From the NCBI RefSeq assembly GCF_016820655.1, contig NZ_WSFT01000053.1, forward strand, positions 1 to 64,000: a stretch of DNA of 64,000 bases, read 5' to 3'. Shown here piece by piece: positions 1 to 64,000 of the stretch. Under the pieces are notes generated by a model. That model searched no databases and was not told where the DNA came from. It saw only the letters and a list, made by a program, of their open reading frames with translations. The position numbers were made by a program, and so were the translations under genes. The stretch comes from Anaeromonas frigoriresistens (GTDB lineage Bacteria > Bacillota > Clostridia > Tissierellales > SIT17). Within the stretch, counting starts at the first letter, position 1. Each line of letters opens with the position of its first letter.

Positions 1-72
1 ATTTTTACCTAATATTACAAAGTACAATATCTCAATAATTCCAAATATAATTACTTTTATATAGTTCTTCAT
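1..72 (-). CDS. Partial small membrane protein, cut by window edge
   Basis: Reading leftwards, an ATG at 72 follows a good ribosome binding site (GGAGGTAT, 74-81). The 24 visible codons encode a basic start and then a hydrophobic stretch (MKNYIKVIIFGIIEILYFV), typical of a signal anchor. The gene runs off the left edge, so its function is unknown. It lies just downstream of, and in the same direction as, the small secreted protein gene ending at 93, and could be co-transcribed with it. Confidence 0.55.
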   Translation of the reverse strand, partial: MKNYIKVIIFGIIEILYFVILGKN

Positions 73-92
73 AATACCTCCTTTTGTATATT

Positions 93-326
93 TTAATCTT
101 CGTAACCATTTGGTCGAATCTCTTTAGTATTTTCTACAAACTGATCAATAGTAATATTCAACTTTTTAAATTCATATTTATTTTGTTTTAAAACCTTTAC
201 AATTTCAACTAATTCATCTTCTGTCGAGGTATATACTTCTTGATCTACATCCAAGTTTTCACATTCCAGTAGCCCTACCATAACTATTAATAAACCCAAT
301 ATTCCAATAAACCTATATAATTTCAT
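93..326 (-). CDS. Small secreted or anchored protein, unknown function
   Basis: A 77-residue protein not recognised as a family. Residues 5-21 form a hydrophobic export signal ending in GLLEC. This resembles a lipobox, but the residue before the Cys is Glu, so lipid attachment is doubtful. The rest is acidic and soluble (residues 24-77), with a predicted helix around residues 35-70. The start is ATG after a GGGGGTG ribosome binding site. It is probably extracytoplasmic; no catalytic motif is visible. Confidence 0.5.
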   Translation of the reverse strand: MKLYRFIGILGLLIVMVGLLECENLDVDQEVYTSTEDELVEIVKVLKQNKYEFKKLNITIDQFVENTKEIRPNGYED

Positions 327-521
327 TTAACACCCCCATATGAATAAAAAATATCCTACTGTTCAGTTATACTTATTTTACCATATCTGAGACTTCATAA
401 CTATGAAATTTACTCAGGTTGTCATATTTACTATTAAGTAAAATTCAATATTGAATAATTTTGTGGCATAGTTTTGAAACAATACGTTATAAATTACTCT
501 TATTGTCTTGCTTCTTAAATA

Positions 522-920
522 TTATGATCTAATATATTTTACATAAAAATATTCTCTCTTTATAAGAGTATATATAATTATTGTACTATAAAATATAATA
601 GATACTATCATACTAGAATAAGATAGTTGTGGACTATCTTCCTGAAATATGATTATATTTCTTAATAGTAAATAGAATGAATTAGTCATTAATATCCAAT
701 AACCCCATTTTTTTAGTTTTAAATATCCATATATCATTGTTAAGTAAATCAAAATGACTAGTACTTTAACAGCATTTTCTGATATATTTGGCAACCCAAA
801 CCTAATTGCAAGGTCAGTTGATTCAGTAGAGTTAGTAATTAATGTAATCATCAAGATAAGTACACTAAAGATATAAAAATATCCAATCAAAGTTACTCCC
901 CATGGTCTTTTCCAATTCAT
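522..920 (-). CDS. Small four-helix membrane protein, unknown function
   Basis: A 132-residue, very hydrophobic protein with about four membrane segments (near residues 8-28, 48-66, 70-90 and 100-120). The first residues (MNWKRPWGVTLIGYFYI) are like those of many small 'RPxGVTilG' membrane proteins of Firmicutes in which an RP-W/P-G motif opens the first helix. The ATG at 920 has an AAAGGATG-type ribosome binding site. There is no close partner gene: both flanking stretches are non-coding. Function unknown. Confidence 0.6.
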   Translation of the reverse strand: MNWKRPWGVTLIGYFYIFSVLILMITLITNSTESTDLAIRFGLPNISENAVKVLVILIYLTMIYGYLKLKKWGYWILMTNSFYLLLRNIIIFQEDSPQLSYSSMIVSIIFYSTIIIYTLIKREYFYVKYIRS

Positions 921-1248
921 ATGTTCACATCCTTTACTTCACACTTTTCTACAACTATGTGTCTAACCTAAAGTTCTATATGAAAGCATTAATTCCCTCT
1001 AAATTATAATCAATATTTTTCCAAATGTTCTATTTATTATCGGATTCCAACGTGAAATAATGTATGGTTTCGTACTAAAAATGACGTTCTTACACAAAAA
1101 TTTTTTATACGTCATTAATATTCTAAAAAAATATTTTGAGATTATAATGTACAATAGCCTACGAAACAGTACTTCTCCTTATTTTTATTGTTAATATATG
1201 GTATAATATTTGTAATTAATTATCTGTTTCAAATTTAGGGGGAAATTT
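921..1248. other. Intergenic stretch between divergent genes
   Basis: This 328-base stretch separates two divergently read small membrane protein genes and must hold both promoters. A TATAAT-like -10 box lies at 1202-1207 for the rightward gene, with no convincing -35 box. Bases about 1003-1078 resemble bases 2505-2581 (see the repeat entry). No ORF or RNA gene is apparent. Confidence 0.5.
1003..1078 (+). repeat. Copy 1 of a degenerate ~75 bp repeat
   Basis: This stretch aligns by eye with 2505-2581 over about 75 bases. Both copies keep a TATAATC-ATATTT block, then a CTATTT-TTA block, then TCCAAC/T-TGAAA-AATGTA and a final TTTCG. Identity looks like roughly 65-70%. It lies upstream of a small membrane protein gene, as does the other copy, so it may be the remnant of a duplicated gene-plus-flank unit. 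Confidence 0.45.
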
Positions 1249-1533
1249 ATGTTTAATATTAATGATAAGAACTTTATAGGTTATAAAATAGGAATTCCTT
1301 TATTACCAATACTATCTATAATAATTCTTTTCTCTATAGGAGTTAGATATGCAGGTACTCAATATCAGAATATATTACTTACTTTAGCGTTATTTTCGCA
1401 ATTACTGTTTATGCTTCTTATAGGAATAAGATTAATTAAAATATATAAAAAGAAAGGTGCTTATATTAATATTATAGTATCGGTGATATTGATAGCTTTT
1501 CTCTTATATTTCTATGTATCTAAGCTATCATAG
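1249..1533 (+). CDS. Small three-helix membrane protein, unknown function
   Basis: A 94-residue protein made almost entirely of three membrane helices (about residues 15-32, 42-62 and 72-90), with a short charged N-terminus and a basic loop (IKIYKKKGA) near residue 67. The start ATG follows a GGGGGAAA ribosome binding site at about 1240. No family is recognised. It belongs to the cluster of short membrane proteins that fills the first 5 kb. Confidence 0.6.
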   Translation: MFNINDKNFIGYKIGIPLLPILSIIILFSIGVRYAGTQYQNILLTLALFSQLLFMLLIGIRLIKIYKKKGAYINIIVSVILIAFLLYFYVSKLS

Positions 1534-1560
1534 TACCTGAATATATATAATATTTAATAA

Positions 1561-1598
1561 AATGAGTTTTACTTAATAGTAATTATGACAAACTCATT
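1561..1598. repeat. Palindrome of the GAGTTTG/CAAACTC family, copy A
   Basis: Arms AATGAGTTT (1561-1569) and AAACTCATT (1590-1598) surround a 20-base loop containing TAATAGT and TTATGAC. It is the weakest of three related palindromes in 1.5-2.3 kb that share the core TGAGTTTGTC...TTATGACAAA. No T-run follows, so it is not a standard terminator. Confidence 0.55.
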
Positions 1599-1721
1599 CC
1601 ACTCACTAGCCGCAAAATCTCATATATGGTAAAATATAGATCCCAAATTGAATAGAACTTAGTTGAAAATAAAGCTATCGATAGTAAGATTATGAGAAAA
1701 ATAAAGGGGGCGCTAATAGAT

Positions 1722-2096
1722 ATGATTATAAGAGAAAATATAAGTACTTTAAAGAACTTAATTCAAAAAAACATTTTTTTAAAATTAATTATAATAATTT
1801 CAACATTAATATATCCTACAATATTTTTATTAGATATAACTGATATTCTTAGCATAGAATTTTTAAATCCCATGTTTTCAACAATGTGGATAGGATTTTA
1901 TAGCTCTATTATTTTAATGTATTTTGTTGGTGTAAGTTTGATAAATATATTATTAGTACTAATTAATGTATGTATTATCTTATTTTTCATGTTCGCATCT
2001 TTAATGGGGGGGATTGAAGGTCCATTAGCACTAACTATTAAAATGATTTTACCCTTTATACCACTTGATTGGTTGGATTTTAATTGGTTGAATTGA
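1722..2096 (+). CDS. Small membrane protein, unknown function
   Basis: A 124-residue hydrophobic protein. I place the start at the ATG at 1722 because it has an AAGGGGG ribosome binding site at 1704-1710; an upstream in-frame ATG at 1692 has none. After a cytoplasmic N-terminus of about 20 residues, four membrane segments can be drawn, and the last third is rich in Met, Gly and Phe. The C-terminus ends in a Trp/Asn-rich tail. No family is recognised; it sits between two palindromes and has no operon partner. Confidence 0.55.
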   Translation: MIIRENISTLKNLIQKNIFLKLIIIISTLIYPTIFLLDITDILSIEFLNPMFSTMWIGFYSSIILMYFVGVSLINILLVLINVCIILFFMFASLMGGIEGPLALTIKMILPFIPLDWLDFNWLN

Positions 2097-2155
2097 TAGT
2101 TCAATATCTTCTTTATTTTCATAATTATGTTTTATGACTATTAGAATCAAAATAT

Positions 2156-2207
2156 AGCTTTATATGAGTTTGTCTTAACTATCATTATGACAAACTCATA
2201 TAAAGCT
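2156..2207. repeat. Perfect 19-bp-arm palindrome, copy B
   Basis: AGCTTTATATGAGTTTGTC at 2156-2174 is matched exactly by its reverse complement at 2189-2207, with a 14-base loop. The hairpin is strong in either strand but is not followed by a T-run. It shares the core TGAGTTTGTC / GACAAACTCA with copies A and C nearby. It could be a small mobile palindrome, a protein-binding site or an RNA 3' end; the sequence does not say which. Confidence 0.7.
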
Positions 2208-2277
2208 ACATACATATTGATATTACTAGGATAGCGTGTATTTTGCATTCTCTCCTTTTTATTTTTTACTATTTGAG

Positions 2278-2314
2278 TTTGTCATAACTAAAATTTTAGC
2301 TATATTATGACAAA
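2278..2314. repeat. Palindrome of the same family, copy C
   Basis: TTTGTCATAA (2278-2287) pairs with TTATGACAAA (2305-2314); the loop contains a smaller palindrome, CTAAAATTTTAG. The outer bases (TTGAGTTTGTC) match the core of copies A and B. Confidence 0.55.
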
Positions 2315-2504
2315 TTAGATCTTAACTAAATAATATCAACAATTAAGAATAACACAGCCTATTTTTATAATATAAATACATTGGACATTATATGATTCAA
2401 AGATTTAAAATATTGCACAATTTCTATATAGTATTAAAGAATAATTGGTCGATATATGGTTCTGTAAGTGGCAAATTTATGAGTAAATTCACAATTAAAT
2501 TCCT

Positions 2505-2581
2505 TTAAAGTATAATCTATATTTTACTATATGTGCTATTTGTTAGACTCCAATATGAAAAAATGTAGAGTTTCGAAGTAA
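2505..2581 (+). repeat. Copy 2 of a degenerate ~75 bp repeat
   Basis: Aligns with 1003-1078; see that entry for the shared blocks. It ends about 160 bases before a frameshifted small membrane protein gene, mirroring the position of copy 1 before an intact one. Confidence 0.45.
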
Positions 2582-2744
2582 TTTGTGAACCAATGGAAAA
2601 TGGAAAAGGGCTAACTATGAAGGTTTAAATAGAGAAGTTCAGATGTTATCAATAAGCCTGAAATAATAGTTTTATAAGAACCCCTATATATGGTAAAATA
2701 AGTATAATAATAGTTGAAATTTAACTTAAAGGGGATATTTTCAA

Positions 2745-2941
2745 ATGAGTATCATTAATTATCTAATAAAAATTTTTATAGTTTTTTTGTATCTGCAAGT
2801 ATAAAGTTTATAGGGATTAAAGGAACATTAGAAAATTCTGCTTCTTATGATATAAGAATATTATCATATCTTTTATATGCACTTTTATTATTGCTCATAA
2901 TTAAGTTTGTTTTTAGAAGGTACGAAAGTAATCAATCTTAG
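2745..2941 (+). pseudogene. Frameshifted small membrane protein gene
   Basis: The ATG at 2745 has a good ribosome binding site (AAAGGGGAT, 2728-2736), but its frame stops after 19 codons. Shifting by one base at a run of seven T (2782-2788) opens the rest up to the TAG at 2939-2941. The restored product is about 65 residues with two hydrophobic segments and a basic tail (FRRYESNQS). The mutation sits in a homopolymer, so it could be a true pseudogene, a phase-variable gene or an assembly error. Confidence 0.6.
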
Positions 2942-3050
2942 CTAGGTAATAGTAGAATAGAATCTTTATCATTGATAATTGGGAGGGGATAATTGTCACA
3001 TAATAAGGTATTAATGTTTAACGCTATCTATATTGATCGGGGGAAAATAA

Positions 3051-3602
3051 ATGAATAAGAATATTATTATAATAGGAGGAATTATATTAATAATACATGG
3101 AATAGTTTTATTAACTAGAAGAAAATTTATTGAAAAGGGGGAGTTTGGATATATATTTGTAATGTTTATCTCCATGACTCCACTCATTATGGATACTTTT
3201 GAAATGGAATATGGAAAATATCATTTATTAGGATTACTAATTGTGATAACCCCAGTGTGGATAATGCTTATTGTGCTTAATAGAGAAAATTATACTATAA
3301 GAAATATTAAAGGTGAAATGGTAAAGTCTATACTTATTGACATTCTAAATGAAAAGGATATTTCTTATGAAGAGGAGAAAAATAAGCTGATCTTGAAAAA
3401 TTATAAAAATAAGACTATATATTGTAGAGGCAGCTTTAATTCAGTAGATATTAAATTTCGTGAAATCAGAGACTTACCCTTTTATAAAGAACTGAAAAAA
3501 GAGCTTAAAATAAAAATTAAAAGAATTAACCAAAAAACATTTCCTCTTTCAGGTCTTTTACATATTTTTGTAGGAATAGTATTTATAATTATTATTCTAT
3601 AA
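3051..3602 (+). CDS. Membrane protein with a central soluble domain, unknown
   Basis: A 183-residue protein. Three hydrophobic segments lie near residues 5-22, 33-50 and 60-77. A charged soluble region (about 80-160) follows, with the pattern EEKNKLILKNYKNKTIYCRGSF, interrupted here only by its length, which suggests a small beta-rich domain. A last membrane helix (about 165-183) ends the protein. The start ATG follows a CGGGGGAA ribosome binding site. Unlike its neighbours it has a real soluble domain, but I do not recognise the family. Confidence 0.6.
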   Translation: MNKNIIIIGGIILIIHGIVLLTRRKFIEKGEFGYIFVMFISMTPLIMDTFEMEYGKYHLLGLLIVITPVWIMLIVLNRENYTIRNIKGEMVKSILIDILNEKDISYEEEKNKLILKNYKNKTIYCRGSFNSVDIKFREIRDLPFYKELKKELKIKIKRINQKTFPLSGLLHIFVGIVFIIIIL

Positions 3603-3673
3603 ATATAAAAAGTCGGATTAGTATTATTACCTCAAAAAGTTATAAGTTTAAAATATTAATCAGGAGGAAAAAA

Positions 3674-3853
3674 ATGAAAAGTAGAAGTTTAGCTTTCTTA
3701 ATATTGTCATTAGCAATTTCTTCAGGGACATCTTTAATAGATCGCTATATAGTACCAATACCTAATTGGCTAAGTATAGTACTTATATTCTTAGCTGCAA
3801 CATCTCTTATTTATTCTATAAGTCTTTATATAAGAAAAGTAAGGCAAAGTTAA
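3674..3853 (+). CDS. Two-helix mini membrane protein, unknown
   Basis: A 59-residue reading frame starting at an ATG 5 bases after an excellent AGGAGG ribosome binding site (3662-3667). Two membrane segments (about residues 5-22 and 33-52) are joined by a short loop (DRYIVPIPNW), and the C-terminus is basic (YIRKVRQS). Coding is supported by the strong ribosome binding site, the clean hydrophobic pattern and the match in size and topology to the next gene. Function unknown. Confidence 0.6.
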   Translation: MKSRSLAFLILSLAISSGTSLIDRYIVPIPNWLSIVLIFLAATSLIYSISLYIRKVRQS

Positions 3854-3944
3854 AAAGATACTAACTCTACATATGATAAATAATCACCATCAAAAAAGAT
3901 TAAAAATATTAATAAAAATATAATCTTTTGTAGGAGGAATATAA

Positions 3945-4160
3945 ATGAAAGCTCAAAAAATAGCAGGATTATTAATAATAGCCTTAAGTATTTTAACCTT
4001 TAGTATACAAACCTCACTATCACAGTTAACAATGTACATAGACCAAACAACCCCTGAATATTGGACAGATATTAGTAATTACATACCAAATACAATATAT
4101 ATAAGTACTATTATAGCTATAGGAATAGGGCTATACTTAATCTTCAAAAAAGAAAAATAA
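3945..4160 (+). CDS. Two-helix mini membrane protein, unknown
   Basis: A 71-residue protein with an AGGAGGA ribosome binding site. Helix 1 (about residues 5-25) is followed by a polar extracellular loop rich in Thr/Asp/Tyr (residues 28-48), then helix 2 (49-65) and a basic end (KKEK). The layout matches the preceding 59-residue protein. The two, and the following gene, are closely spaced and read in the same direction, so they may be co-transcribed. Confidence 0.6.
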   Translation: MKAQKIAGLLIIALSILTFSIQTSLSQLTMYIDQTTPEYWTDISNYIPNTIYISTIIAIGIGLYLIFKKEK

Positions 4161-4197
4161 AGATTAGTTACATTATATAAAAGGAGTGACATTTATA

Positions 4198-4527
4198 ATG
4201 CTAATTATTACATTAACAATAATGATGAGTCTATCTTTGATTGTTTCTATTTTATCATTTTTACAAAAAGGTCCTTTATTTTCTACTATCTACATCATTT
4301 CAAAGAAAGAAGATCGAGAGGAACTAAAAACAAAAGATGAATATTATTTTGTTGCCATTATTTTTTTAGGTATAGCAATTTCATTTGGAACTCGTCTAAT
4401 AGATTTAATATTTGAGTTTCCTTTTATGAGAAAAGTTTCAGTTGTAATTATTATTTTTATATGTATATATGCTATCATTGGATCAATAACGACTGAATCT
4501 AAAAGAATTAAAAAGAATAGGGAATAA
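4198..4527 (+). CDS. Small three-helix membrane protein, unknown
   Basis: A 109-residue protein. I choose the ATG at 4198, which has AAGGAG at 4181-4186 as its ribosome binding site; an upstream GTG at 4186 overlaps that site. Three membrane segments lie at about residues 2-24, 55-76 and 83-100. A charged cytoplasmic loop (KKEDREELKTKDE) lies between the first two. No family recognised. Confidence 0.55.
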   Translation: MLIITLTIMMSLSLIVSILSFLQKGPLFSTIYIISKKEDREELKTKDEYYFVAIIFLGIAISFGTRLIDLIFEFPFMRKVSVVIIIFICIYAIIGSITTESKRIKKNRE

Positions 4528-4603
4528 TGCTAGAGTTATACAAAGGTATACTTAATATTAAAAAGTTAAGTTATTTATTAATATTTAACTATATCTATAA
4601 TAT

Positions 4604-4795
4604 TTAATTTATTCCATATATATAATCAACTAATCCTTGGAGAATAAAAAGAAATATCAATATTATTAAGAAAAATAACCTATATTTTTTCTCATGATGA
4701 TTATTTTCTTCTTTTTTCTTAAGATATACAACTAGATATCCAAATCCAAGTATCATTATTAAAATATATATAATACTTTGAATAGTGTAGTACAA
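4604..4795 (-). CDS. Two-helix mini membrane protein, unknown
   Basis: A 63-residue protein on the minus strand. The TTG at 4795 is chosen as start because GGGAGG lies 7 bases before it; the in-frame ATG at 4828 has no ribosome binding site. Two helices flank a highly charged loop (KKKEENNHHEKKYR, about residues 26-39), which gives an inside loop with both ends outside. Convergent with the preceding gene; function unknown. Confidence 0.5.
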   Translation of the reverse strand: MYYTIQSIIYILIMILGFGYLVVYLKKKEENNHHEKKYRLFFLIILIFLFILQGLVDYIYGIN

Positions 4796-4947
4796 ATATA
4801 TAACCTCCCAAATAAAAGTATTTATCATTATCTTATCATGTTTTAGTAATATATGATAAAATATAGGTACTGATTTAAAGGGTTTAATGCTTTGTTATAG
4901 AATTTTATAATATTGCACCACTAGAAATAGCATAGGAGGAAAATATA

Positions 4948-5157
4948 TTGAAAAAGAATGGAATTATTAAATTTTTATTTATTTACATTATTGCAAAAGC
5001 AATTACTTTAGCAACTGGTTTGTCTTATAATATATTTACTAAAGAGTTTAATTTGATGAAGCTAATAATTGACATAGCAATATGGGCATTTGCTTACTTT
5101 ATAGTAAATTTAGTCTTTTCTAAATTATCAATTAAACAAAGAAAAGAAGTCCAATAA
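4948..5157 (+). CDS. Two-helix mini membrane protein, unknown
   Basis: A 69-residue protein starting at a TTG with a consensus AGGAGG ribosome binding site. A basic start (KKNGIIK) precedes helix 1 (about residues 6-25). A short loop follows, then helix 2 (about 36-56) and a basic tail (KLSIKQRKEVQ). No family recognised; typical of the small membrane protein cluster in this part of the window. Confidence 0.55.
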   Translation: MKKNGIIKFLFIYIIAKAITLATGLSYNIFTKEFNLMKLIIDIAIWAFAYFIVNLVFSKLSIKQRKEVQ

Positions 5158-5273
5158 TACTTTGTACTTTTTTAAAACTATTTAAAAAGATAACTTAAAG
5201 TACAGCATGACAAAATTAGCTTAACTTACATATACACATATTGATATTACATGAATGGAGTGAATTTCACACT

Positions 5274-5651
5274 CTATTCTTTTTTATTTTCCTTTTCCCA
5301 GATTAACTCCGATGAACTTTTGCCCTTAATATATATTTTATCAATATCAACATTTTTTAATGAGATATTAATATTAAAACTTCCACCGCCATGAAATATT
5401 GTAAATAATTGATATCTCATTCCCACATATAAAGTTTTATCCTTGATTTCTGTGATGTGCCCCACAAAATGGTCTGCACTATAGTATGTTGTTCCCCTCA
5501 AATTAACTGTATTATCTTCTACCTTTATCTCAGTAACAGAAGGTATACTACTTGAACAAGCATCAAAGCCAAATATCCTCCAACCATAGTCTATTGATAG
5601 AGTTAATAATACTGTAACGCTTATTAAGATAATTATTAGACGCTTTTTCAT
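5274..5651 (-). CDS. Anchored extracytoplasmic protein, unknown
   Basis: A 125-residue protein with a basic start and one hydrophobic segment (about residues 5-20) that should act as an uncleaved anchor or signal peptide. The outside portion looks beta-rich, with alternating polar and hydrophobic residues and a glycine cluster (HGGGSFNINISL, about 89-100). It starts at ATG with a GGGGGAT ribosome binding site. I do not recognise the family. It is followed on the right by the decayed replication-type ORF and has no operon partner. Confidence 0.55.
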   Translation of the reverse strand: MKKRLIIILISVTVLLTLSIDYGWRIFGFDACSSSIPSVTEIKVEDNTVNLRGTTYYSADHFVGHITEIKDKTLYVGMRYQLFTIFHGGGSFNINISLKNVDIDKIYIKGKSSSELIWEKENKKE

Positions 5652-5769
5652 TTTATCCCCCTCTAAATTTGAGTTTAATTTATAATAAATTAATACTAAC
5701 CTATAATCTCTATTAATTCAAATTCATTTCTCAACTTGTTATTACTGTTCTATCCTCTTTTAAAATGAT

Positions 5770-6099
5770 ATGCAATATCAAACAAATTGCTATATAGACT
5801 CATTAGATGAAACCTATAGAGATGCAGTAGCCCATACTATAAGGCTCTTATTATTAGATATTGAAAAGGAAAAAAGAGTAAAAATAGGAGAGAACTATAT
5901 CCTCTCTAATATAGTAGAGAAGGATATAAGAAAATTAGATCACTTCACAATAAAATATGCTATCAATAAATTTAAGAAAATAAGTCAAAGTATAAATATT
6001 AAAAATACAATAAGCTATTTAAAGACCTGTATCTATAATGCTATAAATGAGAAAAAGATAGAATTAGATGCTACACTAAGGTACGAGGGGATAGTGTAG
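5770..6099 (+). CDS. Helical protein resembling the C-terminal part of a replication initiator; probable remnant
   Basis: A 109-residue helical protein without any ribosome binding site before its ATG. The second half, with LDHFTIKYAINKFKK then IKNTISYLKTCIYNAINEKK, resembles the short helical module at the C-terminus of plasmid- and ICE-type replication initiators and DnaD-like proteins of Firmicutes, where 'IKN-YLKT-LYNA-E' recurs. Together with the missing start signals, this suggests a 3' fragment of a longer lost gene, possibly from an integrated element. The family link is from memory of the motif and is tentative. Confidence 0.4.
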   Translation: MQYQTNCYIDSLDETYRDAVAHTIRLLLLDIEKEKRVKIGENYILSNIVEKDIRKLDHFTIKYAINKFKKISQSINIKNTISYLKTCIYNAINEKKIELDATLRYEGIV

Positions 6100-6225
6100 T
6101 TTCAAAATAGAATATTTTGTAAAATAAGAAGGGGAAAGGATATTAAATATAGAAATTCTTAATAAGTAGGATAAGGTGAGTAATGATTTAATAAATATTA
6201 TTAGTAGAAATATCAGGAGGGTTTT

Positions 6226-6723
6226 ATGAAGAAGAAAATATTAATTTTAGTCCTTATATTTATTGTATTTAGTATTCTATCACAATTTGGAAAGAAGAAA
6301 ATAGAAGGGGGACTAGTAGATTACTTAAAATCAAAGCATTCAATAGAAATAGAATTTGATGAAGTCTATATGAGAAAACCTTCTAAGATACTTAATAAAG
6401 ATGAAAGATCAGATTTAAATAAGAGAGATGTAGAAAATCTAATAAAATACTTAAATAGTCTAACAGTTAAAGAAGCAGGAGAAATAGAAGGAGAAGATAA
6501 TCTTCCTATTGAAGAAATCTGGATTAAAAGTAGTGAAGGATATGATGAAATATCTATAAATATAGCTAGTAAAAATCAGTTTCTAATTATAGTATCTACA
6601 TTAGAGGAAGAATATGACAAAGATAAAAAGGTTAATAAATTATATAATGACTCTAAATTTTATTGGTATGAAGTAATAGATGAAAATATTGACTTTAAGT
6701 TACTTAATGAGTTATATGAATAA
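6226..6723 (+). CDS. Anchored extracytoplasmic protein, unknown (paralogue-like of 8320-8826)
   Basis: A 165-residue protein with a basic N-terminus and one membrane anchor (residues 4-20). The soluble part contains KRDVENLIKYLNSLTVKEA near residue 66, then a beta-rich region. The same order is seen in the protein at 8320-8826: anchor, a 'xPEDVERLLGIFKDLEIKE' helix, beta region and an acidic tail with a final E-L-hydrophobic-E helix. The two are probably distant paralogues. The ATG has an AGGAGGG ribosome binding site. No catalytic residues recognised. Confidence 0.6.
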   Translation: MKKKILILVLIFIVFSILSQFGKKKIEGGLVDYLKSKHSIEIEFDEVYMRKPSKILNKDERSDLNKRDVENLIKYLNSLTVKEAGEIEGEDNLPIEEIWIKSSEGYDEISINIASKNQFLIIVSTLEEEYDKDKKVNKLYNDSKFYWYEVIDENIDFKLLNELYE

Positions 6724-6729
6724 TAGAAA

Positions 6730-6925
6730 TAGCTAATAGTAGTGATGAAAGTGAAATAGTATATCAAATTTAGGAAAAGGATAGATTGCTGAAGAAGCAT
6801 TAGCTATTGCTCTGTATTGTGCCCTAAAAGAAAAAGAATTTAAAAAAGCTTTAATCAGGGCTGTAAATCATGATGGAGATAGTGACTCCACTAGATCCAT
6901 ATATGGTAATATATATTTAATAATA
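6730..6925 (+). pseudogene. Remnant of an ADP-ribosylglycohydrolase family gene
   Basis: In one frame from about 6761 the sequence reads ISNLGKG, a stop (TAG at 6782-6784), then [16 protein letters not shown] and [17 protein letters not shown]. This matches the conserved C-terminal core of ADP-ribosylglycohydrolases (DraG/ARH family), in which [19 protein letters not shown] is followed by the metal-binding AVNHgGDSDSTg-a-GNi. The stop replaces the expected Trp (TGG to TAG). The frame upstream is broken too, and only about 50 residues survive. The catalytic asp-rich NHDGDSDS motif is still readable. No start or ribosome binding site remains. Confidence 0.8.
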
Positions 6926-6951
6926 TTAACCTTAATAAGGAGAGTAGATTC

Positions 6952-8256
6952 ATGGAACAAAAGAAGAAAATATATAAGATAGGATTAATTATTTTTATAA
7001 CTATAGCGATTATATCTATAGGGTATTATAGCTATTATAAATATCAACAAAATAAGCTTGTTTATCAGCCTCCCGAGGGATTTACTGTTGAGACTGATAC
7101 AAGTGATATAACAAAAGTGGGAGAGAAATGGCTAGAGGAATACATTAAACAATATCAGAGGGATTATGTACCTAGAAAGAAAAAGATTACTGAATATACT
7201 GTTGATAGTATTGAAATAAAAGAAGATAATATAGTTCAAATTACTTTCGATATTGTACCCAAGGAAATCGATGAGATGACTGCCTCTAACTGGAATGGCG
7301 TTATAGAGGATAATAAAATTAGAAGTCAATGGGTGCTATGGTTTGAAGAGGGGAGCTACACCGATGGGGATTTTATCTATACCCTAAGTAAGTTACAGAG
7401 ACCCGCAGGATATGACTTAGAAAAGTATAATACTAGTGGTGAAAAGGAAAAGGACGAATATGAGCAAGAGTATATAGCTGAAATCCCTTATGAAAAGGAG
7501 CAATATACTTATAAAATAGAAGATGGAATCTGTTATGTAAGCTATGATGAGGGAAGTAGCTGGAAAGAGGTTCCTATTTTATTAGAAACCTTAGTAAAAG
7601 TTGGAGATGGAAGAGAGCATTATAATAAACTTCAAGAAGGAAGTTATATAATAACTCCCGAAAAAACAGCTTTTGTCTATGGTGGTAATAGGGAAAGTAA
7701 CCTTAAGATTATATATTCTGAGGATAGGGGCAATACGTGGCAAACCTCAGTAATAAATCAAACATTAAAAAGTAATAGAGTAAAATTTGTAAGTTTTCCA
7801 ACGCCTACAACTGGTTATGTTATAGCCACAGGAGAAAGAACAATGTCCCAAGAAATGCAAACAATTTATAAAACTAAAGATGGGGGCATTACTTGGACAA
7901 AAGTAGGAAATGGACCTTGGACTTGGCTTTTACATTCTGTAGGCTTTATAGATGAAAATATAGGCTTTATTATTTATCAAGAAACAAACTTTTATAGGAC
8001 AGAAGATGGAGGCAAAACATTTGAACCTATAATATTACCTGTTCATGAAGTGGAATATATGGATAATACTTATGAGCCTTTTATCCAACCAGAAACCCCC
8101 TACATGGAAGATGGAGAATTATTTCTTTTAGTAGGTCAGGGACCAGAAGGAGATATTATGGGAGGCAGAGTTAAAGCAAAATATAAATCCGAAGATAAGG
8201 GTAAGACTTGGAATTTTGTAGAATTAGTGGAACCTCCTTCTGATGAAATAGGATAA
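6952..8256 (+). CDS. Membrane-anchored Asp-box/BNR-repeat beta-propeller protein
   Basis: A 434-residue protein with an N-terminal anchor (about residues 8-27) and a large outside part. At least five Asp-box (BNR) motifs of the form S/T-x-D-x-G-x-T/S-W/F occur: [32 protein letters not shown] and SEDKGKTW. Such repeats build the blades of beta-propellers of the sialidase/Ycf48-like fold. The sialidase catalytic Arg triad cannot be judged from this, and enzymatic activity should not be assumed. Residues 40-190 before the propeller are a separate acidic domain. Ribosome binding site AAGGAG. A role in binding surface or extracellular ligands is an inference. Confidence 0.75.
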
Positions 8257-8319
8257 TAAAAGGAAGTGTTGATCTTTTAATATATGATATAAATAAAAGG
8301 TTCACAGGGGGAGATATAT

Positions 8320-8826
8320 TTGAAGAAAAGAATAATAGGTACTTTAGCTATAGCAATTATATTAGTTTTAGTATTTATGATAGTTAATAGGGGAGAGAAG
8401 GGAACTTTTGAAGAACTAATTCTAGATAATTATAAAGAGGAAAGTTATCATAGAGTATCAATGACAAAGTATCCTACTGATGAGAATGATTTTATAGATA
8501 AGAGAAGTGAAAAGCCAGAGGATGTAGAAAGGTTATTAGGAATATTTAAGGATTTAGAAATTAAAGAAGTAGAACACAGTAGTATTCTTGATAAATATTA
8601 TATTAGGTTAGCAAATAACAACACCTATGAATCCTTAAGGATTGCTGTTTTAGATGAAAAAAATATATATGTAGATGTTAATATTATAGAAAAGATAGAG
8701 GAAGATAATTCAACCAGGTATGCTTCTGGAGGAAAAAATAAAAATTATGAAGCAACTAACGGTGAGATAGATATTGAACTAATAGAAGAAGTATTTAATG
8801 AAATGGAAACTATTGAATACAACTAA
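8320..8826 (+). CDS. Anchored extracytoplasmic protein, unknown (paralogue-like of 6226-6723)
   Basis: A 168-residue protein starting at TTG after a GGGGGAG ribosome binding site. The signal anchor covers about residues 5-22. The outside part starts with a helical, acidic region (KPEDVERLLGIFKDLEIKE, about residues 66-84) and continues with alternating strands and an acidic C-terminal helix. This architecture matches the 165-residue protein at 6226-6723. The two flank the Asp-box protein, so the three may form one functional group. Function unknown. Confidence 0.55.
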   Translation: MKKRIIGTLAIAIILVLVFMIVNRGEKGTFEELILDNYKEESYHRVSMTKYPTDENDFIDKRSEKPEDVERLLGIFKDLEIKEVEHSSILDKYYIRLANNNTYESLRIAVLDEKNIYVDVNIIEKIEEDNSTRYASGGKNKNYEATNGEIDIELIEEVFNEMETIEYN

Positions 8827-8848
8827 CTATGAAGCGGGGGAGATTATA

Positions 8849-9316
8849 ATGGATTGTACCTTCAAAACAGAAAAAGGAAAATTTAATTATAGAGTTGGAG
8901 CAATAATCATTCATGATAATAAAGTATTAATGGTCAAAAGCAGTAGCAGTCCCTATTATTATTCAGTAGGGGGCCGTGTGCATCTACACGAAAGTATGGA
9001 AGAAGCTATCAGGAGAGAAGTATATGAAGAGACTGGTATATCCTTTGAAATAGATAGAATGGGATATATCCATGAGAATTTTTTCATATTAGATCCCACA
9101 GGAGAAGAATACCATGAATTGTCCATGTATTATTATATGAAACCAATTGAAGACTATAGTTTAATTAATAAAAGTCTAACAGAAGATGGTATCGAAGAAA
9201 GCTTAGAGTGGATTCCTCTAAATGATATAGAGAATTATAATATATATCCTTCATTTTTTAAGGATGAAAAGTTGTTATCTAATGAAGGGATTATACATGT
9301 GGTGGATAGGGAGTAG
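8849..9316 (+). CDS. Nudix hydrolase
   Basis: A 155-residue protein of the Nudix superfamily, enzymes that hydrolyse nucleoside diphosphates linked to other groups. The Nudix box is complete and canonical: GGRVHLHESMEEAIRREV followed by YEETGI (box GX5EX7REUXEEXGU), at about residues 37-59, giving the metal-binding glutamates. The start ATG at 8849 has GGGGGAG just upstream; longer versions would overlap the preceding gene. Substrate cannot be deduced. The gene lies 22 bases after the anchored protein gene ending at 8826. Confidence 0.85.
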   Translation: MDCTFKTEKGKFNYRVGAIIIHDNKVLMVKSSSSPYYYSVGGRVHLHESMEEAIRREVYEETGISFEIDRMGYIHENFFILDPTGEEYHELSMYYYMKPIEDYSLINKSLTEDGIEESLEWIPLNDIENYNIYPSFFKDEKLLSNEGIIHVVDRE

Positions 9317-9558
9317 TAGATAATGAGATACTTATAAAGACTTATTAAACTAAATGATTAGAAGAGAGCTTATCAAATTAGTGTAACGGCATATAAGCTT
9401 AAAAATAACTTTTAAATTTAATGAGGGAGAATATATGAAGAATATAAAGTGGGACAATGAAAAATTTTATGTTTTTAAAAACAGTATATATTTTTAAAAT
9501 AAATCTATAAATTGGTAATAAAAGCACTATGAAAGTTGATTAATGGAGTGGATATACT

Positions 9559-10503
9559 ATGATACTAAGTGTAAGCAGAAGAACTGATATACCAGCATAC
9601 TATACTGAATGGTTTTTTAATAGGCTTGAAGCAGGAGAGGTATTAGTCAGAAATCCTATGAATTATCATCAGGTAAGTAGAGTGAAATTAAATCCTGATA
9701 TAATTGATTGTATTGTATTCTGGACTAAAGATCCTACTAATATGTTAGAGCACTTGGATAAGCTTAAAGAATATAATTATTATTTTCAAGTGACTATTAA
9801 CCCTTATGATAAGACTATAGAAAGAAATGTTTCTAAAAAGAATGATATAATAGATTCTTTTCAAAACCTTTCAGAGAAAATAGAGAGAGAAAGAGTAGTA
9901 TGGAGGTATGACCCTATAATATTAACTGAGGATATAGACATAGATTATCATGAAAAATATTTTGAATACTTAGCATCTAGATTATCTTCTTATACTGAGA
10001 AATGTGTATTTAGCTTTATTGAAATGTATAGAAAGACAGAGAAAAATATGAAAAATATAGATCTAATAGATATAGATAAAGAAAAGATGCTTATATTAGG
10101 AGAAAAACTATATAAAATAGCTGATAAATATAATATTAGGTTAGAATCTTGCTCAGAAGAGGTTGATTTATGTCAAGTAGGCATTAATAATGCTAGGTGC
10201 ATAGACTTAGAGATAATATCAAAGATAGTTGGACAAGATTTAGATATAAAGAAAGATAAAAATCAAAGGGAAATCTGTGGATGTGTCAGTAGTATAGATA
10301 TAGGAGCATATAATACCTGTAAGCATGGGTGTTTATACTGCTATGCTAATTTTAGTGATAAATCAATGAAGATTAATAAATTAAAACATGATGTTAATTC
10401 ACCAATGTTAATAGGGAATGTAGAAGAATATGATAAGATTACTGACAGAAAGATGGAATCTTACCGTATGAAAAATGTTCAACTAAGTTTGGATATTATA
10501 TAG
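9559..10503 (+). CDS. DUF1848 family protein
   Basis: A 314-residue protein that matches the DUF1848 family: the opening ILSVSRRTDIPAYYTEWF, the phrase CIVFWTKDP (about residue 51) and FQVTINPYD are hallmarks. Near the C-terminus CGC-VSSIDIGAYNTC-KHGCLYCYAN gives a CxxxCxxC cluster like that of radical-SAM proteins, and Fe-S binding is likely. The biochemical function of the family is not established to my knowledge. Ribosome binding site GGAGTGG. A 60-base piece of the 5' end of a similar gene is found 2.1 kb downstream (11708-11767). Confidence 0.85.
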   Translation: MILSVSRRTDIPAYYTEWFFNRLEAGEVLVRNPMNYHQVSRVKLNPDIIDCIVFWTKDPTNMLEHLDKLKEYNYYFQVTINPYDKTIERNVSKKNDIIDSFQNLSEKIERERVVWRYDPIILTEDIDIDYHEKYFEYLASRLSSYTEKCVFSFIEMYRKTEKNMKNIDLIDIDKEKMLILGEKLYKIADKYNIRLESCSEEVDLCQVGINNARCIDLEIISKIVGQDLDIKKDKNQREICGCVSSIDIGAYNTCKHGCLYCYANFSDKSMKINKLKHDVNSPMLIGNVEEYDKITDRKMESYRMKNVQLSLDII

Positions 10504-10535
10504 GATGAAATTAATACTTAACTGTGAGTGTAAGG

Positions 10536-10569
10536 ATCTTCTTAATAAAGGCTAAGAAGATTCTTTTAT
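10536..10569 (+). terminator. Intrinsic terminator after the DUF1848 gene
   Basis: ATCTTCTTA (10536-10544) pairs with TAAGAAGAT (10553-10561) around an 8-base loop and is followed by TCTTTT. Confidence 0.7.
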
Positions 10570-10715
10570 TATTAAAATGAGCTATTTTTTAGCACTATTA
10601 GATCAATTGAATTTATTGTTATCTTAATATAAAATGTAATGGGCACTAAAGGAGAAAGAAAACCTTAGTGCTAATAATAAGACTGAAAAATACTAAATTG
10701 TAAGGAGTATATAAG

Positions 10716-11690
10716 ATGGCTAAAATAAAAGAATTATTTATGTATATATCGCAGAAAAGATTACAATTATTTGTTCTTACTTTAATCATAACATCTTTAT
10801 TTATATTTGTAGGTTGTAGCGATCCCTTTGAAGGATATACACTTATTGAAGTTGAAGGTGGGGATCAATCCGGCCATAGAGAAGCTAATGTGGTAGTTGA
10901 TATAGGGTTTGGTGATAGAGAATATTATGCATTTACTAATGAATATGGTCAATTAGTAAAAGTAACTGCAAAGAAAATAATACCTCAGGATGATTCAACT
11001 GAAGATGTTTTATCAACTGGAAGATATTATTCTGATGAAGCAAAAGTGCCTGGTGTTGAAAGTCCAACCTTGGATGAGGGTCATGTGATTGCCGATTCTC
11101 TTGGAGGGGTTTCCAATGCATATAATATAACCCCACAGAATAGTACACTTAATAGACATGGTGACCAGGCATACATGGAAAAGGTAATTAGAGATGCCGG
11201 TGGATGTACAGACTTTGTGGCTATTATAACTTATCCAAATACTGAAACACAGATTCCGAGTCATTATAGTTACACATATAATATAAAAGGAAATATTGTA
11301 AAGGATGAATTTGATAATATAAATCCAGATGAAGTAAATGCAAAATTAGAATCTCAAGCACCATCGGAGAAACAAACAGAATCTATGAATAAAGAAGTAA
11401 TGATTACTGAATTGGATAAAAAGGCTGAATATATTGTAATTAAAAATTCAGGAAACCAGGCAGTAAATCTTAAAGGTTGGAAAATTATATCAGTAAATGG
11501 TAATCAATCTTTTACATTTCCTAAATTTACTTTAGATCCAAATTCAGATGTAAAAGTAGGGGATTCTGAAAGAAATTCAGATATAGATTTTCATTGGCTT
11601 GATAGTCGAGGTACCTGGAACAATACTAAAAATGATCCTGCAGAATTATATAACATTAAAGGAGAACTGGTAGATAGGTACGATGATTAA
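10716..11690 (+). CDS. Lipoprotein DNA/RNA non-specific endonuclease with lamin-tail domain
   Basis: A 324-residue protein. A membrane segment at about residues 18-33 ends in the lipobox FVGC (Cys 34), so it should be a lipid-anchored surface protein. The nuclease core (about residues 55-205) carries DEGHVIADSLGG and, soon after, NITPQNSTLNRHG. These are the His-metal finger motif and the N-x-x-P-Q motif of the DNA/RNA non-specific endonuclease (NucA-like beta-beta-alpha-metal) family. Residues about 225-324 match the lamin-tail (LTD) domain, with IVIKNSGNQAVNLKGWKI and SFTFPKFTLDP. The likely role is degrading external nucleic acid at the cell surface; the LTD may bind a surface or DNA partner. 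Confidence 0.82.
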   Translation: MAKIKELFMYISQKRLQLFVLTLIITSLFIFVGCSDPFEGYTLIEVEGGDQSGHREANVVVDIGFGDREYYAFTNEYGQLVKVTAKKIIPQDDSTEDVLSTGRYYSDEAKVPGVESPTLDEGHVIADSLGGVSNAYNITPQNSTLNRHGDQAYMEKVIRDAGGCTDFVAIITYPNTETQIPSHYSYTYNIKGNIVKDEFDNINPDEVNAKLESQAPSEKQTESMNKEVMITELDKKAEYIVIKNSGNQAVNLKGWKIISVNGNQSFTFPKFTLDPNSDVKVGDSERNSDIDFHWLDSRGTWNNTKNDPAELYNIKGELVDRYDD

Positions 11691-11707
11691 TGTAGTGACA
11701 AAACATT

Positions 11708-11767
11708 ATACTAAGGGTTATCAGAAGAACAGATATATCAGCATACTATACCGATTAATTTTTTAAT
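11708..11767 (+). pseudogene. Short duplicate of the 5' end of the DUF1848 gene
   Basis: Bases 11708-11767 match 9562-9621, codons 2 to 21 of the DUF1848 gene, with few changes. The fragment would read ILRVIRRTDISAYYTD, a stop, then FFN, against ILSVSRRTDIPAYYTE-W-FFN in the intact gene. The ATG and ribosome binding site are lost and the match ends abruptly, so this is a non-functional fragment of a second gene copy. Confidence 0.8.
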
Positions 11768-11862
11768 ATACAACTGTAACATGTACATGAATAATATAAA
11801 AATTATTATAGAATATAATATATATGTAGAAACAGAGTTAATTGAAAGGGATGGGAGTTACT

Positions 11863-12420
11863 GTGAATAGATGTATAAGTTGTGTTTGGGATGACTTCAG
11901 TATACCACTAAAAAGATATATTAAGAAACGAGTATCAAATGAACAAGACTGTGACGATATTTTGCAGGAAATTTTTATTAAAATACATAATAATATTGAG
12001 AGTTTGGAGAATGATAATAAAATTCATGGATGGATATATAAAATAACTCGTAACACTATAATTGATTTCTATAGGAGAAATGATAAGAATCATTTGAGTA
12101 TAAAACTGCCTGAAAATTTAGGGAATTTTAAAGAAGAAGAACTGTCAAATAATGCTGAAATAGCCTCTTGTTTAAAAGTAATGGTAGATAATTTACCTGA
12201 TATATACAAAGAAGCTATTATTCTAACTGAATTTCAAAACATGACACAGAAAGAGTTGAGCGAAAAAACTGGTATATCTATATCTGGAGCAAAATCAAGA
12301 GTACAACGTGCTAGGAAAATGTTGAAGAGGATGCTTCTAGAATGCTGTCAACTGGATATGGATAGAAGAGGTAATATTATTGATTATAAACATAAAAGTA
12401 GTGAATGCAAATATTGTTAG
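11863..12420 (+). CDS. sigZ: RNA polymerase sigma factor of the SigZ type
   Basis: A 185-residue extracytoplasmic-function sigma factor. Region 2 (about residues 8-75) contains DDILQEIFIKIHN and WIYKITRNTIIDFYRR, which bind the -10 element and core polymerase. Region 4 (about 115-165) contains the helix-turn-helix TQKELSEKTGISISGAKSRV. The C-terminal ECCQLDMDRRGNIIDY is also found in Bacillus subtilis SigZ, and the match runs through the whole length. I choose the GTG at 11863 because GGGAG lies five bases before it. No anti-sigma gene is adjacent. The next gene is a broken arsenite methyltransferase, which hints at a link with arsenic stress, as an inference. Confidence 0.85.
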   Translation: MNRCISCVWDDFSIPLKRYIKKRVSNEQDCDDILQEIFIKIHNNIESLENDNKIHGWIYKITRNTIIDFYRRNDKNHLSIKLPENLGNFKEEELSNNAEIASCLKVMVDNLPDIYKEAIILTEFQNMTQKELSEKTGISISGAKSRVQRARKMLKRMLLECCQLDMDRRGNIIDYKHKSSECKYC

Positions 12421-12510
12421 AGAATTTAGCGTAAAATTGCGTCTTTTTTTCTTTTAATACGTCTGTATAGTTGAGAACATATTAAATGAAAAATGGATGG
12501 AGGGTGTTTA

Positions 12511-12963
12511 ATGACTAAAAACAAAGAAGATATTAGAGATTTTATTAGAAAAAAATATTCCGAAGTAGCACAGAAAGGCGCTGAAGCCAGTTGTTGTGGA
12601 GGAGGATGCAGTTGCAGTGATGATCCAGTGGATATTAATGAAACATCTATCAAGATTGGGTATTCCAAGGATGATCTTTCGAATGTACCGTCCCAATCTA
12701 ATATGGCATTAGGATGTGGAAACCCTATTGCTATTGCCTCACTTAAAGAAGGAGAAACGGTACTTGACCTTGGTAGTGGAGGTGGTTTTGATTGTTTTCT
12801 TGCTAGAATGCAGGTGGGGCATACTGGGTATGTGATAGGTGTGGATATGACACCGGATATGATTAAGCTATCAAGAGAAAATGCTATGGAAAGTGGGTAT
12901 ACAAATGTAGAGTTTAGATTGGGAGAAATTGAACATTTACCTATAGCAGATAGTACAATATAA
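12511..12963 (+). pseudogene. arsM: arsM, arsenite methyltransferase, C-terminally truncated
   Basis: A 150-residue product that matches the N-terminal half of ArsM, the SAM-dependent As(III) methyltransferase (usually about 260-280 residues). Visible are ASCCGGGCSC near residue 26, the cysteine-rich arsenite-binding start typical of this type, and the SAM motif VLDLGSGGGFDC (about residues 87-98), followed by GVDMTPDMIK. The frame stops right after the acidic loop EHLPIADST, where intact enzymes continue with D-V-I-S-N and the second Cys-bearing half. An intrinsic terminator directly follows, so the 3' half is deleted, not merely frameshifted. Start ATG 12511 has GGAGGG as ribosome binding site. 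Probably non-functional. Confidence 0.8.
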
Positions 12964-12978
12964 ATAAATAATTATTTA

Positions 12979-13014
12979 AAAATCCTTCTTTAACAGAATA
13001 AGAAGGATTTTTTA
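12979..13014 (+). terminator. Intrinsic terminator after truncated arsM
   Basis: AAATCCTTCTT pairs with AAGAAGGATTT around a 9-base loop, followed by a T-run. It begins 16 bases after the premature arsM stop. Confidence 0.85.
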
Positions 13015-13195
13015 TGTGTGTATAGATAATAAATAGAATAAATATTCTAATTACTATTGAATATAAACTAAACTTAAGTTCTAATAATTTATAATTATGT
13101 ATCCTATTATAAGAAATTTAGATTGTCTTAAAGAATTATGGATATTGGAGGATACCTATGATAGGAGGAGGTTTTTAAATAAAATAATTTTTGTA

Positions 13196-13251
13196 TTGAC
13201 TTTAAAGTATTTAGTGTGTATAATGTGATGTATAGACATACACATTGGAGG
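13196..13251 (+). promoter_or_regulatory. Sigma-A promoter with YtrA-type operator for the GntR-ABC operon
   Basis: TTGACT (13196-13201), a 17-base spacer and TATAAT (13219-13224) make a near-perfect vegetative promoter. A long inverted repeat overlaps the -10 box: TGTGTAT from 13215 and ATACACA from 13238, with further TAT/ATA symmetry inside. GntR regulators of the YtrA subfamily typically bind GTGTA...TACAC inverted repeats at their own promoter, so autoregulation is the natural reading. Confidence 0.75.
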
Positions 13252-13258
13252 TGGAACG

Positions 13259-13642
13259 TTGAGAAATTTAAATATTATTATATCTAATACCTCAGAAAAA
13301 CCTTTATATGAGCAGATTAAGGAACAGGTTAAATCAGCAATTCTAGAAGGTGACTTAGATAATGGAGAACTACTACCTTCTATTAGAAAGTTTTCTACAG
13401 ATTTAAATGTTAGTATTCTCACTATTAGACGGGTCTATGATGAGTTGGAAAAGGAAGGATTTGTTTCTAGTAAAGCTGGAAAGGGAACGTTTGTACTTGC
13501 AGGGAATAAAGACTTAATTGAAGATACCAAAAGAATTCTTATAGAAGAGAAATTAATTGATTTAATTACTATATCAAATATGTTAGATATTAATATAGAA
13601 GAATTACATAAAATGTTAGATATAGTTTATGAGGAGGTATAA
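13259..13642 (+). CDS. GntR-family repressor, YtrA subfamily
   Basis: A 127-residue transcription factor. Residues about 8-75 form the winged helix-turn-helix of GntR regulators: PLYEQIKEQVKSAILEGDL, LPSIRKFSTDLNVSILTIRRVYDELEKEGF and SSKAGKGTFV. The short C-terminal helical tail (about 85-127), instead of a large ligand domain, marks the YtrA subfamily, which usually controls a neighbouring ABC transporter. It starts at TTG after a GGAGG site. It is 2 bases from the ABC ATPase gene and a palindromic operator overlaps the promoter, so it probably represses this operon until an inducer, perhaps a cell-envelope agent, appears. Confidence 0.85.
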   Translation: MRNLNIIISNTSEKPLYEQIKEQVKSAILEGDLDNGELLPSIRKFSTDLNVSILTIRRVYDELEKEGFVSSKAGKGTFVLAGNKDLIEDTKRILIEEKLIDLITISNMLDINIEELHKMLDIVYEEV

Positions 13643-13644
13643 TT

Positions 13645-14496
13645 ATGGAAGATGTATTAAGTATAAGTAAAGTTTCAAAGCATTTTAAGTCCTTTATTCT
13701 CAATAATATTAATATAAATATTAAAGAAAATTGTATAACCGGATTTCTAGGTAAAAATGGTACTGGAAAGACTACTTTAATAAAAATAATTTTAGGACTT
13801 GTACATAAAGATGAAGGAGAGATTCATTATTTTAGTAATCCTAATTTAAATAAGAAAGATATAAAAGATAGATTAGGTGTAGTTTTAGATGAAGGATACT
13901 TTTATGATAATTTAACATTAAATGAGATGAAGGATCTAGTTTCGTCGACCTATACTAACTGGAACAATAAGAAATATGAAAATTATATAAAGAGGTTTAA
14001 GTTAGATGGAAAACAATTAATATCATCTCTATCAAAAGGAATGAAAATGAAGTATGCTTTAGCCTTAGCTCTATCTCATAATGCAGATTTATTAATTATG
14101 GATGAACCTACATCAGGTTTAGATCCAGAAGTGAGAAAGGAATTAATGCAAATTTTAAGTGAATATGTGCAACAAGATGGCAAAAGTGTATTTTTTTCAA
14201 CTCATATTACCAGTGATTTGGAGCAAGTAGCTGATGAAATAATAATTATAAATAATGGAGAAATTTTAGAACAAGTTAGTAAAGATGAGCTCTTGGAAGA
14301 ATACAGACTTATAAAAGGAAATAATGAAATATTAGAAAAGTTAAATAAGAGTGATTTAAGTCTTATAAATAAAACAAATTATGGATTTAGTGCAATTACC
14401 AATAAATATGAAAAGATAAGAAAGGAATTTCCTGAAATAATTATTGAAAGAACAAATTTAAATGAAATATTTTTAGCAAAAACGGAGGTGTATTAA
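13645..14496 (+). CDS. ABC transporter ATP-binding protein
   Basis: A 283-residue ATPase. Walker A is GKNGTGKTT (about residue 36), the signature is SKGMKMKYALALAL, in which the first position deviates from LSGG (LSKGM, common in this subgroup), Walker B is LLIMDEPTSGLD and the switch His is in FFSTHI. The C-terminal 60 residues are a charged extension as in multidrug or antimicrobial-export ATPases such as YtrB. It probably pairs with the next gene's permease at the membrane. Ribosome binding site GAGGAGGT overlaps the end of the regulator gene. Confidence 0.9.
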   Translation: MEDVLSISKVSKHFKSFILNNININIKENCITGFLGKNGTGKTTLIKIILGLVHKDEGEIHYFSNPNLNKKDIKDRLGVVLDEGYFYDNLTLNEMKDLVSSTYTNWNNKKYENYIKRFKLDGKQLISSLSKGMKMKYALALALSHNADLLIMDEPTSGLDPEVRKELMQILSEYVQQDGKSVFFSTHITSDLEQVADEIIIINNGEILEQVSKDELLEEYRLIKGNNEILEKLNKSDLSLINKTNYGFSAITNKYEKIRKEFPEIIIERTNLNEIFLAKTEVY

Positions 14497-14499
14497 TTT

Positions 14500-15156
14500 A
14501 TGAAATCATTAATAAATTTGGTAAAGAAAGATTTTTTACAAATAAAAAAGTATATAATTGTAATGTTATTATTTAGTATAATAGCTCCAATTTTTATATC
14601 TTTTAGAACTCCTGAATTTCAAGCTAATGGGTTTTTGTTATATATGTTGTTAATATTTATGCTAACTTTCATGACGTATCATATGATTTCTATTGAGGAA
14701 ATGAAACATAAAGGAATGATTTATATACAGACTACACCAATGCCAAATCATTTAATTGCTTTATCTAAAATAATTGTTGTTACAATAGTATTCTTTATTA
14801 TTACAGGTATATTTGTATCGTTATCAAAATTAGATATTACTAAGGTAGGTAGTATAGAACAAAGTGAAGTTTTAGTAACTTTTTTACTGGTAGAATTATT
14901 TTTTTCAATTTATGTTCCTTTAACTTTTAAGCTTGGATATGTTAAGCTTCAAATAGTTAGTGCAAGTGTAATATTTTTAACCCCATTTTTAATAGGACTG
15001 ATACCTAAAAAGCTAAGTAATAGCATCTTTACATTTCTAAAATTCAATAATATATCTAATAGTATATTATATATTACTAGTTTATTAATATTAATCACTT
15101 TAATATCCATTAGTATAAAAACAACATGTCTAATTCTTAATAATAAAGAATATTAA
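14500..15156 (+). CDS. ABC-2 type permease
   Basis: A 218-residue integral membrane protein of the ABC-2 permease type, with six hydrophobic segments (about residues 20-38, 45-63, 88-108, 125-143, 155-175 and 190-208). The conserved IEEMKHKGMIYIQTTP stretch (about 65-80) corresponds to the cytoplasmic coupling region in this family, and PMPNHLIALSK follows. It lies 3 bases after the ATPase gene and is translationally linked. Together with the YtrA-type regulator it forms a three-gene export or envelope-stress system. Substrate unknown. Confidence 0.85.
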   Translation: MKSLINLVKKDFLQIKKYIIVMLLFSIIAPIFISFRTPEFQANGFLLYMLLIFMLTFMTYHMISIEEMKHKGMIYIQTTPMPNHLIALSKIIVVTIVFFIITGIFVSLSKLDITKVGSIEQSEVLVTFLLVELFFSIYVPLTFKLGYVKLQIVSASVIFLTPFLIGLIPKKLSNSIFTFLKFNNISNSILYITSLLILITLISISIKTTCLILNNKEY

Positions 15157-15362
15157 GTTGTATTATATATTACTATATAGATTTTTAGACATATAATTAT
15201 AAAGAAAGGATTAATTTGATAAACAAATTATAATGAGGATGCTAAAAAAGATATATAAGGATTCAATGTTAATTAAATGAAATATTAGTTATATTCCTTC
15301 TAAAAGAGGTAAATTATAAATATAGATAATGATTGTATCTAAATTTAGGAGGGTTTTAATAA

Positions 15363-15962
15363 ATGACTAGAAATTTTTATGAAGCTATAGAGTCAAGAAG
15401 AAGTAAATATGGAATAAGTGATGAATCACCTATTTCTGATGAACGAATAGAAGAAGTAGTGAAGGAAGCTGTGAAATATACTCCTACTGCTTTTAATTCT
15501 CAAAGTGGTAGAGTAGTATTATTACTTAAAGATAAGCACAAGAAGTTATGGGATATAACTGAAGATGCTCTAAGAAAAGTAGTACCAGAGAAGAATTTTA
15601 GTGATACTAAGGAAAAAATTGAGTCTTTTAGAAGTGGATATGGTACTGTATTATTCTTTGAAGATCAAAGTGTAATAGAAGGATTACAAGAGCAATTTGA
15701 ATTGTATAAAGATAATTTCCCTATGTGGTCACAACAAGCTTCAGGTATTTTACAGTTTATAGTATGGACTTCTTTCGATATTCAAGGATTAGGAGCCACT
15801 TTACAGCACTATAATGAGTTAATTGAAGAGGATGTTAAAAATGAGTGGAACATACCTAGTAATTGGAAGCTTATAGCTCAGATGCCTTTTGGTAAACCAA
15901 CTGTACCAGCAGGAGATAAAGAGTTTGAATCACTAGAAGATAGAGTTAAGGTAATAATGTAA
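15363..15962 (+). CDS. Nitroreductase family oxidoreductase
   Basis: A 199-residue FMN-dependent nitroreductase-fold protein of the group similar to yeast Hbn1/Frm2 and bacterial YdgI-like proteins. RRSKYGIS at about residue 12 and PTAFNSQSGRVVLL (about 41-54) are the FMN-binding motifs. The central MWSQQASGILQFIVW and LGATLQHYN complete the active site region, and AQMPFGKP closes the protein. Such enzymes reduce nitro compounds or quinones with NAD(P)H. AGGAGGG ribosome binding site. Stands alone, ending in a strong terminator. Confidence 0.85.
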   Translation: MTRNFYEAIESRRSKYGISDESPISDERIEEVVKEAVKYTPTAFNSQSGRVVLLLKDKHKKLWDITEDALRKVVPEKNFSDTKEKIESFRSGYGTVLFFEDQSVIEGLQEQFELYKDNFPMWSQQASGILQFIVWTSFDIQGLGATLQHYNELIEEDVKNEWNIPSNWKLIAQMPFGKPTVPAGDKEFESLEDRVKVIM

Positions 15963-16011
15963 GTTTTAGTTAAAAGCATCATTTAGCAATAAAGGATAGA
16001 GTTATAATTTT

Positions 16012-16059
16012 ACCAATAAGTATTTCTTAAAATTTTAAGAAATACTTATTGGTTTTTTT
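16012..16059. terminator. Strong intrinsic terminator with long perfect stem
   Basis: ACCAATAAGTATTTCTTAA and its exact reverse complement TTAAGAAATACTTATTGGT form a very long stem, ending in seven T. It closes the nitroreductase transcript. Confidence 0.9.
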
Positions 16060-16129
16060 ATTATAAATTTATGGTTATAGAATTAATACGTACCTTAAAA
16101 ATCGTAAAGGGGTAATCATATGTATTATG

Positions 16130-16533
16130 TAAGCATAATTGGAGCGTAGTTTTAGGTGTAGCTATAGCATCAAATATTGTATATATTTTAACGAAATAGG
16201 GAGTGGAACTAGTTAAAAATAAAAAAATAATTCCATATAGAGAACCTATTATAATAGATAAAAAGAGCTTCAATGGAAAAATATCTGACAAAAAACCCTG
16301 AAAAAAATATTATATTTAGGTGTGAAAAAGTAACTGAAACTGAAATTATAGATGCAATAAATATAAATATAAAAATAGAGTTTGTAAATGATATAAAAAA
16401 GAACTACAGCTGGAATTGGGAATTGTCAAGGGATGTTTTGAAGGCTTAGATTTAAGAAATTGATACTCATGTATAAGAATATTCCAATGAATAAAATTGC
16501 AAGTAGGGAAGAAGTTACTGATTCAGTACAATA
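16130..16533 (+). pseudogene. Decayed C-terminal half of a GlpO-like FAD oxidoreductase
   Basis: Read in three frames, this stretch gives an ordered series of GlpO-type C-terminal motifs. GVAIASNIVYILTK, a stop, then GVELVKN and PYREPIII come first; then KNPEKNIIFRCEKVTETEI from about 16286, and in another frame AGIGNCQGMF near 16410-16440. Intact homologues such as the gene at 19825 read GYG-V-CRCE-ITEGEIVDAI and AGxGRCQGGFC at the equivalent positions, the Cys residues that bind a [2Fe-2S] cluster. Several stops and at least two frameshifts are present; the N-terminal FAD domain is gone. It lies directly before the intact glp genes, so it is probably a dead duplicate. Confidence 0.82.
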
Positions 16534-16598
16534 AAGAATTTATATAAATAAAAATGAGAAATATAGATAAATAGACATTGATAAAGATATAACGATTA

Positions 16599-16627
16599 TT
16601 GACAAGCTACTTTAAAACAAATAAACT
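16599..16627 (+). promoter_or_regulatory. Putative sigma-A promoter of the glpP-glpF-glpK transcript
   Basis: A perfect -35 box TTGACA (16599-16604), a 17-base spacer and TAAACT (16622-16627, four of six matches). It would give a leader of about 165 bases that includes the hairpin at 16671-16727. A TATAAT also lies at 16655-16660, but without a good -35 box. Confidence 0.55.
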
Positions 16628-16670
16628 AAATGTAAGAAGATTGTGAAAATAGAATATAATTTGAGACTAA

Positions 16671-16727
16671 GAGAGCGCAAGAGAAGCCTATGGAATGATA
16701 GGCAACTTTTAAAGCGCCCTTTTTTTA
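16671..16727 (+). promoter_or_regulatory. Leader terminator/antiterminator hairpin, candidate GlpP target 1
   Basis: A long hairpin in the leader of glpP ends in a T-run. Its apex is GCCTAT-GGAATG-ATAGGC (16686-16703). Lower stem segments pair AAGAG with CTTTT and GCGC with GCGC. The same apex, with compensatory changes in the stem and an identical GGAATG loop, recurs at 19759-19776 before the oxidoreductase gene. Since GlpP is a glycerol-3-phosphate responsive antiterminator acting on leader terminators of glp genes, these are the natural candidates for its RNA targets. Confidence 0.75.
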
Positions 16728-16800
16728 TTTTAAAATATAAGTTGTAGTTATTGGAAAATATAATATAGAGTTATTGTAAATATAAGTTGGAGGTTAGAAT

Positions 16801-17367
16801 ATGGCAACTAAATTCTTTACAAACATACATGAGAATCCTATAATAAGCGCAGTAAATGATCTAAATATGGTAGATGAAGCATTAAAATCTCCTTCAAAAA
16901 ATGTTTTTTTATTGACGGGTAATATTATGAATCTTAAAGACATAATAAATAAGTTCCAAGAAAAGGGAAAAGGAGTATTTGTTCATATTGACTTAATAGA
17001 TGGTATTTCTCAAGATAAATGGAGCTTGGAATATATTGCTAAGAACATCAAGCCAGACGGAATAATTACAACAAAAAGTAATATAGCTAGGATTTCCAGA
17101 GAATTTGATATGTTTACTATTCAAAGACTCTTTATATTAGATGCATTATCTTTGAAATCAGGCATAAATCTTGTTAAGTCTACAAAACCAGATGCAATTG
17201 AGATTCTTCCAGGCATAATGCCTAGAATAATAAAAGAGATACACCATGAAACAAAAATACCCATCATTACAGGGGGCTTAATAAGAGATAAGGGGGATGT
17301 GATTGAAAGTATTAGCGCAGGAGCTGTCGGTGTATCTACAAGTAATAAAGATGTATGGTATATGTAG
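16801..17367 (+). CDS. glpP: Glycerol-3-phosphate responsive antiterminator
   Basis: A 188-residue protein matching GlpP over its whole length. The opening (ENPIISAVNDLNMVDEALKS), GKGVFVHIDLIDGIS (about residues 57-71), FTIQRLFILDALSL and ITGGLIRDKGDV (about 158-169) are conserved in this TIM-barrel-like RNA-binding regulator. In Bacillus subtilis GlpP with glycerol-3-phosphate prevents termination in the glpD and glpFK leaders. Here it is the first gene of a glpP-glpF-glpK unit, and a hairpin terminator precedes it, so it may control its own operon and the oxidoreductase unit downstream. Ribosome binding site GGAGGT. Confidence 0.95.
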   Translation: MATKFFTNIHENPIISAVNDLNMVDEALKSPSKNVFLLTGNIMNLKDIINKFQEKGKGVFVHIDLIDGISQDKWSLEYIAKNIKPDGIITTKSNIARISREFDMFTIQRLFILDALSLKSGINLVKSTKPDAIEILPGIMPRIIKEIHHETKIPIITGGLIRDKGDVIESISAGAVGVSTSNKDVWYM

Positions 17368-17418
17368 TGGTTAGTGATCTTATTAACGTATAATTAAATA
17401 TTTTAAGGGGGACTTTTT

Positions 17419-18147
17419 ATGTCAAATATGGCTATGTATTTAGCGGAGTTTTTAGGAACAATGATACTTATACTATTAGGTGATGGAGTTGTTGCAAACG
17501 TTTCCTTGAAAGGGACAAAAGCAGAAGGTTCAGGGTGGATTGTTGTTGCTACTGGATGGGGACTTGCAGTTGCTATGGCAGCATATATTACTGGATGGGT
17601 GAGTGGAGCTCATATAAATCCTGCATTAACTATTGGATTTGCTGTAATTGGAAAGATATCATGGTCACTAGTGCCAGGATATATAATATCTCAAGTACTT
17701 GGAGCTATGGTAGGAGCAATATTGGTATTTGTATCCTTTAGGAATCATTTTACAAAGACTGATGATCCAGATACAAAATTAGGAGTGTTTTGTACAGCCC
17801 CAGCAATAAGAAATTATAAGTGGAATGCTATAACAGAAGTAATAGGTACTGCATTATTAGTAATAGGAATTTTAGGAATAAATAATGGAAATAATGGAGT
17901 AGGTGTATTGAGTGCATTATTAGCTGGTTTCTTAGTATGGAGTATAGGTCTAAGTTTAGGTGGACCTACAGGATATGCTATAAACCCTGCTAGAGATTTA
18001 GGACCAAGAATTGCCCATGCTATACTTCCTATAGAAGGAAAAAGAGATTCAGACTGGGGCTATGGCATAATACCAGTTGTTGCACCGATAGTAGGTGGTA
18101 TAATAGGTGCTGTAGTATACCAAGCTATTCTTAGTGTTTGGGTTTAA
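17419..18147 (+). CDS. glpF: Glycerol uptake facilitator (aquaglyceroporin)
   Basis: A 242-residue MIP-family channel with six membrane helices. Both pore motifs are intact: HINPALTIGF (about residue 56) and YAINPARDLGPR (about 190); the Arg after the second NPA is the selectivity-filter residue and the Asp of PARD is the hallmark of glycerol-conducting members. It lets glycerol diffuse into the cell for phosphorylation by the next gene, which traps it. Ribosome binding site AAGGGGG; 51 bases from glpP and 46 from glpK, so one operon. Confidence 0.95.
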   Translation: MSNMAMYLAEFLGTMILILLGDGVVANVSLKGTKAEGSGWIVVATGWGLAVAMAAYITGWVSGAHINPALTIGFAVIGKISWSLVPGYIISQVLGAMVGAILVFVSFRNHFTKTDDPDTKLGVFCTAPAIRNYKWNAITEVIGTALLVIGILGINNGNNGVGVLSALLAGFLVWSIGLSLGGPTGYAINPARDLGPRIAHAILPIEGKRDSDWGYGIIPVVAPIVGGIIGAVVYQAILSVWV

Positions 18148-18181
18148 GGAAAAGTTTTAATAAAATCAGTATATTATATGA

Positions 18182-19696
<1,515 letters not shown>

Positions 19697-19744
19697 AAGA
19701 CATAAATAATTTAAAAATAAAAAATAAAGGTTTGAGATGAAGAG

Positions 19745-19798
19745 GACCGCATTAATTTACCTATGGAATGATAGGTCAAATTTAGTGTGGTCTTTTTT
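19745..19798 (+). promoter_or_regulatory. Terminator/antiterminator hairpin, candidate GlpP target 2
   Basis: A nearly complete stem from GACCGCAT (19745-19752) pairs with GTGTGGTC (19785-19792), then TAATTT pairs with AAATTTA, and the apex is ACCTAT-GGAATG-ATAGGT (19759-19776). A T-run follows. Compared with the hairpin at 16671, the first apex pair G-C is changed to A-T on both sides while the GGAATG loop stays identical. It lies in the 128-base gap between glpK and the oxidoreductase unit and can act as a conditional terminator. Confidence 0.75.
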
Positions 19799-19824
19799 AT
19801 TAATAAAAAAAGGAGGCAGTCTTA

Positions 19825-21261
19825 ATGTATGATGTAGCAATAATAGGGGCTGGAGTCATAGGAAGTTATATAGCAAGGGAATTATCAAAGTACAAACTAA
19901 ATATAGCTATTGTAGAAAAAGATAATGAAGTATCTAATGGTACAACTAAAGCAAACAGTGCCATAGTCCATGGTGGATATGATGCAAAGCCAGGTACAAA
20001 AATGGCCAAATTCAATGCATCAGGGAATCCTATGTTTGATAAGGTATGTAAAGAATTAGATGTACCTTTTAAAAGAATAGGATCTTTAGTACTAGCTTTC
20101 AATGATGAAGAAATGGAGGCATTAAAAGAGTTATACAACAGAGGAATAGAAAACCAAATACCTAATGTGGAAATAATAGATAAAGATAAGATTTTAAAAA
20201 TGGAGCCTAATATAAATAATGATGTAATAGGTGCATTATATTCTCCAACAGCAGGAATAGTTGGCGTATATGAATTAGCTATAGCTCTTACTGAAAATGC
20301 AATGGATAATGGAGCAAAGCTTTTTCTTAATAATGAAGTTAAGGACATTAAAAAGATAGATAAAGGATATAAAATATTAACTAATAATTTAGAAATGCAA
20401 TCAAAATATATAATAAATTGTGCTGGTGTATATGCTGATAAAATAAATAATATGGTAGCCAAAGAAAGTTTTAAAATAACCCCTAAAAGAGGACAATACT
20501 ATATCTTAGATAAAAGTGCATCAAATATAACTAATCATGTTATATTTCAAGTTCCTAATAAATTTGGAAAAGGAGTTTTAATAGCTCCTACAGTCCATGG
20601 AAATATCATAGTTGGTCCAGATAGCCAGGCATTGAATGATGATCAAAGGGATGAAACACAAACTTCCGGTGATAATCTTGACTATGTTAAGAATACCGCT
20701 TCAAAGAGTATAGAAAACATACCATTTCATAAAACAATAACTAATTTTTCAGGTCTTAGGGCAGAGCCTAATACAGGAGATTTTATAATTGAAGAATCTG
20801 AAGATGCAAAAGGGTTTATAAATGTTGCGGGAATAAAATCACCTGGTTTATCATCTGCTCCATCAATAGCAGAATATGTATTAGATATAATTAAAAATAT
20901 ATCTAATAATTTAGAAGAAAACAAAGAGTTTAATCCTCGAAGAAAAATGATTGTATTCGATGAATTAAGTAAAGAAGAAAAGGCTGAGTTAATAAAGAAA
21001 GATCCAAGGTATGGTAGAGTTATTTGCAGGTGTGAAAATATAACAGAGGGTGAGATAGTAGATAGTATAAAGAAAAATGGAGGACCAACAACAGTTGATG
21101 GGATAAAACGCAGAGTTAGACCAGGAGCTGGAAGATGTCAAGGTGGTTTTTGTGGTCCAAGGGTGATGGAAATATTAGCAAGAGAACTAGATAAGGATAT
21201 AGAAGAAATAATGAAAGATGGGCAGAAATCTAATATATTGACAGGAAAAACTAAATCCTAA
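19825..21261 (+). CDS. FAD-dependent glycerol-3-phosphate oxidoreductase-type protein with [2Fe-2S] C-terminus
   Basis: A 478-residue protein. The N-terminal Rossmann motif YDVAIIGAGVIGSYIARELS binds FAD and belongs to the DAO/GlpA-like family. The C-terminal 90 residues (CRCENITEGEIVDSI near residue 395 and AGRCQGGFCGPRVME near 430) form a BFD-like [2Fe-2S] domain with four Cys. This layout is seen in the G3P dehydrogenase-like subunit of clostridial three-gene units (this gene, a second flavoprotein, a DUF1667 protein). It probably oxidises glycerol-3-phosphate to dihydroxyacetone phosphate; the electron acceptor is unclear. Ribosome binding site AGGAGG. Confidence 0.85.
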   Translation: MYDVAIIGAGVIGSYIARELSKYKLNIAIVEKDNEVSNGTTKANSAIVHGGYDAKPGTKMAKFNASGNPMFDKVCKELDVPFKRIGSLVLAFNDEEMEALKELYNRGIENQIPNVEIIDKDKILKMEPNINNDVIGALYSPTAGIVGVYELAIALTENAMDNGAKLFLNNEVKDIKKIDKGYKILTNNLEMQSKYIINCAGVYADKINNMVAKESFKITPKRGQYYILDKSASNITNHVIFQVPNKFGKGVLIAPTVHGNIIVGPDSQALNDDQRDETQTSGDNLDYVKNTASKSIENIPFHKTITNFSGLRAEPNTGDFIIEESEDAKGFINVAGIKSPGLSSAPSIAEYVLDIIKNISNNLEENKEFNPRRKMIVFDELSKEEKAELIKKDPRYGRVICRCENITEGEIVDSIKKNGGPTTVDGIKRRVRPGAGRCQGGFCGPRVMEILARELDKDIEEIMKDGQKSNILTGKTKS

Positions 21262-21305
21262 GATGCTATTAGTATATTTAGAATATAAATAATAGGAGTG
21301 GTATT

Positions 21306-22571
21306 ATGTTAAATTATGATATTGTGGTCATAGGAGGAGGACCAGCAGGGTTAGCTGCTGCGATAGAGGCTAAAAAAAATGGTGCTGATAGCATTTTAAT
21401 TATAGAAAGAGATAAAGAATTAGGAGGAATACTTCAACAATGTATTCATAATGGATTTGGGCTTCATGTATTCAAAGAAGAGTTGACAGGTCCAGGATAT
21501 GCAGAAAAGTTTATAGATGAATTAAAAAGTCTAAATATAGAATATAAGTTAGATACTATGGTTTTGGATATAACAGAAGACAAAATAATAAGTGCTATAA
21601 ATTCAAAAGACGGATTTATGGAGATAAAATCAGAAGCAATAGTATTGGCGATGGGATGTAGAGAAAGACCTAGAGGAGCATTATCAATACCTGGAACTAG
21701 ACCTGCAGGAGTTTATACTGCTGGAACAGCTCAAAGATTTATAAATATGGAAGGATACATGGTAGGGAAAAAAGTAGTAATATTAGGATCTGGAGATATA
21801 GGGCTTATAATGGCTAGAAGACTTACACTTGAAGGAGCAGAAGTGCAGGCTGTTGCAGAACTTATGTCATATTCAGGTGGACTTACAAGAAATATTGTTC
21901 AGTGTTTAGATGATTTTGATATACCTTTGTTATTAAGTCACACAGTAGTAGATATAAAGGGAAAAGATAGAGTAGAAGGTGTAGTTATAGCTAAGGTAGA
22001 TGAAAATAAAAAGCCTATACCAGGAACTGAGAAACTTTACGATTGTGACACTCTGCTGCTTTCTGTTGGATTAATACCAGAAAATGAATTATCAAAGAGT
22101 GCGGGAGTAGAACTAGATCCAATTACTAATGGACCAAAAGTAAATGAATCTATGGAAACAAATATAAAAGGTATATTTGCATGTGGTAATGTTGTGCATG
22201 TTCATGACCTTGTAGATTATGTGACTGAGGAAAGTATGAGAGCAGGAAAAAATGCCGCTAAATTTATAAAAAAAGAAATTACAAGAGATAATCACGTAAT
22301 AAATACAAAAGCAAAAAAGGGGATAAGATATATAATCCCTCACAAAATAAGAGTTGAAAATTTAGATAATACTTTAGATATGTTTATGAGAGTATCAGAT
22401 GTATATAAAGACGTAAAATTAGTTATTAAAGCAGATGGAGAAACAATAAAAGAAATGAAAAAGAAACATTTGGCTCCCGGTGAAATGGAAAGAATTAAAA
22501 TACCAGTTATAAATATAAAGGATAAAAATATTTCTAATATTACGGTTGAAGTTCAAGGGGAGGAGAATTAA
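21306..22571 (+). CDS. FAD/NAD-dependent oxidoreductase, partner subunit
   Basis: A 421-residue pyridine-nucleotide-disulphide-oxidoreductase-fold flavoprotein. It begins with the FAD motif YDIVVIGGGPAGLAAAIEA. A second dinucleotide motif, KKVVILGSGDIGLIMARRL, lies near residue 155, and the FAD-binding GIFACGNVVHVHDLVDYV near 290. ILQQCIHNGFGLHVF, with a Cys at about residue 46, is conserved among the G3P-oxidoreductase partner proteins. The start is 44 bases after the first oxidoreductase. It likely passes electrons between NAD(P)H and the first subunit; direction and acceptor are not visible. Confidence 0.85.
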   Translation: MLNYDIVVIGGGPAGLAAAIEAKKNGADSILIIERDKELGGILQQCIHNGFGLHVFKEELTGPGYAEKFIDELKSLNIEYKLDTMVLDITEDKIISAINSKDGFMEIKSEAIVLAMGCRERPRGALSIPGTRPAGVYTAGTAQRFINMEGYMVGKKVVILGSGDIGLIMARRLTLEGAEVQAVAELMSYSGGLTRNIVQCLDDFDIPLLLSHTVVDIKGKDRVEGVVIAKVDENKKPIPGTEKLYDCDTLLLSVGLIPENELSKSAGVELDPITNGPKVNESMETNIKGIFACGNVVHVHDLVDYVTEESMRAGKNAAKFIKKEITRDNHVINTKAKKGIRYIIPHKIRVENLDNTLDMFMRVSDVYKDVKLVIKADGETIKEMKKKHLAPGEMERIKIPVINIKDKNISNITVEVQGEEN

Positions 22572-22572
22572 T

Positions 22573-22947
22573 ATGAAGGAATATGAAAAAATATGTATAG
22601 TATGTCCAGTAGGATGTAGACTTACTATACAGGAAGATTCAAATTATGATAGTGGATATAAAGTAGAAGGTAATGAATGTATTAGGGGAGAAAAGTATGG
22701 TATAAAAGAAGTAACCAATCCTACTAGAGTATTAACTACAACAGTAAAAATAAAAGGTGCTTTTTATGAGAGAATACCAGTTATAAGCAATGATGGATTA
22801 CCTAAAGATAAATTATTTCAATGTATGGAAATAATTAATGATTTAGATATAGTAGCTCCTATAAAATCAAATGATGTAATTGTAAGAAATATATTAGATA
22901 CAGGAGTAGATATTATAGCATCTCGAAGCATGGAAAGAATAGATTAA
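22573..22947 (+). CDS. DUF1667 family protein
   Basis: A 124-residue protein of DUF1667, always found with the two flavoproteins above. The four Cys lie in an N-terminal cluster: CIVCPVGCRL (residues about 7-16), then ECIRGEKYG (about 39). This can bind an Fe-S cluster or zinc. The rest, from PTRVLTTTVKIKGA, is a compact beta-strand domain. I take the ATG at 22573, one base after the preceding stop, with GGGGAGGAG as ribosome binding site. Role: probable small subunit or electron-transfer module of the complex, by context. Confidence 0.85.
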   Translation: MKEYEKICIVCPVGCRLTIQEDSNYDSGYKVEGNECIRGEKYGIKEVTNPTRVLTTTVKIKGAFYERIPVISNDGLPKDKLFQCMEIINDLDIVAPIKSNDVIVRNILDTGVDIIASRSMERID

Positions 22948-22985
22948 ATTAATGGTTAAGATAAATTTAAAAACTATAAATAAAT

Positions 22986-23031
22986 TACACACTAAAAACC
23001 GGATTTACATGAGTCTGGTTTTTTGTGTGTA
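22986..23031. terminator. Intrinsic terminator after the oxidoreductase unit
   Basis: TTACACAC-AAAAACC pairs with GGTTTTTT-GTGTGTAA with a small internal loop. This closes the transcript of the three oxidoreductase genes. Read from either strand it forms the same stem. Confidence 0.8.
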
Positions 23032-23114
23032 AAACTAAAATAAATTGAACAAACTTTTCTAATAATATATAATATCCTTAATGTAGATAATTGGCAATTT
23101 GGGGAGGTTTGTGG

Positions 23115-24590
23115 ATGAGTAGTAATTTAATTGGATTAATTATATCTTTTATATTTGTTTTTATGATTCTTATATTAGGAGAAATTTTAAATAGATTTAC
23201 TAATGCGGATGAAGAATTTAATAGAAAGTTTGTACATATAGGTGTATCAAATTGGTGGATTGTAGCTATGTTTCTTATAGATAATATGTACTATGCTATG
23301 ATACCGCCGATTATTTTTATCATACTTAATTATTTATCTTATAAAAAAGGTGTATTTAGTAGTATGGAGAGAGAAGATAAAGATTCTCTAGGTACTGTAT
23401 ATTATCCTATATCTTTACTTATTTTAGTTTTGTTATTCTGGGAAAGAAATATTTATATAGGGGCTATTGGTATCCTTATCATGGGTTATGGAGATGGACT
23501 AGCTGCATTAATAGGGGTAAATTATGGTCTAAACCAGTTTCACATAGGTAAGAACAAGAAGTCTATCATAGGAACCCTTACTATGTTTGCAGTATCTATG
23601 ATGGTGAGTTTAATTGTTCTTAGTTTTTCAATATCCTTTAGTATAAATATATTAATGATTTCAATTATTATAGCTTTTATTGCTACGGTATTAGAGTTGG
23701 TTACACCCTATGGACTAGACAATATTACTGTACCACTTATAAGTGCATTAGTGGGATATATATTAGTATCATTTGATAATAGTATAATAATATATAATTA
23801 TAGATTTGTTGTAGGTTTAATATTCAGTGGAATTATAGGCATCCTTGCATATAAAAAGAAATCATTAACTAAAAGTGGTATGATAGGGGCTATTGTTTTA
23901 GGTACTGGTATATATCTAACTACCGGATTTTATGGAGCTTCTACTATGATCTTATTCTTTATTTCATCTTCAGTATTGAGTCATTATAAGAAGAGGGATA
24001 AAAAACAAGTATCTGATCAGTTTGATAAGACGGGGAATAGGGATATGACCCAGGTCTTTGCCAATGGAGGAGTTGGGTTAATATATGGAATATTATATTT
24101 AATTTTTGATTCTCCTATATATTTAATGTTATTTACTATTGCATTTGCTGCAGCAAATGCAGATACATGGTCTACGGAAATCGGTATATTGGACAAGAAA
24201 TGGCCTTTCCATTTAAGGAGTTTTAAAAGAGTACCTAAGGGTACATCAGGAGCAGTGAGTCCCCTAGGGACAATTTCAGGCTTTCTAGGAGCCTTATTAA
24301 TAGCAGTATATTCCTCAATATATTTTAATATTGTTCTAGAGCTTGATGTAAACATTCTTTATGTATTAATCGTCTCTTTATCTGGATTACTTGGATCTGT
24401 GATTGATTCTATGTTAGGTGCTTTTATACAAGGTATATATATGGATGAAGAAAGAAAAGAAACTGAAAAGAAATTCATTGATGGAAAAGAGACGATATTA
24501 AAAAGAGGTATAAAATATATTAATAATGATATTGTGAATGTAGTGAGTATTTTCTTAGCTACCTTGATACCTTTAATTATGGTACTTTAA
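23115..24590 (+). CDS. DUF92 membrane protein with phytol/dolichol-kinase-like N-terminus
   Basis: A 491-residue protein with about 13 membrane helices. The N-terminal half (GEILNRFTNADEEFNRKFVHIGVSN, about residues 20-45, then GTVYYPI near 97 and GYGDGLAALIG) resembles the CTP-dependent phytol/dolichol kinase family. The C-terminal half (about 235-480) matches DUF92/TMEM19-like proteins: ANADTWSTEIGIL (about 350), PKGTSGAVSPLGTISG and GSVIDSMLGAFIQ. The start ATG 23115 has GGGGAGG. Fusions of these two parts are known in Firmicutes and related groups. A lipid-phosphorylating role is an inference. Confidence 0.8.
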   Translation: MSSNLIGLIISFIFVFMILILGEILNRFTNADEEFNRKFVHIGVSNWWIVAMFLIDNMYYAMIPPIIFIILNYLSYKKGVFSSMEREDKDSLGTVYYPISLLILVLLFWERNIYIGAIGILIMGYGDGLAALIGVNYGLNQFHIGKNKKSIIGTLTMFAVSMMVSLIVLSFSISFSINILMISIIIAFIATVLELVTPYGLDNITVPLISALVGYILVSFDNSIIIYNYRFVVGLIFSGIIGILAYKKKSLTKSGMIGAIVLGTGIYLTTGFYGASTMILFFISSSVLSHYKKRDKKQVSDQFDKTGNRDMTQVFANGGVGLIYGILYLIFDSPIYLMLFTIAFAAANADTWSTEIGILDKKWPFHLRSFKRVPKGTSGAVSPLGTISGFLGALLIAVYSSIYFNIVLELDVNILYVLIVSLSGLLGSVIDSMLGAFIQGIYMDEERKETEKKFIDGKETILKRGIKYINNDIVNVVSIFLATLIPLIMVL

Positions 24591-24667
24591 TTAAAATATA
24601 TTTTTTAATAGACTCTATAAGGGTATAAATTAGTTAGAATAAAATATTTTAATTAAAGGTGATGAAA

Positions 24668-25522
24668 ATGAAAAAATTTCACAATAATAAAAATAAATAT
24701 GTAACTCAAATCGTACTAAAGGTAGAAGATTTAGAAAGGTCTTTAGAATTTTACAAAGATATTATGGGATTTAAAATATTAAAAGAGACAGAAGAGGAAG
24801 CGACTTTAAGTACTGATGGTGTAAATCCTTTAGTTATACTGAAGGAGCCAAAGGATATTAGAAGAAAGATAGAAAAGAGAACTGGGCTATATCATTTTGC
24901 TCTATTATTGCCGAGCAGATCCCAATTAGGATTATTCTTAAAAAACATTCAGGAAAAAGATCATCCAATAATTGGAGGGTCAAATCATGGAGTAAGTGAA
25001 GCAATCTATCTTCAAGATCCGGATGATAATGGAATAGAAGTATATTCTGATGTTGATAGTAGTAAATGGGAATGGAGAAATAATAAAGTAGAAATGACAA
25101 CTAATCCTCTAGATTATAATGATCTTTTAGCAGAAGCAGAAAATGATACCTGGGAGGGAATGCCTAAGGATACAATTATAGGACATATTCATCTCCATGT
25201 AGGAGATTTAAGTAAATCTAGAGAATTTTATATGGATGGATTAGGATTTGATTTAGTTCAAGAAATGGGAAATTCAGCTTTATTCTTATCCTCTGGAGGA
25301 TACCATCATCATATAGCTATAAATACTTGGAATGGAGTTGGGGCAGAGCCCTTACCAGAGAATTCAGCAGGAATGGAGTATTATAGTATTCAATTTCCTA
25401 ATGAAAAGTCAAGAAATGATGCTATTGATAGATTGAAGGAATTAGAATATCCTGTAATGAAAGAAGGAGATCATTTATACACAAAGGATCCTTCAGAAAA
25501 TCTAATTAAATTAGTTATATAA
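24668..25522 (+). CDS. catE: Extradiol ring-cleaving dioxygenase, CatE-like (VOC superfamily)
   Basis: A 284-residue protein with two vicinal-oxygen-chelate domains, alike over the whole length to Bacillus subtilis CatE (catechol-2,3-dioxygenase). The first domain (about residues 8-115) has QIVLKVEDLERSLEFYKDIMGF and YLQDPDDNGIEVY. The second (about 165-280) has TIIGHIHLHVGDLSKSREFY and GGYHHHIAINTW, with candidate metal ligands in HIHLH, HHH and a C-terminal D-P-S-E-N. The domain order and spacing match family members, but actual substrate is not certain. I take ATG 24668 for its AAAGGTGA ribosome binding site. Confidence 0.8.
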   Translation: MKKFHNNKNKYVTQIVLKVEDLERSLEFYKDIMGFKILKETEEEATLSTDGVNPLVILKEPKDIRRKIEKRTGLYHFALLLPSRSQLGLFLKNIQEKDHPIIGGSNHGVSEAIYLQDPDDNGIEVYSDVDSSKWEWRNNKVEMTTNPLDYNDLLAEAENDTWEGMPKDTIIGHIHLHVGDLSKSREFYMDGLGFDLVQEMGNSALFLSSGGYHHHIAINTWNGVGAEPLPENSAGMEYYSIQFPNEKSRNDAIDRLKELEYPVMKEGDHLYTKDPSENLIKLVI

Positions 25523-25569
25523 TTTAGAAATTTAGTGATAAAACTAAAAAAATTGTGCTTTACTAACTA

Positions 25570-25606
25570 TAGAAACACTTACTGATGTAAGTGTTTCTAT
25601 TTTTGT
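25570..25606 (+). terminator. Intrinsic terminator after the CatE-like gene
   Basis: AGAAACACTTAC pairs with GTAAGTGTTTCT around TGAT, followed by ATTTTTG. Confidence 0.85.
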
Positions 25607-25779
25607 ATTAGACTATTAGAATATAGAGAAGATTTTAGATAATATTAGATACAATAAAGTGTAATTTATTACCAAATTTATGATATAATTTATATAGAAA
25701 TGAAATTGTAGTTTAAGTGTATTGTTTATAGTATTATTTCATGTGTTAGACTAAAAACATAAATAAAATGGGGGTAATT

Positions 25780-25941
25780 ATGAATAATCTTACAAAAATA
25801 TTTGTTGCTTTATTTATTGTTTTAGGATTTATTAGATTAAAGAATTTTAGTATCGTTTTTCCAAATAAGATAGTAAGGTATTCAGTTATGGTAGTGGGTT
25901 TAATAGTTGGAATTGTCACTATTATTATGTTATTCGTTTGA
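25780..25941 (+). CDS. Two-helix mini membrane protein, unknown
   Basis: A 53-residue reading frame. The ATG follows GGGGGT (25770-25775). Two hydrophobic segments (about residues 5-18 and 32-53) are separated by a short basic loop (RLKNFSIVFPNKIVRYS). It opens a second cluster of small membrane proteins, like the one in the first 5 kb. The strong ribosome binding site and hydrophobic profile support coding; function unknown. Confidence 0.55.
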   Translation: MNNLTKIFVALFIVLGFIRLKNFSIVFPNKIVRYSVMVVGLIVGIVTIIMLFV

Positions 25942-26138
25942 TAAAAGTATAAAAAGCACCCAATAGTTAGAAATAATGATATGTTATTTCATTTTGAAGC
26001 CCACAGAAAATAGTATATATGACAAAATATTGATGTTTTTTAAAGGAATTTAATGCTTTTATATAGAAGCTTAATTTTAGATACAGAATTGTAGAATTAT
26101 GCGAAGTAAATATAATTTTAAATTTAGGGGAGTTATTT

Positions 26139-26437
26139 ATGAATAAGAAAAAAAGTTTTTAATTGGTTCGATTATTTGTTTATTACCAATTTTGTTAGGA
26201 AGTATATTATGGAGTTTAATACCTGAAAATTTAGTTCGCCATATTGGATCTGGTGGTTATAGTTTTTCATCAAAGAACATAGTAGTTTTTTTATATCCAC
26301 TTCTTTTTTTACTTTTACACTCTATAGTAGTATTTAAACCGGATTGGCTAAATACTCCCAAAAGTGAAAAGAGATATTGGTATATACCTATACTTAGTAG
26401 TGCTTTTTTCATTATATCTTTTATATTAAGTATATAA
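26139..26437 (+). pseudogene. Frameshifted DUF1648/SdpI-like membrane protein gene
   Basis: The ATG at 26139 follows GGGGAG, but its frame stops after seven codons, at a spot with a run of seven A (26148-26154) and a run of five T. Adding one base there opens a continuous product of about 100 residues: FLIGSIICLLPILLGSILWS, then LIPENLVRHIGSGG with SSKNIVVFLYPLLFLLLH. This is the DUF1648 signature of SdpI-like immunity/signal membrane proteins (P-x-x-hydrophobic-G...LP-N-v-IHfg-nG). It is also shorter than full SdpI (about 200). Loss by one base; possible phase variation or assembly error. Confidence 0.72.
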
Positions 26438-26580
26438 AAACTTAAGATACAATATTTTTAAACTATGCAATATGATAACTTCAGATTGAATTTGTCAAAA
26501 GTACTATTATGATAATTAAGAGTATATTTAAAACTTACCAACCAATAGCATATATCTTTATTTCTTTAGGAAGATTTGTT

Positions 26581-26895
26581 ATGACTTATTGGAAAATTGC
26601 GTCTATTATCTTTATAATTTTAGGATCATACGGGATTATTAATTTATTCATAGGAAAAAGGAGACCTATTCATATTAAGAAAGATGTTAAAATAATAGAA
26701 AAACATTATAAATACTATAGGTATTATTATTTATTACCTTATATTATAGTTGTTTTTTGGGGTATTACTCCTTTTGTCTATAGTTCAGAGGAATACCTTA
26801 TATTAAATCCTATACATTTTTACTCTCTTCTGACTTTTCATTTAATGCAAATTATAGGAATGTTATTTATTGACTACAAATACACATCTAGATAA
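26581..26895 (+). CDS. Small membrane protein, unknown
   Basis: A 104-residue protein with an ATG at 26581 preceded by AGGAAG; an in-frame ATG at 26509 would add 24 residues but has no ribosome binding site. Three membrane segments (about residues 5-24, 55-75 and 85-100) frame a basic Tyr/Lys/His-rich middle region (IEKHYKYYRYYY). It follows the SdpI-like remnant, with which it may once have been linked. No family recognised. Confidence 0.5.
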   Translation: MTYWKIASIIFIILGSYGIINLFIGKRRPIHIKKDVKIIEKHYKYYRYYYLLPYIIVVFWGITPFVYSSEEYLILNPIHFYSLLTFHLMQIIGMLFIDYKYTSR

Positions 26896-27017
26896 AATTT
26901 TTTCAGCTAGAAAAACATACAATAAACTACGAAATAGTCAATTAAAACTTATTTAAACAGTATTAAAATCTTCAACTAATACAGCCATAAATAAGAGTTA
27001 TAGGAGAGGAGATATAT

Positions 27018-27338
27018 ATGGGTTATATTCAATTGGGCATGAAAATTTTAGCAATAGTATTTATTGGGATGGTAATTATGAAACTTTGGATGAATTTTGC
27101 TGGATATGTGGGTGAAATGTTTAAATTGGGAGATATACTTGTACGTTTAGGACAAAAAATAAGGGGATTATGTATGAAGAAAATTAAATTTAGAGATTTA
27201 ATAGAAGCTTTTATATTCGCTATTTTAGGTGTGAGTTTGGTTACATATACTGAGGATCCAGTGATGGCTATCATTTTTTCTATACCAATAATTATAGTTT
27301 ACTATTTGATGAAGAATATCTGGATTAATAAAAGATAA
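27018..27338 (+). CDS. Small membrane protein, unknown
   Basis: A 106-residue protein whose ATG follows AGGAGAGGAG. A first helix (about residues 5-28) is followed by an amphipathic stretch with LGDILVRLGQKIRGLCMKKIK. Then come two helices (about 65-78 and 82-98) and a basic end. No known family. It closes the second small-membrane-protein cluster. Confidence 0.55.
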   Translation: MGYIQLGMKILAIVFIGMVIMKLWMNFAGYVGEMFKLGDILVRLGQKIRGLCMKKIKFRDLIEAFIFAILGVSLVTYTEDPVMAIIFSIPIIIVYYLMKNIWINKR

Positions 27339-27403
27339 GATTCTTCGCTACGCTTTGAATGACATGCTCGGCGTTCTATAGATAAAGATTAGTGGTAAAA
27401 GAA

Positions 27404-27432
27404 AAGGATACTGCAATTTGCTAGTATCCTAA
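27404..27432 (-). terminator. Intrinsic terminator of proC
   Basis: AAAGGATACT and AGTATCCT form a stem around about 10 bases. Reading leftward from proC the stem is followed by a T-rich stretch. Confidence 0.65.
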
Positions 27433-27440
27433 TTTTGATT

Positions 27441-28238
27441 CTATTTCATATTTTGTGCTTTATTATAATTTGCTATTACTGCTTCTATAAGAGAAGATCT
27501 GAAGCCTTTTTCTTCTAGTACTCTTACTGCTTCTATTGTAGTTCCACCAGGGGAGCATACTTGGTCTTTTAATTCACCAGGATGAGTTCCTGTTTCTAGA
27601 GCTAGTTTTGCTGAGCCTAGAACTGCTTGGGATATTACCTTGTATGCGATGTTTCTCTTAAGACCTAGTTTTACAGCTCCATCAGCTAAGGCTTCGATCA
27701 TCATAAATACGTAAGCAGGAGAGCTTCCTGTTACTGGCATTGCTATATCTATGTACTTTTCTTCCAATATTTCTATCTTTCCAAAGGAAGAGAATATTTT
27801 CTTTATATCACTAATTTCTTCTTGAGTTAATTCTTCTTCATTATAGGATATTAGAGACATTCCTTCTTTTACTAGAACAGGGGTATTAGGCATAACCCTC
27901 ATTACTTTTGATTTATTATCTATCATTTTCTTTATTTCTTCTACTGATATTCCAGGAGCAATACTTGCTACTATACTATCTGATGTTAGTTCTTCTTTAA
28001 TTTCTTCTAGAATTTTACCATACATATAAGGTTTAATAGCTAATATTATAAACTGTGATTCCTTTGCCACCTCTATATTAGATTCTCTATAATCAATTTC
28101 TAATTCATTTTTAATTCTCTCTTTAGTACTTATCGTATTAGAATTAAAAGTAATATCTTGAGGTGAATATACTTCTAATAATCCATTCATCATACTATAT
28201 CCCATATTTCCTGCTCCAATAAAGCCAACTTTGTACAT
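27441..28238 (-). CDS. proC: Pyrroline-5-carboxylate reductase
   Basis: A 265-residue NAD(P)H-dependent enzyme for the last step of proline synthesis (reduction of pyrroline-5-carboxylate). The N-terminal Rossmann motif is VGFIGAGNMGYSMMNG (residues 4-19). AIKPYMYGKILEEI, IVASIAPGISVEEI and VMRVMPNTPVLVKEGM are standard, and the C-terminal PGGTTIEAVRVLEEKGFRSS closes the dimer active site. The length matches the family. ATG follows CGGAGATGA. Monocistronic and convergent with nothing; its terminator lies at 27404-27432. Confidence 0.95.
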   Translation of the reverse strand: MYKVGFIGAGNMGYSMMNGLLEVYSPQDITFNSNTISTKERIKNELEIDYRESNIEVAKESQFIILAIKPYMYGKILEEIKEELTSDSIVASIAPGISVEEIKKMIDNKSKVMRVMPNTPVLVKEGMSLISYNEEELTQEEISDIKKIFSSFGKIEILEEKYIDIAMPVTGSSPAYVFMMIEALADGAVKLGLKRNIAYKVISQAVLGSAKLALETGTHPGELKDQVCSPGGTTIEAVRVLEEKGFRSSLIEAVIANYNKAQNMK

Positions 28239-28355
28239 ATAATCATCTCCGTTTCTATAGTTTATAAAAAAGAATCAGTAAATCAAAGTAATTTTTAATT
28301 AATACTAATTCTTATAGGGTATCTTATTTAAATAATAACATAAGGAAGTGATTTA

Positions 28356-28844
28356 ATGTTAGAAGCTTTTGAATCAATTGTTGATAAAAATAGTAGAGTA
28401 TTGATTCTAGGATCTATGCCTGGAGCTGAATCTCTAAGACAAAGTAATTATTATGCTTTTCCCAGGAATCAATTTTGGAAGATAATATATGAGTTATTTA
28501 ATAAAGATATTGATGAGGATTTTGATAAGAGATATAGATTTATATTGGATAACAATATAGCCTTATGGGATGTGCTTAAGTATTGTAAGAGGGAAGGGAG
28601 TCTTGATACAAATATAAAAGAGGAAACTTCTAATGATTTTCATGAATTTTTTAAAGAGTATCCAAATATAGAGTATGTTTTCTTTAATGGTACAAAATCA
28701 CAGCAATTATTTAAAAGGTATATAGGATATGATATTGAAGGAATTAAGGAGTTTCATTTACTCCCTTCTACTAGTCCAGCTAATACTCAAAAGTATGATT
28801 ACAAGTTTGAAAAGTGGAGTGTTATTAAGGACGTATTAATGTGA
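28356..28844 (+). CDS. Hypoxanthine/uracil-DNA glycosylase, Mug-TDG superfamily (family 6-like)
   Basis: A 162-residue base-excision repair enzyme. The active-site motif VLILGSMPGAESL (residues 16-28) has the G-S-x-P-G of this superfamily; RQSNYYAFPRNQFWKI (about 29-45) and IALWDVLKYCKREGSLD (about 69-85) follow. HLLPSTSPANT (about 140) is the C-terminal DNA-binding motif. The pattern ALWDV and N-YYAxPRNxFW is typical of the deoxyinosine/uracil glycosylase family 6. It removes deaminated bases from DNA. AGGAAGTG ribosome binding site. Confidence 0.88.
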   Translation: MLEAFESIVDKNSRVLILGSMPGAESLRQSNYYAFPRNQFWKIIYELFNKDIDEDFDKRYRFILDNNIALWDVLKYCKREGSLDTNIKEETSNDFHEFFKEYPNIEYVFFNGTKSQQLFKRYIGYDIEGIKEFHLLPSTSPANTQKYDYKFEKWSVIKDVLM

Positions 28845-28860
28845 TGATATATTTTTAAAT

Positions 28861-28907
28861 CCTGTTCAAAGGAGTGCAATAAGAAAGCACTCCTGACAGG
28901 TAGTTTT
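28861..28907. terminator. Bidirectional hairpin between the glycosylase and the permease gene
   Basis: GGAGTGC (28871-28877) pairs with GCACTCC (28887-28893); an outer stem CCTGT/ACAGG extends it. T-rich stretches flank both sides (TTTTTAAAT and GTTTTTAT). Confidence 0.7.
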
Positions 28908-30886
28908 TATCTCACAATATTATAATATACTCTGGCGGTTACTATATATACAATAGCATAAAATAGTGAGAACACTGCTATAGATCCAATTGTACACCAT
29001 ACGAATAAGCTTATATTGGTCAAGTTAAGTATTGCAAGCATTTTAGTAATTACCTTAAAAGCAAAGGCGATATGGATTGTTGCAACAACTAGAGGCATGA
29101 AGAACACAGTTAGGATCTGACTGCCTATTGATTTTTTGATTTCTTGATGGCTCATACCCACTTTTTGCATGATCTCAAATCTAATTTTATCATCGTAGCC
29201 TTCTGATATTTGTTTATAATATATAATTAATACTGTTGCTAGGAGAAAGAGTATACTTAGAAAAATTCCTAGAAAGAAAAGTCCACCATACAGTGAATAA
29301 AAGGATTCCTTTTCTGATGCCACTGATTCTATAAAACTATCAGGATATTTTTCATTTAGGTTGGCACGTAGATTCTTATATATAGCAATAGATTCCTTCT
29401 CATCGGTATTTAAATCAAATCCTAAATAATAACTTGGATTAGATTTATTTTTTTCTAAGATTTCCTTTTTAGTTTGATATATTTCTTTTAACACATTCAT
29501 ATCCTTTACTACAATATAATGAGTTCCTATTATTAAGGATGAATACCATCCGTTTTCTTTAAAAGAATTTAGTTTATCTTTTATCTTAAACTTTTTGTCA
29601 AAAATTGAAATAGTATCTTTGTTATATTCTTCCCGAACCGAATAAATAAAAATTTCATCATCATTTAACTCTAAAGACTTATTCTCAATTCGATTATAAT
29701 CTTCTAAAGGTATAAAATTGAGATTAATTAAATTTTTAGTGGAATATGAGATGTCACTATCTACTGTAAAAGTATTATCTTCTTGTCTTGCAAGAAAACT
29801 TAAATATCTATAGTCAAACATATTTTTAGCTTCTACCTTATGATTATCCAATATATTTGAAACAGAATCATTAATATTTTCAATATGTTGATTTGAAATA
29901 CCTTGTGATGTAATCATTATATTTCTTGGGTAACGAGTACGTAATACATCCTCCATACCACTATAAAGGGACACAGTAGAAGAAACCATAACTAGTACTG
30001 TGGTGGCTAGTACACAGATACTAGCAAGACCTACCGCATTTTGTTTCATTCGGTAAATCATTCCTGATATAGATGTAAAATGATTGGCTTGATAATAATA
30101 GTTTTTATTTTTGCGAAGTGCTTTCAGGATTGCTATACTTATTGCAGTAAACAAGCAATAGGTACCGATAATTACCAATATTACTGCCACGAAGAAAAGA
30201 TTTATAGCACTTATAGGGGATTCCGTAGTTACGGCAATATAATATCCAGCCCCTAGACACAATAGACCTATAATTACTAGTAACCATCTAGTTTTTGGTT
30301 CTTTTTCTCCTACTTGACCACCTTTCAGGAGTTCAACTGGCTTTGCAAGGTGGATTTGTCTTAAGGTATTTAATAATGTTAATAGAAATATAATGCTAAA
30401 AAGCACTAATGTAGTAAACATAGCTGATGTAGAGACGTAAAAACCTAGAGTGATTTCAAAGTTTAAAATTTTAAGCAATAGTAGATACATAAGTTTATAA
30501 AGTAAGATACCCCCTAGTATCCCTGCTACAAAGCTAATAAATGCTACATATAGTGTTTCGAAGCATATTATTTTTGCAATATGTTTTTTCTCCATACCAA
30601 GGATATTAAATAGTCCAAATTCTTTTTTTCTCCGTTTTATTAAGAAGCTATTGGTATAAAAGAGAAAAATTACAGCAAAAAAACCAATGACAAAAGAACC
30701 AAGAAAAAGTATACTTTTTAATTGTGCACCACCTGAGATATTATCAAGGTCCTTATTTGCTGATAAAGCATACATGATATAATACATCATCACAGTACCA
30801 ATACAGGACAAAATATAAGGTATATAGGTTTGGGAATTTTTCTTGATATTTATATAAGCTAGTTTCATATAAAAGAATCTATTCAT
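28907..30886 (-). CDS. Bce-type ABC transporter permease (FtsX-like)
   Basis: A 659-residue permease with the BceB layout: ten membrane helices, a first group before residue 310, then a large extracellular domain at about 315-530, then the remainder. FtsX-like motifs sit in YILSCIGTVMMYYIMY and FFAVIFLFYTNSFLIKRRKKEFGLF. Such permeases detect and remove peptide antibiotics such as bacitracin or lantibiotics from cell-wall precursors. They also signal to the partner histidine kinase. The start overlaps the ATPase stop by 4 bases. All four module genes are present, read leftward. Confidence 0.9.
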   Translation of the reverse strand: MNRFFYMKLAYINIKKNSQTYIPYILSCIGTVMMYYIMYALSANKDLDNISGGAQLKSILFLGSFVIGFFAVIFLFYTNSFLIKRRKKEFGLFNILGMEKKHIAKIICFETLYVAFISFVAGILGGILLYKLMYLLLLKILNFEITLGFYVSTSAMFTTLVLFSIIFLLTLLNTLRQIHLAKPVELLKGGQVGEKEPKTRWLLVIIGLLCLGAGYYIAVTTESPISAINLFFVAVILVIIGTYCLFTAISIAILKALRKNKNYYYQANHFTSISGMIYRMKQNAVGLASICVLATTVLVMVSSTVSLYSGMEDVLRTRYPRNIMITSQGISNQHIENINDSVSNILDNHKVEAKNMFDYRYLSFLARQEDNTFTVDSDISYSTKNLINLNFIPLEDYNRIENKSLELNDDEIFIYSVREEYNKDTISIFDKKFKIKDKLNSFKENGWYSSLIIGTHYIVVKDMNVLKEIYQTKKEILEKNKSNPSYYLGFDLNTDEKESIAIYKNLRANLNEKYPDSFIESVASEKESFYSLYGGLFFLGIFLSILFLLATVLIIYYKQISEGYDDKIRFEIMQKVGMSHQEIKKSIGSQILTVFFMPLVVATIHIAFAFKVITKMLAILNLTNISLFVWCTIGSIAVFSLFYAIVYIVTARVYYNIVR

Positions 30887-31647
30887 TTTCTTTCACCACC
30901 TGTTGCAATGGTAGTTAAAGTATCGGAAATTTTTTGATACATTTGTTCATCTGTCATAGATGCCTTATAAAGCTGATGGAAAACCTCCCCATCTTTTATA
31001 AATAGTACTCTTTTCGCATGGCTTGCAGCTTTTATACTATGGGTTACCATAAGGATTGTTTGTCCTTCGTTATTGATATCTTTAAAGAGACGAAGGAGTC
31101 CCTCTGTTGCTCTAGAATCTAATGCTCCGGTTGGTTCATCTGCAAGAATTAACTTTGGATTGGTGATTATGGCTCGAGCAACTGCTGCCCTCTGTTTTTG
31201 TCCACCGGATACTTCATAAGGGTACTGATTCAAGATGTCCTCGATCTCTAGCTTCTTTGCAATTGGTTTTAATCTATTGTTCATCTCTTCATAGGATGTT
31301 CTGGACAGAACCAAAGGCAAGAAGATATTATCTTGTATAGAAAAAGTATCTAGTAAATTAAAGTCTTGGAAAACAAATCCCAAATTATCCCGACGAAATT
31401 TCGAAATATTTTTTTCTTTTATAGACACTATACTTTTCCCATTTAGAAGTACCTCACCACTAGTCGGTTTATCCAGGGAAGCCAGGATGTTTAAAAGAGT
31501 TGTTTTCCCGGAGCCTGATTCTCCCATAATAGCAAGGTATTCTCCATTTTCTACAGTAAAGGATACATTAGTCAATGCTTGAACATGATTTCCACCAAAG
31601 CGAGTGGTGTATACTTTTTTAAGATTATTTACTTCTAAAATAGTCAT
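30883..31647 (-). CDS. Bce-type ABC transporter ATPase
   Basis: A 254-residue MacB/LolD-like ATPase. Walker A GESGSGKTTLL (about residues 38-48), Q-loop FVFQDFNLLD, signature VSGGQKQRAAVARAI, Walker B LILADEPTGALD and the switch-His MVTHS are all intact. It powers the permease of the next gene. The AAAAAGGAGG ribosome binding site is just upstream. A long inverted repeat at 31728-31759 precedes the gene and may be the response-regulator operator. Confidence 0.92.
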   Translation of the reverse strand: MTILEVNNLKKVYTTRFGGNHVQALTNVSFTVENGEYLAIMGESGSGKTTLLNILASLDKPTSGEVLLNGKSIVSIKEKNISKFRRDNLGFVFQDFNLLDTFSIQDNIFLPLVLSRTSYEEMNNRLKPIAKKLEIEDILNQYPYEVSGGQKQRAAVARAIITNPKLILADEPTGALDSRATEGLLRLFKDINNEGQTILMVTHSIKAASHAKRVLFIKDGEVFHQLYKASMTDEQMYQKISDTLTTIATGGERK

Positions 31648-31727
31648 ATAAAAAACCTCCTTTTTTACTCATGTTCAGTATAACAAAGGACACAATAACC
31701 TTGCCATTGCTTTAACTTACATTTCTG

Positions 31728-31759
31728 ATTCTAACCTTTCAATATTGTAAGGTTAGAAT
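31728..31759. promoter_or_regulatory. Inverted repeat upstream of the ABC genes, candidate regulator operator
   Basis: ATTCTAACCTT (31728-31738) and AAGGTTAGAAT (31749-31759) are exact inverted repeats with a 10-base spacer. A third half-site, TTCTAACCTTA, lies at the 3' end of the kinase gene (about 31779). No T-run follows on the minus strand, so a terminator is less likely than a binding site for the response regulator at the promoter of the ABC genes. Confidence 0.55.
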
Positions 31760-31776
31760 ATATTCCTTTTAGTACT

Positions 31777-32790
31777 TTATTCTAACCTTATATCAATAGT
31801 ATCTAGGTCTATTTTTACTTTTGTACCTTTACTAACTTGAGATTCAATAGTAATAGAATGGGATAGTTTGGTAAGGATTCGTTTACAGAGATACAAACCA
31901 ATACCTGTAGATTTTTTATCTATTCTTCCATTATAGCCTGTAAAACCTTTTTCAAAAACTCGAGGTAAATCTTCGGGAGCAATTCCTATACCTGTATCTT
32001 CAATAACTAATACTTTTTTATGATCCCTTTCCATATAGATGGATATCTCACCTTTATTTGTGTACTTTAATGAATTTGACAGTATCTGTTCAATAACAAA
32101 TAAAAGCCATTTTTCATCTGTAAGTACTTCACAATTTGATTCTAAATATTCTAGCTTAATTTTTTTACGAATAAATACTTTTGCATACTTCCGGATAGCT
32201 TGTTTTATTATGTTATCAAGATTGTGATACTTTAATACTAGATCAGAGGATTCACTATCCAATCGAAGGTATTGGAGTACCATTTCTACATATTCCTCAA
32301 TTTTAAATAACTCCAATGAAAGTTCATCACTATCAATATTTTCCCCTGATTGGAGTAGTAAGTCCATGGCAGCAATAGGTGTTTTAATTTGGTGGGCCCA
32401 TAAAGTAAAGTAATCTATTAAATCACTCTTATCTTTATCAAATTTAGAGGTCATATTTAATTTATCTTGATAAAAATTTTCAATAACATTTTGATATTCT
32501 TGTTCTAATAAATGATTTGTACTTGGTAGATTATCTAGGTTAAAGTTCATATTGTTTTTAACAGCTCGAAGACTCTTAATTTTATAATAATAATGCAAAT
32601 ACTCTATGATGTTAACAATAATAATTATTATTCCACAAAGAATTGCTCCATATAATACAGGTTCAATTGGGAGGTTATATAAAAAAAACACAAAAACAAA
32701 AATCAATATGCAAATAAAAAATAAGATGATTTTTTTTAGGTTGCTTTTAAAAAAAGATTTAAATATTTCAAATGATTGAGTTCTTTTCAT
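31777..32790 (-). CDS. Intramembrane-sensing histidine kinase (BceS type)
   Basis: A 337-residue kinase. Two close helices (about residues 15-36 and 40-61) with almost no outside loop show that it lacks its own sensor domain. That is typical of kinases that sense through the partner ABC transporter. The dimerisation/phosphoacceptor helix is FTLWAHQIKTPIAAMDLLLQS (His at about 134; split here at 21 residues: FTLWAHQIKTP then IAAMDLLLQS). ATP lid motifs are NSLKYTNKGEI, VIEDTGIGIAPEDLPRVFEK and STGIGLYLCK. It starts 1 base after the response-regulator stop. Confidence 0.9.
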   Translation of the reverse strand: MKRTQSFEIFKSFFKSNLKKIILFFICILIFVFVFFLYNLPIEPVLYGAILCGIIIIIVNIIEYLHYYYKIKSLRAVKNNMNFNLDNLPSTNHLLEQEYQNVIENFYQDKLNMTSKFDKDKSDLIDYFTLWAHQIKTPIAAMDLLLQSGENIDSDELSLELFKIEEYVEMVLQYLRLDSESSDLVLKYHNLDNIIKQAIRKYAKVFIRKKIKLEYLESNCEVLTDEKWLLFVIEQILSNSLKYTNKGEISIYMERDHKKVLVIEDTGIGIAPEDLPRVFEKGFTGYNGRIDKKSTGIGLYLCKRILTKLSHSITIESQVSKGTKVKIDLDTIDIRLE

Positions 32791-32791
32791 G

Positions 32792-33463
32792 TTACTTCAC
32801 CATATATCCAATACCTTTTTTTGTCACAATAAAGTCCTCTAAACCTATAGATGTTAATTTCTTACGGAGTCTTGTAATATTAACATATAGGGTATTTTCA
32901 TCAACATAACTATCTGTTTCCCACAAACGGGTCATAATTGAATCCTTACTAACTATCTTACCGTTATTCTCCATTAGTATTTGCAGTATCTTATATTCAT
33001 TTTTAGTAAGATCTAATTTTTTACTATTGTAGGTTATTGAAGCTTCACTAGTATTTAAAATTGCACCTCTATGTTCTAATAGATTTGTTTGGCCTACAAA
33101 ATCATATGTACGGCGAAGTATAGCTTGAACCTTTGCTGTTAAAACATTTAAATCAAAGGGTTTTGCAATAAAGTCGTCTCCTCCCATATTTACAGCCATA
33201 ACAATATTCATATTGTCAGATGCGGATGAGATAAAGATAATAGGGACTTTAGATACTTTTCGAATTTCATTGCACCAGTGGAACCCGTTATAAAAGGGCA
33301 AAGATATATCTAGTAATACAAGTTGTGGGTCATAGGATACAAATTTGGTCATTACTTGTTGAAAATCATCTACATATTCAGCTTCATATCCCCAAGTTTT
33401 AATATGGTTCCTTATAGATTTTGCGATTGTCTTATCATCTTCTATAATTAAAATTTTGTACAT
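32792..33463 (-). CDS. OmpR-family response regulator (BceR type)
   Basis: A 223-residue two-domain regulator. The receiver (residues 1-115) has acidic pair EDD (8-10), phosphoacceptor Asp in LVLLDISLP (about 53), Ser/Thr in IFISSA and Lys in AKPFDLN (about 101). The C-terminal winged helix (about 130-223) carries LTKNEYKILQILMENNGKIV and DENTLYVNITRLRKKL. It should activate the ABC transporter genes downstream. ATG follows GGAGAA. The upstream gap has no clear consensus promoter. Confidence 0.92.
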   Translation of the reverse strand: MYKILIIEDDKTIAKSIRNHIKTWGYEAEYVDDFQQVMTKFVSYDPQLVLLDISLPFYNGFHWCNEIRKVSKVPIIFISSASDNMNIVMAVNMGGDDFIAKPFDLNVLTAKVQAILRRTYDFVGQTNLLEHRGAILNTSEASITYNSKKLDLTKNEYKILQILMENNGKIVSKDSIMTRLWETDSYVDENTLYVNITRLRKKLTSIGLEDFIVTKKGIGYMVK

Positions 33464-33638
33464 AAAAATTCTCCTTTGAGTTGATTTATATATTTAATTT
33501 TAACACAAATTAGGTATCTATTTTACTTTAGTAATGTAGTTTTAAACTTGCTAAGAAAATTATAATAAAACTATTGACAAAAAATTCTGTTAAATATAAA
33601 CTGATATAATGTTTATATTTATGGAGGGGTTATATATA

Positions 33639-34409
33639 ATGTTAGATACAAATACTTTTAGGGATATTGAAAGTTTTATTGAACATTTAAAGAAAAATGA
33701 TGAAGTTATAGGAATTGTTGAATACGGTGGAAGAACTTATAAGGATATGAAGCAGGGTGGAGACTATGATTTAACCGTTATATTTGATAAAACCATATCA
33801 GAGAATATAAATGGATTACACTTTCATCTTGCTGGGATACCTATTGACTGTATGCTCTTATCTATTGATGAACTTTTCAAAGATAGTCCATCAAATGAGT
33901 TTATGCTAGCTCATTTAAATTCTAAAATACTTTATGATAGGGATAATAGAGTTAAAGCAGCTTTAGATCATATAGAGGCTAAATGGAAGGTTCCTAAGGA
34001 TTTATCAAACTTTGAAATAAGTATGTATAGATTTACTTTTCAGCATGTTATAGATAAATTAAAGCACCGTTTACATGATAATGAGTTGTATTCAAGATAC
34101 TTTATATATTCATCCTTTGATTGGTTTTTAGAATGCTATGCTAGAATCAAGAATTTAGAGGTAGGTAAACCAAAGACTCAACTAAATTACATAAAAAATA
34201 ATGATTCAGTGTTATATGAGTATATTAGAAAAATGTATGAAACTAATAATCTAGATGTACAATTTGAAATGCTAAAAGAATGTGCTACTCATATGACATC
34301 AATTATTGGGGGGCTATGGAGAGAGGATGAAGTTATATTTCATCTTGCTCCCGAAGGTAAGTTACATGAGGATGAACAGAGAGATATACTTGAGAAATTA
34401 TTTATATAA
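33639..34409 (+). CDS. Nucleotidyltransferase-domain protein
   Basis: A 256-residue protein. N-terminal residues about 25-75 contain VEYGGRTYKDMKQGGDYDLTVIF, which fits the GS-x(n)-DxD nucleotidyltransferase active site with YGGR in place of the usual GS and D-Y-D as the metal ligands. IDCMLL is the third strand. The second half is helical and resembles the all-alpha domain of kanamycin-type or HEPN-like nucleotidyltransferases. It may modify a small molecule or nucleic acid; no substrate can be named. The start ATG at 33639 is chosen for the GGAGGG ribosome binding site. Tentative family call. Confidence 0.65.
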   Translation: MLDTNTFRDIESFIEHLKKNDEVIGIVEYGGRTYKDMKQGGDYDLTVIFDKTISENINGLHFHLAGIPIDCMLLSIDELFKDSPSNEFMLAHLNSKILYDRDNRVKAALDHIEAKWKVPKDLSNFEISMYRFTFQHVIDKLKHRLHDNELYSRYFIYSSFDWFLECYARIKNLEVGKPKTQLNYIKNNDSVLYEYIRKMYETNNLDVQFEMLKECATHMTSIIGGLWREDEVIFHLAPEGKLHEDEQRDILEKLFI

Positions 34410-34510
34410 AATACTTTGTATATAGATTAAAAGAATATTTTATCTAAAGTCACTATATTTTAATAGACCGAATAATATAAATCGAATAGTTTATATTTAG
34501 GAGGTATATT

Positions 34511-34936
34511 ATGAGGTTTTATTATGGTGAGAAGAATCTATATAGAGTATTAGATGAAATGGAATTTTGGAAAAGACAAGAAGCTGAACATACGGTAGTT
34601 ATTCGAGAAATCATACCTAATCTAGAAGATAGGTTTGTAAAAGAACTGGAAAGTTATCAAAAAAGTTTCAATGAAACTGAAGGGATGGCAGTAAGATATA
34701 TTGAAACATTAATTAGATCTAAAGGTGGAGTAGATCCTATATTTACTCAACAAATAATGGAATTTATCTGTTATGCAATCGAGCAAAGTCAACAATTTAT
34801 TATGTTACTAGAACAAATTTTAGCTGAAAGTAAAGGGGCAATTAATAATCCTGTAGCAGAAACTGTAATAAATCATATTCGAAGAGAAAGTGAGTATTTT
34901 ATAGGAATAGCACAGACCATTCTATATCAAAGGTAA
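34511..34936 (+). CDS. DUF2935 family protein
   Basis: A 141-residue all-helical protein. The opening is LDEMEFWKRQEAEHTVVIRE (residues about 14-33). DUF2935 proteins show this FW-x-R-x-x-AEHxx-hydrophobic pattern, and the His and Glu may bind metal as in the ferritin-like helical bundle fold. Length is about half of the double-domain versions. Members are common in spore-formers, and function is not established. AGGAGGT ribosome binding site. A terminator follows at 34962. Confidence 0.75.
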   Translation: MRFYYGEKNLYRVLDEMEFWKRQEAEHTVVIREIIPNLEDRFVKELESYQKSFNETEGMAVRYIETLIRSKGGVDPIFTQQIMEFICYAIEQSQQFIMLLEQILAESKGAINNPVAETVINHIRRESEYFIGIAQTILYQR

Positions 34937-34961
34937 GTTTCTTTAAATGGTTGAGTATAAT

Positions 34962-34996
34962 AAGTCCGTATCCTTGGGTACGGATTTATTTTTATA
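34962..34996 (+). terminator. Intrinsic terminator after the DUF2935 gene
   Basis: AAGTCCGTA pairs with TACGGATTT around an 8-base loop, followed by ATTTTTAT. Confidence 0.8.
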
Positions 34997-35113
34997 TGTT
35001 TGAATTCCTAAGTATTTAATAGGGCCTTTAAAAAAACATTATCTACTGAATATAATTCTCTTAGAGCTTTATTATATCCATATAGGGTATGATTACAATA
35101 TATAGTATATTTA

Positions 35114-35142
35114 TTGACAGATTTCTCTAATTAAAATAGTAT
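35114..35142 (+). promoter_or_regulatory. Putative sigma-A promoter of the isochorismatase-family gene
   Basis: TTGACA at 35114-35119 and TAGTAT at 35137-35142 with a 17-base spacer; other -10-like hexamers (TATTAT, TATATT) overlap. Confidence 0.45.
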
Positions 35143-35180
35143 TATATTATTGTGAGTAAATAATATAAGGGGGAGTTTAA

Positions 35181-35777
35181 ATGTTGAAAAAAATGGAAAC
35201 AGCATTATTAGTTGTTGATATGCAATATGGTGGTGGGGCACCAGACGGGTCTTTAGTACAAATGTTGGATGTTGATGTAACAAAGCAAGAAGATATAGTA
35301 ACTCCTATGGTTAAATTAAAAGACTATTTTAATGAGAATGATATGCTAGTTGTCAATATCAAAACTGAGTATGATAAAGACTTTAATGACTGGAAAATGT
35401 TAGATGAAAGATTTGAAGTGAAAAAGTACAATCACTTTGTGAAAGGATCTAAAGATGCTGCAATTATACCACCTTTAGCACCTAGGGAAGATGAAGAATT
35501 GATAGTAAAGAACAGATGGAATGCATTTTTTAATACAAAGTTAGATGAATTATTAAAGGATCATAACATAAGTAATCTAATAATTGTGGGAGCTGCTACA
35601 GATGTTTGTGTATTAGAAACTTGTAGTTATGCATTTTCATTAAATTATAATTGTATTGTACCAATTGAAACAACAGCTTCATTTAGTCCTGAAAGAAAGA
35701 AGATGGGTTTAGAGATGCTTAGATTTGGAAGAAGCAAGGTAGTTAATGTTGAAGAAGTATATAATATGTTTCAGTAG
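35181..35777 (+). CDS. Isochorismatase-family cysteine hydrolase
   Basis: A 198-residue enzyme of the isochorismatase-like fold. The catalytic triad is visible: Asp in LLVVDMQYGG (about residue 13), Lys in IVKNRWNAF (about 111; the KxRxxAF motif) and Cys in GAATDVCVLET (about 145). Members hydrolyse amides such as nicotinamide or N-carbamoyl compounds, or vinyl ethers. The G-G-G-A-PDGS insertion after the Asp is unusual for nicotinamidases, so I do not assign a substrate. AAGGGGG ribosome binding site. Confidence 0.85.
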   Translation: MLKKMETALLVVDMQYGGGAPDGSLVQMLDVDVTKQEDIVTPMVKLKDYFNENDMLVVNIKTEYDKDFNDWKMLDERFEVKKYNHFVKGSKDAAIIPPLAPREDEELIVKNRWNAFFNTKLDELLKDHNISNLIIVGAATDVCVLETCSYAFSLNYNCIVPIETTASFSPERKKMGLEMLRFGRSKVVNVEEVYNMFQ

Positions 35778-35791
35778 TAAATAAATTCATG

Positions 35792-35841
35792 TTATAAGTA
35801 AATAGCCACGTATCTATAGATATGTGGCTATTTACTTATAA
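35792..35841. repeat. Long nearly perfect palindrome downstream of the hydrolase gene
   Basis: An arm of about 18 bases, TTATAAGTAAATAGCCAC, is mirrored after a short centre with one mismatch, for about 50 bases in all. No T-run follows, so termination by it is uncertain, though it lies between the hydrolase and the next lipoprotein gene as a terminator would. Confidence 0.7.
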
Positions 35842-35894
35842 TGACTTGAACTTTTATTTAAAGTTATTAATATTTATTTAGGAGGTTTCAAACA

Positions 35895-37034
35895 TTGAAA
35901 AAAGTTGTAGTTTTACTTTTTATTATGATTATTTCCCTTGCACTTATTGGTTGCAGTAAGCCTGCTCCTGAAAAGCCCATTGTTGAAGGGGTAGAAGAAG
36001 GAAAGATATATGGAGAGCCAATAGAGATTTCATTAAAGCAAAGAGAAGAAGACGTTCAATATAGATCAACTATAGATGGAGAAGAGTATGAACTTGGGAG
36101 TCCTTATGAAAAGGAAGGTGAACATACTTTAGTAATAGAAGCTACAAGGGATGAGAAATCAACCGAATTAGAAATTTCATTTGAGATTGACACTATACCT
36201 CCAGAGACACCATCAGTGGCAGGAATAGAAGAGAATAAAATCTATTTTAAAAGTGTTAAGATCAATGTTGAAAAAGTAGAGGGTGTAAGCTACAAAACTA
36301 CGATCGATGATAATGAATACGAATTAGGTTCTACTTTTGAAGAAGAGGGTGAACATGTTTTTAGGATAGTTGCTGTAAAGGAAAGAAATAATTTGAGTGT
36401 AGAGAAGGAAATTCCCTTTACTATTGATAATACTACTTATACTCAGAAAGAAGTAAATTACTTCACTGAGATTGCCCTTGGAGCCGAATATGGAGGCTCC
36501 CCCTATGTGAAAAAGTGGGTATCAGATGTAAGGATAAAAGTTGGTGGTAATCCAACTGAAAATGATTTGAAAAAACTTAGAGGAGTTGTAGGTGAACTGA
36601 ATGATATCATTCAAACAATAGAGCTTAGTATTGTAGAAGATAATGAAAATATTAATATGTACTTCGTGCCCCAAGGGGATTTTCGAGAGTATATTCCAGG
36701 GGCTGTAAAAGGCAATGTGGGCTATTTTACATATTATACAAAAGGGAAATTTGAAATAGATAGGGCTACTATTCTAATAGGTACCTTTGGAACAAACCAA
36801 AGGGACAGAAGTCATCTTATTATAGAAGAGGTAACCCAAGCACTAGGTATGGGAAAAGACTCACCAAAATATAAAGATAGTATCTTTCATGAGTATGAAG
36901 GTGAATCTTTAAATCAAGAATATTCTAAGTTAGATAAAAAAGTAATAGAGATACTTTATAGAGAAGATATAAGTCTAGGAATGGATAAGAATAAAGTGTT
37001 GGAAAGACTTAGTGAACGAATTGTTAGTGAATAA
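35895..37034 (+). CDS. Lipoprotein with two Ig-like repeats and a DUF2927 metalloprotease-like domain
   Basis: A 379-residue protein starting at TTG after GGAGGT. The signal peptide ends in a lipobox LIGC (about Cys 20). Two similar repeats follow at about residues 30-105 and 106-175. Each has G-x-E-E-x-K-IY, a TIDxxEYELGS core and EGEHxxxI-A, then a final F-x-ID; they are probably bacterial Ig-like domains. The C-terminal part (about 185-379) matches DUF2927, with IIEEVTQALGMGKDSP near residue 315 and the family's HxxEE-TQ-LG metalloprotease-like motif. Likely a surface-located binding or proteolytic protein. Confidence 0.75.
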   Translation: MKKVVVLLFIMIISLALIGCSKPAPEKPIVEGVEEGKIYGEPIEISLKQREEDVQYRSTIDGEEYELGSPYEKEGEHTLVIEATRDEKSTELEISFEIDTIPPETPSVAGIEENKIYFKSVKINVEKVEGVSYKTTIDDNEYELGSTFEEEGEHVFRIVAVKERNNLSVEKEIPFTIDNTTYTQKEVNYFTEIALGAEYGGSPYVKKWVSDVRIKVGGNPTENDLKKLRGVVGELNDIIQTIELSIVEDNENINMYFVPQGDFREYIPGAVKGNVGYFTYYTKGKFEIDRATILIGTFGTNQRDRSHLIIEEVTQALGMGKDSPKYKDSIFHEYEGESLNQEYSKLDKKVIEILYREDISLGMDKNKVLERLSERIVSE

Positions 37035-37038
37035 AATA

Positions 37039-37074
37039 AAAGGATATTAAAGGCATATGCCTCTAATATCCTTT
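37039..37074. terminator. Bidirectional terminator between convergent genes
   Basis: AAAGGATATTA pairs with TAATATCCTTT around a loop with the smaller palindrome GGCATATGCC. It serves the DUF2927 gene and the dehydrogenase gene. Confidence 0.8.
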
Positions 37075-38004
37075 CTCTATGTTTACCTTATTTATCAGAC
37101 CTTCATTATTAATATATCTTTTCATATTTTTATATATGGTATTGTATCTTCTTTCATTCCTCATCTCGGACATCCATGAGCTATGAGAAGTGATTATTAC
37201 ATTATCTAAGTCCCATAGTTCACTATTTTTAGGTAATGGTTCTTCTTCAAAAACATCTAATGCAGCTTTTTTGATTTGACCAGATTTTAGGGCTTTTATC
37301 ATATCCTTTTCATTAATTATACTACCTCTTGCTATATTTACTAAATAAACTCCATCCTTCATTTTATTAAAGGCTTCTTCGTCTATCATATGATGGGTAT
37401 CTTTGGTATAAGGGACTGAGATAATAACTACATCTGATTTTTTATATAGTGTTTCTATTTCTTCATTTGCATAGCATTTATCAAAGTACTCTACATCCCT
37501 ACCTTTAGTATTGAGGCCTAGTACTTCTACACCAAATCCCTGTAGTCTTTTAGCTGCTTCTTGGGCGATGGTACCTGTACCTACAAACCCTACTGTCTTA
37601 TTATATAATTCTAATATAGAGGTATCGATCTTCCACTTTTTATTTTTTTGATTTTCATATAATTCCTTACTATTTTTAAGCATCTCAAGAATCTTTAGTA
37701 CAATCCATTCTCCCATAGGGATACTATAACCACCTCTATTATTAGTAAGTATAATATTCTTTTCTTTTATTGTTTCTTTAGGTACTTGATCTATTCCTAT
37801 GCTAGATACTTGTATCCATTTTAAATTGTCTAATTTATTTATTTCTAAAGTTTCAAATGGATTATAGCATACTAATACATCAATATCCTTTATATCTTTG
37901 GTAACTTCAATTCCTTTTTCCTTTTTTACTATAATATCATATCCTAATTTTTCTATTCTTTTCATTTCCTCTTGTCCGTAATCATATGTAAAAAGTGCCT
38001 TCAA
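37063..38004 (-). CDS. D-isomer-specific 2-hydroxyacid dehydrogenase
   Basis: A 313-residue NAD-dependent enzyme. The NAD-binding GFVGTGTIAQEAAKRL lies near residue 138. Catalytic residues: Arg in VNIARGSII (about 222), Glu in DVFEEEPLP (about 251) and His in IITSHSSWMS (about 275). It reduces a 2-oxoacid to the D-2-hydroxyacid or does the reverse; exact substrate is not visible. The start is a TTG at 38004, eight bases after AGGAGG; GTG codons upstream overlap the ribosome binding site. Divergent from spoIIA. Confidence 0.88.
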   Translation of the reverse strand: MKALFTYDYGQEEMKRIEKLGYDIIVKKEKGIEVTKDIKDIDVLVCYNPFETLEINKLDNLKWIQVSSIGIDQVPKETIKEKNIILTNNRGGYSIPMGEWIVLKILEMLKNSKELYENQKNKKWKIDTSILELYNKTVGFVGTGTIAQEAAKRLQGFGVEVLGLNTKGRDVEYFDKCYANEEIETLYKKSDVVIISVPYTKDTHHMIDEEAFNKMKDGVYLVNIARGSIINEKDMIKALKSGQIKKAALDVFEEEPLPKNSELWDLDNVIITSHSSWMSEMRNERRYNTIYKNMKRYINNEGLINKVNIEKGY

Positions 38005-38134
38005 AAACACCACCTCCTATAATTATTATACCATTTGAATAGATAAATTAACTTTAATATTGATTTATTTATCATCTATATGCCAAAATACTACAAAACA
38101 AGCTAAAAGAATATAAAATAAGTCAGATTTCATT

Positions 38135-38162
38135 GAAGGGATATATATTATAATTAGAGAAT
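38135..38162 (+). promoter_or_regulatory. Sigma-H-like promoter of the spoIIA operon
   Basis: GAAGGGATA (38135-38143) and AGAGAAT (38156-38162), separated by 12 bases, match the sigma-H form RnAGGAWWW-N11-12-RnnGAAT except for one base. In B. subtilis spoIIA is transcribed by sigma-H under Spo0A control; I saw no clear Spo0A box here. Confidence 0.7.
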
Positions 38163-38198
38163 AAGAAAACTAGCAACAAAAATAGGAGGGAAAAAATA

Positions 38199-38534
38199 GT
38201 GAATATAAAATTTAATAATCAAAAAAATACTTTATTTGTTGATTTGAATGGTGAACTAGATCATCATAATGCCCAAAAAATAAGAGAAAAGATTGATTCC
38301 CATATTAATGAGAATGGATATAAGAATATATCTCTTAACCTCCAAGGATTGAATTTCATGGACAGTTCAGGAATTGGTCTAATAATGGGGAGATATAAGC
38401 TAGTAAATGAATTAGGGGGAACTGTTTTTCTCACTAATGTAAATCCTAGAGTAGCAAAAATTCTGGATATGTCGGGAATACATAAGTTAGTTGATGTTTA
38501 TGATTCTGAAGAAGAAGTCCTACAACATTTATAA
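38199..38534 (+). CDS. spoIIAA: Anti-anti-sigma factor SpoIIAA
   Basis: A 111-residue STAS-domain protein. NLQGLNFMDSSGIGLIMGRY (residues 48-67) holds the phosphorylatable Ser in MDSSGIGL, dephosphorylated in the forespore by SpoIIE so that it can sequester SpoIIAB. GELDHHNAQKIREKID is the typical N-terminal helix-strand. Starts at GTG after AGGAGG. First gene of spoIIAA-AB-sigF, 15 bases before spoIIAB. Confidence 0.95.
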   Translation: MNIKFNNQKNTLFVDLNGELDHHNAQKIREKIDSHINENGYKNISLNLQGLNFMDSSGIGLIMGRYKLVNELGGTVFLTNVNPRVAKILDMSGIHKLVDVYDSEEEVLQHL

Positions 38535-38549
38535 AGGGGAGTTAAAAAA

Positions 38550-38987
38550 ATGAAGGATAACACGATGAAATTAGAAATACCTAGTAAATCTCAAAATGAG
38601 GCATTTGCAAGAGTTGTTGTTGCTTCTTTTGCATCTCAGCTAGATCCAACAATAGAAGAGCTAGCAGATATTAAAACTGCTGTTTCGGAAGCCGTTACAA
38701 ATGCAATAATTCATGGTTATGAAAATAGAATTGAAAAGATCATCATTGAATGCAATATTATAGGAAACAGGTTGGAAATAATAATAGAAGACTTTGGTAC
38801 TGGTATATCAAATATCGAAGAAGCAATGGAACCTTTCTATACATCTAGACCAGAATTAGAAAGATCAGGAATGGGATTTACTGTGATGGAAACTTTTATG
38901 GATAACCTTGAGATTTTTTCTGAAGAGAATAAAGGAACTAGGATAAAAATGGTAAAAGAATTCAATAAAATATCTTTCGAGGAGTAG
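38550..38987 (+). CDS. spoIIAB: Anti-sigma F factor / serine kinase SpoIIAB
   Basis: A 145-residue GHKL-fold kinase. The N box is [20 protein letters not shown] (residues 44-63), the G boxes are [15 protein letters not shown] (about 86) and [11 protein letters not shown] (about 111). It binds and inactivates SigF and phosphorylates SpoIIAA on serine. Ribosome binding site AAGGGG. Ends 6 bases before sigF, consistent with co-translation in one operon. Confidence 0.96.
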
Positions 38988-38993
38988 AGATTT

Positions 38994-39761
38994 ATGGAAT
39001 CTTCTAATGCTCAAAACAAAAGTCATGACTTATTAAGTCATGAAAAAACAATCGAACTAATTTTGAAAGCTCAAGGTGGAGACGGAAATGCTCAAGATAT
39101 TTTAGTGAATCATAATCTAGGGCTTATTCGAAGTGTAATAAAAAAGTTCTCTAACAGAGGATATGAGTCTGAGGATATATTTCAATTAGGCTCAATTGGA
39201 CTCATAAAAGCAATTCAAAAATTTGATACTAGCTATAATGTGAAATTTTCTACTTATGCTGTTCCTATGATAATAGGAGAGATAAGGAGATTTTTAAGAG
39301 ATGATGGTATTATAAAGGTAAGTAGATCATTGAAACAAACTGCCAATAAGGTTAAACAGAGTAAAGAAAGACTTTCTAAGCAATATGGACGAGAACCTAC
39401 CATCCAAGAGATATCTGATGAGATAAAGGTGGATAAAGAAGAGATCGTCATGGCATTAGAGTCAAACTACTCTCCAGAGTATTTATATGATGTTATTCAT
39501 CAAAATGATGGATCACCTATACATTTGATAGATAAACTTGAAGATGAGGCTCCAGGTGATTTTGAAATAGTTGATAAGATTACCTTAAAAGAATCAATAA
39601 GAAAATTAGAGCCTAGAGAAAGGCAGATAATTATATTAAGATATTTTAAAGATCAAACTCAAACTGAAATAGCTAAAAAAATGGGTATTTCTCAAGTTCA
39701 GGTCTCACGAATAGAAAAAAGAATATTAAATGATTTAAAGGATGATTTAATGAAGGCATAG
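38994..39761 (+). CDS. sigF: Forespore-specific sigma factor SigF
   Basis: A 255-residue sigma-70 family factor without region 1. Region 2 contains NLGLIRSVIKKFSNRGYE and ESEDIFQLGSIGLIKAIQKFD (about residues 44-72 together); the -10 binding segment is KFSTYAVPMIIGEIRRFLRD. Region 3 is KVSRSLKQTANKVKQSKE, and region 4 has the helix-turn-helix QTEIAKKMGISQVQVSRIEK (about 219). It is the first compartment-specific sigma of sporulation. GAGGAG ribosome binding site. A terminator overlaps its stop codon. Confidence 0.95.
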   Translation: MESSNAQNKSHDLLSHEKTIELILKAQGGDGNAQDILVNHNLGLIRSVIKKFSNRGYESEDIFQLGSIGLIKAIQKFDTSYNVKFSTYAVPMIIGEIRRFLRDDGIIKVSRSLKQTANKVKQSKERLSKQYGREPTIQEISDEIKVDKEEIVMALESNYSPEYLYDVIHQNDGSPIHLIDKLEDEAPGDFEIVDKITLKESIRKLEPRERQIIILRYFKDQTQTEIAKKMGISQVQVSRIEKRILNDLKDDLMKA

Positions 39762-39780
39762 TTTATGTCTTCATTTTTTT
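39750..39780 (+). terminator. Intrinsic terminator at the end of sigF
   Basis: ATGAAGGCATA (39750-39760) pairs with TATGTCTTCAT (39764-39774), one mismatch, followed by seven T. The stem includes the last codons and the stop of sigF, so the spoIIA and spoVA operons are separately transcribed. Confidence 0.8.
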
Positions 39781-39809
39781 GCATTAAAAACACCAAATTG
39801 CAAATAATA
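39781..39809 (+). promoter_or_regulatory. Sigma-F/G-like promoter of the spoVA operon
   Basis: GCATT at 39781-39785 and AATAATA at 39803-39809 with a 17-base spacer match the forespore form GMATR-N17-18-CATWHTA closely. It lies between the sigF terminator and the first spoVA-region gene, as expected for sigma-G control of spoVA. Confidence 0.55.
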
Positions 39810-39831
39810 ATTAAAACTGGAGATGTGATAT

Positions 39832-39966
39832 ATGAAAAATTTTTATAGAAATGTTTTAATTATAATATTATTTTTATTATTATTTAGTTTTTTATATTTT
39901 CTATATGAAAATAACAATTCTTATAATGAAAAGCCTAGTGGTTCAACTCTGGTTATGGTTAATTAA
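39832..39966 (+). CDS. Small single-helix membrane protein before spoVAA
   Basis: A 44-residue reading frame with GGAG before its ATG. After a basic start (MKNFYRN) comes one strong membrane helix (residues 8-25) and a polar outside tail (YENNNSYNEKPSGSTLVMVN). Its stop TAA (39964-39966) touches the ribosome binding site of spoVAA, so the two are probably translationally coupled. I do not recognise it; it might be the remnant of a longer gene. The coding case rests on the ribosome binding site and the clean hydrophobic profile. Confidence 0.5.
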   Translation: MKNFYRNVLIIILFLLLFSFLYFLYENNNSYNEKPSGSTLVMVN

Positions 39967-39979
39967 GGGGTGGTTTATT

Positions 39980-40600
39980 ATTAATAATAAAGAATTGTTT
40001 TTACAAATTGAACCTAAAGTAACAATGAAACCAAATTCAAAGATAAAATTAAAGGATGTAGCATCAGCATTTTCTGAAGATAAAGGATTTCAAATAAGAA
40101 TAGAAGATTTGCATGTGGGAGAAGTGGGGAACTATGACAAAAATCAGGTTATCTCCTTAATCTCTTTAATCAAAAAAATTAAAGAGATTGATAGGGATGT
40201 AAATATAACAGTTTTTGGATCCCCTGAAATATTGATTAATATAACAAATGATAAAAAAGAAATAAGTATCTTGAAATTTTTAAAAATAGGAGTTATTTCA
40301 TTGTTATTATTTTTTGGTGCTGCAATAGCAATAATCAATTTTCATGATGATGTAAATATGGAGGATAGTTTAGAAGATATTAATTATATAGTTACTGGGG
40401 AGAGGGAAATAAGTCCTCTTTATCTAAAAGTACCATATTCATTGGGATTAGGAGTGGGAATGGTAACTTTTTTTAATAGATTATTAAGAAAGAAAAATAA
40501 AAATGAGCCCAGTCCATTAGAACTTGAGATGCATTCCTATAAAAAAAATATTGATGATTATATTCTAGATATAACTAAACATAATAAAAAAGGAAACTAG
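39980..40600 (+). CDS. spoVAA: Stage V sporulation protein AA (apparent AUU start)
   Basis: About 206 residues, the usual SpoVAA length. The N-terminal domain (ELFLQIEPKVTMKPNSKIKL, then KDVASAF) and the C-terminal membrane part (AAIAIINFHDDVNMEDSLED, then IVTGEREISPLYLKVPYSLG and NEPSPLELEMHSYK) match family members. Between the ribosome binding site AAGGGGTGG (39965-39973) and the conserved start no ATG/GTG/TTG lies at a proper distance. ATT at 39980 is 6 bases after it and would give M-N-N-K-E-L. In-frame ATGs at 39905 and 39926 lack ribosome binding sites and would add a foreign tail. The protein helps the spore take up dipicolinic acid. Confidence 0.85.
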   Translation: MNNKELFLQIEPKVTMKPNSKIKLKDVASAFSEDKGFQIRIEDLHVGEVGNYDKNQVISLISLIKKIKEIDRDVNITVFGSPEILINITNDKKEISILKFLKIGVISLLLFFGAAIAIINFHDDVNMEDSLEDINYIVTGEREISPLYLKVPYSLGLGVGMVTFFNRLLRKKNKNEPSPLELEMHSYKKNIDDYILDITKHNKKGN

Positions 40601-40608
40601 GTGAAGCT

Positions 40609-41028
40609 ATGTATAGATATATACTACTTATAATAATTGGAATTGCTGGAGGGATTACTGTTGGTACAGCCATAGCATCTTTTTTAACTTTATTAGATTT
40701 GGTACCAAGATTAGCCCAGGTAAGCGATTCTTCAAATCTAATAGTTTTTTATGAAAGGGTATTAGTATCTTCAGTAGTACTTATAACAGTAGTTGAATTT
40801 TTTTATATTTCAATATTTAGCTCTAAGCTATTACTTATACCTATTGGAGTACTTTTAGGGGCATTTATTGGACTTTTAGCTGCAGCTTTAGCTGAAGTAT
40901 TAAATGTTATACCTGTATTGGAGAAGAGATTTAAACTAGGGGATCTTGTACATATACCTGTTTTAGCTATTTCTCTAGGAAAGGTTATTGGATCTTTGTT
41001 AGATTGGTTAATCTTAGATAAATTATAA
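40609..41028 (+). CDS. spoVAB: Stage V sporulation protein AB
   Basis: A 139-residue membrane protein with about four helices. Glycine-rich first helix (IIGIAGGITVGTAIASFLTL), LDLVPRLAQ after it, and GALIGLL/AEVLNVIPVLEKRF in the third part match SpoVAB. Part of the membrane channel complex that moves Ca-dipicolinate in sporulation and germination. AGGTGA ribosome binding site, 8 bases from spoVAA. Confidence 0.9.
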   Translation: MYRYILLIIIGIAGGITVGTAIASFLTLLDLVPRLAQVSDSSNLIVFYERVLVSSVVLITVVEFFYISIFSSKLLLIPIGVLLGAFIGLLAAALAEVLNVIPVLEKRFKLGDLVHIPVLAISLGKVIGSLLDWLILDKL

Positions 41029-41052
41029 TGATTTGATGAAAGGATGACAGTT

Positions 41053-41496
41053 ATGAAAAATATAAACAATAAAGAATATAGTAAATACGTTGATAAGAAA
41101 GTACCTAAGCCAGACTATTTGAAGAATTCGATAAAGGCATTTTTTGTAGGAGGATTGATATGCATTTTAGGGCAATGGCTTACAAATTATTTTACTTCTA
41201 AAGGGTTAAGTAAAGGAGATGTAGCTACAGCAACCCCGATTATTCTTGTGTTTTTAGGAGCCTTTTTTACTGGATTAGGATTATATGATAAACTTGGTAA
41301 ATTTGCTGGGGCTGGATCTATTGTTCCTATCACAGGATTTGCTAATTCTATAGTGTCTCCAGCAATGGAATATAAAAGGGAAGGTTATGTATTTGGAGTA
41401 GCTGCTAGAATGTTTAATATAGCTGGACCTGTACTAGTATATGGATATGGTTCTTCGGTAATATATGCACTGATATATTATTTAGTAACTAAGTAG
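41053..41496 (+). CDS. spoVAC: Stage V sporulation protein AC
   Basis: A 147-residue integral membrane protein. The N-terminal cytoplasmic NKEYSKYVDKKVPKPDYLKN and the helices with FFVGGLICILGQWLTNYF, GLYDKLGKFAGAGSIVPITG and FANSIVSPAMEYKREGYVFG are the conserved SpoVAC signature. SpoVAC is thought to be the mechanosensitive pore of the Ca-dipicolinate channel. ATG 41053 has AAAGGATGA; an ATG at 41044 overlaps it. Confidence 0.95.
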   Translation: MKNINNKEYSKYVDKKVPKPDYLKNSIKAFFVGGLICILGQWLTNYFTSKGLSKGDVATATPIILVFLGAFFTGLGLYDKLGKFAGAGSIVPITGFANSIVSPAMEYKREGYVFGVAARMFNIAGPVLVYGYGSSVIYALIYYLVTK

Positions 41497-41508
41497 GAGG
41501 AATATAAG

Positions 41509-42537
41509 ATGGCTATTAAAAAAATGGGAGCTCAAACGGTGAAGTTATTGAATCCACCTTCTATAGTATCCACTGGAACAATAGTAGGACCAAAAGAAGG
41601 AGAGGGACCTTTAAAGGAATATTTTGACGTAATAATTGAGGATGACCTATTTGGAGAAGATTCTTGGGAAAAGAGTGAATCCAAATTACAAAAAGAAGCT
41701 ATTAAAAATGCTCTAGATAAAATAAGCTTTCCATTAAATAAAATTGATTATATTTTTGGAGGAGATCTTTTAAATCAAATCATAGCTTCAGGATTTTCAG
41801 CTAGGGATTTACAAATTCCTTTCTTTGGACTATATGGAGCATGTTCTACAATGTCAGAATCATTAAGCTTAGGAGCAATGATTGTAGATGGTGGATATGC
41901 AGATAAAGTAATCTGTGTAACATCAAGTCACTTTAGTACGGCAGAAAGACAATTTAGATTCCCTTTAGAATTAGGGAATCAAAGACCTCTTACAGCTCAA
42001 TGGACTGTTACAGGATCTGGAGCATCAATTGTTTCCTCTGAAGGTAATGGTCCCTATATCACCCATATAACTACCGGGAAAATTATAGATCCTGGAATTA
42101 AAGATGCTAATAATATGGGAGCAGCTATGGCCCCAGCGGCTGCAGATACAATAATAAGTCATTTTAAAGACACAGGATTCACTTTAGATGATTATGATTA
42201 TATAGTCACAGGAGATTTAGCAACTATAGGTAAAGAAATATTGCTTGATTTAGCTAAAGAAGAAGGGTTAGACTTAACTGAAAAGCATAGAGACTGTGGG
42301 TTAGAGATATTTAACAATGAAAAACAAGATACCCATGCAGGAGGAAGTGGATGTGGATGCTCCGCCTCTGTATTTAATGGATACTTCTATAATTTATTAG
42401 AGAATGGAAAAATAAATAGAATCCTATTAGTTTCTACTGGAGCCCTACATTCTCCAACTAGTGCTCAACAGGGAGAGTCAATTCCAGGTATAGCTCATGC
42501 AGTAAGTGTTTGTACTAGTTTAGGGAAGGAGGGTTAA
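41509..42537 (+). CDS. spoVAD: Stage V sporulation protein AD
   Basis: A 342-residue soluble protein with a thiolase-like fold that binds dipicolinic acid. LYGACSTMSESLSLGAMIV (about residues 108-126) has the equivalent of the thiolase active-site Cys. HFSTAERQFRFPLELGNQRP (about 144) and GGSGCGCSASVFNGYFYN (about 281) are the other hallmarks. It sits on the membrane with SpoVAC and SpoVAEb. AGGAGGA ribosome binding site; next gene starts one base after its stop. Confidence 0.96.
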   Translation: MAIKKMGAQTVKLLNPPSIVSTGTIVGPKEGEGPLKEYFDVIIEDDLFGEDSWEKSESKLQKEAIKNALDKISFPLNKIDYIFGGDLLNQIIASGFSARDLQIPFFGLYGACSTMSESLSLGAMIVDGGYADKVICVTSSHFSTAERQFRFPLELGNQRPLTAQWTVTGSGASIVSSEGNGPYITHITTGKIIDPGIKDANNMGAAMAPAAADTIISHFKDTGFTLDDYDYIVTGDLATIGKEILLDLAKEEGLDLTEKHRDCGLEIFNNEKQDTHAGGSGCGCSASVFNGYFYNLLENGKINRILLVSTGALHSPTSAQQGESIPGIAHAVSVCTSLGKEG

Positions 42538-42538
42538 A

Positions 42539-42895
42539 ATGGATTATATTAAAGCTTTTATAGTAGGTGGACTGATATGTGTTATTGGCCAACTTCTTAT
42601 GGATGGTACTAAATTAACCCCTGCCCATGTACTGGTTAGCTTTGTAACCTCTGGTGTTATTTTAACAGCTATTGGAATATATGAGCCTATAGTAAATTTT
42701 GGTGGAGCAGGAGCCACTGTACCTTTGCCTGGTTTTGGATATGCACTAGCAAAAGGGGCAGTGAAAGCAGTAAAAGAATCCGGGGTTATTGGTATTTTTA
42801 CTGGTGGAGTAATAGCTACTGCAGGAGGAGTTGCAGCAGCAATTGTTTTTGGATATATTATGGCAGTAATATTTGACCCTAAAACTAAAAGTTAA
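42539..42895 (+). CDS. spoVAEB: Stage V sporulation protein AEb
   Basis: A 118-residue membrane protein. It resembles SpoVAC in its opening (AFIVGGLICVIGQLLMD) and in GGAGATVPLPGFGYALAKGA (about residues 57-76). This is the membrane half of SpoVAE in B. subtilis naming (SpoVAEb). It forms part of the DPA channel. GGAGGG ribosome binding site lies within the end of spoVAD. Confidence 0.92.
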   Translation: MDYIKAFIVGGLICVIGQLLMDGTKLTPAHVLVSFVTSGVILTAIGIYEPIVNFGGAGATVPLPGFGYALAKGAVKAVKESGVIGIFTGGVIATAGGVAAAIVFGYIMAVIFDPKTKS

Positions 42896-42906
42896 GGAAT
42901 GATTAT

Positions 42907-43470
42907 ATGATAGAAAAAAGAAAAATTATAGTTGTAACCGATGGAGATAAGAAGGCAAGAAAAGCTATAGAGGTAGCAATAAATAATGTAGGTGGAAGAT
43001 GTATATCAAAGTCCTGGGGGAATCCCACTGAATTAACGGGAAAGGATATAGTTAATTTAGTAGTTACTGCAAAGTATGACCCTGTAGTTGTTATGGTTGA
43101 TGATAAAGGGGATCCAGGATATGGAGTAGGGGAACATGCTTTTAGTGATATAGTAACAGACGATAGAGTAGAAGTAGTAGGAGTGGTGGCTGTAGCATCT
43201 AATACTGAAGGTGTGGCTGGAGTAAAGGTAGATTTTTCTATAGATTGTAGAGGAAATATAGTAGATAGTGGAGTAGATAAAAATGGTGAGCCAACCGGGG
43301 TAGATAGAGTATATGGAGATACTGTAGATATATTAGAGGACTATAATTTTCCTCTTATTGTAGGTATTGGTGATATTGGTAAGATGAATGGACAAGATGA
43401 TTGCAAGATAGGAGCCCCTGTTATAACAAAGGCTTTCACGGAAATACTTAAGAGGAAGAAAAGCAAATGA
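42907..43470 (+). CDS. spoVAEA: Stage V sporulation protein AEa
   Basis: A 187-residue soluble protein. KIIVVTDGDKKARKAIEVA (about residues 6-24), VMVDDKGDPGYGVGEHAF (about 62) and GIGDIGKMNGQDDCKIGAPV (about 155) match SpoVAEa. Its role in the spore is not well understood. It lies between the membrane protein SpoVAEb and SpoVAF, the normal order, and overlaps spoVAF by 4 bases. Confidence 0.92.
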   Translation: MIEKRKIIVVTDGDKKARKAIEVAINNVGGRCISKSWGNPTELTGKDIVNLVVTAKYDPVVVMVDDKGDPGYGVGEHAFSDIVTDDRVEVVGVVAVASNTEGVAGVKVDFSIDCRGNIVDSGVDKNGEPTGVDRVYGDTVDILEDYNFPLIVGIGDIGKMNGQDDCKIGAPVITKAFTEILKRKKSK

Positions 43471-44918
43471 AATTATTTGATAAATATGAAGATAATATCA
43501 ATTATTTATCTAAAAAAATCGGTGTAGAGTCTAGTTTTGATACTGTAAGAAGAGACATAGTTATTGGTGGTAAAAAGGCAGCAGTATTTTTTATAGATGG
43601 ATTTGCTAAAGATGACATTATGTTATATCTATTAGCTATATTGCAGAATACAAAGCATGAGGAGATAGTACCTAATACATTAGAAAAGTTAATCACTAAA
43701 AAAATACCTTATATTGAATGTAGTGAATCTGATAGCTATGATGAAATAGAATATATGATTTTATCTGGAGCATCAGTATTGGTTATAGATGGAATTAACA
43801 AAGCTATCATTTTAGATACAAGGACCTATCCTGCAAGAGGTCCACAGGAACCGGATTTAGAGAAGGTCACAAGAGGATCTAGGGATGGATTTGTAGAGAC
43901 AGTAATTTTTAATACCGCTCTTATAAGAAGAAGAGTTAGAGATCCTAATCTAAGATTTCATATTACTAATGTAGGAAGACGATCTAAAACAGATGTAGTC
44001 ATAGGCTATATTGAAGATATAACAAATGAAGACTTAGTAAAGGACATAAAAGAAAAATTAGAACAAATAGATATTGATTCATTAGTAATGGCAGAAAAAA
44101 GTTTAGAAGAATATATTCTAGGTAAGACCTGGAATCCATTTCCTCAAGCTAGATTTACTGAAAGGCCTGATGTAACAGCTGCTCATTTATTGGAAGGTCA
44201 TATTGTTATAATAGTAGATACTACTCCCAGTGTTATGATATTGCCTGTTACTATGTTTCATTTTACACAACATGCAGAAGACTATTATCAAAACCCAACA
44301 ATAGGAACATATATGAGATGGGTCAGATTCTTAGCTATTTTCTTTTCATTAGTTGCCAGTCCTTTATGGCTTGTTTTAGCAAATAATCCTGAGTTGTTAC
44401 CTGAAGCTTTGAGTTTTATTGGGCCAAAGGAAATAGGGGAGATACCATTACTTTTACAATTCTTAGTACTAGAGATAGGATTAGATATGCTTAGGATTGC
44501 TTCAATACATACACCTAATGCATTGACAACTTCTCTAGGTATTATAGGAGCATTACTACTCAGTGATTTTGCAGTTAAGGTAGGATGGATAATTCCTGAG
44601 ACTGTATTATATACAGCCATATCTGGTATAGGAATGTTTGCTACTCCTAGTGTAGAGTTTTCTTTAGCAATGAGACTCTTTAGATTGGTTATGCTAGTTG
44701 CTGGAGGACTGTTTGGACCCTATGGTCTATTGGTAGGGTTTATTCTGTTTATAATAGTGTTATTTAATACTAAGTCCTTTGGTGGTATAAACTACATGTG
44801 GCCATTGGTACCATTTAATAGGAGAGCTTTATCAACCATCGTAACTAGAAAACCAATTCCTGAAGTGAAAAGAAGACCAGAGATATTAAGGCCTATTGAT
44901 AAAACATCAAAAAAATAA
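43467..44918 (+). CDS. spoVAF: Stage V sporulation protein AF (GerA-family)
   Basis: A 483-residue protein of the GerA A-subunit family. An N-terminal soluble part (about residues 1-280) has YPARGPQEPDLEKVTRGSRD and FNTALIRRRVRDPNLRF. A membrane part follows, with about five helices starting at TYMRWVRFLAIFFSLVASPL; KRRPEILRPIDK forms the C-terminus. SpoVAF influences Ca-DPA release in germination. Last gene of the operon, followed by a terminator. Confidence 0.93.
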   Translation: MKLFDKYEDNINYLSKKIGVESSFDTVRRDIVIGGKKAAVFFIDGFAKDDIMLYLLAILQNTKHEEIVPNTLEKLITKKIPYIECSESDSYDEIEYMILSGASVLVIDGINKAIILDTRTYPARGPQEPDLEKVTRGSRDGFVETVIFNTALIRRRVRDPNLRFHITNVGRRSKTDVVIGYIEDITNEDLVKDIKEKLEQIDIDSLVMAEKSLEEYILGKTWNPFPQARFTERPDVTAAHLLEGHIVIIVDTTPSVMILPVTMFHFTQHAEDYYQNPTIGTYMRWVRFLAIFFSLVASPLWLVLANNPELLPEALSFIGPKEIGEIPLLLQFLVLEIGLDMLRIASIHTPNALTTSLGIIGALLLSDFAVKVGWIIPETVLYTAISGIGMFATPSVEFSLAMRLFRLVMLVAGGLFGPYGLLVGFILFIIVLFNTKSFGGINYMWPLVPFNRRALSTIVTRKPIPEVKRRPEILRPIDKTSKK

Positions 44919-44942
44919 AGGAAGGCATTTGCCTTCCTTTAA
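44918..44942. terminator. Bidirectional terminator between spoVAF and the PBP gene
   Basis: AAAGGAAGGCA pairs with TGCCTTCCTTT with a two-base centre; T and A runs lie on both sides. Confidence 0.85.
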
Positions 44943-44956
44943 ATATGTTATTCTTC

Positions 44957-47900
44957 TTATTCTGGTTTTTCAGGGGGTGGATCCTCTTCTTTAGGCTCAT
45001 ATACAACCTTGTCTACTGGATTTTTAATTACTTTTTCACCTAGCTTTTTTCTGCTTGTTTCCTTACCATCAGTATAGGTTACTTCATAAGTTACTTCTTT
45101 AATACCAGGTTCACCATTTCTAGCTTCGTCGGGATTACTTGTTTTGATTGTGTTAAATGCAATTTCTTCTTCTTTTTTCTCAGTCTTTTTCGTTATCTCT
45201 GGATCATCTTCTTCAGGTGGTGGTTCTGGTTTATCCTTACCATCCTCATCTTCATCTTCTTCATCGTCACCTAATAAATCATCTAAATAATCTTTCAATG
45301 TTTTCTCGTTATGCTCATCACATACTTCATTGATCACTTGATATTGATAATCCCTAGGTTTGATTCCCTTATTCTTTGCTGGATCATAGGGGATAGGCCT
45401 TTGTATAAATACTCCTGATTTTACTAAATCCTCAGGACAATATTCTGTAGCTATCTTTCCAGTTGATGTATCAACTTTTGCTTCAACGTGTACGTCACAT
45501 CTTTCTCTAGGCTGAGTTCCACTTACAAATAGTTCTGTACGGACTCTACTACCTCTAGGATCTTTATAGCATAATTCTGTAGGTAATTTTCCTGAATCTA
45601 TACATACATCTCTACGTACAAGACCATCTGGTACATCAAATCTAGCATTATCAAGGCCATCATGAACTTGATTCATGATATATCCCCATAAATGAGAAGC
45701 GATGGCACTACTCTCAGTCATTCTAATAGCAGGACTATCATTACCAATCCATACAGCAGCAGTATAATATGGTGAGTATCCTACAAACCACGTATCTGCT
45801 TTATCGGATGTTGTACCGGTTTTACCAGCTACAGAAATACCAGGTATTCTAGCTCTAGTACCAGTACCACCAGGTTTAACAACAGATTCTAAAACATTTG
45901 TCATCATATATGCTACCTGAGGATTTACTACTGTATTTTGTTTAGGCTTATTATCTATTATTACTTCACCTTTATTATTTTCTATCTTTGTATAGACTAT
46001 TGGCTCAGTGTATATTCCTTTATTTGCTAGGGCACCGTAAGCAGCTGTCATTCTTAAGGGGCTGACACCCTTTGTCATACCACCTAATGCCAAAGCACCA
46101 AGACTATCCTCATCAAAATTTCCACCTTTAGCTTCCTCAGCCATTATGAAAGTATCATCAGATGGATTTTCTGTATTAATGATACCAAAACGTGCTAGAT
46201 AATCCATTGAAGTATTAGTACCTACTTTTTCTAAGAATTTAACTGCTGAAACGTTATAGGACTTTCTTACAGCTTCTCTTAAAGGTGTAAGCCCATAGTA
46301 AGCATTGGAATTATAGTTTTTAGGCCATAGTCTACCCTTATCATAATGGGGCACATCATCAATTACTGATGCTGCAGTGAATCCATTATCTAGAGCCGGA
46401 GTATATACCCCTAAAGGCTTCATAGCAGAACCGGGTTGTCTAGCACCATTAGTTGCTCTATTAAATATTCTTTGACCTTCATCATCTCTACCACCAACAA
46501 TAGCTTTAACTTGGCCTGTATGCTGATCCATTATAGTTATTGCTGATTGAGGTTGTATTACTCCTTTTTCATCTGCATAAAATCTTTCTGATGTAATCAA
46601 TAATGTATTATCTTCAGTTACAGTATAAAAGTTTTTATTTTCATTTAAATAACTTGAACTTATAGTAAAGCTTTTATCCTCTTTGTTAACAGTCCAACTT
46701 TCTTTAGGTATATCTAAAGACCAAGTAGGATGGGTATATAATACTCCATCTTTCATAGTATAATAATCAGTTATATTTAAGTTTGCATAATATATTCTAG
46801 AGGACTTTATTGTTAAGTTTCCACTTTCATCTAAAGTATAAGAATCCTTTGGAATTATAAGATTACCTTCTTCATTTAGAAGACTTTCTTTCTTATAATA
46901 TAGTATTTTTCCTTCACTATCTACAATATTTCCATTAGAAAATGGTATGTTTATTAACTTATTATATCCACCCTTACTCATTGTCTGTGAAAAGGACTCA
47001 TATATACCTTCAATCTTCTTTTGCATATCAATATCTATAGTAGTATATATTTTAAGTCCATGGGTGTACAATGCATTTTCTGCTTCTTCTTCTGAATAGC
47101 CTGCTTTGTTGATAAGATCTTCTTTAACTTTATCTTTTACATAGTCATTGAAGTAAGAAGTACTTATATTGTCATTTTTCATTTGTCCTGGATTTATAAG
47201 GGAAACTACATCTTCATTTATAGCTTCATTATATTCACTTTCTGAAATCATACCTTGTTCCTTCATTTTAGATAATATAGTTTGTTGTCTAGAGACTATA
47301 TCATCATTAAATACTGCCACATATGTTTTACCTAGGACTTCAACAGTACCTACAATATGAGGATTATCTTCTTCTACAGTTTCTGGATCTAATCTACTAT
47401 ATAGTTGATTTCTTGTAGGATTTTTTGTGATACCAGCAAGCAATGCAGCTTCTGCTATGGTTAAGTCCTTGGCATCTTTACTAAAGTAAGTTTTAGAAGC
47501 TGCTTGCACACCATAGGATCCTTGTCCTAGGTAGATTGTATTTAGATATGCTTCTAAAATATCATCTTTAGATATTTCTTTTTCCATTTTCACTGCTAAA
47601 TACATTTCACTTATCTTTCGTGTAAAGGCTTTTTCCTTGGTAAGGTAGAGGTTTCTTACTAACTGCTGAGTTATTGTACTAGCTCCTTCATCTAAGGATC
47701 TAGTTTTTATATCCACAACAATTGCTCTTGCAATACCTCTTAAATCAATACCAAAGTGATCTCTAAACCTTTCATCCTCAACAGCTATAAAAGCATCTTC
47801 TATATAAGGAGACATTTGATCAAGGCTTACAATTGTTCTCTTTTCTTCTGTAAGTACTTCTTCAATTAGAGTACCATTTGCATCATAAATCTTTGAATTT

Positions 47901-48115
47901 TCATTTAAAGTATTGATATCATAGGATGGGTTGATTTCTGGGGTATCCTTCACTACTCCATATACTAATCCACCTACTGTACCTGCACCAATAAATGCAC
48001 CTAATAGAAGCACAATTAAAATTACTTTTAAAACAGTAAATACCTTCTTTTTACTGTTTTTATTCTTCTTTTTAGGCTTGGTTCTTTTATTTTTCTTTTC
48101 ATTTTCATTCGACAT
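44957..48115 (-). CDS. Class A penicillin-binding protein (PBP1A family)
   Basis: A 1052-residue bifunctional cell-wall synthase. A basic tail (residues 1-25) and one helix (about 28-50) precede the glycosyltransferase domain (about 75-255) with EDERFRDHFGIDLRG and STITQQLVRNLYL. The transpeptidase (about 540-850) has SAMK (about 575), SYN in KSYNVSAVKF and KTGT in AGKTGTTSDKADTWF. About 150 residues rich in Tyr/Ser/Asn are inserted before the transpeptidase (about 388-538). The last 130 residues are a Cys-containing and very acidic/proline-rich linker plus a beta segment. I choose ATG 48115 for its AAGGAGGT. Length exceeds the usual 700-900. Confidence 0.92.
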   Translation of the reverse strand: MSNENEKKNKRTKPKKKNKNSKKKVFTVLKVILIVLLLGAFIGAGTVGGLVYGVVKDTPEINPSYDINTLNENSKIYDANGTLIEEVLTEEKRTIVSLDQMSPYIEDAFIAVEDERFRDHFGIDLRGIARAIVVDIKTRSLDEGASTITQQLVRNLYLTKEKAFTRKISEMYLAVKMEKEISKDDILEAYLNTIYLGQGSYGVQAASKTYFSKDAKDLTIAEAALLAGITKNPTRNQLYSRLDPETVEEDNPHIVGTVEVLGKTYVAVFNDDIVSRQQTILSKMKEQGMISESEYNEAINEDVVSLINPGQMKNDNISTSYFNDYVKDKVKEDLINKAGYSEEEAENALYTHGLKIYTTIDIDMQKKIEGIYESFSQTMSKGGYNKLINIPFSNGNIVDSEGKILYYKKESLLNEEGNLIIPKDSYTLDESGNLTIKSSRIYYANLNITDYYTMKDGVLYTHPTWSLDIPKESWTVNKEDKSFTISSSYLNENKNFYTVTEDNTLLITSERFYADEKGVIQPQSAITIMDQHTGQVKAIVGGRDDEGQRIFNRATNGARQPGSAMKPLGVYTPALDNGFTAASVIDDVPHYDKGRLWPKNYNSNAYYGLTPLREAVRKSYNVSAVKFLEKVGTNTSMDYLARFGIINTENPSDDTFIMAEEAKGGNFDEDSLGALALGGMTKGVSPLRMTAAYGALANKGIYTEPIVYTKIENNKGEVIIDNKPKQNTVVNPQVAYMMTNVLESVVKPGGTGTRARIPGISVAGKTGTTSDKADTWFVGYSPYYTAAVWIGNDSPAIRMTESSAIASHLWGYIMNQVHDGLDNARFDVPDGLVRRDVCIDSGKLPTELCYKDPRGSRVRTELFVSGTQPRERCDVHVEAKVDTSTGKIATEYCPEDLVKSGVFIQRPIPYDPAKNKGIKPRDYQYQVINEVCDEHNEKTLKDYLDDLLGDDEEDEDEDGKDKPEPPPEEDDPEITKKTEKKEEEIAFNTIKTSNPDEARNGEPGIKEVTYEVTYTDGKETSRKKLGEKVIKNPVDKVVYEPKEEDPPPEKPE

Positions 48116-48317
48116 TTTGTAGACCTCCTTTATATTCATGAAGGTAATGATAAATAATTTCAAGATAATTATACCATAGAAAATAATATGTTGTTAAATT
48201 AATTACCTAAGTATCACCTTATTAATGATATCCATTAAAATATATTATATAACAAATTTAATAATAGGTAAATTAAGATTTAGTTACACATATAATAGTA
48301 TACAGGGAGGGGTATCA

Positions 48318-48965
48318 ATGAGAAATAAACCTTTTAAGAAAAGATATGTAGTAATTGTAGTTATAATTGTATTTTTATTTTATGGATTTATTATAGTAGA
48401 TAGGAATATTAGACCTACTATACTTGCTATAAGTGAAGTAAAAGCACGAATGGTTGCAACCCAAGCAATAAACGATGCTGTAAAAGAGAAGATAGGTAGA
48501 GAAATACAATATAGAGATTTGATATTTTTAAAATATGATAATGAGGGTAAATTAACTTTAATGCAAGCTAATACAATACTAATGACAAATATAGCCTCGG
48601 ATGTAGCATTGGGAGTTCAAGATCAGATAAGACAAACAGGGATAAATAAGGTGAAGATACCTTTAGGAAATGCTTTCGGTAGTGAAATTTTATCCCAATA
48701 CGGTCCTAAAATAAACATGGAGATGGTCCCCCAGGGATCTGTAACAGTAGATTTTGCAACTGAATTTCAGGAATCAGGAATTAACCAAACAATACACAGG
48801 GTTTATTTAATAATTAAAGCTGATGTAAGGATTATTGTTCCACTAGCTTCTGACACCGCAAGTATAACTACAACTATACCTATAGCAGAAACAGTAATAG
48901 TAGGGGATGTACCGGATAGTTATATAAATGTACCTAAGGAAGATTTTTTAAACGTAGTTGATTAA
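48318..48965 (+). CDS. yunB: Sporulation protein YunB
   Basis: A 215-residue protein with one N-terminal helix (about residues 10-28) and an outside domain. The sequence IRPTILAISEVKARMVATQA and later IPLGNAFGSEILSQYGP with MVPQGSVTVDFATEFQESG are the YunB hallmarks. In B. subtilis it is a sigma-E gene required for normal sporulation. CATATAAT at 48289 resembles a sigma-E -10 box. ATG 48318 has GGGAGGGG. Divergent from the PBP gene. Confidence 0.88.
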   Translation: MRNKPFKKRYVVIVVIIVFLFYGFIIVDRNIRPTILAISEVKARMVATQAINDAVKEKIGREIQYRDLIFLKYDNEGKLTLMQANTILMTNIASDVALGVQDQIRQTGINKVKIPLGNAFGSEILSQYGPKINMEMVPQGSVTVDFATEFQESGINQTIHRVYLIIKADVRIIVPLASDTASITTTIPIAETVIVGDVPDSYINVPKEDFLNVVD

Positions 48966-49019
48966 AATAATATATTTTTTTGGTATACTATATAATATGA
49001 AGAATATGAGGTGATTTTA

Positions 49020-50294
49020 ATGGAAAAACATTTAGAAGAAAGAGCGTTATTAGTAGGAGTAAATTTAAATAGTAAAAAGGATTTTGATATCGAAAGTTCT
49101 ATGGAGGAGTTAAAAGAGCTAGTGAAAGCTGCAGAGGGTACTCCTGTAAGCACTGTTATTCAAAATAAACACAGAATAGATGCTACCTTTTATAGTGGAA
49201 AAGGTAAGTTAAGTGAAATTGCAAATTATTGTGATGAGCTTGATATCGATACTGTAGTTTTTAATGATGAATTATCTGGTGCACAACTGAGAAATATTGA
49301 AGAGGTATTAGAGAGGAAGGTTATTGATAGGACTACATTAATATTAGATATATTTTCAAGAAGAGCTACTACTAAAGAAGGAAAGTTACAAGTAGAGCTT
49401 GCTCAATTAAAATATAGACTTCCTAGATTAACAGGACTAGGCACACAACTTTCAAGACTTGGTGGAGGGATAGGAACGAGAGGCCCGGGAGAAAAGAAGC
49501 TAGAAACGGATAGAAGACATATTGAATCTAGAGTAGATGAAATAAGAAAACAATTAAAGGAAGTAGAAAATGTAAGAGAAGTTAAGAGAAAAAATAGACT
49601 TTCCTCTGATATTCCTATCATTGCATTAGTAGGATATACAAATGCAGGTAAATCTACATTATTTAATGAATTAATCAAATTTAGCAGTGAATACTCAGAG
49701 GAAAAGGATGTCTATACTGAGGATATGTTATTTGCTACCTTAGATACTACTCTAAGAAAGACTAATTTGCCTAATGGTCAAAAGGCCCTTGTTATTGATA
49801 CAGTTGGTTTTGTAAGTAAATTACCTACTCATTTGGTTGCCGCATTTAAAGGGACATTAGAAGAAGTTAATTATGCAGATGTATTACTTCATGTGGTGGA
49901 TGTTACTAATGATGATTTTGATATTCAAGTAAAAACAACTTTAGATATATTAAAACAACTAAAAGCTACAGAAAAACCAATTATCGCTGTATTTAATAAA
50001 ATCGATAAGAAAAATAGTGAAGATATTAATTATAGTATAGAAGGACCTAAGGTGTACATTTCCGCAAAAGAGAAGATAAATATCGATAAGCTATGGAATG
50101 AAATCGAATTAGCCCTTAATGATAAATTTTATAGATCTAATTTATTGATTCCTTATGCAGATACTGATATAGCATCCTATATCTTTAATAATTACAATGT
50201 CCAAAAGTTTGAGCATAAAGATAATGGAACTTTTATAGATGTAACATTAAATAATAAAGACTATAATAAATATAAAAAATATATTATTGACTAG
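49020..50294 (+). CDS. hflX: GTPase HflX
   Basis: A 424-residue ribosome-associated GTPase that splits stalled or hibernating ribosomes. N-terminal HflX domain (about residues 1-190) with TVVFNDELSGAQLRNIEE and GGGIGTRGPGEKKLETDRRH (about 149). G domain with G1 GYTNAGKSTLFN (about 203), G2 FATLDTT, G3 DTVGFVSKLP, G4 NKID and G5 SAKE. AGGTGA ribosome binding site; the -10 box TATAAT lies at 48991-48996. Confidence 0.95.
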   Translation: MEKHLEERALLVGVNLNSKKDFDIESSMEELKELVKAAEGTPVSTVIQNKHRIDATFYSGKGKLSEIANYCDELDIDTVVFNDELSGAQLRNIEEVLERKVIDRTTLILDIFSRRATTKEGKLQVELAQLKYRLPRLTGLGTQLSRLGGGIGTRGPGEKKLETDRRHIESRVDEIRKQLKEVENVREVKRKNRLSSDIPIIALVGYTNAGKSTLFNELIKFSSEYSEEKDVYTEDMLFATLDTTLRKTNLPNGQKALVIDTVGFVSKLPTHLVAAFKGTLEEVNYADVLLHVVDVTNDDFDIQVKTTLDILKQLKATEKPIIAVFNKIDKKNSEDINYSIEGPKVYISAKEKINIDKLWNEIELALNDKFYRSNLLIPYADTDIASYIFNNYNVQKFEHKDNGTFIDVTLNNKDYNKYKKYIID

Positions 50295-50304
50295 GTGATT
50301 TAAT

Positions 50305-50952
50305 ATGATTCTTAAATGGAGCAATATAGATAAAATGGAAAGCTTTCATATAAGTTATCTATTATATTCGGAAGGGAAAAGCATCGAAATTATATCTAAG
50401 ATTAGAAATATTCCACATAAAGAGGTAGAAAAACATATTATTGAAGGAAAAATTAAGTACTCTGAATTTAAGAAAAATGATAGATTAATAAATATAATTA
50501 GTATGGAAAAAAGCAAAAGGGTTAGTTATCTGAATAACTTATCTGAGGAAGAAATACAAAGTTTAACAGAAGAGATTTATAAAAGATATATTAAATTTAA
50601 GAACCCAGAAGATAGAATGATACTTATATGGTTGATTGGTGAAATAAAAGATGAGAAGTTAGTTCCATTTCTAAAGATGGAATTAAAAAGTAAAAATGTT
50701 AATTTTCGAAGATTAGCCTGTTCGGCTTTAGGAAAAATTGGCAAAGTAGAATATAAAGAAATTCTAGAGGGATTATTTGAAGATAAAAATCCACAAGTTA
50801 AACAATATGCTATAAAATCCCTAAGAAAAATTGGAGATAATAATACTATTAGCTTATTAGAACACATATTGCAGGACACAAGGGAAAAAGATTATGTAAA
50901 ACGAGCTGCAAAAGAAGTTATATCAGAAATAAAGGATACTAAATCATCTTAG
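50305..50952 (+). CDS. HEAT-repeat protein
   Basis: A 215-residue helical protein that lies 10 bases after hflX. Residues about 105-205 hold two to three HEAT repeats: RMILIWLIGEIKDEKLVPFL, RRLACSALGKIGKVEYKEIL and KQYAIKSLRKIGDNNTISLL. The N-terminal 80 residues contain a helix-turn-helix-like region (SEGKSIEIISKIRNIPHKEV) that could read DNA or interact with a partner. It may be co-transcribed with hflX, and a protein-protein scaffold is the best guess. Its 3' end overlaps the gene on the other strand by 14 bases. Confidence 0.7.
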   Translation: MILKWSNIDKMESFHISYLLYSEGKSIEIISKIRNIPHKEVEKHIIEGKIKYSEFKKNDRLINIISMEKSKRVSYLNNLSEEEIQSLTEEIYKRYIKFKNPEDRMILIWLIGEIKDEKLVPFLKMELKSKNVNFRRLACSALGKIGKVEYKEILEGLFEDKNPQVKQYAIKSLRKIGDNNTISLLEHILQDTREKDYVKRAAKEVISEIKDTKSS

Positions 50953-51394
50953 ATTTTGTATCCTTTACTATTTTTATTAAATCTTCATAGGCTTGTAATG
51001 TACCCTTTGCTACGATAGGTCTTCCGAAGGAGACTAAATGTAGTCTTCTAGAACTAAATCCGCCTATTTTCATTAAAAGGTTTACAGCGGGCATAGTATC
51101 AATTAATAATAAATTATCTAAATTTCCCCCAGCAATAGTATAAGAATCAATGATAGCAGGAATAACTAACTCTGGGGCAAATTGTCGACTGATTGTATAT
51201 ACTTGATTACCTTTCTCATCAATTCCCCGTAATAATATCCTTCCTTGCTGATCCTTTTTTAATTTATCAAAAAAAGGAAAATCCATTAATTCATTTAGTT
51301 GTGGTTTTTTATCATTAGGTAACATACCTAAATGAATAGCTGCAGCAATTGCAGATGAATGAGTTCCGCCTACACAATGATATATGATGTGCAT
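50939..51394 (-). CDS. DUF3189 family protein
   Basis: A 151-residue protein: MHIIYHCVGGTHSSAIAAAI opens it, HLGMLP follows, and SRQFAPELVIPAIIDSY and FGRPIVAKGTLQAYEDLIKI come later, as in DUF3189. The first motif has the shape of a P-loop-like nucleotide-binding turn (CVGGTHSS). Function not established. Start ATG 51394 is 6 bases after AGGAGG. Convergent overlap of 14 bases with the HEAT protein gene. Confidence 0.8.
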   Translation of the reverse strand: MHIIYHCVGGTHSSAIAAAIHLGMLPNDKKPQLNELMDFPFFDKLKKDQQGRILLRGIDEKGNQVYTISRQFAPELVIPAIIDSYTIAGGNLDNLLLIDTMPAVNLLMKIGGFSSRRLHLVSFGRPIVAKGTLQAYEDLIKIVKDTKSKMI

Positions 51395-51534
51395 TTCATA
51401 CCTCCTAAACATTATTTTATTATAATTTGCAATAATATGGTTTATTATTACCATTAAATATTATGGAAATGTATTGAATTTTCTGACAAATTATTATATT
51501 ATATAATTAATAAATAAATAAGGAGGCGTTACAT

Positions 51535-51966
51535 ATGCTCTTAAGAATATGCGCTGGTGGAGTTGTTTTTCATAAAGACATGGTGTTTATTTTAAAAAAT
51601 GAAAAAGATGAGTGGGTATTGCCTAAAGGAAAAATTCGTACTGGAGATCTTGCGATAGAGACTGCCGTGAACAGAGTCAGGGAAGAAACTGGCTTAAGTT
51701 TCAAAATAGTGTCTACTGCCGGAGAAACCAGCTACGAATTTTATTCTTTATCTAGACAAAAACCTGTTTGTAATGAAATAATATGGTTTATCATGGAAGC
51801 AAATAGCCTTGATTATAATATAAACAAAGATGAATTTAAGGATGGAGGATTTTATAGTATTGAGGATGCTGTAGAAAAAATAACCTATAGCCAGGATAAA
51901 TCCCTTGTTCATCTTTCCTATAAAAAATACTTAAAATTTAAAGAAGAAGACTTAGCTGTAGTATAA
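51535..51966 (+). CDS. Nudix-family hydrolase with divergent box
   Basis: A 143-residue Nudix-fold protein. WVLPKGKIRTGDLAIETAVN then RVREETGLSF (about residues 23-52) is the Nudix box. Two positions differ from GX5EX7REUXEEXGU: the first Glu is Asp (GKIRTGD) and the RE before the U is NR. The EE pair with GL is kept. The substitutions could change metal binding. LRICAGGVVFHKDMVFIL starts the fold. AGGAGG ribosome binding site. Followed by a terminator and then the IS element. Confidence 0.78.
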   Translation: MLLRICAGGVVFHKDMVFILKNEKDEWVLPKGKIRTGDLAIETAVNRVREETGLSFKIVSTAGETSYEFYSLSRQKPVCNEIIWFIMEANSLDYNINKDEFKDGGFYSIEDAVEKITYSQDKSLVHLSYKKYLKFKEEDLAVV

Positions 51967-51992
51967 AAAAGGAGCGATATTGCTCCTTTTTT
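51966..51992 (+). terminator. Intrinsic terminator of the second Nudix gene
   Basis: AAAAAGGAGC pairs with GCTCCTTTTT around GATATT, ending in a T-run. Confidence 0.9.
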
Positions 51993-52170
51993 ACTGTCAA
52001 AAATTTAATTATATTATAATAAAATTTAATCTAAAAACCGAGAAATCTTCCTCCTCTTACCCTTCCTTGCTCACGCAGTGAGAGCGTAGGTGGGAGATGA
52101 ATCGGTTGTTTTTGCCTTATAAAAGTGATATATTATATTCAGTAGTATAATACTAAAGGCGGTAAGAGCA

Positions 52171-52572
52171 ATGCAATTAGACAATAATAATCATTCAGTA
52201 TTCTTGATGTATTATCATCTGGTGCTAGTCATCAAATATAGGCGAAAAGCATTTGATGATGTCATATCAGAACGTGCGAAAGAAATATTCGAGTATATTG
52301 CACCAAATTACAATATAATGCTAATGGAATGGAATCATGACGAAGATCATGTTCATATATTATTCAAAGCCCATCCAAATAGCGAATTATCGAAGTTCAT
52401 AAATGCCTATAAAAGTGCAAGCTCAAGGTTGTTAAAAAAAGAATATCCAGGTGTTCGCAAAAAACTTTGGAAAGAATATTTTTGGTCAAGAAGCTATTGT
52501 TTGTTGACAACAGGTGGTGCACCTATTGAAGTGATTAAGAAATATATCGAAAGTCAAGGTGAAAAACATTGA
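52171..52572 (+). CDS. tnpA: IS200/IS605 transposase TnpA (HUH, Y1)
   Basis: A 133-residue single-strand transposase. HVHILFKAHPN (about residues 64-74) contains the HUH motif that binds the metal; the catalytic Tyr sits in EVIKKYIESQ (about 125). YYHLVLVIKYRRKAF is the family start. It cuts and joins the element's ends at the hairpins. AAGGCGG ribosome binding site. Its TGA overlaps the TTG start of tnpB. Confidence 0.95.
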   Translation: MQLDNNNHSVFLMYYHLVLVIKYRRKAFDDVISERAKEIFEYIAPNYNIMLMEWNHDEDHVHILFKAHPNSELSKFINAYKSASSRLLKKEYPGVRKKLWKEYFWSRSYCLLTTGGAPIEVIKKYIESQGEKH

Positions 52573-53660
52573 ATAAAGCATTTAAATTCAGAATATATCC
52601 AAATACTGAACAGCAAATCTTAATAGCCAAGACTTTCGGGTGTGTACGTTTTATCTATAACAGAATGCTTGCTGATAGAATTGAACATTACAAAGAAACA
52701 GGTAAAAGTCTAAGCAATACGCCATCTCAGTATAAAAGAGGGTTTGAATGGCTAAAAGAAGTAGATAGCTTGGCTCTTGCTAATGCACAGCTCAACTTGA
52801 ATAAAGCTTATAAGAATTTTTTTCGTGATAAGGCTATTGGATTTCCTAAATTCAAATCCAAGAAAAATAATCATCGAAGTTATACAACAAACTGTGTAAA
52901 TGGGAACATAAAATTAGAGCGAGGTTATATCAAGTTGCCGAAGCTGGGAGCAGTGAAAATTAAACAGCATAGAGCTGTACCTGATAATTACAGGCTTAAA
53001 TCTGTAACGATTAGTAGAACACCGACTGAGAAATATTATGCAAGTATCCTGTATGAATACGAGGATTATATAGAGCCGGTTGAACCGGAAATTTTCTTAG
53101 GGCTTGACTATTCCATGAAAGAATTAATTGTATCATCTGATGGAAAATCAGCCGAGTACCCAAGGTATTATCGACAATCCCTATTGAAACTGAAAAGAGA
53201 ACAAGTAAAATTATCCAAGTGTGAGAAAGGCAGTAATAACAGAAACAAACAGCGTATCAAAGTGGCAAAACTTCATGAAAAGGTGTCGAATCAACGAAAA
53301 GATTTCTTGAACAAATTATCGAGGCAGATAACCAATGTCGTAGATGTCGTGTGTATTGAAGACTTGAACATGAAGGGGATGTCCAGGGCACTAAACTTTG
53401 GAAAAAGTGTCGCTGATAATAGCTTTGGCTTATTTGTATCAATGCTTGATTACAAGTTGAGAGAACAAGGTAAACAGCTAGTCAAAATAGATAAGTGGTT
53501 TCCAAGCTCAAAAATGTGCAGTAGGTGTGGTGAAGTAAAAGAGGTATTATTGCTTTCTGAACGTGAATACCACTGCGAAGTCTGTGATACAACTCTAGAC
53601 AGGGATTATAACGCAAGTATAAACATAAGGAATGAAGGATTACGCATGTTATTTGCGTAA
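52569..53660 (+). CDS. tnpB: TnpB RNA-guided endonuclease
   Basis: A 363-residue TnpB, ancestor-type relative of Cas12. Full length with all RuvC catalytic acids: Asp in FLGLDYSMKEL (about 180), Glu in VVCIEDLNMKG (about 264) and Asp in TLDRDYNAS (about 343). The zinc ribbon is CSRCG ... CEVCD (about 319-337). The N-terminal helix-turn-helix MNKAFKFRIYPNTEQQ is typical. It uses an omega-RNA made from the element's right end to cut donor DNA near a TAM. TTG start overlaps tnpA. Confidence 0.95.
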   Translation: MNKAFKFRIYPNTEQQILIAKTFGCVRFIYNRMLADRIEHYKETGKSLSNTPSQYKRGFEWLKEVDSLALANAQLNLNKAYKNFFRDKAIGFPKFKSKKNNHRSYTTNCVNGNIKLERGYIKLPKLGAVKIKQHRAVPDNYRLKSVTISRTPTEKYYASILYEYEDYIEPVEPEIFLGLDYSMKELIVSSDGKSAEYPRYYRQSLLKLKREQVKLSKCEKGSNNRNKQRIKVAKLHEKVSNQRKDFLNKLSRQITNVVDVVCIEDLNMKGMSRALNFGKSVADNSFGLFVSMLDYKLREQGKQLVKIDKWFPSSKMCSRCGEVKEVLLLSEREYHCEVCDTTLDRDYNASINIRNEGLRMLFA

Positions 53661-53764
53661 ACGAATAGAACCGTGGGGCACACGGGGATAGCTCGCTTAT
53701 GCTGTAGCCGTTAGGCTATTCGAACGAGAAGCCCCCACTTCTTCAAGTGGTGGGAGTATGTCAC
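53560..53764 (+). ncRNA. Candidate omega-RNA (reRNA) of the IS element
   Basis: In this family the guide RNA comes from the 3' part of tnpB and the right end. Here the right-end region after the tnpB stop contains GC-rich stretches able to fold (GTGGGGCACACGG; GAAGCCCCCACTT with CTTC loop and AAGTGGTGGGAG). The guide would be the bases just to the right of 53764. Bounds at the 5' side are a guess. Confidence 0.5.
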
Positions 53765-53768
53765 TCTA

Positions 53769-53777
53769 TGTTATAAT
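53769..53777 (+). promoter_or_regulatory. Extended -10 promoter for the yigZ-family gene, at the IS border
   Basis: TGTTATAAT (extended -10, TGn-TATAAT) lies five bases after the IS right end and 29 bases before the gene start. No -35 box can be seen in the IS end. The transposon has replaced whatever stood upstream. Confidence 0.5.
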
Positions 53778-53805
53778 ATTTTTAGTATTTGTAAGGAGCG
53801 ATATT

Positions 53806-54453
53806 ATGAAGGATAAATACAATACAGTACATACATATGGTGAAGATCTGTTTATAGAGAAAAAGTCAAAGTTCATTGGATATTCTAAACCTATTGAGTC
53901 AGAGGAAGAAGCGATAGAGTTTATTAATGAAATAAAACAAAAGCATAAAGATGCCAATCATAATGTGTCGGCTTATGTTTTTGGAGAAAATAGTAATATT
54001 CAAAGATATAGTGATGATGGTGAACCTACTGGAACAGCAGGGATACCTGTTTTGGAAGTTATAAAAAAGGAAGATTTAAGAAATGTAGTAGTTGTTGTTA
54101 CAAGATACTTTGGAGGCATTAAACTGGGATCTGGGGGATTAGTAAGGGCATATACACGAGGAGCTAAGATAGGTCTAAAAGCTTCATTAATAGTACAAAA
54201 AGTATTATTTAATAGGATAAAAGCTAGAATAGACTATACCTTATATGGAAAAGTAGAAAATGAATTAAATAATTCAATATATATAATAGATGATGTTATA
54301 TATGATGATGCAGTAAATATTGTTATACTATCTGAGAAAAATAAACGGGATAATTTAGAAAGCTTATTGATGAACTTAACTAGTGGTAAAGTTGAGATAA
54401 TAGAATTGGATGAAGAATTTTTATCCATTAAGGATGGAAATATAATAAAATAG
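53806..54453 (+). CDS. YigZ/IMPACT family protein
   Basis: A 215-residue protein. The IMPACT domain (about residues 15-125) has EKKSKFIGYSKPI, HNVSAYVFGEN and RYSDDGEPTGTAGIPVLEVI, then VTRYFGGIKLGSGGLVRAYT. The C-terminal DUF1949 domain (about 140-205) is EF-G-domain-V-like. Possibly involved in translation regulation or nucleotide metabolism; role not settled. ATG 53806 has AAGGAG; the upstream region is IS DNA and hence no start upstream is credible. Confidence 0.88.
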   Translation: MKDKYNTVHTYGEDLFIEKKSKFIGYSKPIESEEEAIEFINEIKQKHKDANHNVSAYVFGENSNIQRYSDDGEPTGTAGIPVLEVIKKEDLRNVVVVVTRYFGGIKLGSGGLVRAYTRGAKIGLKASLIVQKVLFNRIKARIDYTLYGKVENELNNSIYIIDDVIYDDAVNIVILSEKNKRDNLESLLMNLTSGKVEIIELDEEFLSIKDGNIIK

Positions 54454-54505
54454 AAATGTTATTAATATAATAGTGAGGGTACTATTAAATTTAGGAGGGA
54501 TAAAT

Positions 54506-54898
54506 ATGAATAACGAGAATTTAAGGAATGAAATGTTAGATAAAAAAGTATGGGCTGTTTTAGGTGTAAGTCCTAATAAAGAGAAGTTTGGTTACAAAAT
54601 ATATAAAAAGCTAAAAGATAATAATTATGAAGTATATCCTATTAATCCAAAGTATGATGATATTGAAGGACAAAAATGTTATAAAAGCATTGAAGATCTC
54701 CCGGTAACTCCAGATGTGTTGGATTTTGTTGTTCCACCACAAGTAAGTTTAGCAGCTATTGATAAGGCAAAGGATAAAGGTATTGAGAATTTATGGTTTC
54801 AACCTGGTACTTCTAATGATGAAGTAGTAAATAAGGCAAAAGACAATGAATTTAAAGTAATTCATAATGACTGTGTGTTAGTAGCATTAGGGCATTAA
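54506..54898 (+). CDS. CoA-binding domain protein
   Basis: A 130-residue single-domain protein of the CoA-binding Rossmann-like group (YccU-like). KVWAVLGVSPNKEKFGYKIY (residues 13-32), VYPINPKYDDIEGQKCYKSI and PDVLDFVVPP then NLWFQPGTSNDEVVNKAK, and HNDCVL at the end. It is thought to bind CoA or its derivative; biological role unclear. AGGAGGG ribosome binding site. Ends in a terminator. Confidence 0.88.
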   Translation: MNNENLRNEMLDKKVWAVLGVSPNKEKFGYKIYKKLKDNNYEVYPINPKYDDIEGQKCYKSIEDLPVTPDVLDFVVPPQVSLAAIDKAKDKGIENLWFQPGTSNDEVVNKAKDNEFKVIHNDCVLVALGH

Positions 54899-54911
54899 AA
54901 TAAGTAAATAA

Positions 54912-54944
54912 AGGCGACGAATTTAATTCGTCGTCTATTTTTTA
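54912..54944. terminator. Intrinsic terminator after the CoA-binding protein gene
   Basis: GGCGACGAA pairs with TTCGTCGTC around TTTAA, with a T-run after it. It also overlaps the 3' end of the convergent gene. Confidence 0.85.
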
Positions 54945-55282
54945 TTGAAAAATTGATAAATTCCTATTAGAAGCATAAATACACCAAATATTTTTCTTAA
55001 GTTTTCAGGCTCGATTTTTGTTGCTACTATACTACCAAAAATTGAACCTACTAATCCTGTGATAATTATTGGAAGAATTATTTTAGTTTCTAGGTTTTTA
55101 TTCTTATAATGGATAAAGATAGCGATAATAGAAGTAGGTATAAAAACTATAAGGTTGATTCCTTGGGCCTGTTGTTGAGTTATAGAAACAAAAAATATTA
55201 GCGCTGGAATAAGTATAGTGCCTCCACCTATGCCCATACCTCCTAATATCCCGGATAAGAAACCAATTAAAATTAGTTTCAT
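54935..55282 (-). CDS. Half-size TauE/SafE-family transporter, second subunit
   Basis: A 115-residue membrane protein with four helices. The family's repeat motif LIGFLSGILGGMGIGGGTIL and PALIFFVSITQQQAQGINL is present once; normal TauE/SafE proteins have it twice in 240-280 residues. The next gene encodes the matching half. Its start codon overlaps the previous stop by 4 bases, so they are made together and should pair as a heterodimer. Substrate (sulfite, sulfonates or others) unknown; neighbouring cysK hints at sulfur. Confidence 0.85.
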   Translation of the reverse strand: MKLILIGFLSGILGGMGIGGGTILIPALIFFVSITQQQAQGINLIVFIPTSIIAIFIHYKNKNLETKIILPIIITGLVGSIFGSIVATKIEPENLRKIFGVFMLLIGIYQFFNKK

Positions 55283-55635
55283 ACTATTATCATCCTAAGA
55301 GAAATATAGATTATTAAAATACTGAAGGCCTTACGGAGTATTTTATTAGGAACATGTTTTAAAAGTCTAGCTCCTATATAACCTCCTATAGTGCTACCAA
55401 TAGCTACAAATAAAGCTATATTAAAATTAATTAAATCATTTCTAAAATATATATAAGTACTTGTTATACATAAGGGTAAAATAACAGTAATAGCTGTTGC
55501 ATGAGCTTTATGTTCTTCAAGATGAATTATATAAATAAGGGATGGAACAATTAACATCCCACCACCAGCACCAAAAAGTCCATTAACTAGTCCTGTAATT
55601 AGACCAATAACAACCAGAGATAAAGTTCTTTTCAT
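55279..55635 (-). CDS. Half-size TauE/SafE-family transporter, first subunit
   Basis: A 118-residue, four-helix protein. VIGLITGLVNGLFGAGGGML then IVPSLIYIIHLEEHKAHATA is the N-terminal TauE/SafE repeat, and RLLKHVPNKILRKAFSILII is the conserved end of the half. With the overlapping gene at 54935-55282 it makes a two-gene split transporter, a form often found in Clostridia. Ribosome binding site AAAGGTGA. Divergent from cysK. Confidence 0.85.
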   Translation of the reverse strand: MKRTLSLVVIGLITGLVNGLFGAGGGMLIVPSLIYIIHLEEHKAHATAITVILPLCITSTYIYFRNDLINFNIALFVAIGSTIGGYIGARLLKHVPNKILRKAFSILIIYISLRMIIV

Positions 55636-55695
55636 AAGATATCACCTTTAAAAGATTTTATTATAATTTTTACTAAAAGGATATAATATATGCAC

Positions 55696-55754
55696 TTGAC
55701 AATATAAATTACATAAAATATAATAAAACCATTAAAACCAGTCGGAATTAATGG
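55696..55754 (+). promoter_or_regulatory. Consensus sigma-A promoter and inverted repeat before cysK
   Basis: TTGACA (55696-55701), 17 bases, TATAAT (55719-55724): a perfect consensus promoter. Just downstream, CCATTAA (55729-55735) and TTAATGG (55748-55754) make an inverted repeat with a 12-base spacer. At this position it could be an operator for a repressor of cysteine genes (an Rrf2-type CymR would be typical in Firmicutes), but the sequence does not name the factor. Confidence 0.75.
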
Positions 55755-55778
55755 GTATAAAAATAGGAGGTTGTATAA

Positions 55779-56696
55779 ATGAGAGTTGTAAATAATATCA
55801 GTGATTTAGTAGGGAAAACACCAATGGTAAAATTGAACAAAATGGTTAGTGATAATTCAGCAGATGTATATGTGAAAATAGAGTACTTTAACCCAGGAAG
55901 TAGTATAAAAGACAGAATTTCCTTAAATATGATAGAAAAGGCAGAAGAACTAGGTTTATTAAAAGAAGATACATCTATTATCGAACCAACTAGTGGGAAT
56001 ACAGGTATAGGATTAGCAATGGTTGGCGCAGCTAAAGGTTATAAAGTTATATTAGTTATGCCTGATACAATGAGTATGGAAAGAAGAAACTTATTAAAGG
56101 CTTATGGAGCAGAATTAATATTAACACCGGGAGCCCAAGGGATGAATGGAGCTATTAATAAAGCTAAAGAGTTAGCTGATAATAATGAGACATACTTTAT
56201 GCCTCAACAATTTGAGAACTTACACAACCCAGATGTTCACAGAAAAACTACAGCTAAAGAAATATTAGAACAGATGAATAATGACTTTGATGCATTTGTA
56301 GCAGGGGTAGGTACTGGTGGTACTGTGACAGGTGTAGGAGAAGTATTAAAAGACGAGATTGAAAGCATAGAAATATTAGCTGTTGAACCTGAGGGATCTC
56401 CAGTTATGTCCGGAGGTAATCCAGGACCCCATAAAATACAAGGTATTGGAGCAGGGTTTATTCCAGGGGTACTAAACATGAAAATAATAGATAGTGTTAT
56501 AAAAATAGAAGAAGAAAATGCTATTAATACTATGAGAGAATTAGCAAGACAAGAAGGAATACTAGTTGGTATATCTTCAGGAGCGGCAGTACATGTGGCT
56601 ATAGAAAAAGCTAAAGAGTTAGGAAAAGGTAAAAAAGTAGTAGTTATAGCTCCGGATAATGGAGAAAGATATTTAAGTACAGGAATCTTTGGATAG
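55779..56696 (+). CDS. cysK: Cysteine synthase (O-acetylserine sulfhydrylase)
   Basis: A 305-residue PLP enzyme making cysteine from O-acetylserine and sulfide. The PLP lysine is in [20 protein letters not shown] (about residue 42). [20 protein letters not shown] (about 70) is the substrate loop. [15 protein letters not shown] binds phosphate, and [11 protein letters not shown] near 263 closes the site. [19 protein letters not shown] is also standard. AGGAGGT ribosome binding site. Confidence 0.95.
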
Positions 56697-56726
56697 GCAG
56701 ATAATCAATTAGATAAGATAGCTTTA

Positions 56727-56755
56727 AGAAGTAGGTGATTGCCTACTTCTTTTTA
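56727..56755 (+). terminator. Intrinsic terminator of cysK
   Basis: AAGAAGTAGG pairs with CCTACTTCTT around TGATTG, then TTTT. Confidence 0.85.
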
Positions 56756-56836
56756 CTTTAATATATTTGATTATTATGTTAGAATAATATTAGTTTTCTA
56801 CAACTAATATTTATGGTATTTTAAGGAGGTATAATT

Positions 56837-57580
56837 ATGGCTGGACATTCAAAATGGGCCAATATAAAACATAGAAAAGGAAGACAAGATGCAAAGAAAG
56901 CTAAGGTCTTCACTAAACTAGCAAGAGCAATAACAGTTGCTGTAAAAGAAGGTGGAGATGATTCAGAGTATAATACAGATCTAGCTAATGCTATAGAAAA
57001 AGCAAAGGCAGAGAATATGCCAAATGATAATATAGATAGAGCTATAAAGAAGGGCTCTGGAGATCTAGATGGAGCTAATTATGAAGAAATTACTTATGAA
57101 GGTTATGGACCAAATGGTGTGGCAGTAATGGTTCAATGTCTTACAGATAATAAAAACAGAACAGCAGCAGATGTAAGACACTATTTCTCAAAGTATAATG
57201 GTAATTTAGGAGCAACAGGATGCGTATCCTTCATGTTCGATAGAAAAGGTGTTTTTATCATTGAGAGAACTGAAGATACTGACGAAGAAGAGCTAATGAT
57301 ACAGACAATAGAAGCTGGAGCAGAGGATTTTAGAGCAGAAGATGAATACTTTGAGATCACTACAGCACCAGAAGACTTCAAGGATGTAAGAGATGCTCTT
57401 AAAGCTGAAGGATATAAATTTGCTACAGCTGAAGTAACCTTTGTACCACAAAATGAAACAAAGCTTGATGAGGAAAAAGACATTAAAACTATGGCAAAAC
57501 TTATTGATGCTCTTGAAGATAATGACGATGTTCAAGAAGTTTATCATAATTGGGACATGCCGTCTGACCTTGATGAATAG
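56837..57580 (+). CDS. YebC/PmpR-family protein
   Basis: A 247-residue protein. It opens with [20 protein letters not shown], the highly conserved YebC start, then [31 protein letters not shown] and [33 protein letters not shown] and the acidic last part ([18 protein letters not shown]) complete it. Members were described as transcription regulators; more recent work links some to translation of proline stretches. AGGAGGT ribosome binding site. The island begins after it. Confidence 0.93.
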
Positions 57581-57789
57581 TGTTTATGTCTAAGTGATTT
57601 CAATAGGTATAGCCAATGATGGAAAATATAAAACTTTAATTTTTAAGGTGTATTATGATAAACATTAATTTTGAAGTCTATCTATATATACTTGAATTAA
57701 GGTGAACTTCATTGATATAAAAATATGAATTAAGATAAACATCTCTATTTTTATTGTGTATAAACAACAATAATATGGAGGTGTTTTTT
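57581..57789. other. Gap between the yebC-family gene and the recombinase
   Basis: Two direct repeats TGAATTAAGGTGAAC (57693-57707) and TGAATTAAGATAAAC (57726-57740) differ at two of fifteen positions and are spaced 33 bases apart, about three helical turns. They could be arm-type recombinase sites or regulator sites. A candidate attachment site is not visible, since the other island end is outside the window. Confidence 0.5.
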
Positions 57790-58689
57790 TTGTATTTAGA
57801 ATTTGAAGATTTTTTATTTAATAGTCAATCAAGGGGATTATCACCAAAAACAATTAAAAGTTATAGAAATACAACAGCATTATTCTTAAAATATTTAGAT
57901 AATGAAATGAATATTAAGGATATAAATGATATCAAACCAATCCACGTTAAAAAGTATTTTAAGAGTAAAAGTGATAGTGGATGTACAAATGTATACCTTA
58001 ATTCTATAAACAAGGTTCTAAGAGCATTCTTTAGGTACTGTAAAGAAGAAGAATATATAATAATTAATCCAATGGAGAAAGTGAAATTTTCAAGGGAAGA
58101 GAAAAAAGTGATAGAAGTATTTAATGATAATGAAGTTAGTAAGATGTTATTAGTTTATGATTTTTCTAATTATTTAAATGCCAGAAATAAAACGATTGTA
58201 TCAATACAATTAGATACTGGTATAAGAGCAAGTGAGACTATTAATATCATGAATAATCATATACAAGAAGATAGGTTATTTATTAGGGGAAAAGGGAATA
58301 AAGAAAGATATGTACCTATTTCATTGGAACTTAGAAAAGTTATTAAAAGATACAATAAACATAAAAGTATATATTTTAAAGGTAAAGAAATCCCTAACAA
58401 TTACTTTTTAAGTAGAACTGGAAGACCTTTAACAGTTGAGGCTTTAGAAAGAATATATAAGAAAGCTGGAACAATTGCACAAGTAAGAAATCAAATAAGG
58501 TGTAGTCCACATACTGCAAGACATTATTATTCAGTAAAAATGTTAGAAAATAATGATATCTATACAGTTTCAAAATTGCTTGGACATTCTAAAATAAATA
58601 TCACTCAGACATACTTATCATCGCTGACAAACGAGAAAATAATAGAGAAAGGTATATGTACAAGTCCGTTGAGTAGTTTAAATAAATAA
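57790..58689 (+). CDS. Tyrosine recombinase (XerC/D or phage integrase type)
   Basis: A 299-residue recombinase. The N-terminal SAM-like core-binding domain (about residues 1-90) has LSPKTIKSYRNTTALFLKYL. The catalytic domain has Arg in LDTGIRASETINI (about 143), Lys in IRGKGNKERYVPI (about 170), HTARHYYSV (His-x-x-Arg, about 245), LLGHSKINITQTYLS with His and the nucleophile Tyr (about 281). TTG at 57790 is taken as start, six bases after GGAGGTG. It resembles island integrases without a long arm-binding domain. It probably moved the restriction-modification cargo. Confidence 0.9.
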   Translation: MYLEFEDFLFNSQSRGLSPKTIKSYRNTTALFLKYLDNEMNIKDINDIKPIHVKKYFKSKSDSGCTNVYLNSINKVLRAFFRYCKEEEYIIINPMEKVKFSREEKKVIEVFNDNEVSKMLLVYDFSNYLNARNKTIVSIQLDTGIRASETINIMNNHIQEDRLFIRGKGNKERYVPISLELRKVIKRYNKHKSIYFKGKEIPNNYFLSRTGRPLTVEALERIYKKAGTIAQVRNQIRCSPHTARHYYSVKMLENNDIYTVSKLLGHSKINITQTYLSSLTNEKIIEKGICTSPLSSLNK

Positions 58690-58816
58690 TATTTATACTT
58701 TATTACCATCTATATGTTGAAGTTGACTAGGTTCAAGCAACTATGTACATATTGGATAATAACTATTATAATAAAATAATGTATAGATATTATAATTAAA
58801 CTAGAAAAGAACAAAT

Positions 58817-58860
58817 GTTTGATTTTAAGGGTTGTAAAATCAAACAAACAATGATATAAT
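58817..58860 (+). promoter_or_regulatory. Promoter with overlapping inverted repeat before the small DNA-binding-type gene
   Basis: GTTTGATTTTA (58817-58827) and TAAAATCAAAC (58835-58845) are exact inverted repeats with a 7-base spacer. They overlap the -35 box TTGTAA (58832-58837); TATAAT follows after 17 bases (58855-58860). The start codon is only 15 bases after the -10 box, so the mRNA would have a very short leader. Autoregulation by the next gene's product is likely. Confidence 0.65.
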
Positions 58861-58875
58861 CAAGAAGGTGATTAG

Positions 58876-59076
58876 ATGAGTAATGGAAAACGAGGAGGAA
58901 CTCGTAAAGGGGCAGGAAGAACACCTTTAGATGAGTGCGAAAAGAAAAAAGGTTTTAAGATTTATATAAGAGAAAATACAAAACAAGAAATATTAAAACA
59001 TGGTAAAGGGAGTAATTTTTCAGAAAAAGCAGTTGAACTAATTGCTAGTGAAATAAAAAATAGAAAAAATAAGTAA
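58876..59076 (+). CDS. Small basic DNA-binding-type protein, possible R-M controller
   Basis: A 66-residue protein: GKRGGTRKGAGRTPLDE (basic, with the K-G-A-G-R AT-hook-like motif) then KKKGFKIYIRENTKQEILKH and SNFSEKAVELIASEI. The strand plus two helices pattern resembles ribbon-helix-helix regulators. It stands between the recombinase and the DNA methyltransferase, under a promoter with an inverted repeat. It may control the timing of the restriction-modification genes, or its own expression. Function is an inference. Confidence 0.6.
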   Translation: MSNGKRGGTRKGAGRTPLDECEKKKGFKIYIRENTKQEILKHGKGSNFSEKAVELIASEIKNRKNK

Positions 59077-59117
59077 TTATCATATTTATTGAAAAGGTAA
59101 TTAGTAGGAGGATGAAC

Positions 59118-60329
59118 ATGGAAAGAACGGTTTGTGAATTATTTGCTGGTGTAGGAGGTTTTCGTTTAGGATTAGAGAAAGCATCTAAAGATTGGGATTT
59201 TGTATGGTCAAATCAATGGGAGCCAAAGAGAAAGTCACAAGATGCTTTTCAATGCTATATACATAATTTTGGAGAGTCTGATAGGCATGTAAATATAGAT
59301 ATTAATAAAGTGGATAAATCTATTATACCTAATCATAACCTTTTGGTTGGAGGTTTCCCTTGTCAAGATTATAGTGTAGCAAGTACAGGAGCCAAAGGAA
59401 TACAAGGTAAAAAAGGAGTTTTATGGTGGAGTATATATGAAACTTTAAAAGTGAAAAATCCTTCATTTATTTTATTAGAAAATGTGGATAGACTATTGAA
59501 ATCTCCTAGTAAACAAAGGGGTAGAGATTTTGGAGTCATGTTAGCATGTTTAAACAATCTTAATTACTCTGTAGAATGGAGAGTAATTAATGCAGCAGAG
59601 TATGGATTTGCTCAAAGAAGAAGAAGAGTTTTCATATTTGCATATAAAAATGATACTCGATTTTCTGAGTGTTTAGAGTATAATTCTTTAAGGGAATATC
59701 TACATAAAGAGGGATTTTTTCAAAAAGAGTTCCCAATTCAAGATAATTCTAATCCAAAGAAAATTCCTAAAGAAATTGAATTTGATTATAATGGTTTGGT
59801 AGATGTCTCTGATAATTTTAGTTTTATGTTTTTAAACTCAGGCATAATGAGAAAAGGTAAAATTTATACAGAAGAAACTTTACCTGACTTTAAAGGAGAT
59901 GTTAAAACTCTAGGAGATATTTTGGAGAAAGACGTTGATGAAAAGTATTATTTGAATGGCGAACTTGATGATTGGGATTATATGAAAGGTTCTAAGAGGA
60001 TAGAGAGAGTAAGCAAAACTGGACATAAATATACTTTCTCAGAAGGAGCCATAGCATTTCCTGACCCTATAGATAAACCATCTAGAACAATGTTAACAAG
60101 TGAGTCTTCAAAAAATAGAAGTACACATATAATTAGAGACCCTCAAACAAATAGATTGAGAAAATTAACACCTGTTGAATGTGAAAGATTAAACGGGTTT
60201 GATGATAACTGGACTAATAAAGGAATGTCAGAAAGGTTTAGATATTTTTGTATGGGAAATGCTTTAGTTGTTGGACTTGTTGAAAAAATGGGAAATGCTT
60301 TAGTTGATATATTTAAGAAAGAGGAATAA
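59118..60329 (+). CDS. DNA (cytosine-5-)-methyltransferase, Sau3AI-like
   Basis: A 403-residue C5-methyltransferase. Motif I CELFAGVGGFRLGLEKA binds SAM (about residues 5-21), motif IV GGFPCQDYSVAS has the catalytic Cys (about 79), motif VI LLENVDRLLKS, motif VIII QRRRRVFIFA and motif X MGNALVVGLVEK. The region around the motifs (NQWEPKRKSQDAFQCY; KGVLWWSIYET; KSPSKQRGRDFGVML) matches M.Sau3AI, which methylates the C of GATC. With the Sau3AI-like nuclease next to it this predicts GATC specificity. I choose ATG 59118; TAGGAGG ends at 59111. Confidence 0.92.
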   Translation: MERTVCELFAGVGGFRLGLEKASKDWDFVWSNQWEPKRKSQDAFQCYIHNFGESDRHVNIDINKVDKSIIPNHNLLVGGFPCQDYSVASTGAKGIQGKKGVLWWSIYETLKVKNPSFILLENVDRLLKSPSKQRGRDFGVMLACLNNLNYSVEWRVINAAEYGFAQRRRRVFIFAYKNDTRFSECLEYNSLREYLHKEGFFQKEFPIQDNSNPKKIPKEIEFDYNGLVDVSDNFSFMFLNSGIMRKGKIYTEETLPDFKGDVKTLGDILEKDVDEKYYLNGELDDWDYMKGSKRIERVSKTGHKYTFSEGAIAFPDPIDKPSRTMLTSESSKNRSTHIIRDPQTNRLRKLTPVECERLNGFDDNWTNKGMSERFRYFCMGNALVVGLVEKMGNALVDIFKKEE

Positions 60330-60432
60330 ATAATATTATATAATATTTAGATAAATAATTAGTCATACTAATACTTTTTTTAAATACATTATATGTATTG
60401 TATAATAGTTATAATAGGGGAGAGTGATATAG

Positions 60433-60678
60433 TTGAAATTACTAAGTACTCATAAGAAAGAAAATTTAATGTATGCTGATGTAAAGATGGAAAATAACGG
60501 AGTAGGGGTAGATTTCGATAAAGAAACAAATCAAGTTATAGATTTACATTTTAGTATAGCTTTTGAACTAGATAAAATCCTAAAAGAAGATGAATGGATA
60601 AGTAATGAAGATGAAAGGTATTACTACCTTGAGAATGAAGAAATTTTACGAATACCAATTAAAAGAATAGAAGAATAG
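60433..60678 (+). CDS. Small acidic protein, unknown
   Basis: An 81-residue protein starting at TTG after AGGGGAGAG. It has alternating strands (ADVKMENNGVGVDFD, then QVIDLHFSIAFELDKIL) and an acidic tail with Trp. A TATAAT-like box precedes it (about 60401-60406). Placed between the methyltransferase and the endonuclease genes of the restriction-modification system, convergent to the latter. It could be an immunity-type or accessory gene, but I do not recognise it. Confidence 0.5.
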   Translation: MKLLSTHKKENLMYADVKMENNGVGVDFDKETNQVIDLHFSIAFELDKILKEDEWISNEDERYYYLENEEILRIPIKRIEE

Positions 60679-60685
60679 AAGAATA

Positions 60686-60712
60686 AAATAGAGGTCTATG
60701 ACCTCTATTTAT
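60686..60712. terminator. Bidirectional terminator in the R-M island
   Basis: AAATAGAGGTC pairs with GACCTCTATTT around TAT; it separates the convergent small-protein gene and nuclease-like gene. Confidence 0.85.
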
Positions 60713-61431
60713 TTATTTATTTGAAATTCACTCTTCAACCAAAGGTGAGAATTATCAGACTTAGCATAAGGTCTATCTCGATAAACAATAAAACGAAAAT
60801 CAGATAACTTAATTAGAGTTTTCTTATGAATTACTAAATTAATAGGTGTTTCTTGCAATTTATTAGAAGGAGTATAATGAAACCGAGGAAACTTGTAATC
60901 TCCAATAGAATGTAACTGTCCAAATTTATTTTTACTAATTATTGATTTAACTTGATTTTTAATTCCTTCATTATTAAGTTTGTAATTCTCTTCTATGAAA
61001 TCTTTAAGTTTCTTTTTCTCTAATAAAATAACCTCCACCGTATTAATATCATCTTCTTTCAAATTTATAAGGTCAATAGATTTTCTTTTTACCCAAGATA
61101 TTAAATAATGAGTAGTTAACTTAGAGTTATCAATAAACCATCCATCTCTCCAAAGATTACTGCTATTTTTAAATTTTAATTCAAAGGCAAAAGTTGGTAA
61201 ACCCTCTGGATAATGAAGGGATGCTTTTTCATCTATTATATATCTTTTATTATCAAAAGTGAAATTCAAATCAATGCCATCTCTTTGTATGTTTAAATCT
61301 TCTACACTGGAATCAGCATTAAATCTTTTAAAATTTGATATATCCAATTTATTATAAAAGAATTTATCCATAAATCCAGCTAATATTTTTTCTCCTTGCA
61401 TATCTGCTTGAAAATTGCTTTTTTTAGTCAT
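60709..61431 (-). CDS. Nuclease-fold-like protein next to the Sau3AI-type endonuclease
   Basis: A 240-residue protein. NIQRDGIDLNFTFDNKRYII followed by DEKASLHYPEGLPTFAFEL (about residues 47-85) gives the D...(D/E)xK arrangement of PD-(D/E)xK nucleases: Asp in RDGID, then Glu-x-Lys forms in DEKA and FELKF. The remainder has Trp-rich (WRDGWFIDN, LISWVKRK) and Lys-rich segments. It overlaps the end of the endonuclease gene by 8 bases (ATGACTAA), so the two are translated together. It may be a partner subunit or second nuclease. ATG 61431 has TGGAGAT. Confidence 0.6.
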   Translation of the reverse strand: MTKKSNFQADMQGEKILAGFMDKFFYNKLDISNFKRFNADSSVEDLNIQRDGIDLNFTFDNKRYIIDEKASLHYPEGLPTFAFELKFKNSSNLWRDGWFIDNSKLTTHYLISWVKRKSIDLINLKEDDINTVEVILLEKKKLKDFIEENYKLNNEGIKNQVKSIISKNKFGQLHSIGDYKFPRFHYTPSNKLQETPINLVIHKKTLIKLSDFRFIVYRDRPYAKSDNSHLWLKSEFQINK

Positions 61432-62821
61432 AATTATCTCCATTCTCTAGAATTTGTTCTAATATAAAAGAGTTATTTAACCAAAAGCTTTGCTTAGGCA
61501 TATCTCTACCATCAGGTAGAGGGTAAGTATCACTACCATCTTTACCATGCGGTCTAACATGTGAGACAGGGTTTTTAGATGCTGATGGTAAATTATTAAA
61601 TGTTCTTTTTCCCACTTTTTCTAACTTTACACCATCATTTATTATCTTAACAGTTTTTTCCCAAACATATTTTACTTCTGTATCCAAGATATTAATAGGC
61701 ATATTCCAGAACATAGTTCTTTCTAATATCAATTCATTATTTGAATTAAATTTATAAATAATGAAGAAGAACTTAGTTTCTTCTAACATAGTTCTAAAGG
61801 TTGAAGTTTCCCAATCTTCTTTTATTAATTCAATGAATTTAAAAGTTGGAAAAGACATATGTTCTTTTATTCTTCCATTAGATTGGATACGTATTGATTT
61901 CATCTTTATATTTGCTTTTTCAAATTCCTCTGCTTTATTTGACTTTAAGCCTAAGATTTTTAATGCTACTTGAGTAGTTTTTTGTTTAGCACTTTTACTA
62001 ACATTAAATTCTTCACAAAGTGTATCAATACTTTTTCCATGGTGTTCAGATATTTTATTTACAATATACTCTTCAAAAGTTTGATTTTCTAGTATAGATT
62101 TATCTTTAATGATAGGCTCATAAGTAGTTTTATGTTTTAGTATATAGTTTCTCAGTATGTAGTTCATATAAGTGCTTTTTAAAGAAAGAGCCCTTTGGGG
62201 TGCTTTTATATCAGAAAAAGGTTGAACTCTATAACTATCTGCTTTTTTACTACCTTTAGTACAAGCACCAAGATACATAGTATCTCCTTCTGATAATTCA
62301 TGTGCTTTACCTAATTTAATTTTATTTACTATTGTATTCCAATCTTGCTCAATAATTTTAAAATCTTCATGAGGATATTCAAATAACTGTACATATTTGA
62401 TAAGAAAATCAAGTTTATTAGGTATATCGAAATCATGAAGATAAAATATTAAAAGTAATAGTTTGTTTTTATTAAGAAAGGAACTATTGTGAAAAGTCTC
62501 GTAAACAATAGTTTCAAAGTTTATAATATTAAGCACTAATCTTTCCTTAGCAGAGAAAGGCTTTTTCTTACTTTTATTTTTCTTAAAAGGGGTTACTTTC
62601 AATTCTACACCTGCTTCTTTAAAGTCAGGTTCACTATCAGAATTTAGTTGATATTGAAAGTAGTATTTTTCTAATAATTGACCGAGTCCACCCTTATTAC
62701 CTTTCTTCATTTCAATATCATCTATTACTTCTCTAAATGTTTTTCCTATAAGTTTTTTAGCGTATTCTTCTATTGATACAGGATTTGTTTCATCATATGG
62801 TAATAACTGTTGATTATTAAT
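61424..62821 (-). CDS. Sau3AI/MutH-type restriction endonuclease (apparent AUU start)
   Basis: A 465-residue endonuclease, similar along its length to Sau3AI (489 residues). N-terminal MutH-like domain: ALGxxFE-like GLGQLLEKYYF, then EPDFKEAGVELKVTPFKK with the D...ExK catalytic triad, SAKERLVLNIINFE, KAHELSEG and CTKGS. SDIKAPQRALSLKSTYMN is in the middle and HVRPHGKDG, PKQSFWLNN at the end. The first 37 codons upstream of the first ATG (62710) are homologous to Sau3AI (SIEEYAKKLIGKTFREVIDD) and have no ATG/GTG/TTG. ATT at 62821 is 6 bases after AAGGAGGGGG, preceded in frame by TAA. Confidence 0.9.
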   Translation of the reverse strand: MNNQQLLPYDETNPVSIEEYAKKLIGKTFREVIDDIEMKKGNKGGLGQLLEKYYFQYQLNSDSEPDFKEAGVELKVTPFKKNKSKKKPFSAKERLVLNIINFETIVYETFHNSSFLNKNKLLLLIFYLHDFDIPNKLDFLIKYVQLFEYPHEDFKIIEQDWNTIVNKIKLGKAHELSEGDTMYLGACTKGSKKADSYRVQPFSDIKAPQRALSLKSTYMNYILRNYILKHKTTYEPIIKDKSILENQTFEEYIVNKISEHHGKSIDTLCEEFNVSKSAKQKTTQVALKILGLKSNKAEEFEKANIKMKSIRIQSNGRIKEHMSFPTFKFIELIKEDWETSTFRTMLEETKFFFIIYKFNSNNELILERTMFWNMPINILDTEVKYVWEKTVKIINDGVKLEKVGKRTFNNLPSASKNPVSHVRPHGKDGSDTYPLPDGRDMPKQSFWLNNSFILEQILENGDNYD

Positions 62822-62827
62822 TTATAT

Positions 62828-62837
62828 CCCCCTCCTT
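62828..62837 (-). promoter_or_regulatory. Ribosome binding site deciding the AUU start of the endonuclease
   Basis: AAGGAGGGGG on the minus strand at 62837-62828 lies 6 bases before ATT (62821-62819). It is among the strongest such sites in the window and serves no other start codon. Confidence 0.75.
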
Positions 62838-63385
62838 AAAAAAAGATTAATATTATGATACTATAATTTACATTTATTAGCAAACTTCTACTTTGATGAT
62901 TATTTTATATAGAATACATATCATTACAATAATTTAATTATAAAATTAACTATGAAATATGACATTAAAACTCTGGTTTTATCAACTTCAAAACTTTTGT
63001 GAATAGCTCAGTTGACAGATGTTTAATGGATTTAGTATGATATAATAACTTTATAAAAAAACAAGAAACGTGTAAAATAATGGAATATAAATACATTCTT
63101 AGATGTTATGTGATAGTGAAGAGTTATGTTGGGATATTTGAGTATAATAAAATTTTTGAAAATAAAGATATATATTTGTTGGAAAGGATGATAAAGATAG
63201 TAGGCGTAGCTATGATTACATTATAAGTAGTTATAAGAAAAGATAAATTTCACTTTCAAACTAAGAGATAATTTCATAATGATACTAATAGAATTATAAA
63301 AAAGTAAGATTTCAAGTATATAACTAACTAGAAGAAAATTATATGTTTTCTAACAATAAATCTAATGTTGAATAGGTGATTGTAA
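62838..63385. other. Long intergenic stretch in the island
   Basis: About 550 bases without a convincing gene. It should hold the endonuclease promoter on the left side. An ORF of 48 codons (63080-63226) lacks a ribosome binding site. I see no repeats or palindromes of note. Confidence 0.5.
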
Positions 63386-64000
63386 ATGCGTGAAAAAACA
63401 TGCTCAAAATGTGGTAGTACACTTCCTTTAAATAAAACTTATTATCAGAAGCGTAAAGATAGTAAAGATGGTTTTAGAGGGACGTGTAGAAAGTGTCAAG
63501 GGTATAACTATTTAATACCTAATCCTGTAAAGGAAGGCTTTAAAAAGTGTAGTAAATGTAAAAGAGAACTTCCTGAAAGTAAAGAATATTTTAATGCTGA
63601 TAAAAACAGACCAGATGGACTTACAACTCAATGTAAGGAATGTAGATACAAGAAGGAAATATTCAACGTGAAAAAAGAGGTTATTCCAGAAGAACATAAG
63701 AAATGTATAGACTGTAAAAAAATACTTCATATTTCTAATTTTAAAACGAACAAAAATTCAAAGGATGGATACTACATGGCTTGTACTTCTTGTTTAATAA
63801 AAAGAAGAAGAATTGGGTGTAAAGAAGGTCATAAAATATGTAGAAAGTGTAAGAGAGAACTTCCAAGTACAAATAAATTCTTTTTAATATCTAAAACAAG
63901 TTTTGATGGACTAGAAAATACTTGTTTAGAGTGTGCTGGAAGAAAATTTAATCCAAAGAAGAAATATACTCTATGGTCAGATGGAGAAATTGATATTTTA
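63386..64000 (+). CDS. Tandem zinc-ribbon repeat protein, incomplete at window edge
   Basis: 205 codons without a stop, running off the right edge. At least four units of about 45-50 residues repeat the pattern CxxC-(K-R-E-L-P)-x-F-x(8)-DG-x(4-6)-CxxC: CSKCGS, CRKCQ; CSKCKRELPESKEYF, CKECRYK; CIDCKK, CTSCLIK; CRKCKRELPSTNKFF, CLECAG. Each pair of CxxC should bind a zinc ion. After the last unit YTLWSDGEIDIL begins, which looks like the start of a helix-turn-helix (W-S-x-x-E-I-x-x-L). Proteins of this kind are often found in phages and mobile elements, sometimes before nuclease domains. ATG 63386 has AGGTGAT. Confidence 0.75.
   Translation, partial: MREKTCSKCGSTLPLNKTYYQKRKDSKDGFRGTCRKCQGYNYLIPNPVKEGFKKCSKCKRELPESKEYFNADKNRPDGLTTQCKECRYKKEIFNVKKEVIPEEHKKCIDCKKILHISNFKTNKNSKDGYYMACTSCLIKRRRIGCKEGHKICRKCKRELPSTNKFFLISKTSFDGLENTCLECAGRKFNPKKKYTLWSDGEIDIL

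What the first reader, a model, noticed from the sequence alone, without database searches (positions are those of the whole stretch)
62708..62840. Restriction endonuclease gene seems to start at AUU
Homology to Sau3AI continues 37 codons upstream of the first ATG, up to an in-frame TAA directly before ATT. This stretch has no ATG, GTG, TTG or CTG. An excellent Shine-Dalgarno site stands 6 bases before the ATT. Non-AUG AUU starts are rare (infC is the classic example). In a restriction gene, a poor start would keep nuclease levels low until methylation is complete. Standard annotation would start at 62710 and lose the first part of the MutH-like fold.
Basis: partly seen in the sequence, partly recalled or inferred. 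Interest (0 to 1): 0.72.

Follow-up and report, generated by a model that had tools for sequence, protein, structure and literature searches.

The report
Restriction enzyme gene starting at AUU
A bacterial DNA-cutting enzyme gene very probably begins with the rare start signal AUU, and it is not alone: several other genes of the same bacterial genus seem to do so too, one of them (the RNA-decay enzyme RNase Y) in nearly all of the thirty related genomes examined.

Summary
A Sau3AI-family restriction gene (62821..61424, minus strand) has no ATG, GTG, TTG or CTG in frame from its upstream stop to the ATG at 62710; homology, predicted fold and a strong Shine-Dalgarno site place the start at ATT 62821-62819. 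The same-genus relative has GTG at that place. Of 96 full-length family members, this one included, only this gene and L004 lack a canonical start.

A weak start as a restriction strategy is not supported: non-ATG starts are 14 of 96 in restriction genes, 8 of 86 in partner methylases (p 0.36).

The larger result: AUU starts recur in this genus. In 464 kb of the genome eight of 412 long ORFs (this one added by hand) show the signature. Thiamine diphosphokinase has ATT in all four genus genomes held and an NTG codon at the same place in 26 other loci examined; RNase Y has ATT in 27 of 30. The restriction gene is probably one member of a lineage-wide AUU set, though the raw excess over other loci is not significant.

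No protein or ribosome data exist here; sequencing error or recent start loss in this one gene is not excluded.

The parts
62819..62821 (-). proposed AUU (ATT) start codon of the restriction endonuclease gene
   Evidence: first codon after in-frame TAA; no NTG/CTG for 37 codons; aligned with GTG in the same-genus relative L005
62831..62837 (-). Shine-Dalgarno AAGGAGG; AGGAGG core 9 nt before ATT, same spacing as at the ATT of infC in the same genome
61424..62821 (-). Sau3AI-family type II restriction endonuclease, 465 aa from ATT
   Evidence: NF040973 553 bits; PDB 4pxg by sequence and by fold
62708..62710 (-). first in-frame ATG, where a standard gene caller would probably start; weak Shine-Dalgarno pairing
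   Evidence: -3.9 kcal/mol; position not conserved as Met
62855..62883 (-). promoter-like TTGCTA-17-TATCAT; would give a leader of about 25 nt (consensus match only)
62654..62821 (-). 5' part of the restriction gene (about 56 codons) resembling the same-genus relative L005, the rest resembling L012: a mosaic gene
   Evidence: breakpoint near codon 56, log-likelihood gain 15.1, 0 of 1000 shuffles
60709..61443 (-). 244-aa ORF overlapping the end of the restriction gene; no family match
59112..60329 (+). C5-cytosine DNA methyltransferase, convergent partner of the restriction gene, ATG start
   Evidence: TIGR00675 244 bits; PF00145
58876..59076 (+). 66-aa ORF upstream of the methylase, also next to it in L012 and L118; no family match; regulator role only guessed
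39977..40597 (+). SpoVAA-like gene, second gene of the window that seems to start at ATT (two adjacent ATT codons, 39977-39982); a TTG five codons after the second ATT has no close Shine-Dalgarno site
   Evidence: PF12164; ATT also in G002, ATG in G001 and G003; no NTG with Shine-Dalgarno

Best explanation
The restriction gene is translated from AUU at 62821-62819. A strong Shine-Dalgarno duplex places ordinary initiator tRNA (CAU) on AUU and initiation proceeds with a mismatch at the third base, giving fMet at reduced efficiency. Shown here: sequence, homology, Shine-Dalgarno site, absence of alternatives, and ATT starts of the same build in several other genes of the genus. Inferred: that AUU is read as fMet by ordinary initiator tRNA, that yield is lowered, and that IF3 level modulates it. 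In this lineage the AUU start is a recurrent option and not a device made for restriction genes; low nuclease yield may be a by-product or may be useful when the system enters a new cell.
For: Homology and predicted fold extend upstream of the first ATG to residues 14-17. Strong Shine-Dalgarno site only at ATT among the candidate codons 1-38. Spacing of 9 nt lies within the 5-11 range of NTG genes in the window (mode 8) and equals that of infC, which reads AGGAGG-N9-ATT in 5 of 5 genomes inspected. Same-genus relative has GTG at the aligned codon. ThiN: ATT in 4 of 4 genus genomes, NTG at the identical position in 26 of 26 other loci examined. RNase Y: ATT 27, ATC 2, TTG 1 of 30. YggS-like and HPP-like genes: ATT in both G000 and G001; SpoVAA: ATT in G000 and G002. 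The second-nearest relative of the restriction enzyme, L004, also lacks any NTG until codon 66, inside the active-site motif. Literature passages: AUU and AUA starts with extended Shine-Dalgarno sites in S. aureus gave about 10% of AUG in poor medium, up to 30% for one in rich medium (PMC13009471); engineered AUU works in two clostridia (PMC11040787).
Against: The ATT is not conserved in this gene: the nearest relative L012 has ATG six codons further in, L005 has GTG, and 94 of 96 have canonical starts. In SpoVAA two of the four genus members have ATG. One assembly only, no reads, no second strain; the genome has 3.57% estimated contamination. No expression data. The excess of AUU-type starts in the genus is not significant by the strict count (16 of 764 against 6 of 719, p 0.053; against 2 of 237, p 0.27), and control codon sets give 5-7 raw flags against 10-11 for ATH, so the case rests on orthologue conservation. 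In four of the five infC loci an in-frame NTG lies upstream of the Shine-Dalgarno site, so their ATT start is by analogy with known infC.
Confidence: 0.75

Rival explanations
1. Recent start-loss: an ancestral ATG or GTG mutated to ATT, so the gene is silenced or nearly so, on the way to becoming a pseudogene.
For: L005 has GTG at this place and L012 has ATG a few codons further in. 94 of 96 family members keep a canonical start.
Against: The 465-codon frame is intact with all invariant residues, and the Shine-Dalgarno site is strong. ATT starts are maintained across species in other genes of the genus, so ATT need not be a loss.
Confidence: 0.12
2. Sequencing or assembly error: the true codon is ATG.
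For: Single assembly; ATG differs from ATT by one base. (The same-genus GTG differs by two.)
Against: Substitution errors in assembled bacterial genomes are rare (general knowledge). A second relative in another genome also lacks a canonical start, and the same genome has other ATT starts found again in other species.
Confidence: 0.06
3. Translation starts inside, at ATG 62710 (Met38), giving a shortened but active enzyme.
For: The four invariant, presumably catalytic residues lie downstream of Met38.
Against: Weak Shine-Dalgarno pairing there (-3.9 kcal/mol); Met is not conserved at that position; two conserved helices would be lost.
Confidence: 0.04

Closest known systems
infC (translation initiation factor IF3), AUU start
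   Same: ATT start, strong Shine-Dalgarno site, 9-nt spacing; the same layout in infC of this genome and of G001, G002, G003 and G019
   Different: infC's non-canonical start serves autoregulation by IF3 (PMC5472188, passages read); the restriction gene's ATT is not conserved
S. aureus cvfC1 (AUU), ccpN and citZ (AUA) starts with extended Shine-Dalgarno sites
   Same: Firmicute, non-canonical AUH start behind a strong Shine-Dalgarno site (PMC13009471, passages read)
   Different: shown by ribosome profiling and reporters; here inferred from sequence
Borrelia burgdorferi pncA, AUU start, annotated too short
   Same: database start lies downstream of the real AUU start and cuts conserved N-terminal sequence (PMC13398362, abstract and passages read)
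   Different: shown there by genetics, biochemistry and crystal structure; there the truncation removes a catalytic residue
EcoVIII restriction gene tuned by rare arginine codons
   Same: translation-level limit on a restriction enzyme near its start (PMC6456624, passages read)
   Different: mechanism is rare codons at positions 16-17, not the start codon
Sau3AI restriction endonuclease
   Same: same family and fold; C5-cytosine methylase as partner here
   Different: start codon; the window's 5' end is a recombinant mosaic

Membership tests
Sau3AI-family type II restriction endonuclease | score over the curated equivalog cut-off (NF040973) | tested here: met
   553 against 300 bits
Sau3AI-family type II restriction endonuclease | two-domain fold over the full Sau3AI structure | tested here: met
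   model pLDDT 93.6; Foldseek 4pxg E 1e-43, TM 0.79
Sau3AI-family type II restriction endonuclease | invariant acidic/lysine residues E51, D66, E73, K75 (catalytic role recalled from MutH) | tested here: met
   invariant in 60 of 60 aligned sequences (60 of the 96 were given to it)
Sau3AI-family type II restriction endonuclease | adjacent C5-cytosine methylase | tested here: met
   59112-60329, TIGR00675; homologues found in the related loci
Sau3AI-family type II restriction endonuclease | cleavage at GATC | not testable with these tools
   needs enzyme assay
genes with an AUU start | no canonical start codon from the upstream stop to well inside conserved sequence | tested here: met
genes with an AUU start | strong Shine-Dalgarno site at working distance | tested here: met
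genes with an AUU start | ATT at the same place in orthologues of other species | tested here: not met
   not met for the restriction gene; met in the same genome for ThiN, RNase Y, YggS-like and HPP-like, and in one of three other genus members for SpoVAA
genes with an AUU start | initiation with fMet at AUU, discriminated by IF3 | not testable with these tools
   needs peptide or ribosome data

The most novel reading that the evidence does not exclude
This genus (class Clostridia by inference) runs a set of roughly 1-3% of its genes from AUU (also AUA, AUC) behind strong Shine-Dalgarno sites, an IF3-sensitive group that includes RNase Y, thiamine diphosphokinase, a YggS-family protein, SteA, SpoVAA, infC and, in this strain, an acquired restriction enzyme. 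RNase Y, a main RNA-decay enzyme, has an AUU start through much of the order, with a conserved leader motif, so mRNA decay would be tied to initiation fidelity, as an AUU start of E. coli pcnB may do for polyadenylation (pcnB known here only from a reference-list title; its role is recalled). Gene callers that know only NTG would truncate all of these.
Probability: 0.5. Interest if true: 0.75.

Novelty: new member of a known kind. Interest (0 to 1): 0.55.

Why it matters
The restriction gene itself would be a new AUU-start gene and a clear case of likely mis-annotation; no paper with a natural AUU-start restriction gene turned up in the searches made. The lineage view matters more. AUU starts, usually treated as a curiosity of infC and a few others, appear in several conserved genes of one genus and in RNase Y of most genomes examined in its order; in thiamine diphosphokinase the ATT stands exactly where other genera have ATG, TTG or GTG. 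That makes testable whether IF3 level or relaxed start selection controls a set of genes, and points to a systematic error in gene starts for these genomes.

Tried and rejected
Family-wide weak-start strategy for restriction genes: rejected as unsupported; restriction genes 14 of 96 non-ATG (2 of them without any NTG), methylases 8 of 86, p 0.36 (a methylase start was found in 86 of the 96 loci).

ACU start in L004: the codon aligned with L012's ATG is ACT, but ATC one codon on lies 8 nt after GGAGG. AUC is preferred because IF3 tolerates only Watson-Crick pairs at codon bases 1 and 2 (PMC10158994, abstract and passages). Not proved.

Special initiator tRNA: a pattern search found an ordinary CAU initiator-type stem in G001 and none in the G000, G002 and G003 drafts; ARAGORN calls Met tRNAs at the G001 locus. 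Unresolved for G000 itself.

RNA element in the leader: no Rfam match at 62600-63400. In six RNase Y loci the only match was a group II intron fragment at the edge of L226. The duplicated upstream segment (62924-63032 and contig 67842-67952) gave only short weak matches in relatives; its meaning is unknown.

Closer relatives: viral-contig scans gave none for the single protein, three loci for the alignment, none for a start-region DNA pattern. Plasmid and phage searches gave 19 and 3 records, all under 60% identity; these places were not checked for start codons, except that CP026601 recurs as L018.

Rows left out: seven loci were dropped as duplicates before alignment, leaving 105. Nine of the 105 were dropped before the count of 96: L020, L099, L102, L103, L104, L105 and L112 (400 aa or less), L101 (no N-terminal region) and L114 (26% identical; it too shows no ATG, GTG or TTG before its homologous block). 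L020 has an ATG when re-read. Five loci fetched later (L123-L127, some of them duplicates) were read, all carry an NTG before the conserved block, and they are not in the 96. L018 was scored 'none' by the automatic count because its ATG lies at -65 and was set to ATG by hand.

Survey caveats: flags in two L145 ORFs and in the 26479 and 330907 ORFs look like chance and are not in the strict count; the restriction gene itself fails the strict rule because of a chance TTG at codon 74 and was added by hand. Of 6 strict flags in the named loci only L018, L079 and L092 look convincing to me. The 719 control ORFs lie around Sau3AI loci and are richer in GC (35% against 29%), so they are an imperfect control.

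A 'non-canonical start codon' hit beside a phage methylase (PMC11855218) turned out to be GTG in an HNH endonuclease (passages).

Full report
What is there. The window holds a Sau3AI-type restriction-modification system. The methylase (59112-60329, plus strand) and the restriction gene (62821-61424, minus strand) are convergent, with a 244-aa ORF of unknown family (61443-60709) overlapping the end of the restriction gene. A phage-integrase-family gene lies at 57754-58689, so this may be a mobile island (inference). The restriction gene scores 553 bits against the Sau3AI model, cut-off 300, matches PDB 4pxg over residues 17-457, and its model (mean pLDDT 93.6) matches 4pxg at E 1e-43.

The start. 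From the in-frame TAA at 62824 the frame has no ATG, GTG, TTG or CTG until 62710. Homology and fold reach residues 14-17, so translation must begin upstream of 62710 if the enzyme is made whole. Pairing energy there is -12.6 kcal/mol; later ATH codons and the ATG at 62710 have -1.8 to -4.2. The 16S tail used is recalled, not read from this genome. Two helices (14-24, 29-33) would be lost with a start at Met38; the four invariant residues E51, D66, E73 and K75 would stay.

Relatives. 96 full-length sequences, this gene included, were compared: 82 ATG (including L018, set by hand), 9 TTG, 3 GTG, and 2 without any: this gene and L004 of genome G019. The same-genus relative L005 has GTG exactly under the ATT. 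The nearest relative L012 has ATG six codons further in. By eye, and allowing a 6-nt length difference, L013's ATG-AAT-AA matches this gene's ATT-AAT-AA. The gene is a mosaic: its first 56 or so codons resemble L005, the rest L012. In L004 the first NTG is codon 66, inside the active-site motif, so there too a non-canonical start or a defect must be assumed.

Is it a restriction strategy? The family gives no support: non-ATG starts 14 of 96 in restriction genes against 8 of 86 in methylases, p 0.36.

Is it the host? This was the turning point. A scan of 412 ORFs of at least 120 codons in 464 kb of the genome (window plus contig C10 76001-476000) found, by the strict rule, 7 further ORFs with no NTG behind a Shine-Dalgarno site but with ATT (6) or ATA (1) behind a strong one. 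They are SpoVAA (in the window, 39977), an HPP-family protein, a YggS-family protein, thiamine diphosphokinase, RNase Y, a DUF3866 protein (ATA) and SteA (names). In G001 of the same genus 9 of 352 are flagged, one of them CTG. Raw flag counts are weak evidence: control codon sets give 5-7 flags against 10-11 for ATH in these two genomes, and comparison with 719 ORFs of named loci (6 flagged) gives p 0.053, with 237 ORFs of three other genomes (2 flagged) p 0.27. Orthologue alignment is the strong evidence.

Orthologues. Thiamine diphosphokinase: in the four genus genomes held, ATT stands exactly where 26 other loci of the order have ATG (21), TTG (4) or GTG (1) (the 30 best of 58 genomes with a match among 60 searched). 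RNase Y: ATT in 27, ATC in 2, TTG in 1 of 30 (the 30 best of 60), 8-9 nt after the Shine-Dalgarno core for nearly all, with a leader motif [AT]CTTG[AG]AAA in 28 of 30 against 0.017 expected per 75 nt. YggS-like and HPP-like: ATT in both G000 and G001 (G002 and G003 not looked at). SpoVAA: ATT in G000 and G002, ATG in G001 and G003. infC: AGGAGG-N9-ATT in G000, G001, G002, G003 and G019, though in four of the five an in-frame NTG lies upstream of that Shine-Dalgarno site. SteA and DUF3866 were not compared with other genomes; SteA's profile match begins at its residue 1. Such conservation over orthologues with 53-92% protein identity within the genus is hard to explain by error or decay.

Reading. 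AUU behind a strong Shine-Dalgarno site is most likely a working start in this lineage, so the restriction gene's ATT most likely works too, at reduced yield. That yield is reduced rests on S. aureus reporters, about 10% of AUG in poor medium and up to 30% for one gene in rich medium (PMC13009471, passages). Clostridia can use an engineered AUU (PMC11040787, passages). IF3 control is known for infC and for the GTC start of Streptomyces sigR (PMC5472188, passages) and is inferred here. Whether the restriction gene gains anything from AUU is open.

What would change this. The restriction gene's own ATT rests on one assembly and is not conserved; if reads showed GTG or ATG, the gene would be ordinary, but the ATT starts of RNase Y and thiamine diphosphokinase would stand.

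Print. No paper joining an AUU start and a restriction gene turned up (listings; one hit and two read in passages). A search for AUU/ATT start or initiation codon held 81 papers, 40 listed; no listed title concerns RNase Y or a restriction gene. Only open-licence papers are in that library, so absence from print is not shown.

Noticed in passing
L210-L239 (RNase Y loci of 30 genomes; G000:C10:310933): RNase Y gene starts at ATT in 27 of 30 genomes of the order (ATC 2, TTG 1), with a conserved leader motif [AT]CTTG[AG]AAA upstream of the Shine-Dalgarno site in 28 of 30.
   Followed up: partly
window 39977-40597: SpoVAA-like gene apparently starting at ATT; ATT also in G002, ATG in G001 and G003.
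   Followed up: partly
L240-L269 (thiamine diphosphokinase; G000:C10:159941): ATT in the four genus genomes held, at exactly the place of ATG/TTG/GTG in 26 other loci of the order.
   Followed up: yes
G000 loci L138, L140, L152; G001 loci L167, L169, L175, L178: Further candidate ATT/ATA/ATC starts: HPP-family, YggS-family, SteA, DUF3866; in G001 also ORFs that look like PyrR, Ogt, a histidine kinase and others (names of the G001 ones guessed).
   Followed up: partly
window 62924-63032 and G000:C10:67842-67952: About 100 bp upstream of the restriction gene is 77% identical to a segment upstream of a 314-aa ORF 5 kb away; function unknown.
   Followed up: partly
window 61424-62821: The restriction gene is a mosaic: its first ~56 codons resemble the same-genus relative L005, the rest L012.
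   Followed up: yes
window 60709-61443: 244-aa ORF overlapping the restriction gene, without a family match; relatives lie in six other Sau3AI loci (L005/L118, L015, L017, L043, L085, L090).
   Followed up: no
window 58876-59076: 66-aa ORF upstream of the methylase, present also in L012 and L118; possible regulator, no family match.
   Followed up: no
L018, L079, L092: Three ORFs near other Sau3AI loci that also look as if they start at ATT.
   Followed up: no
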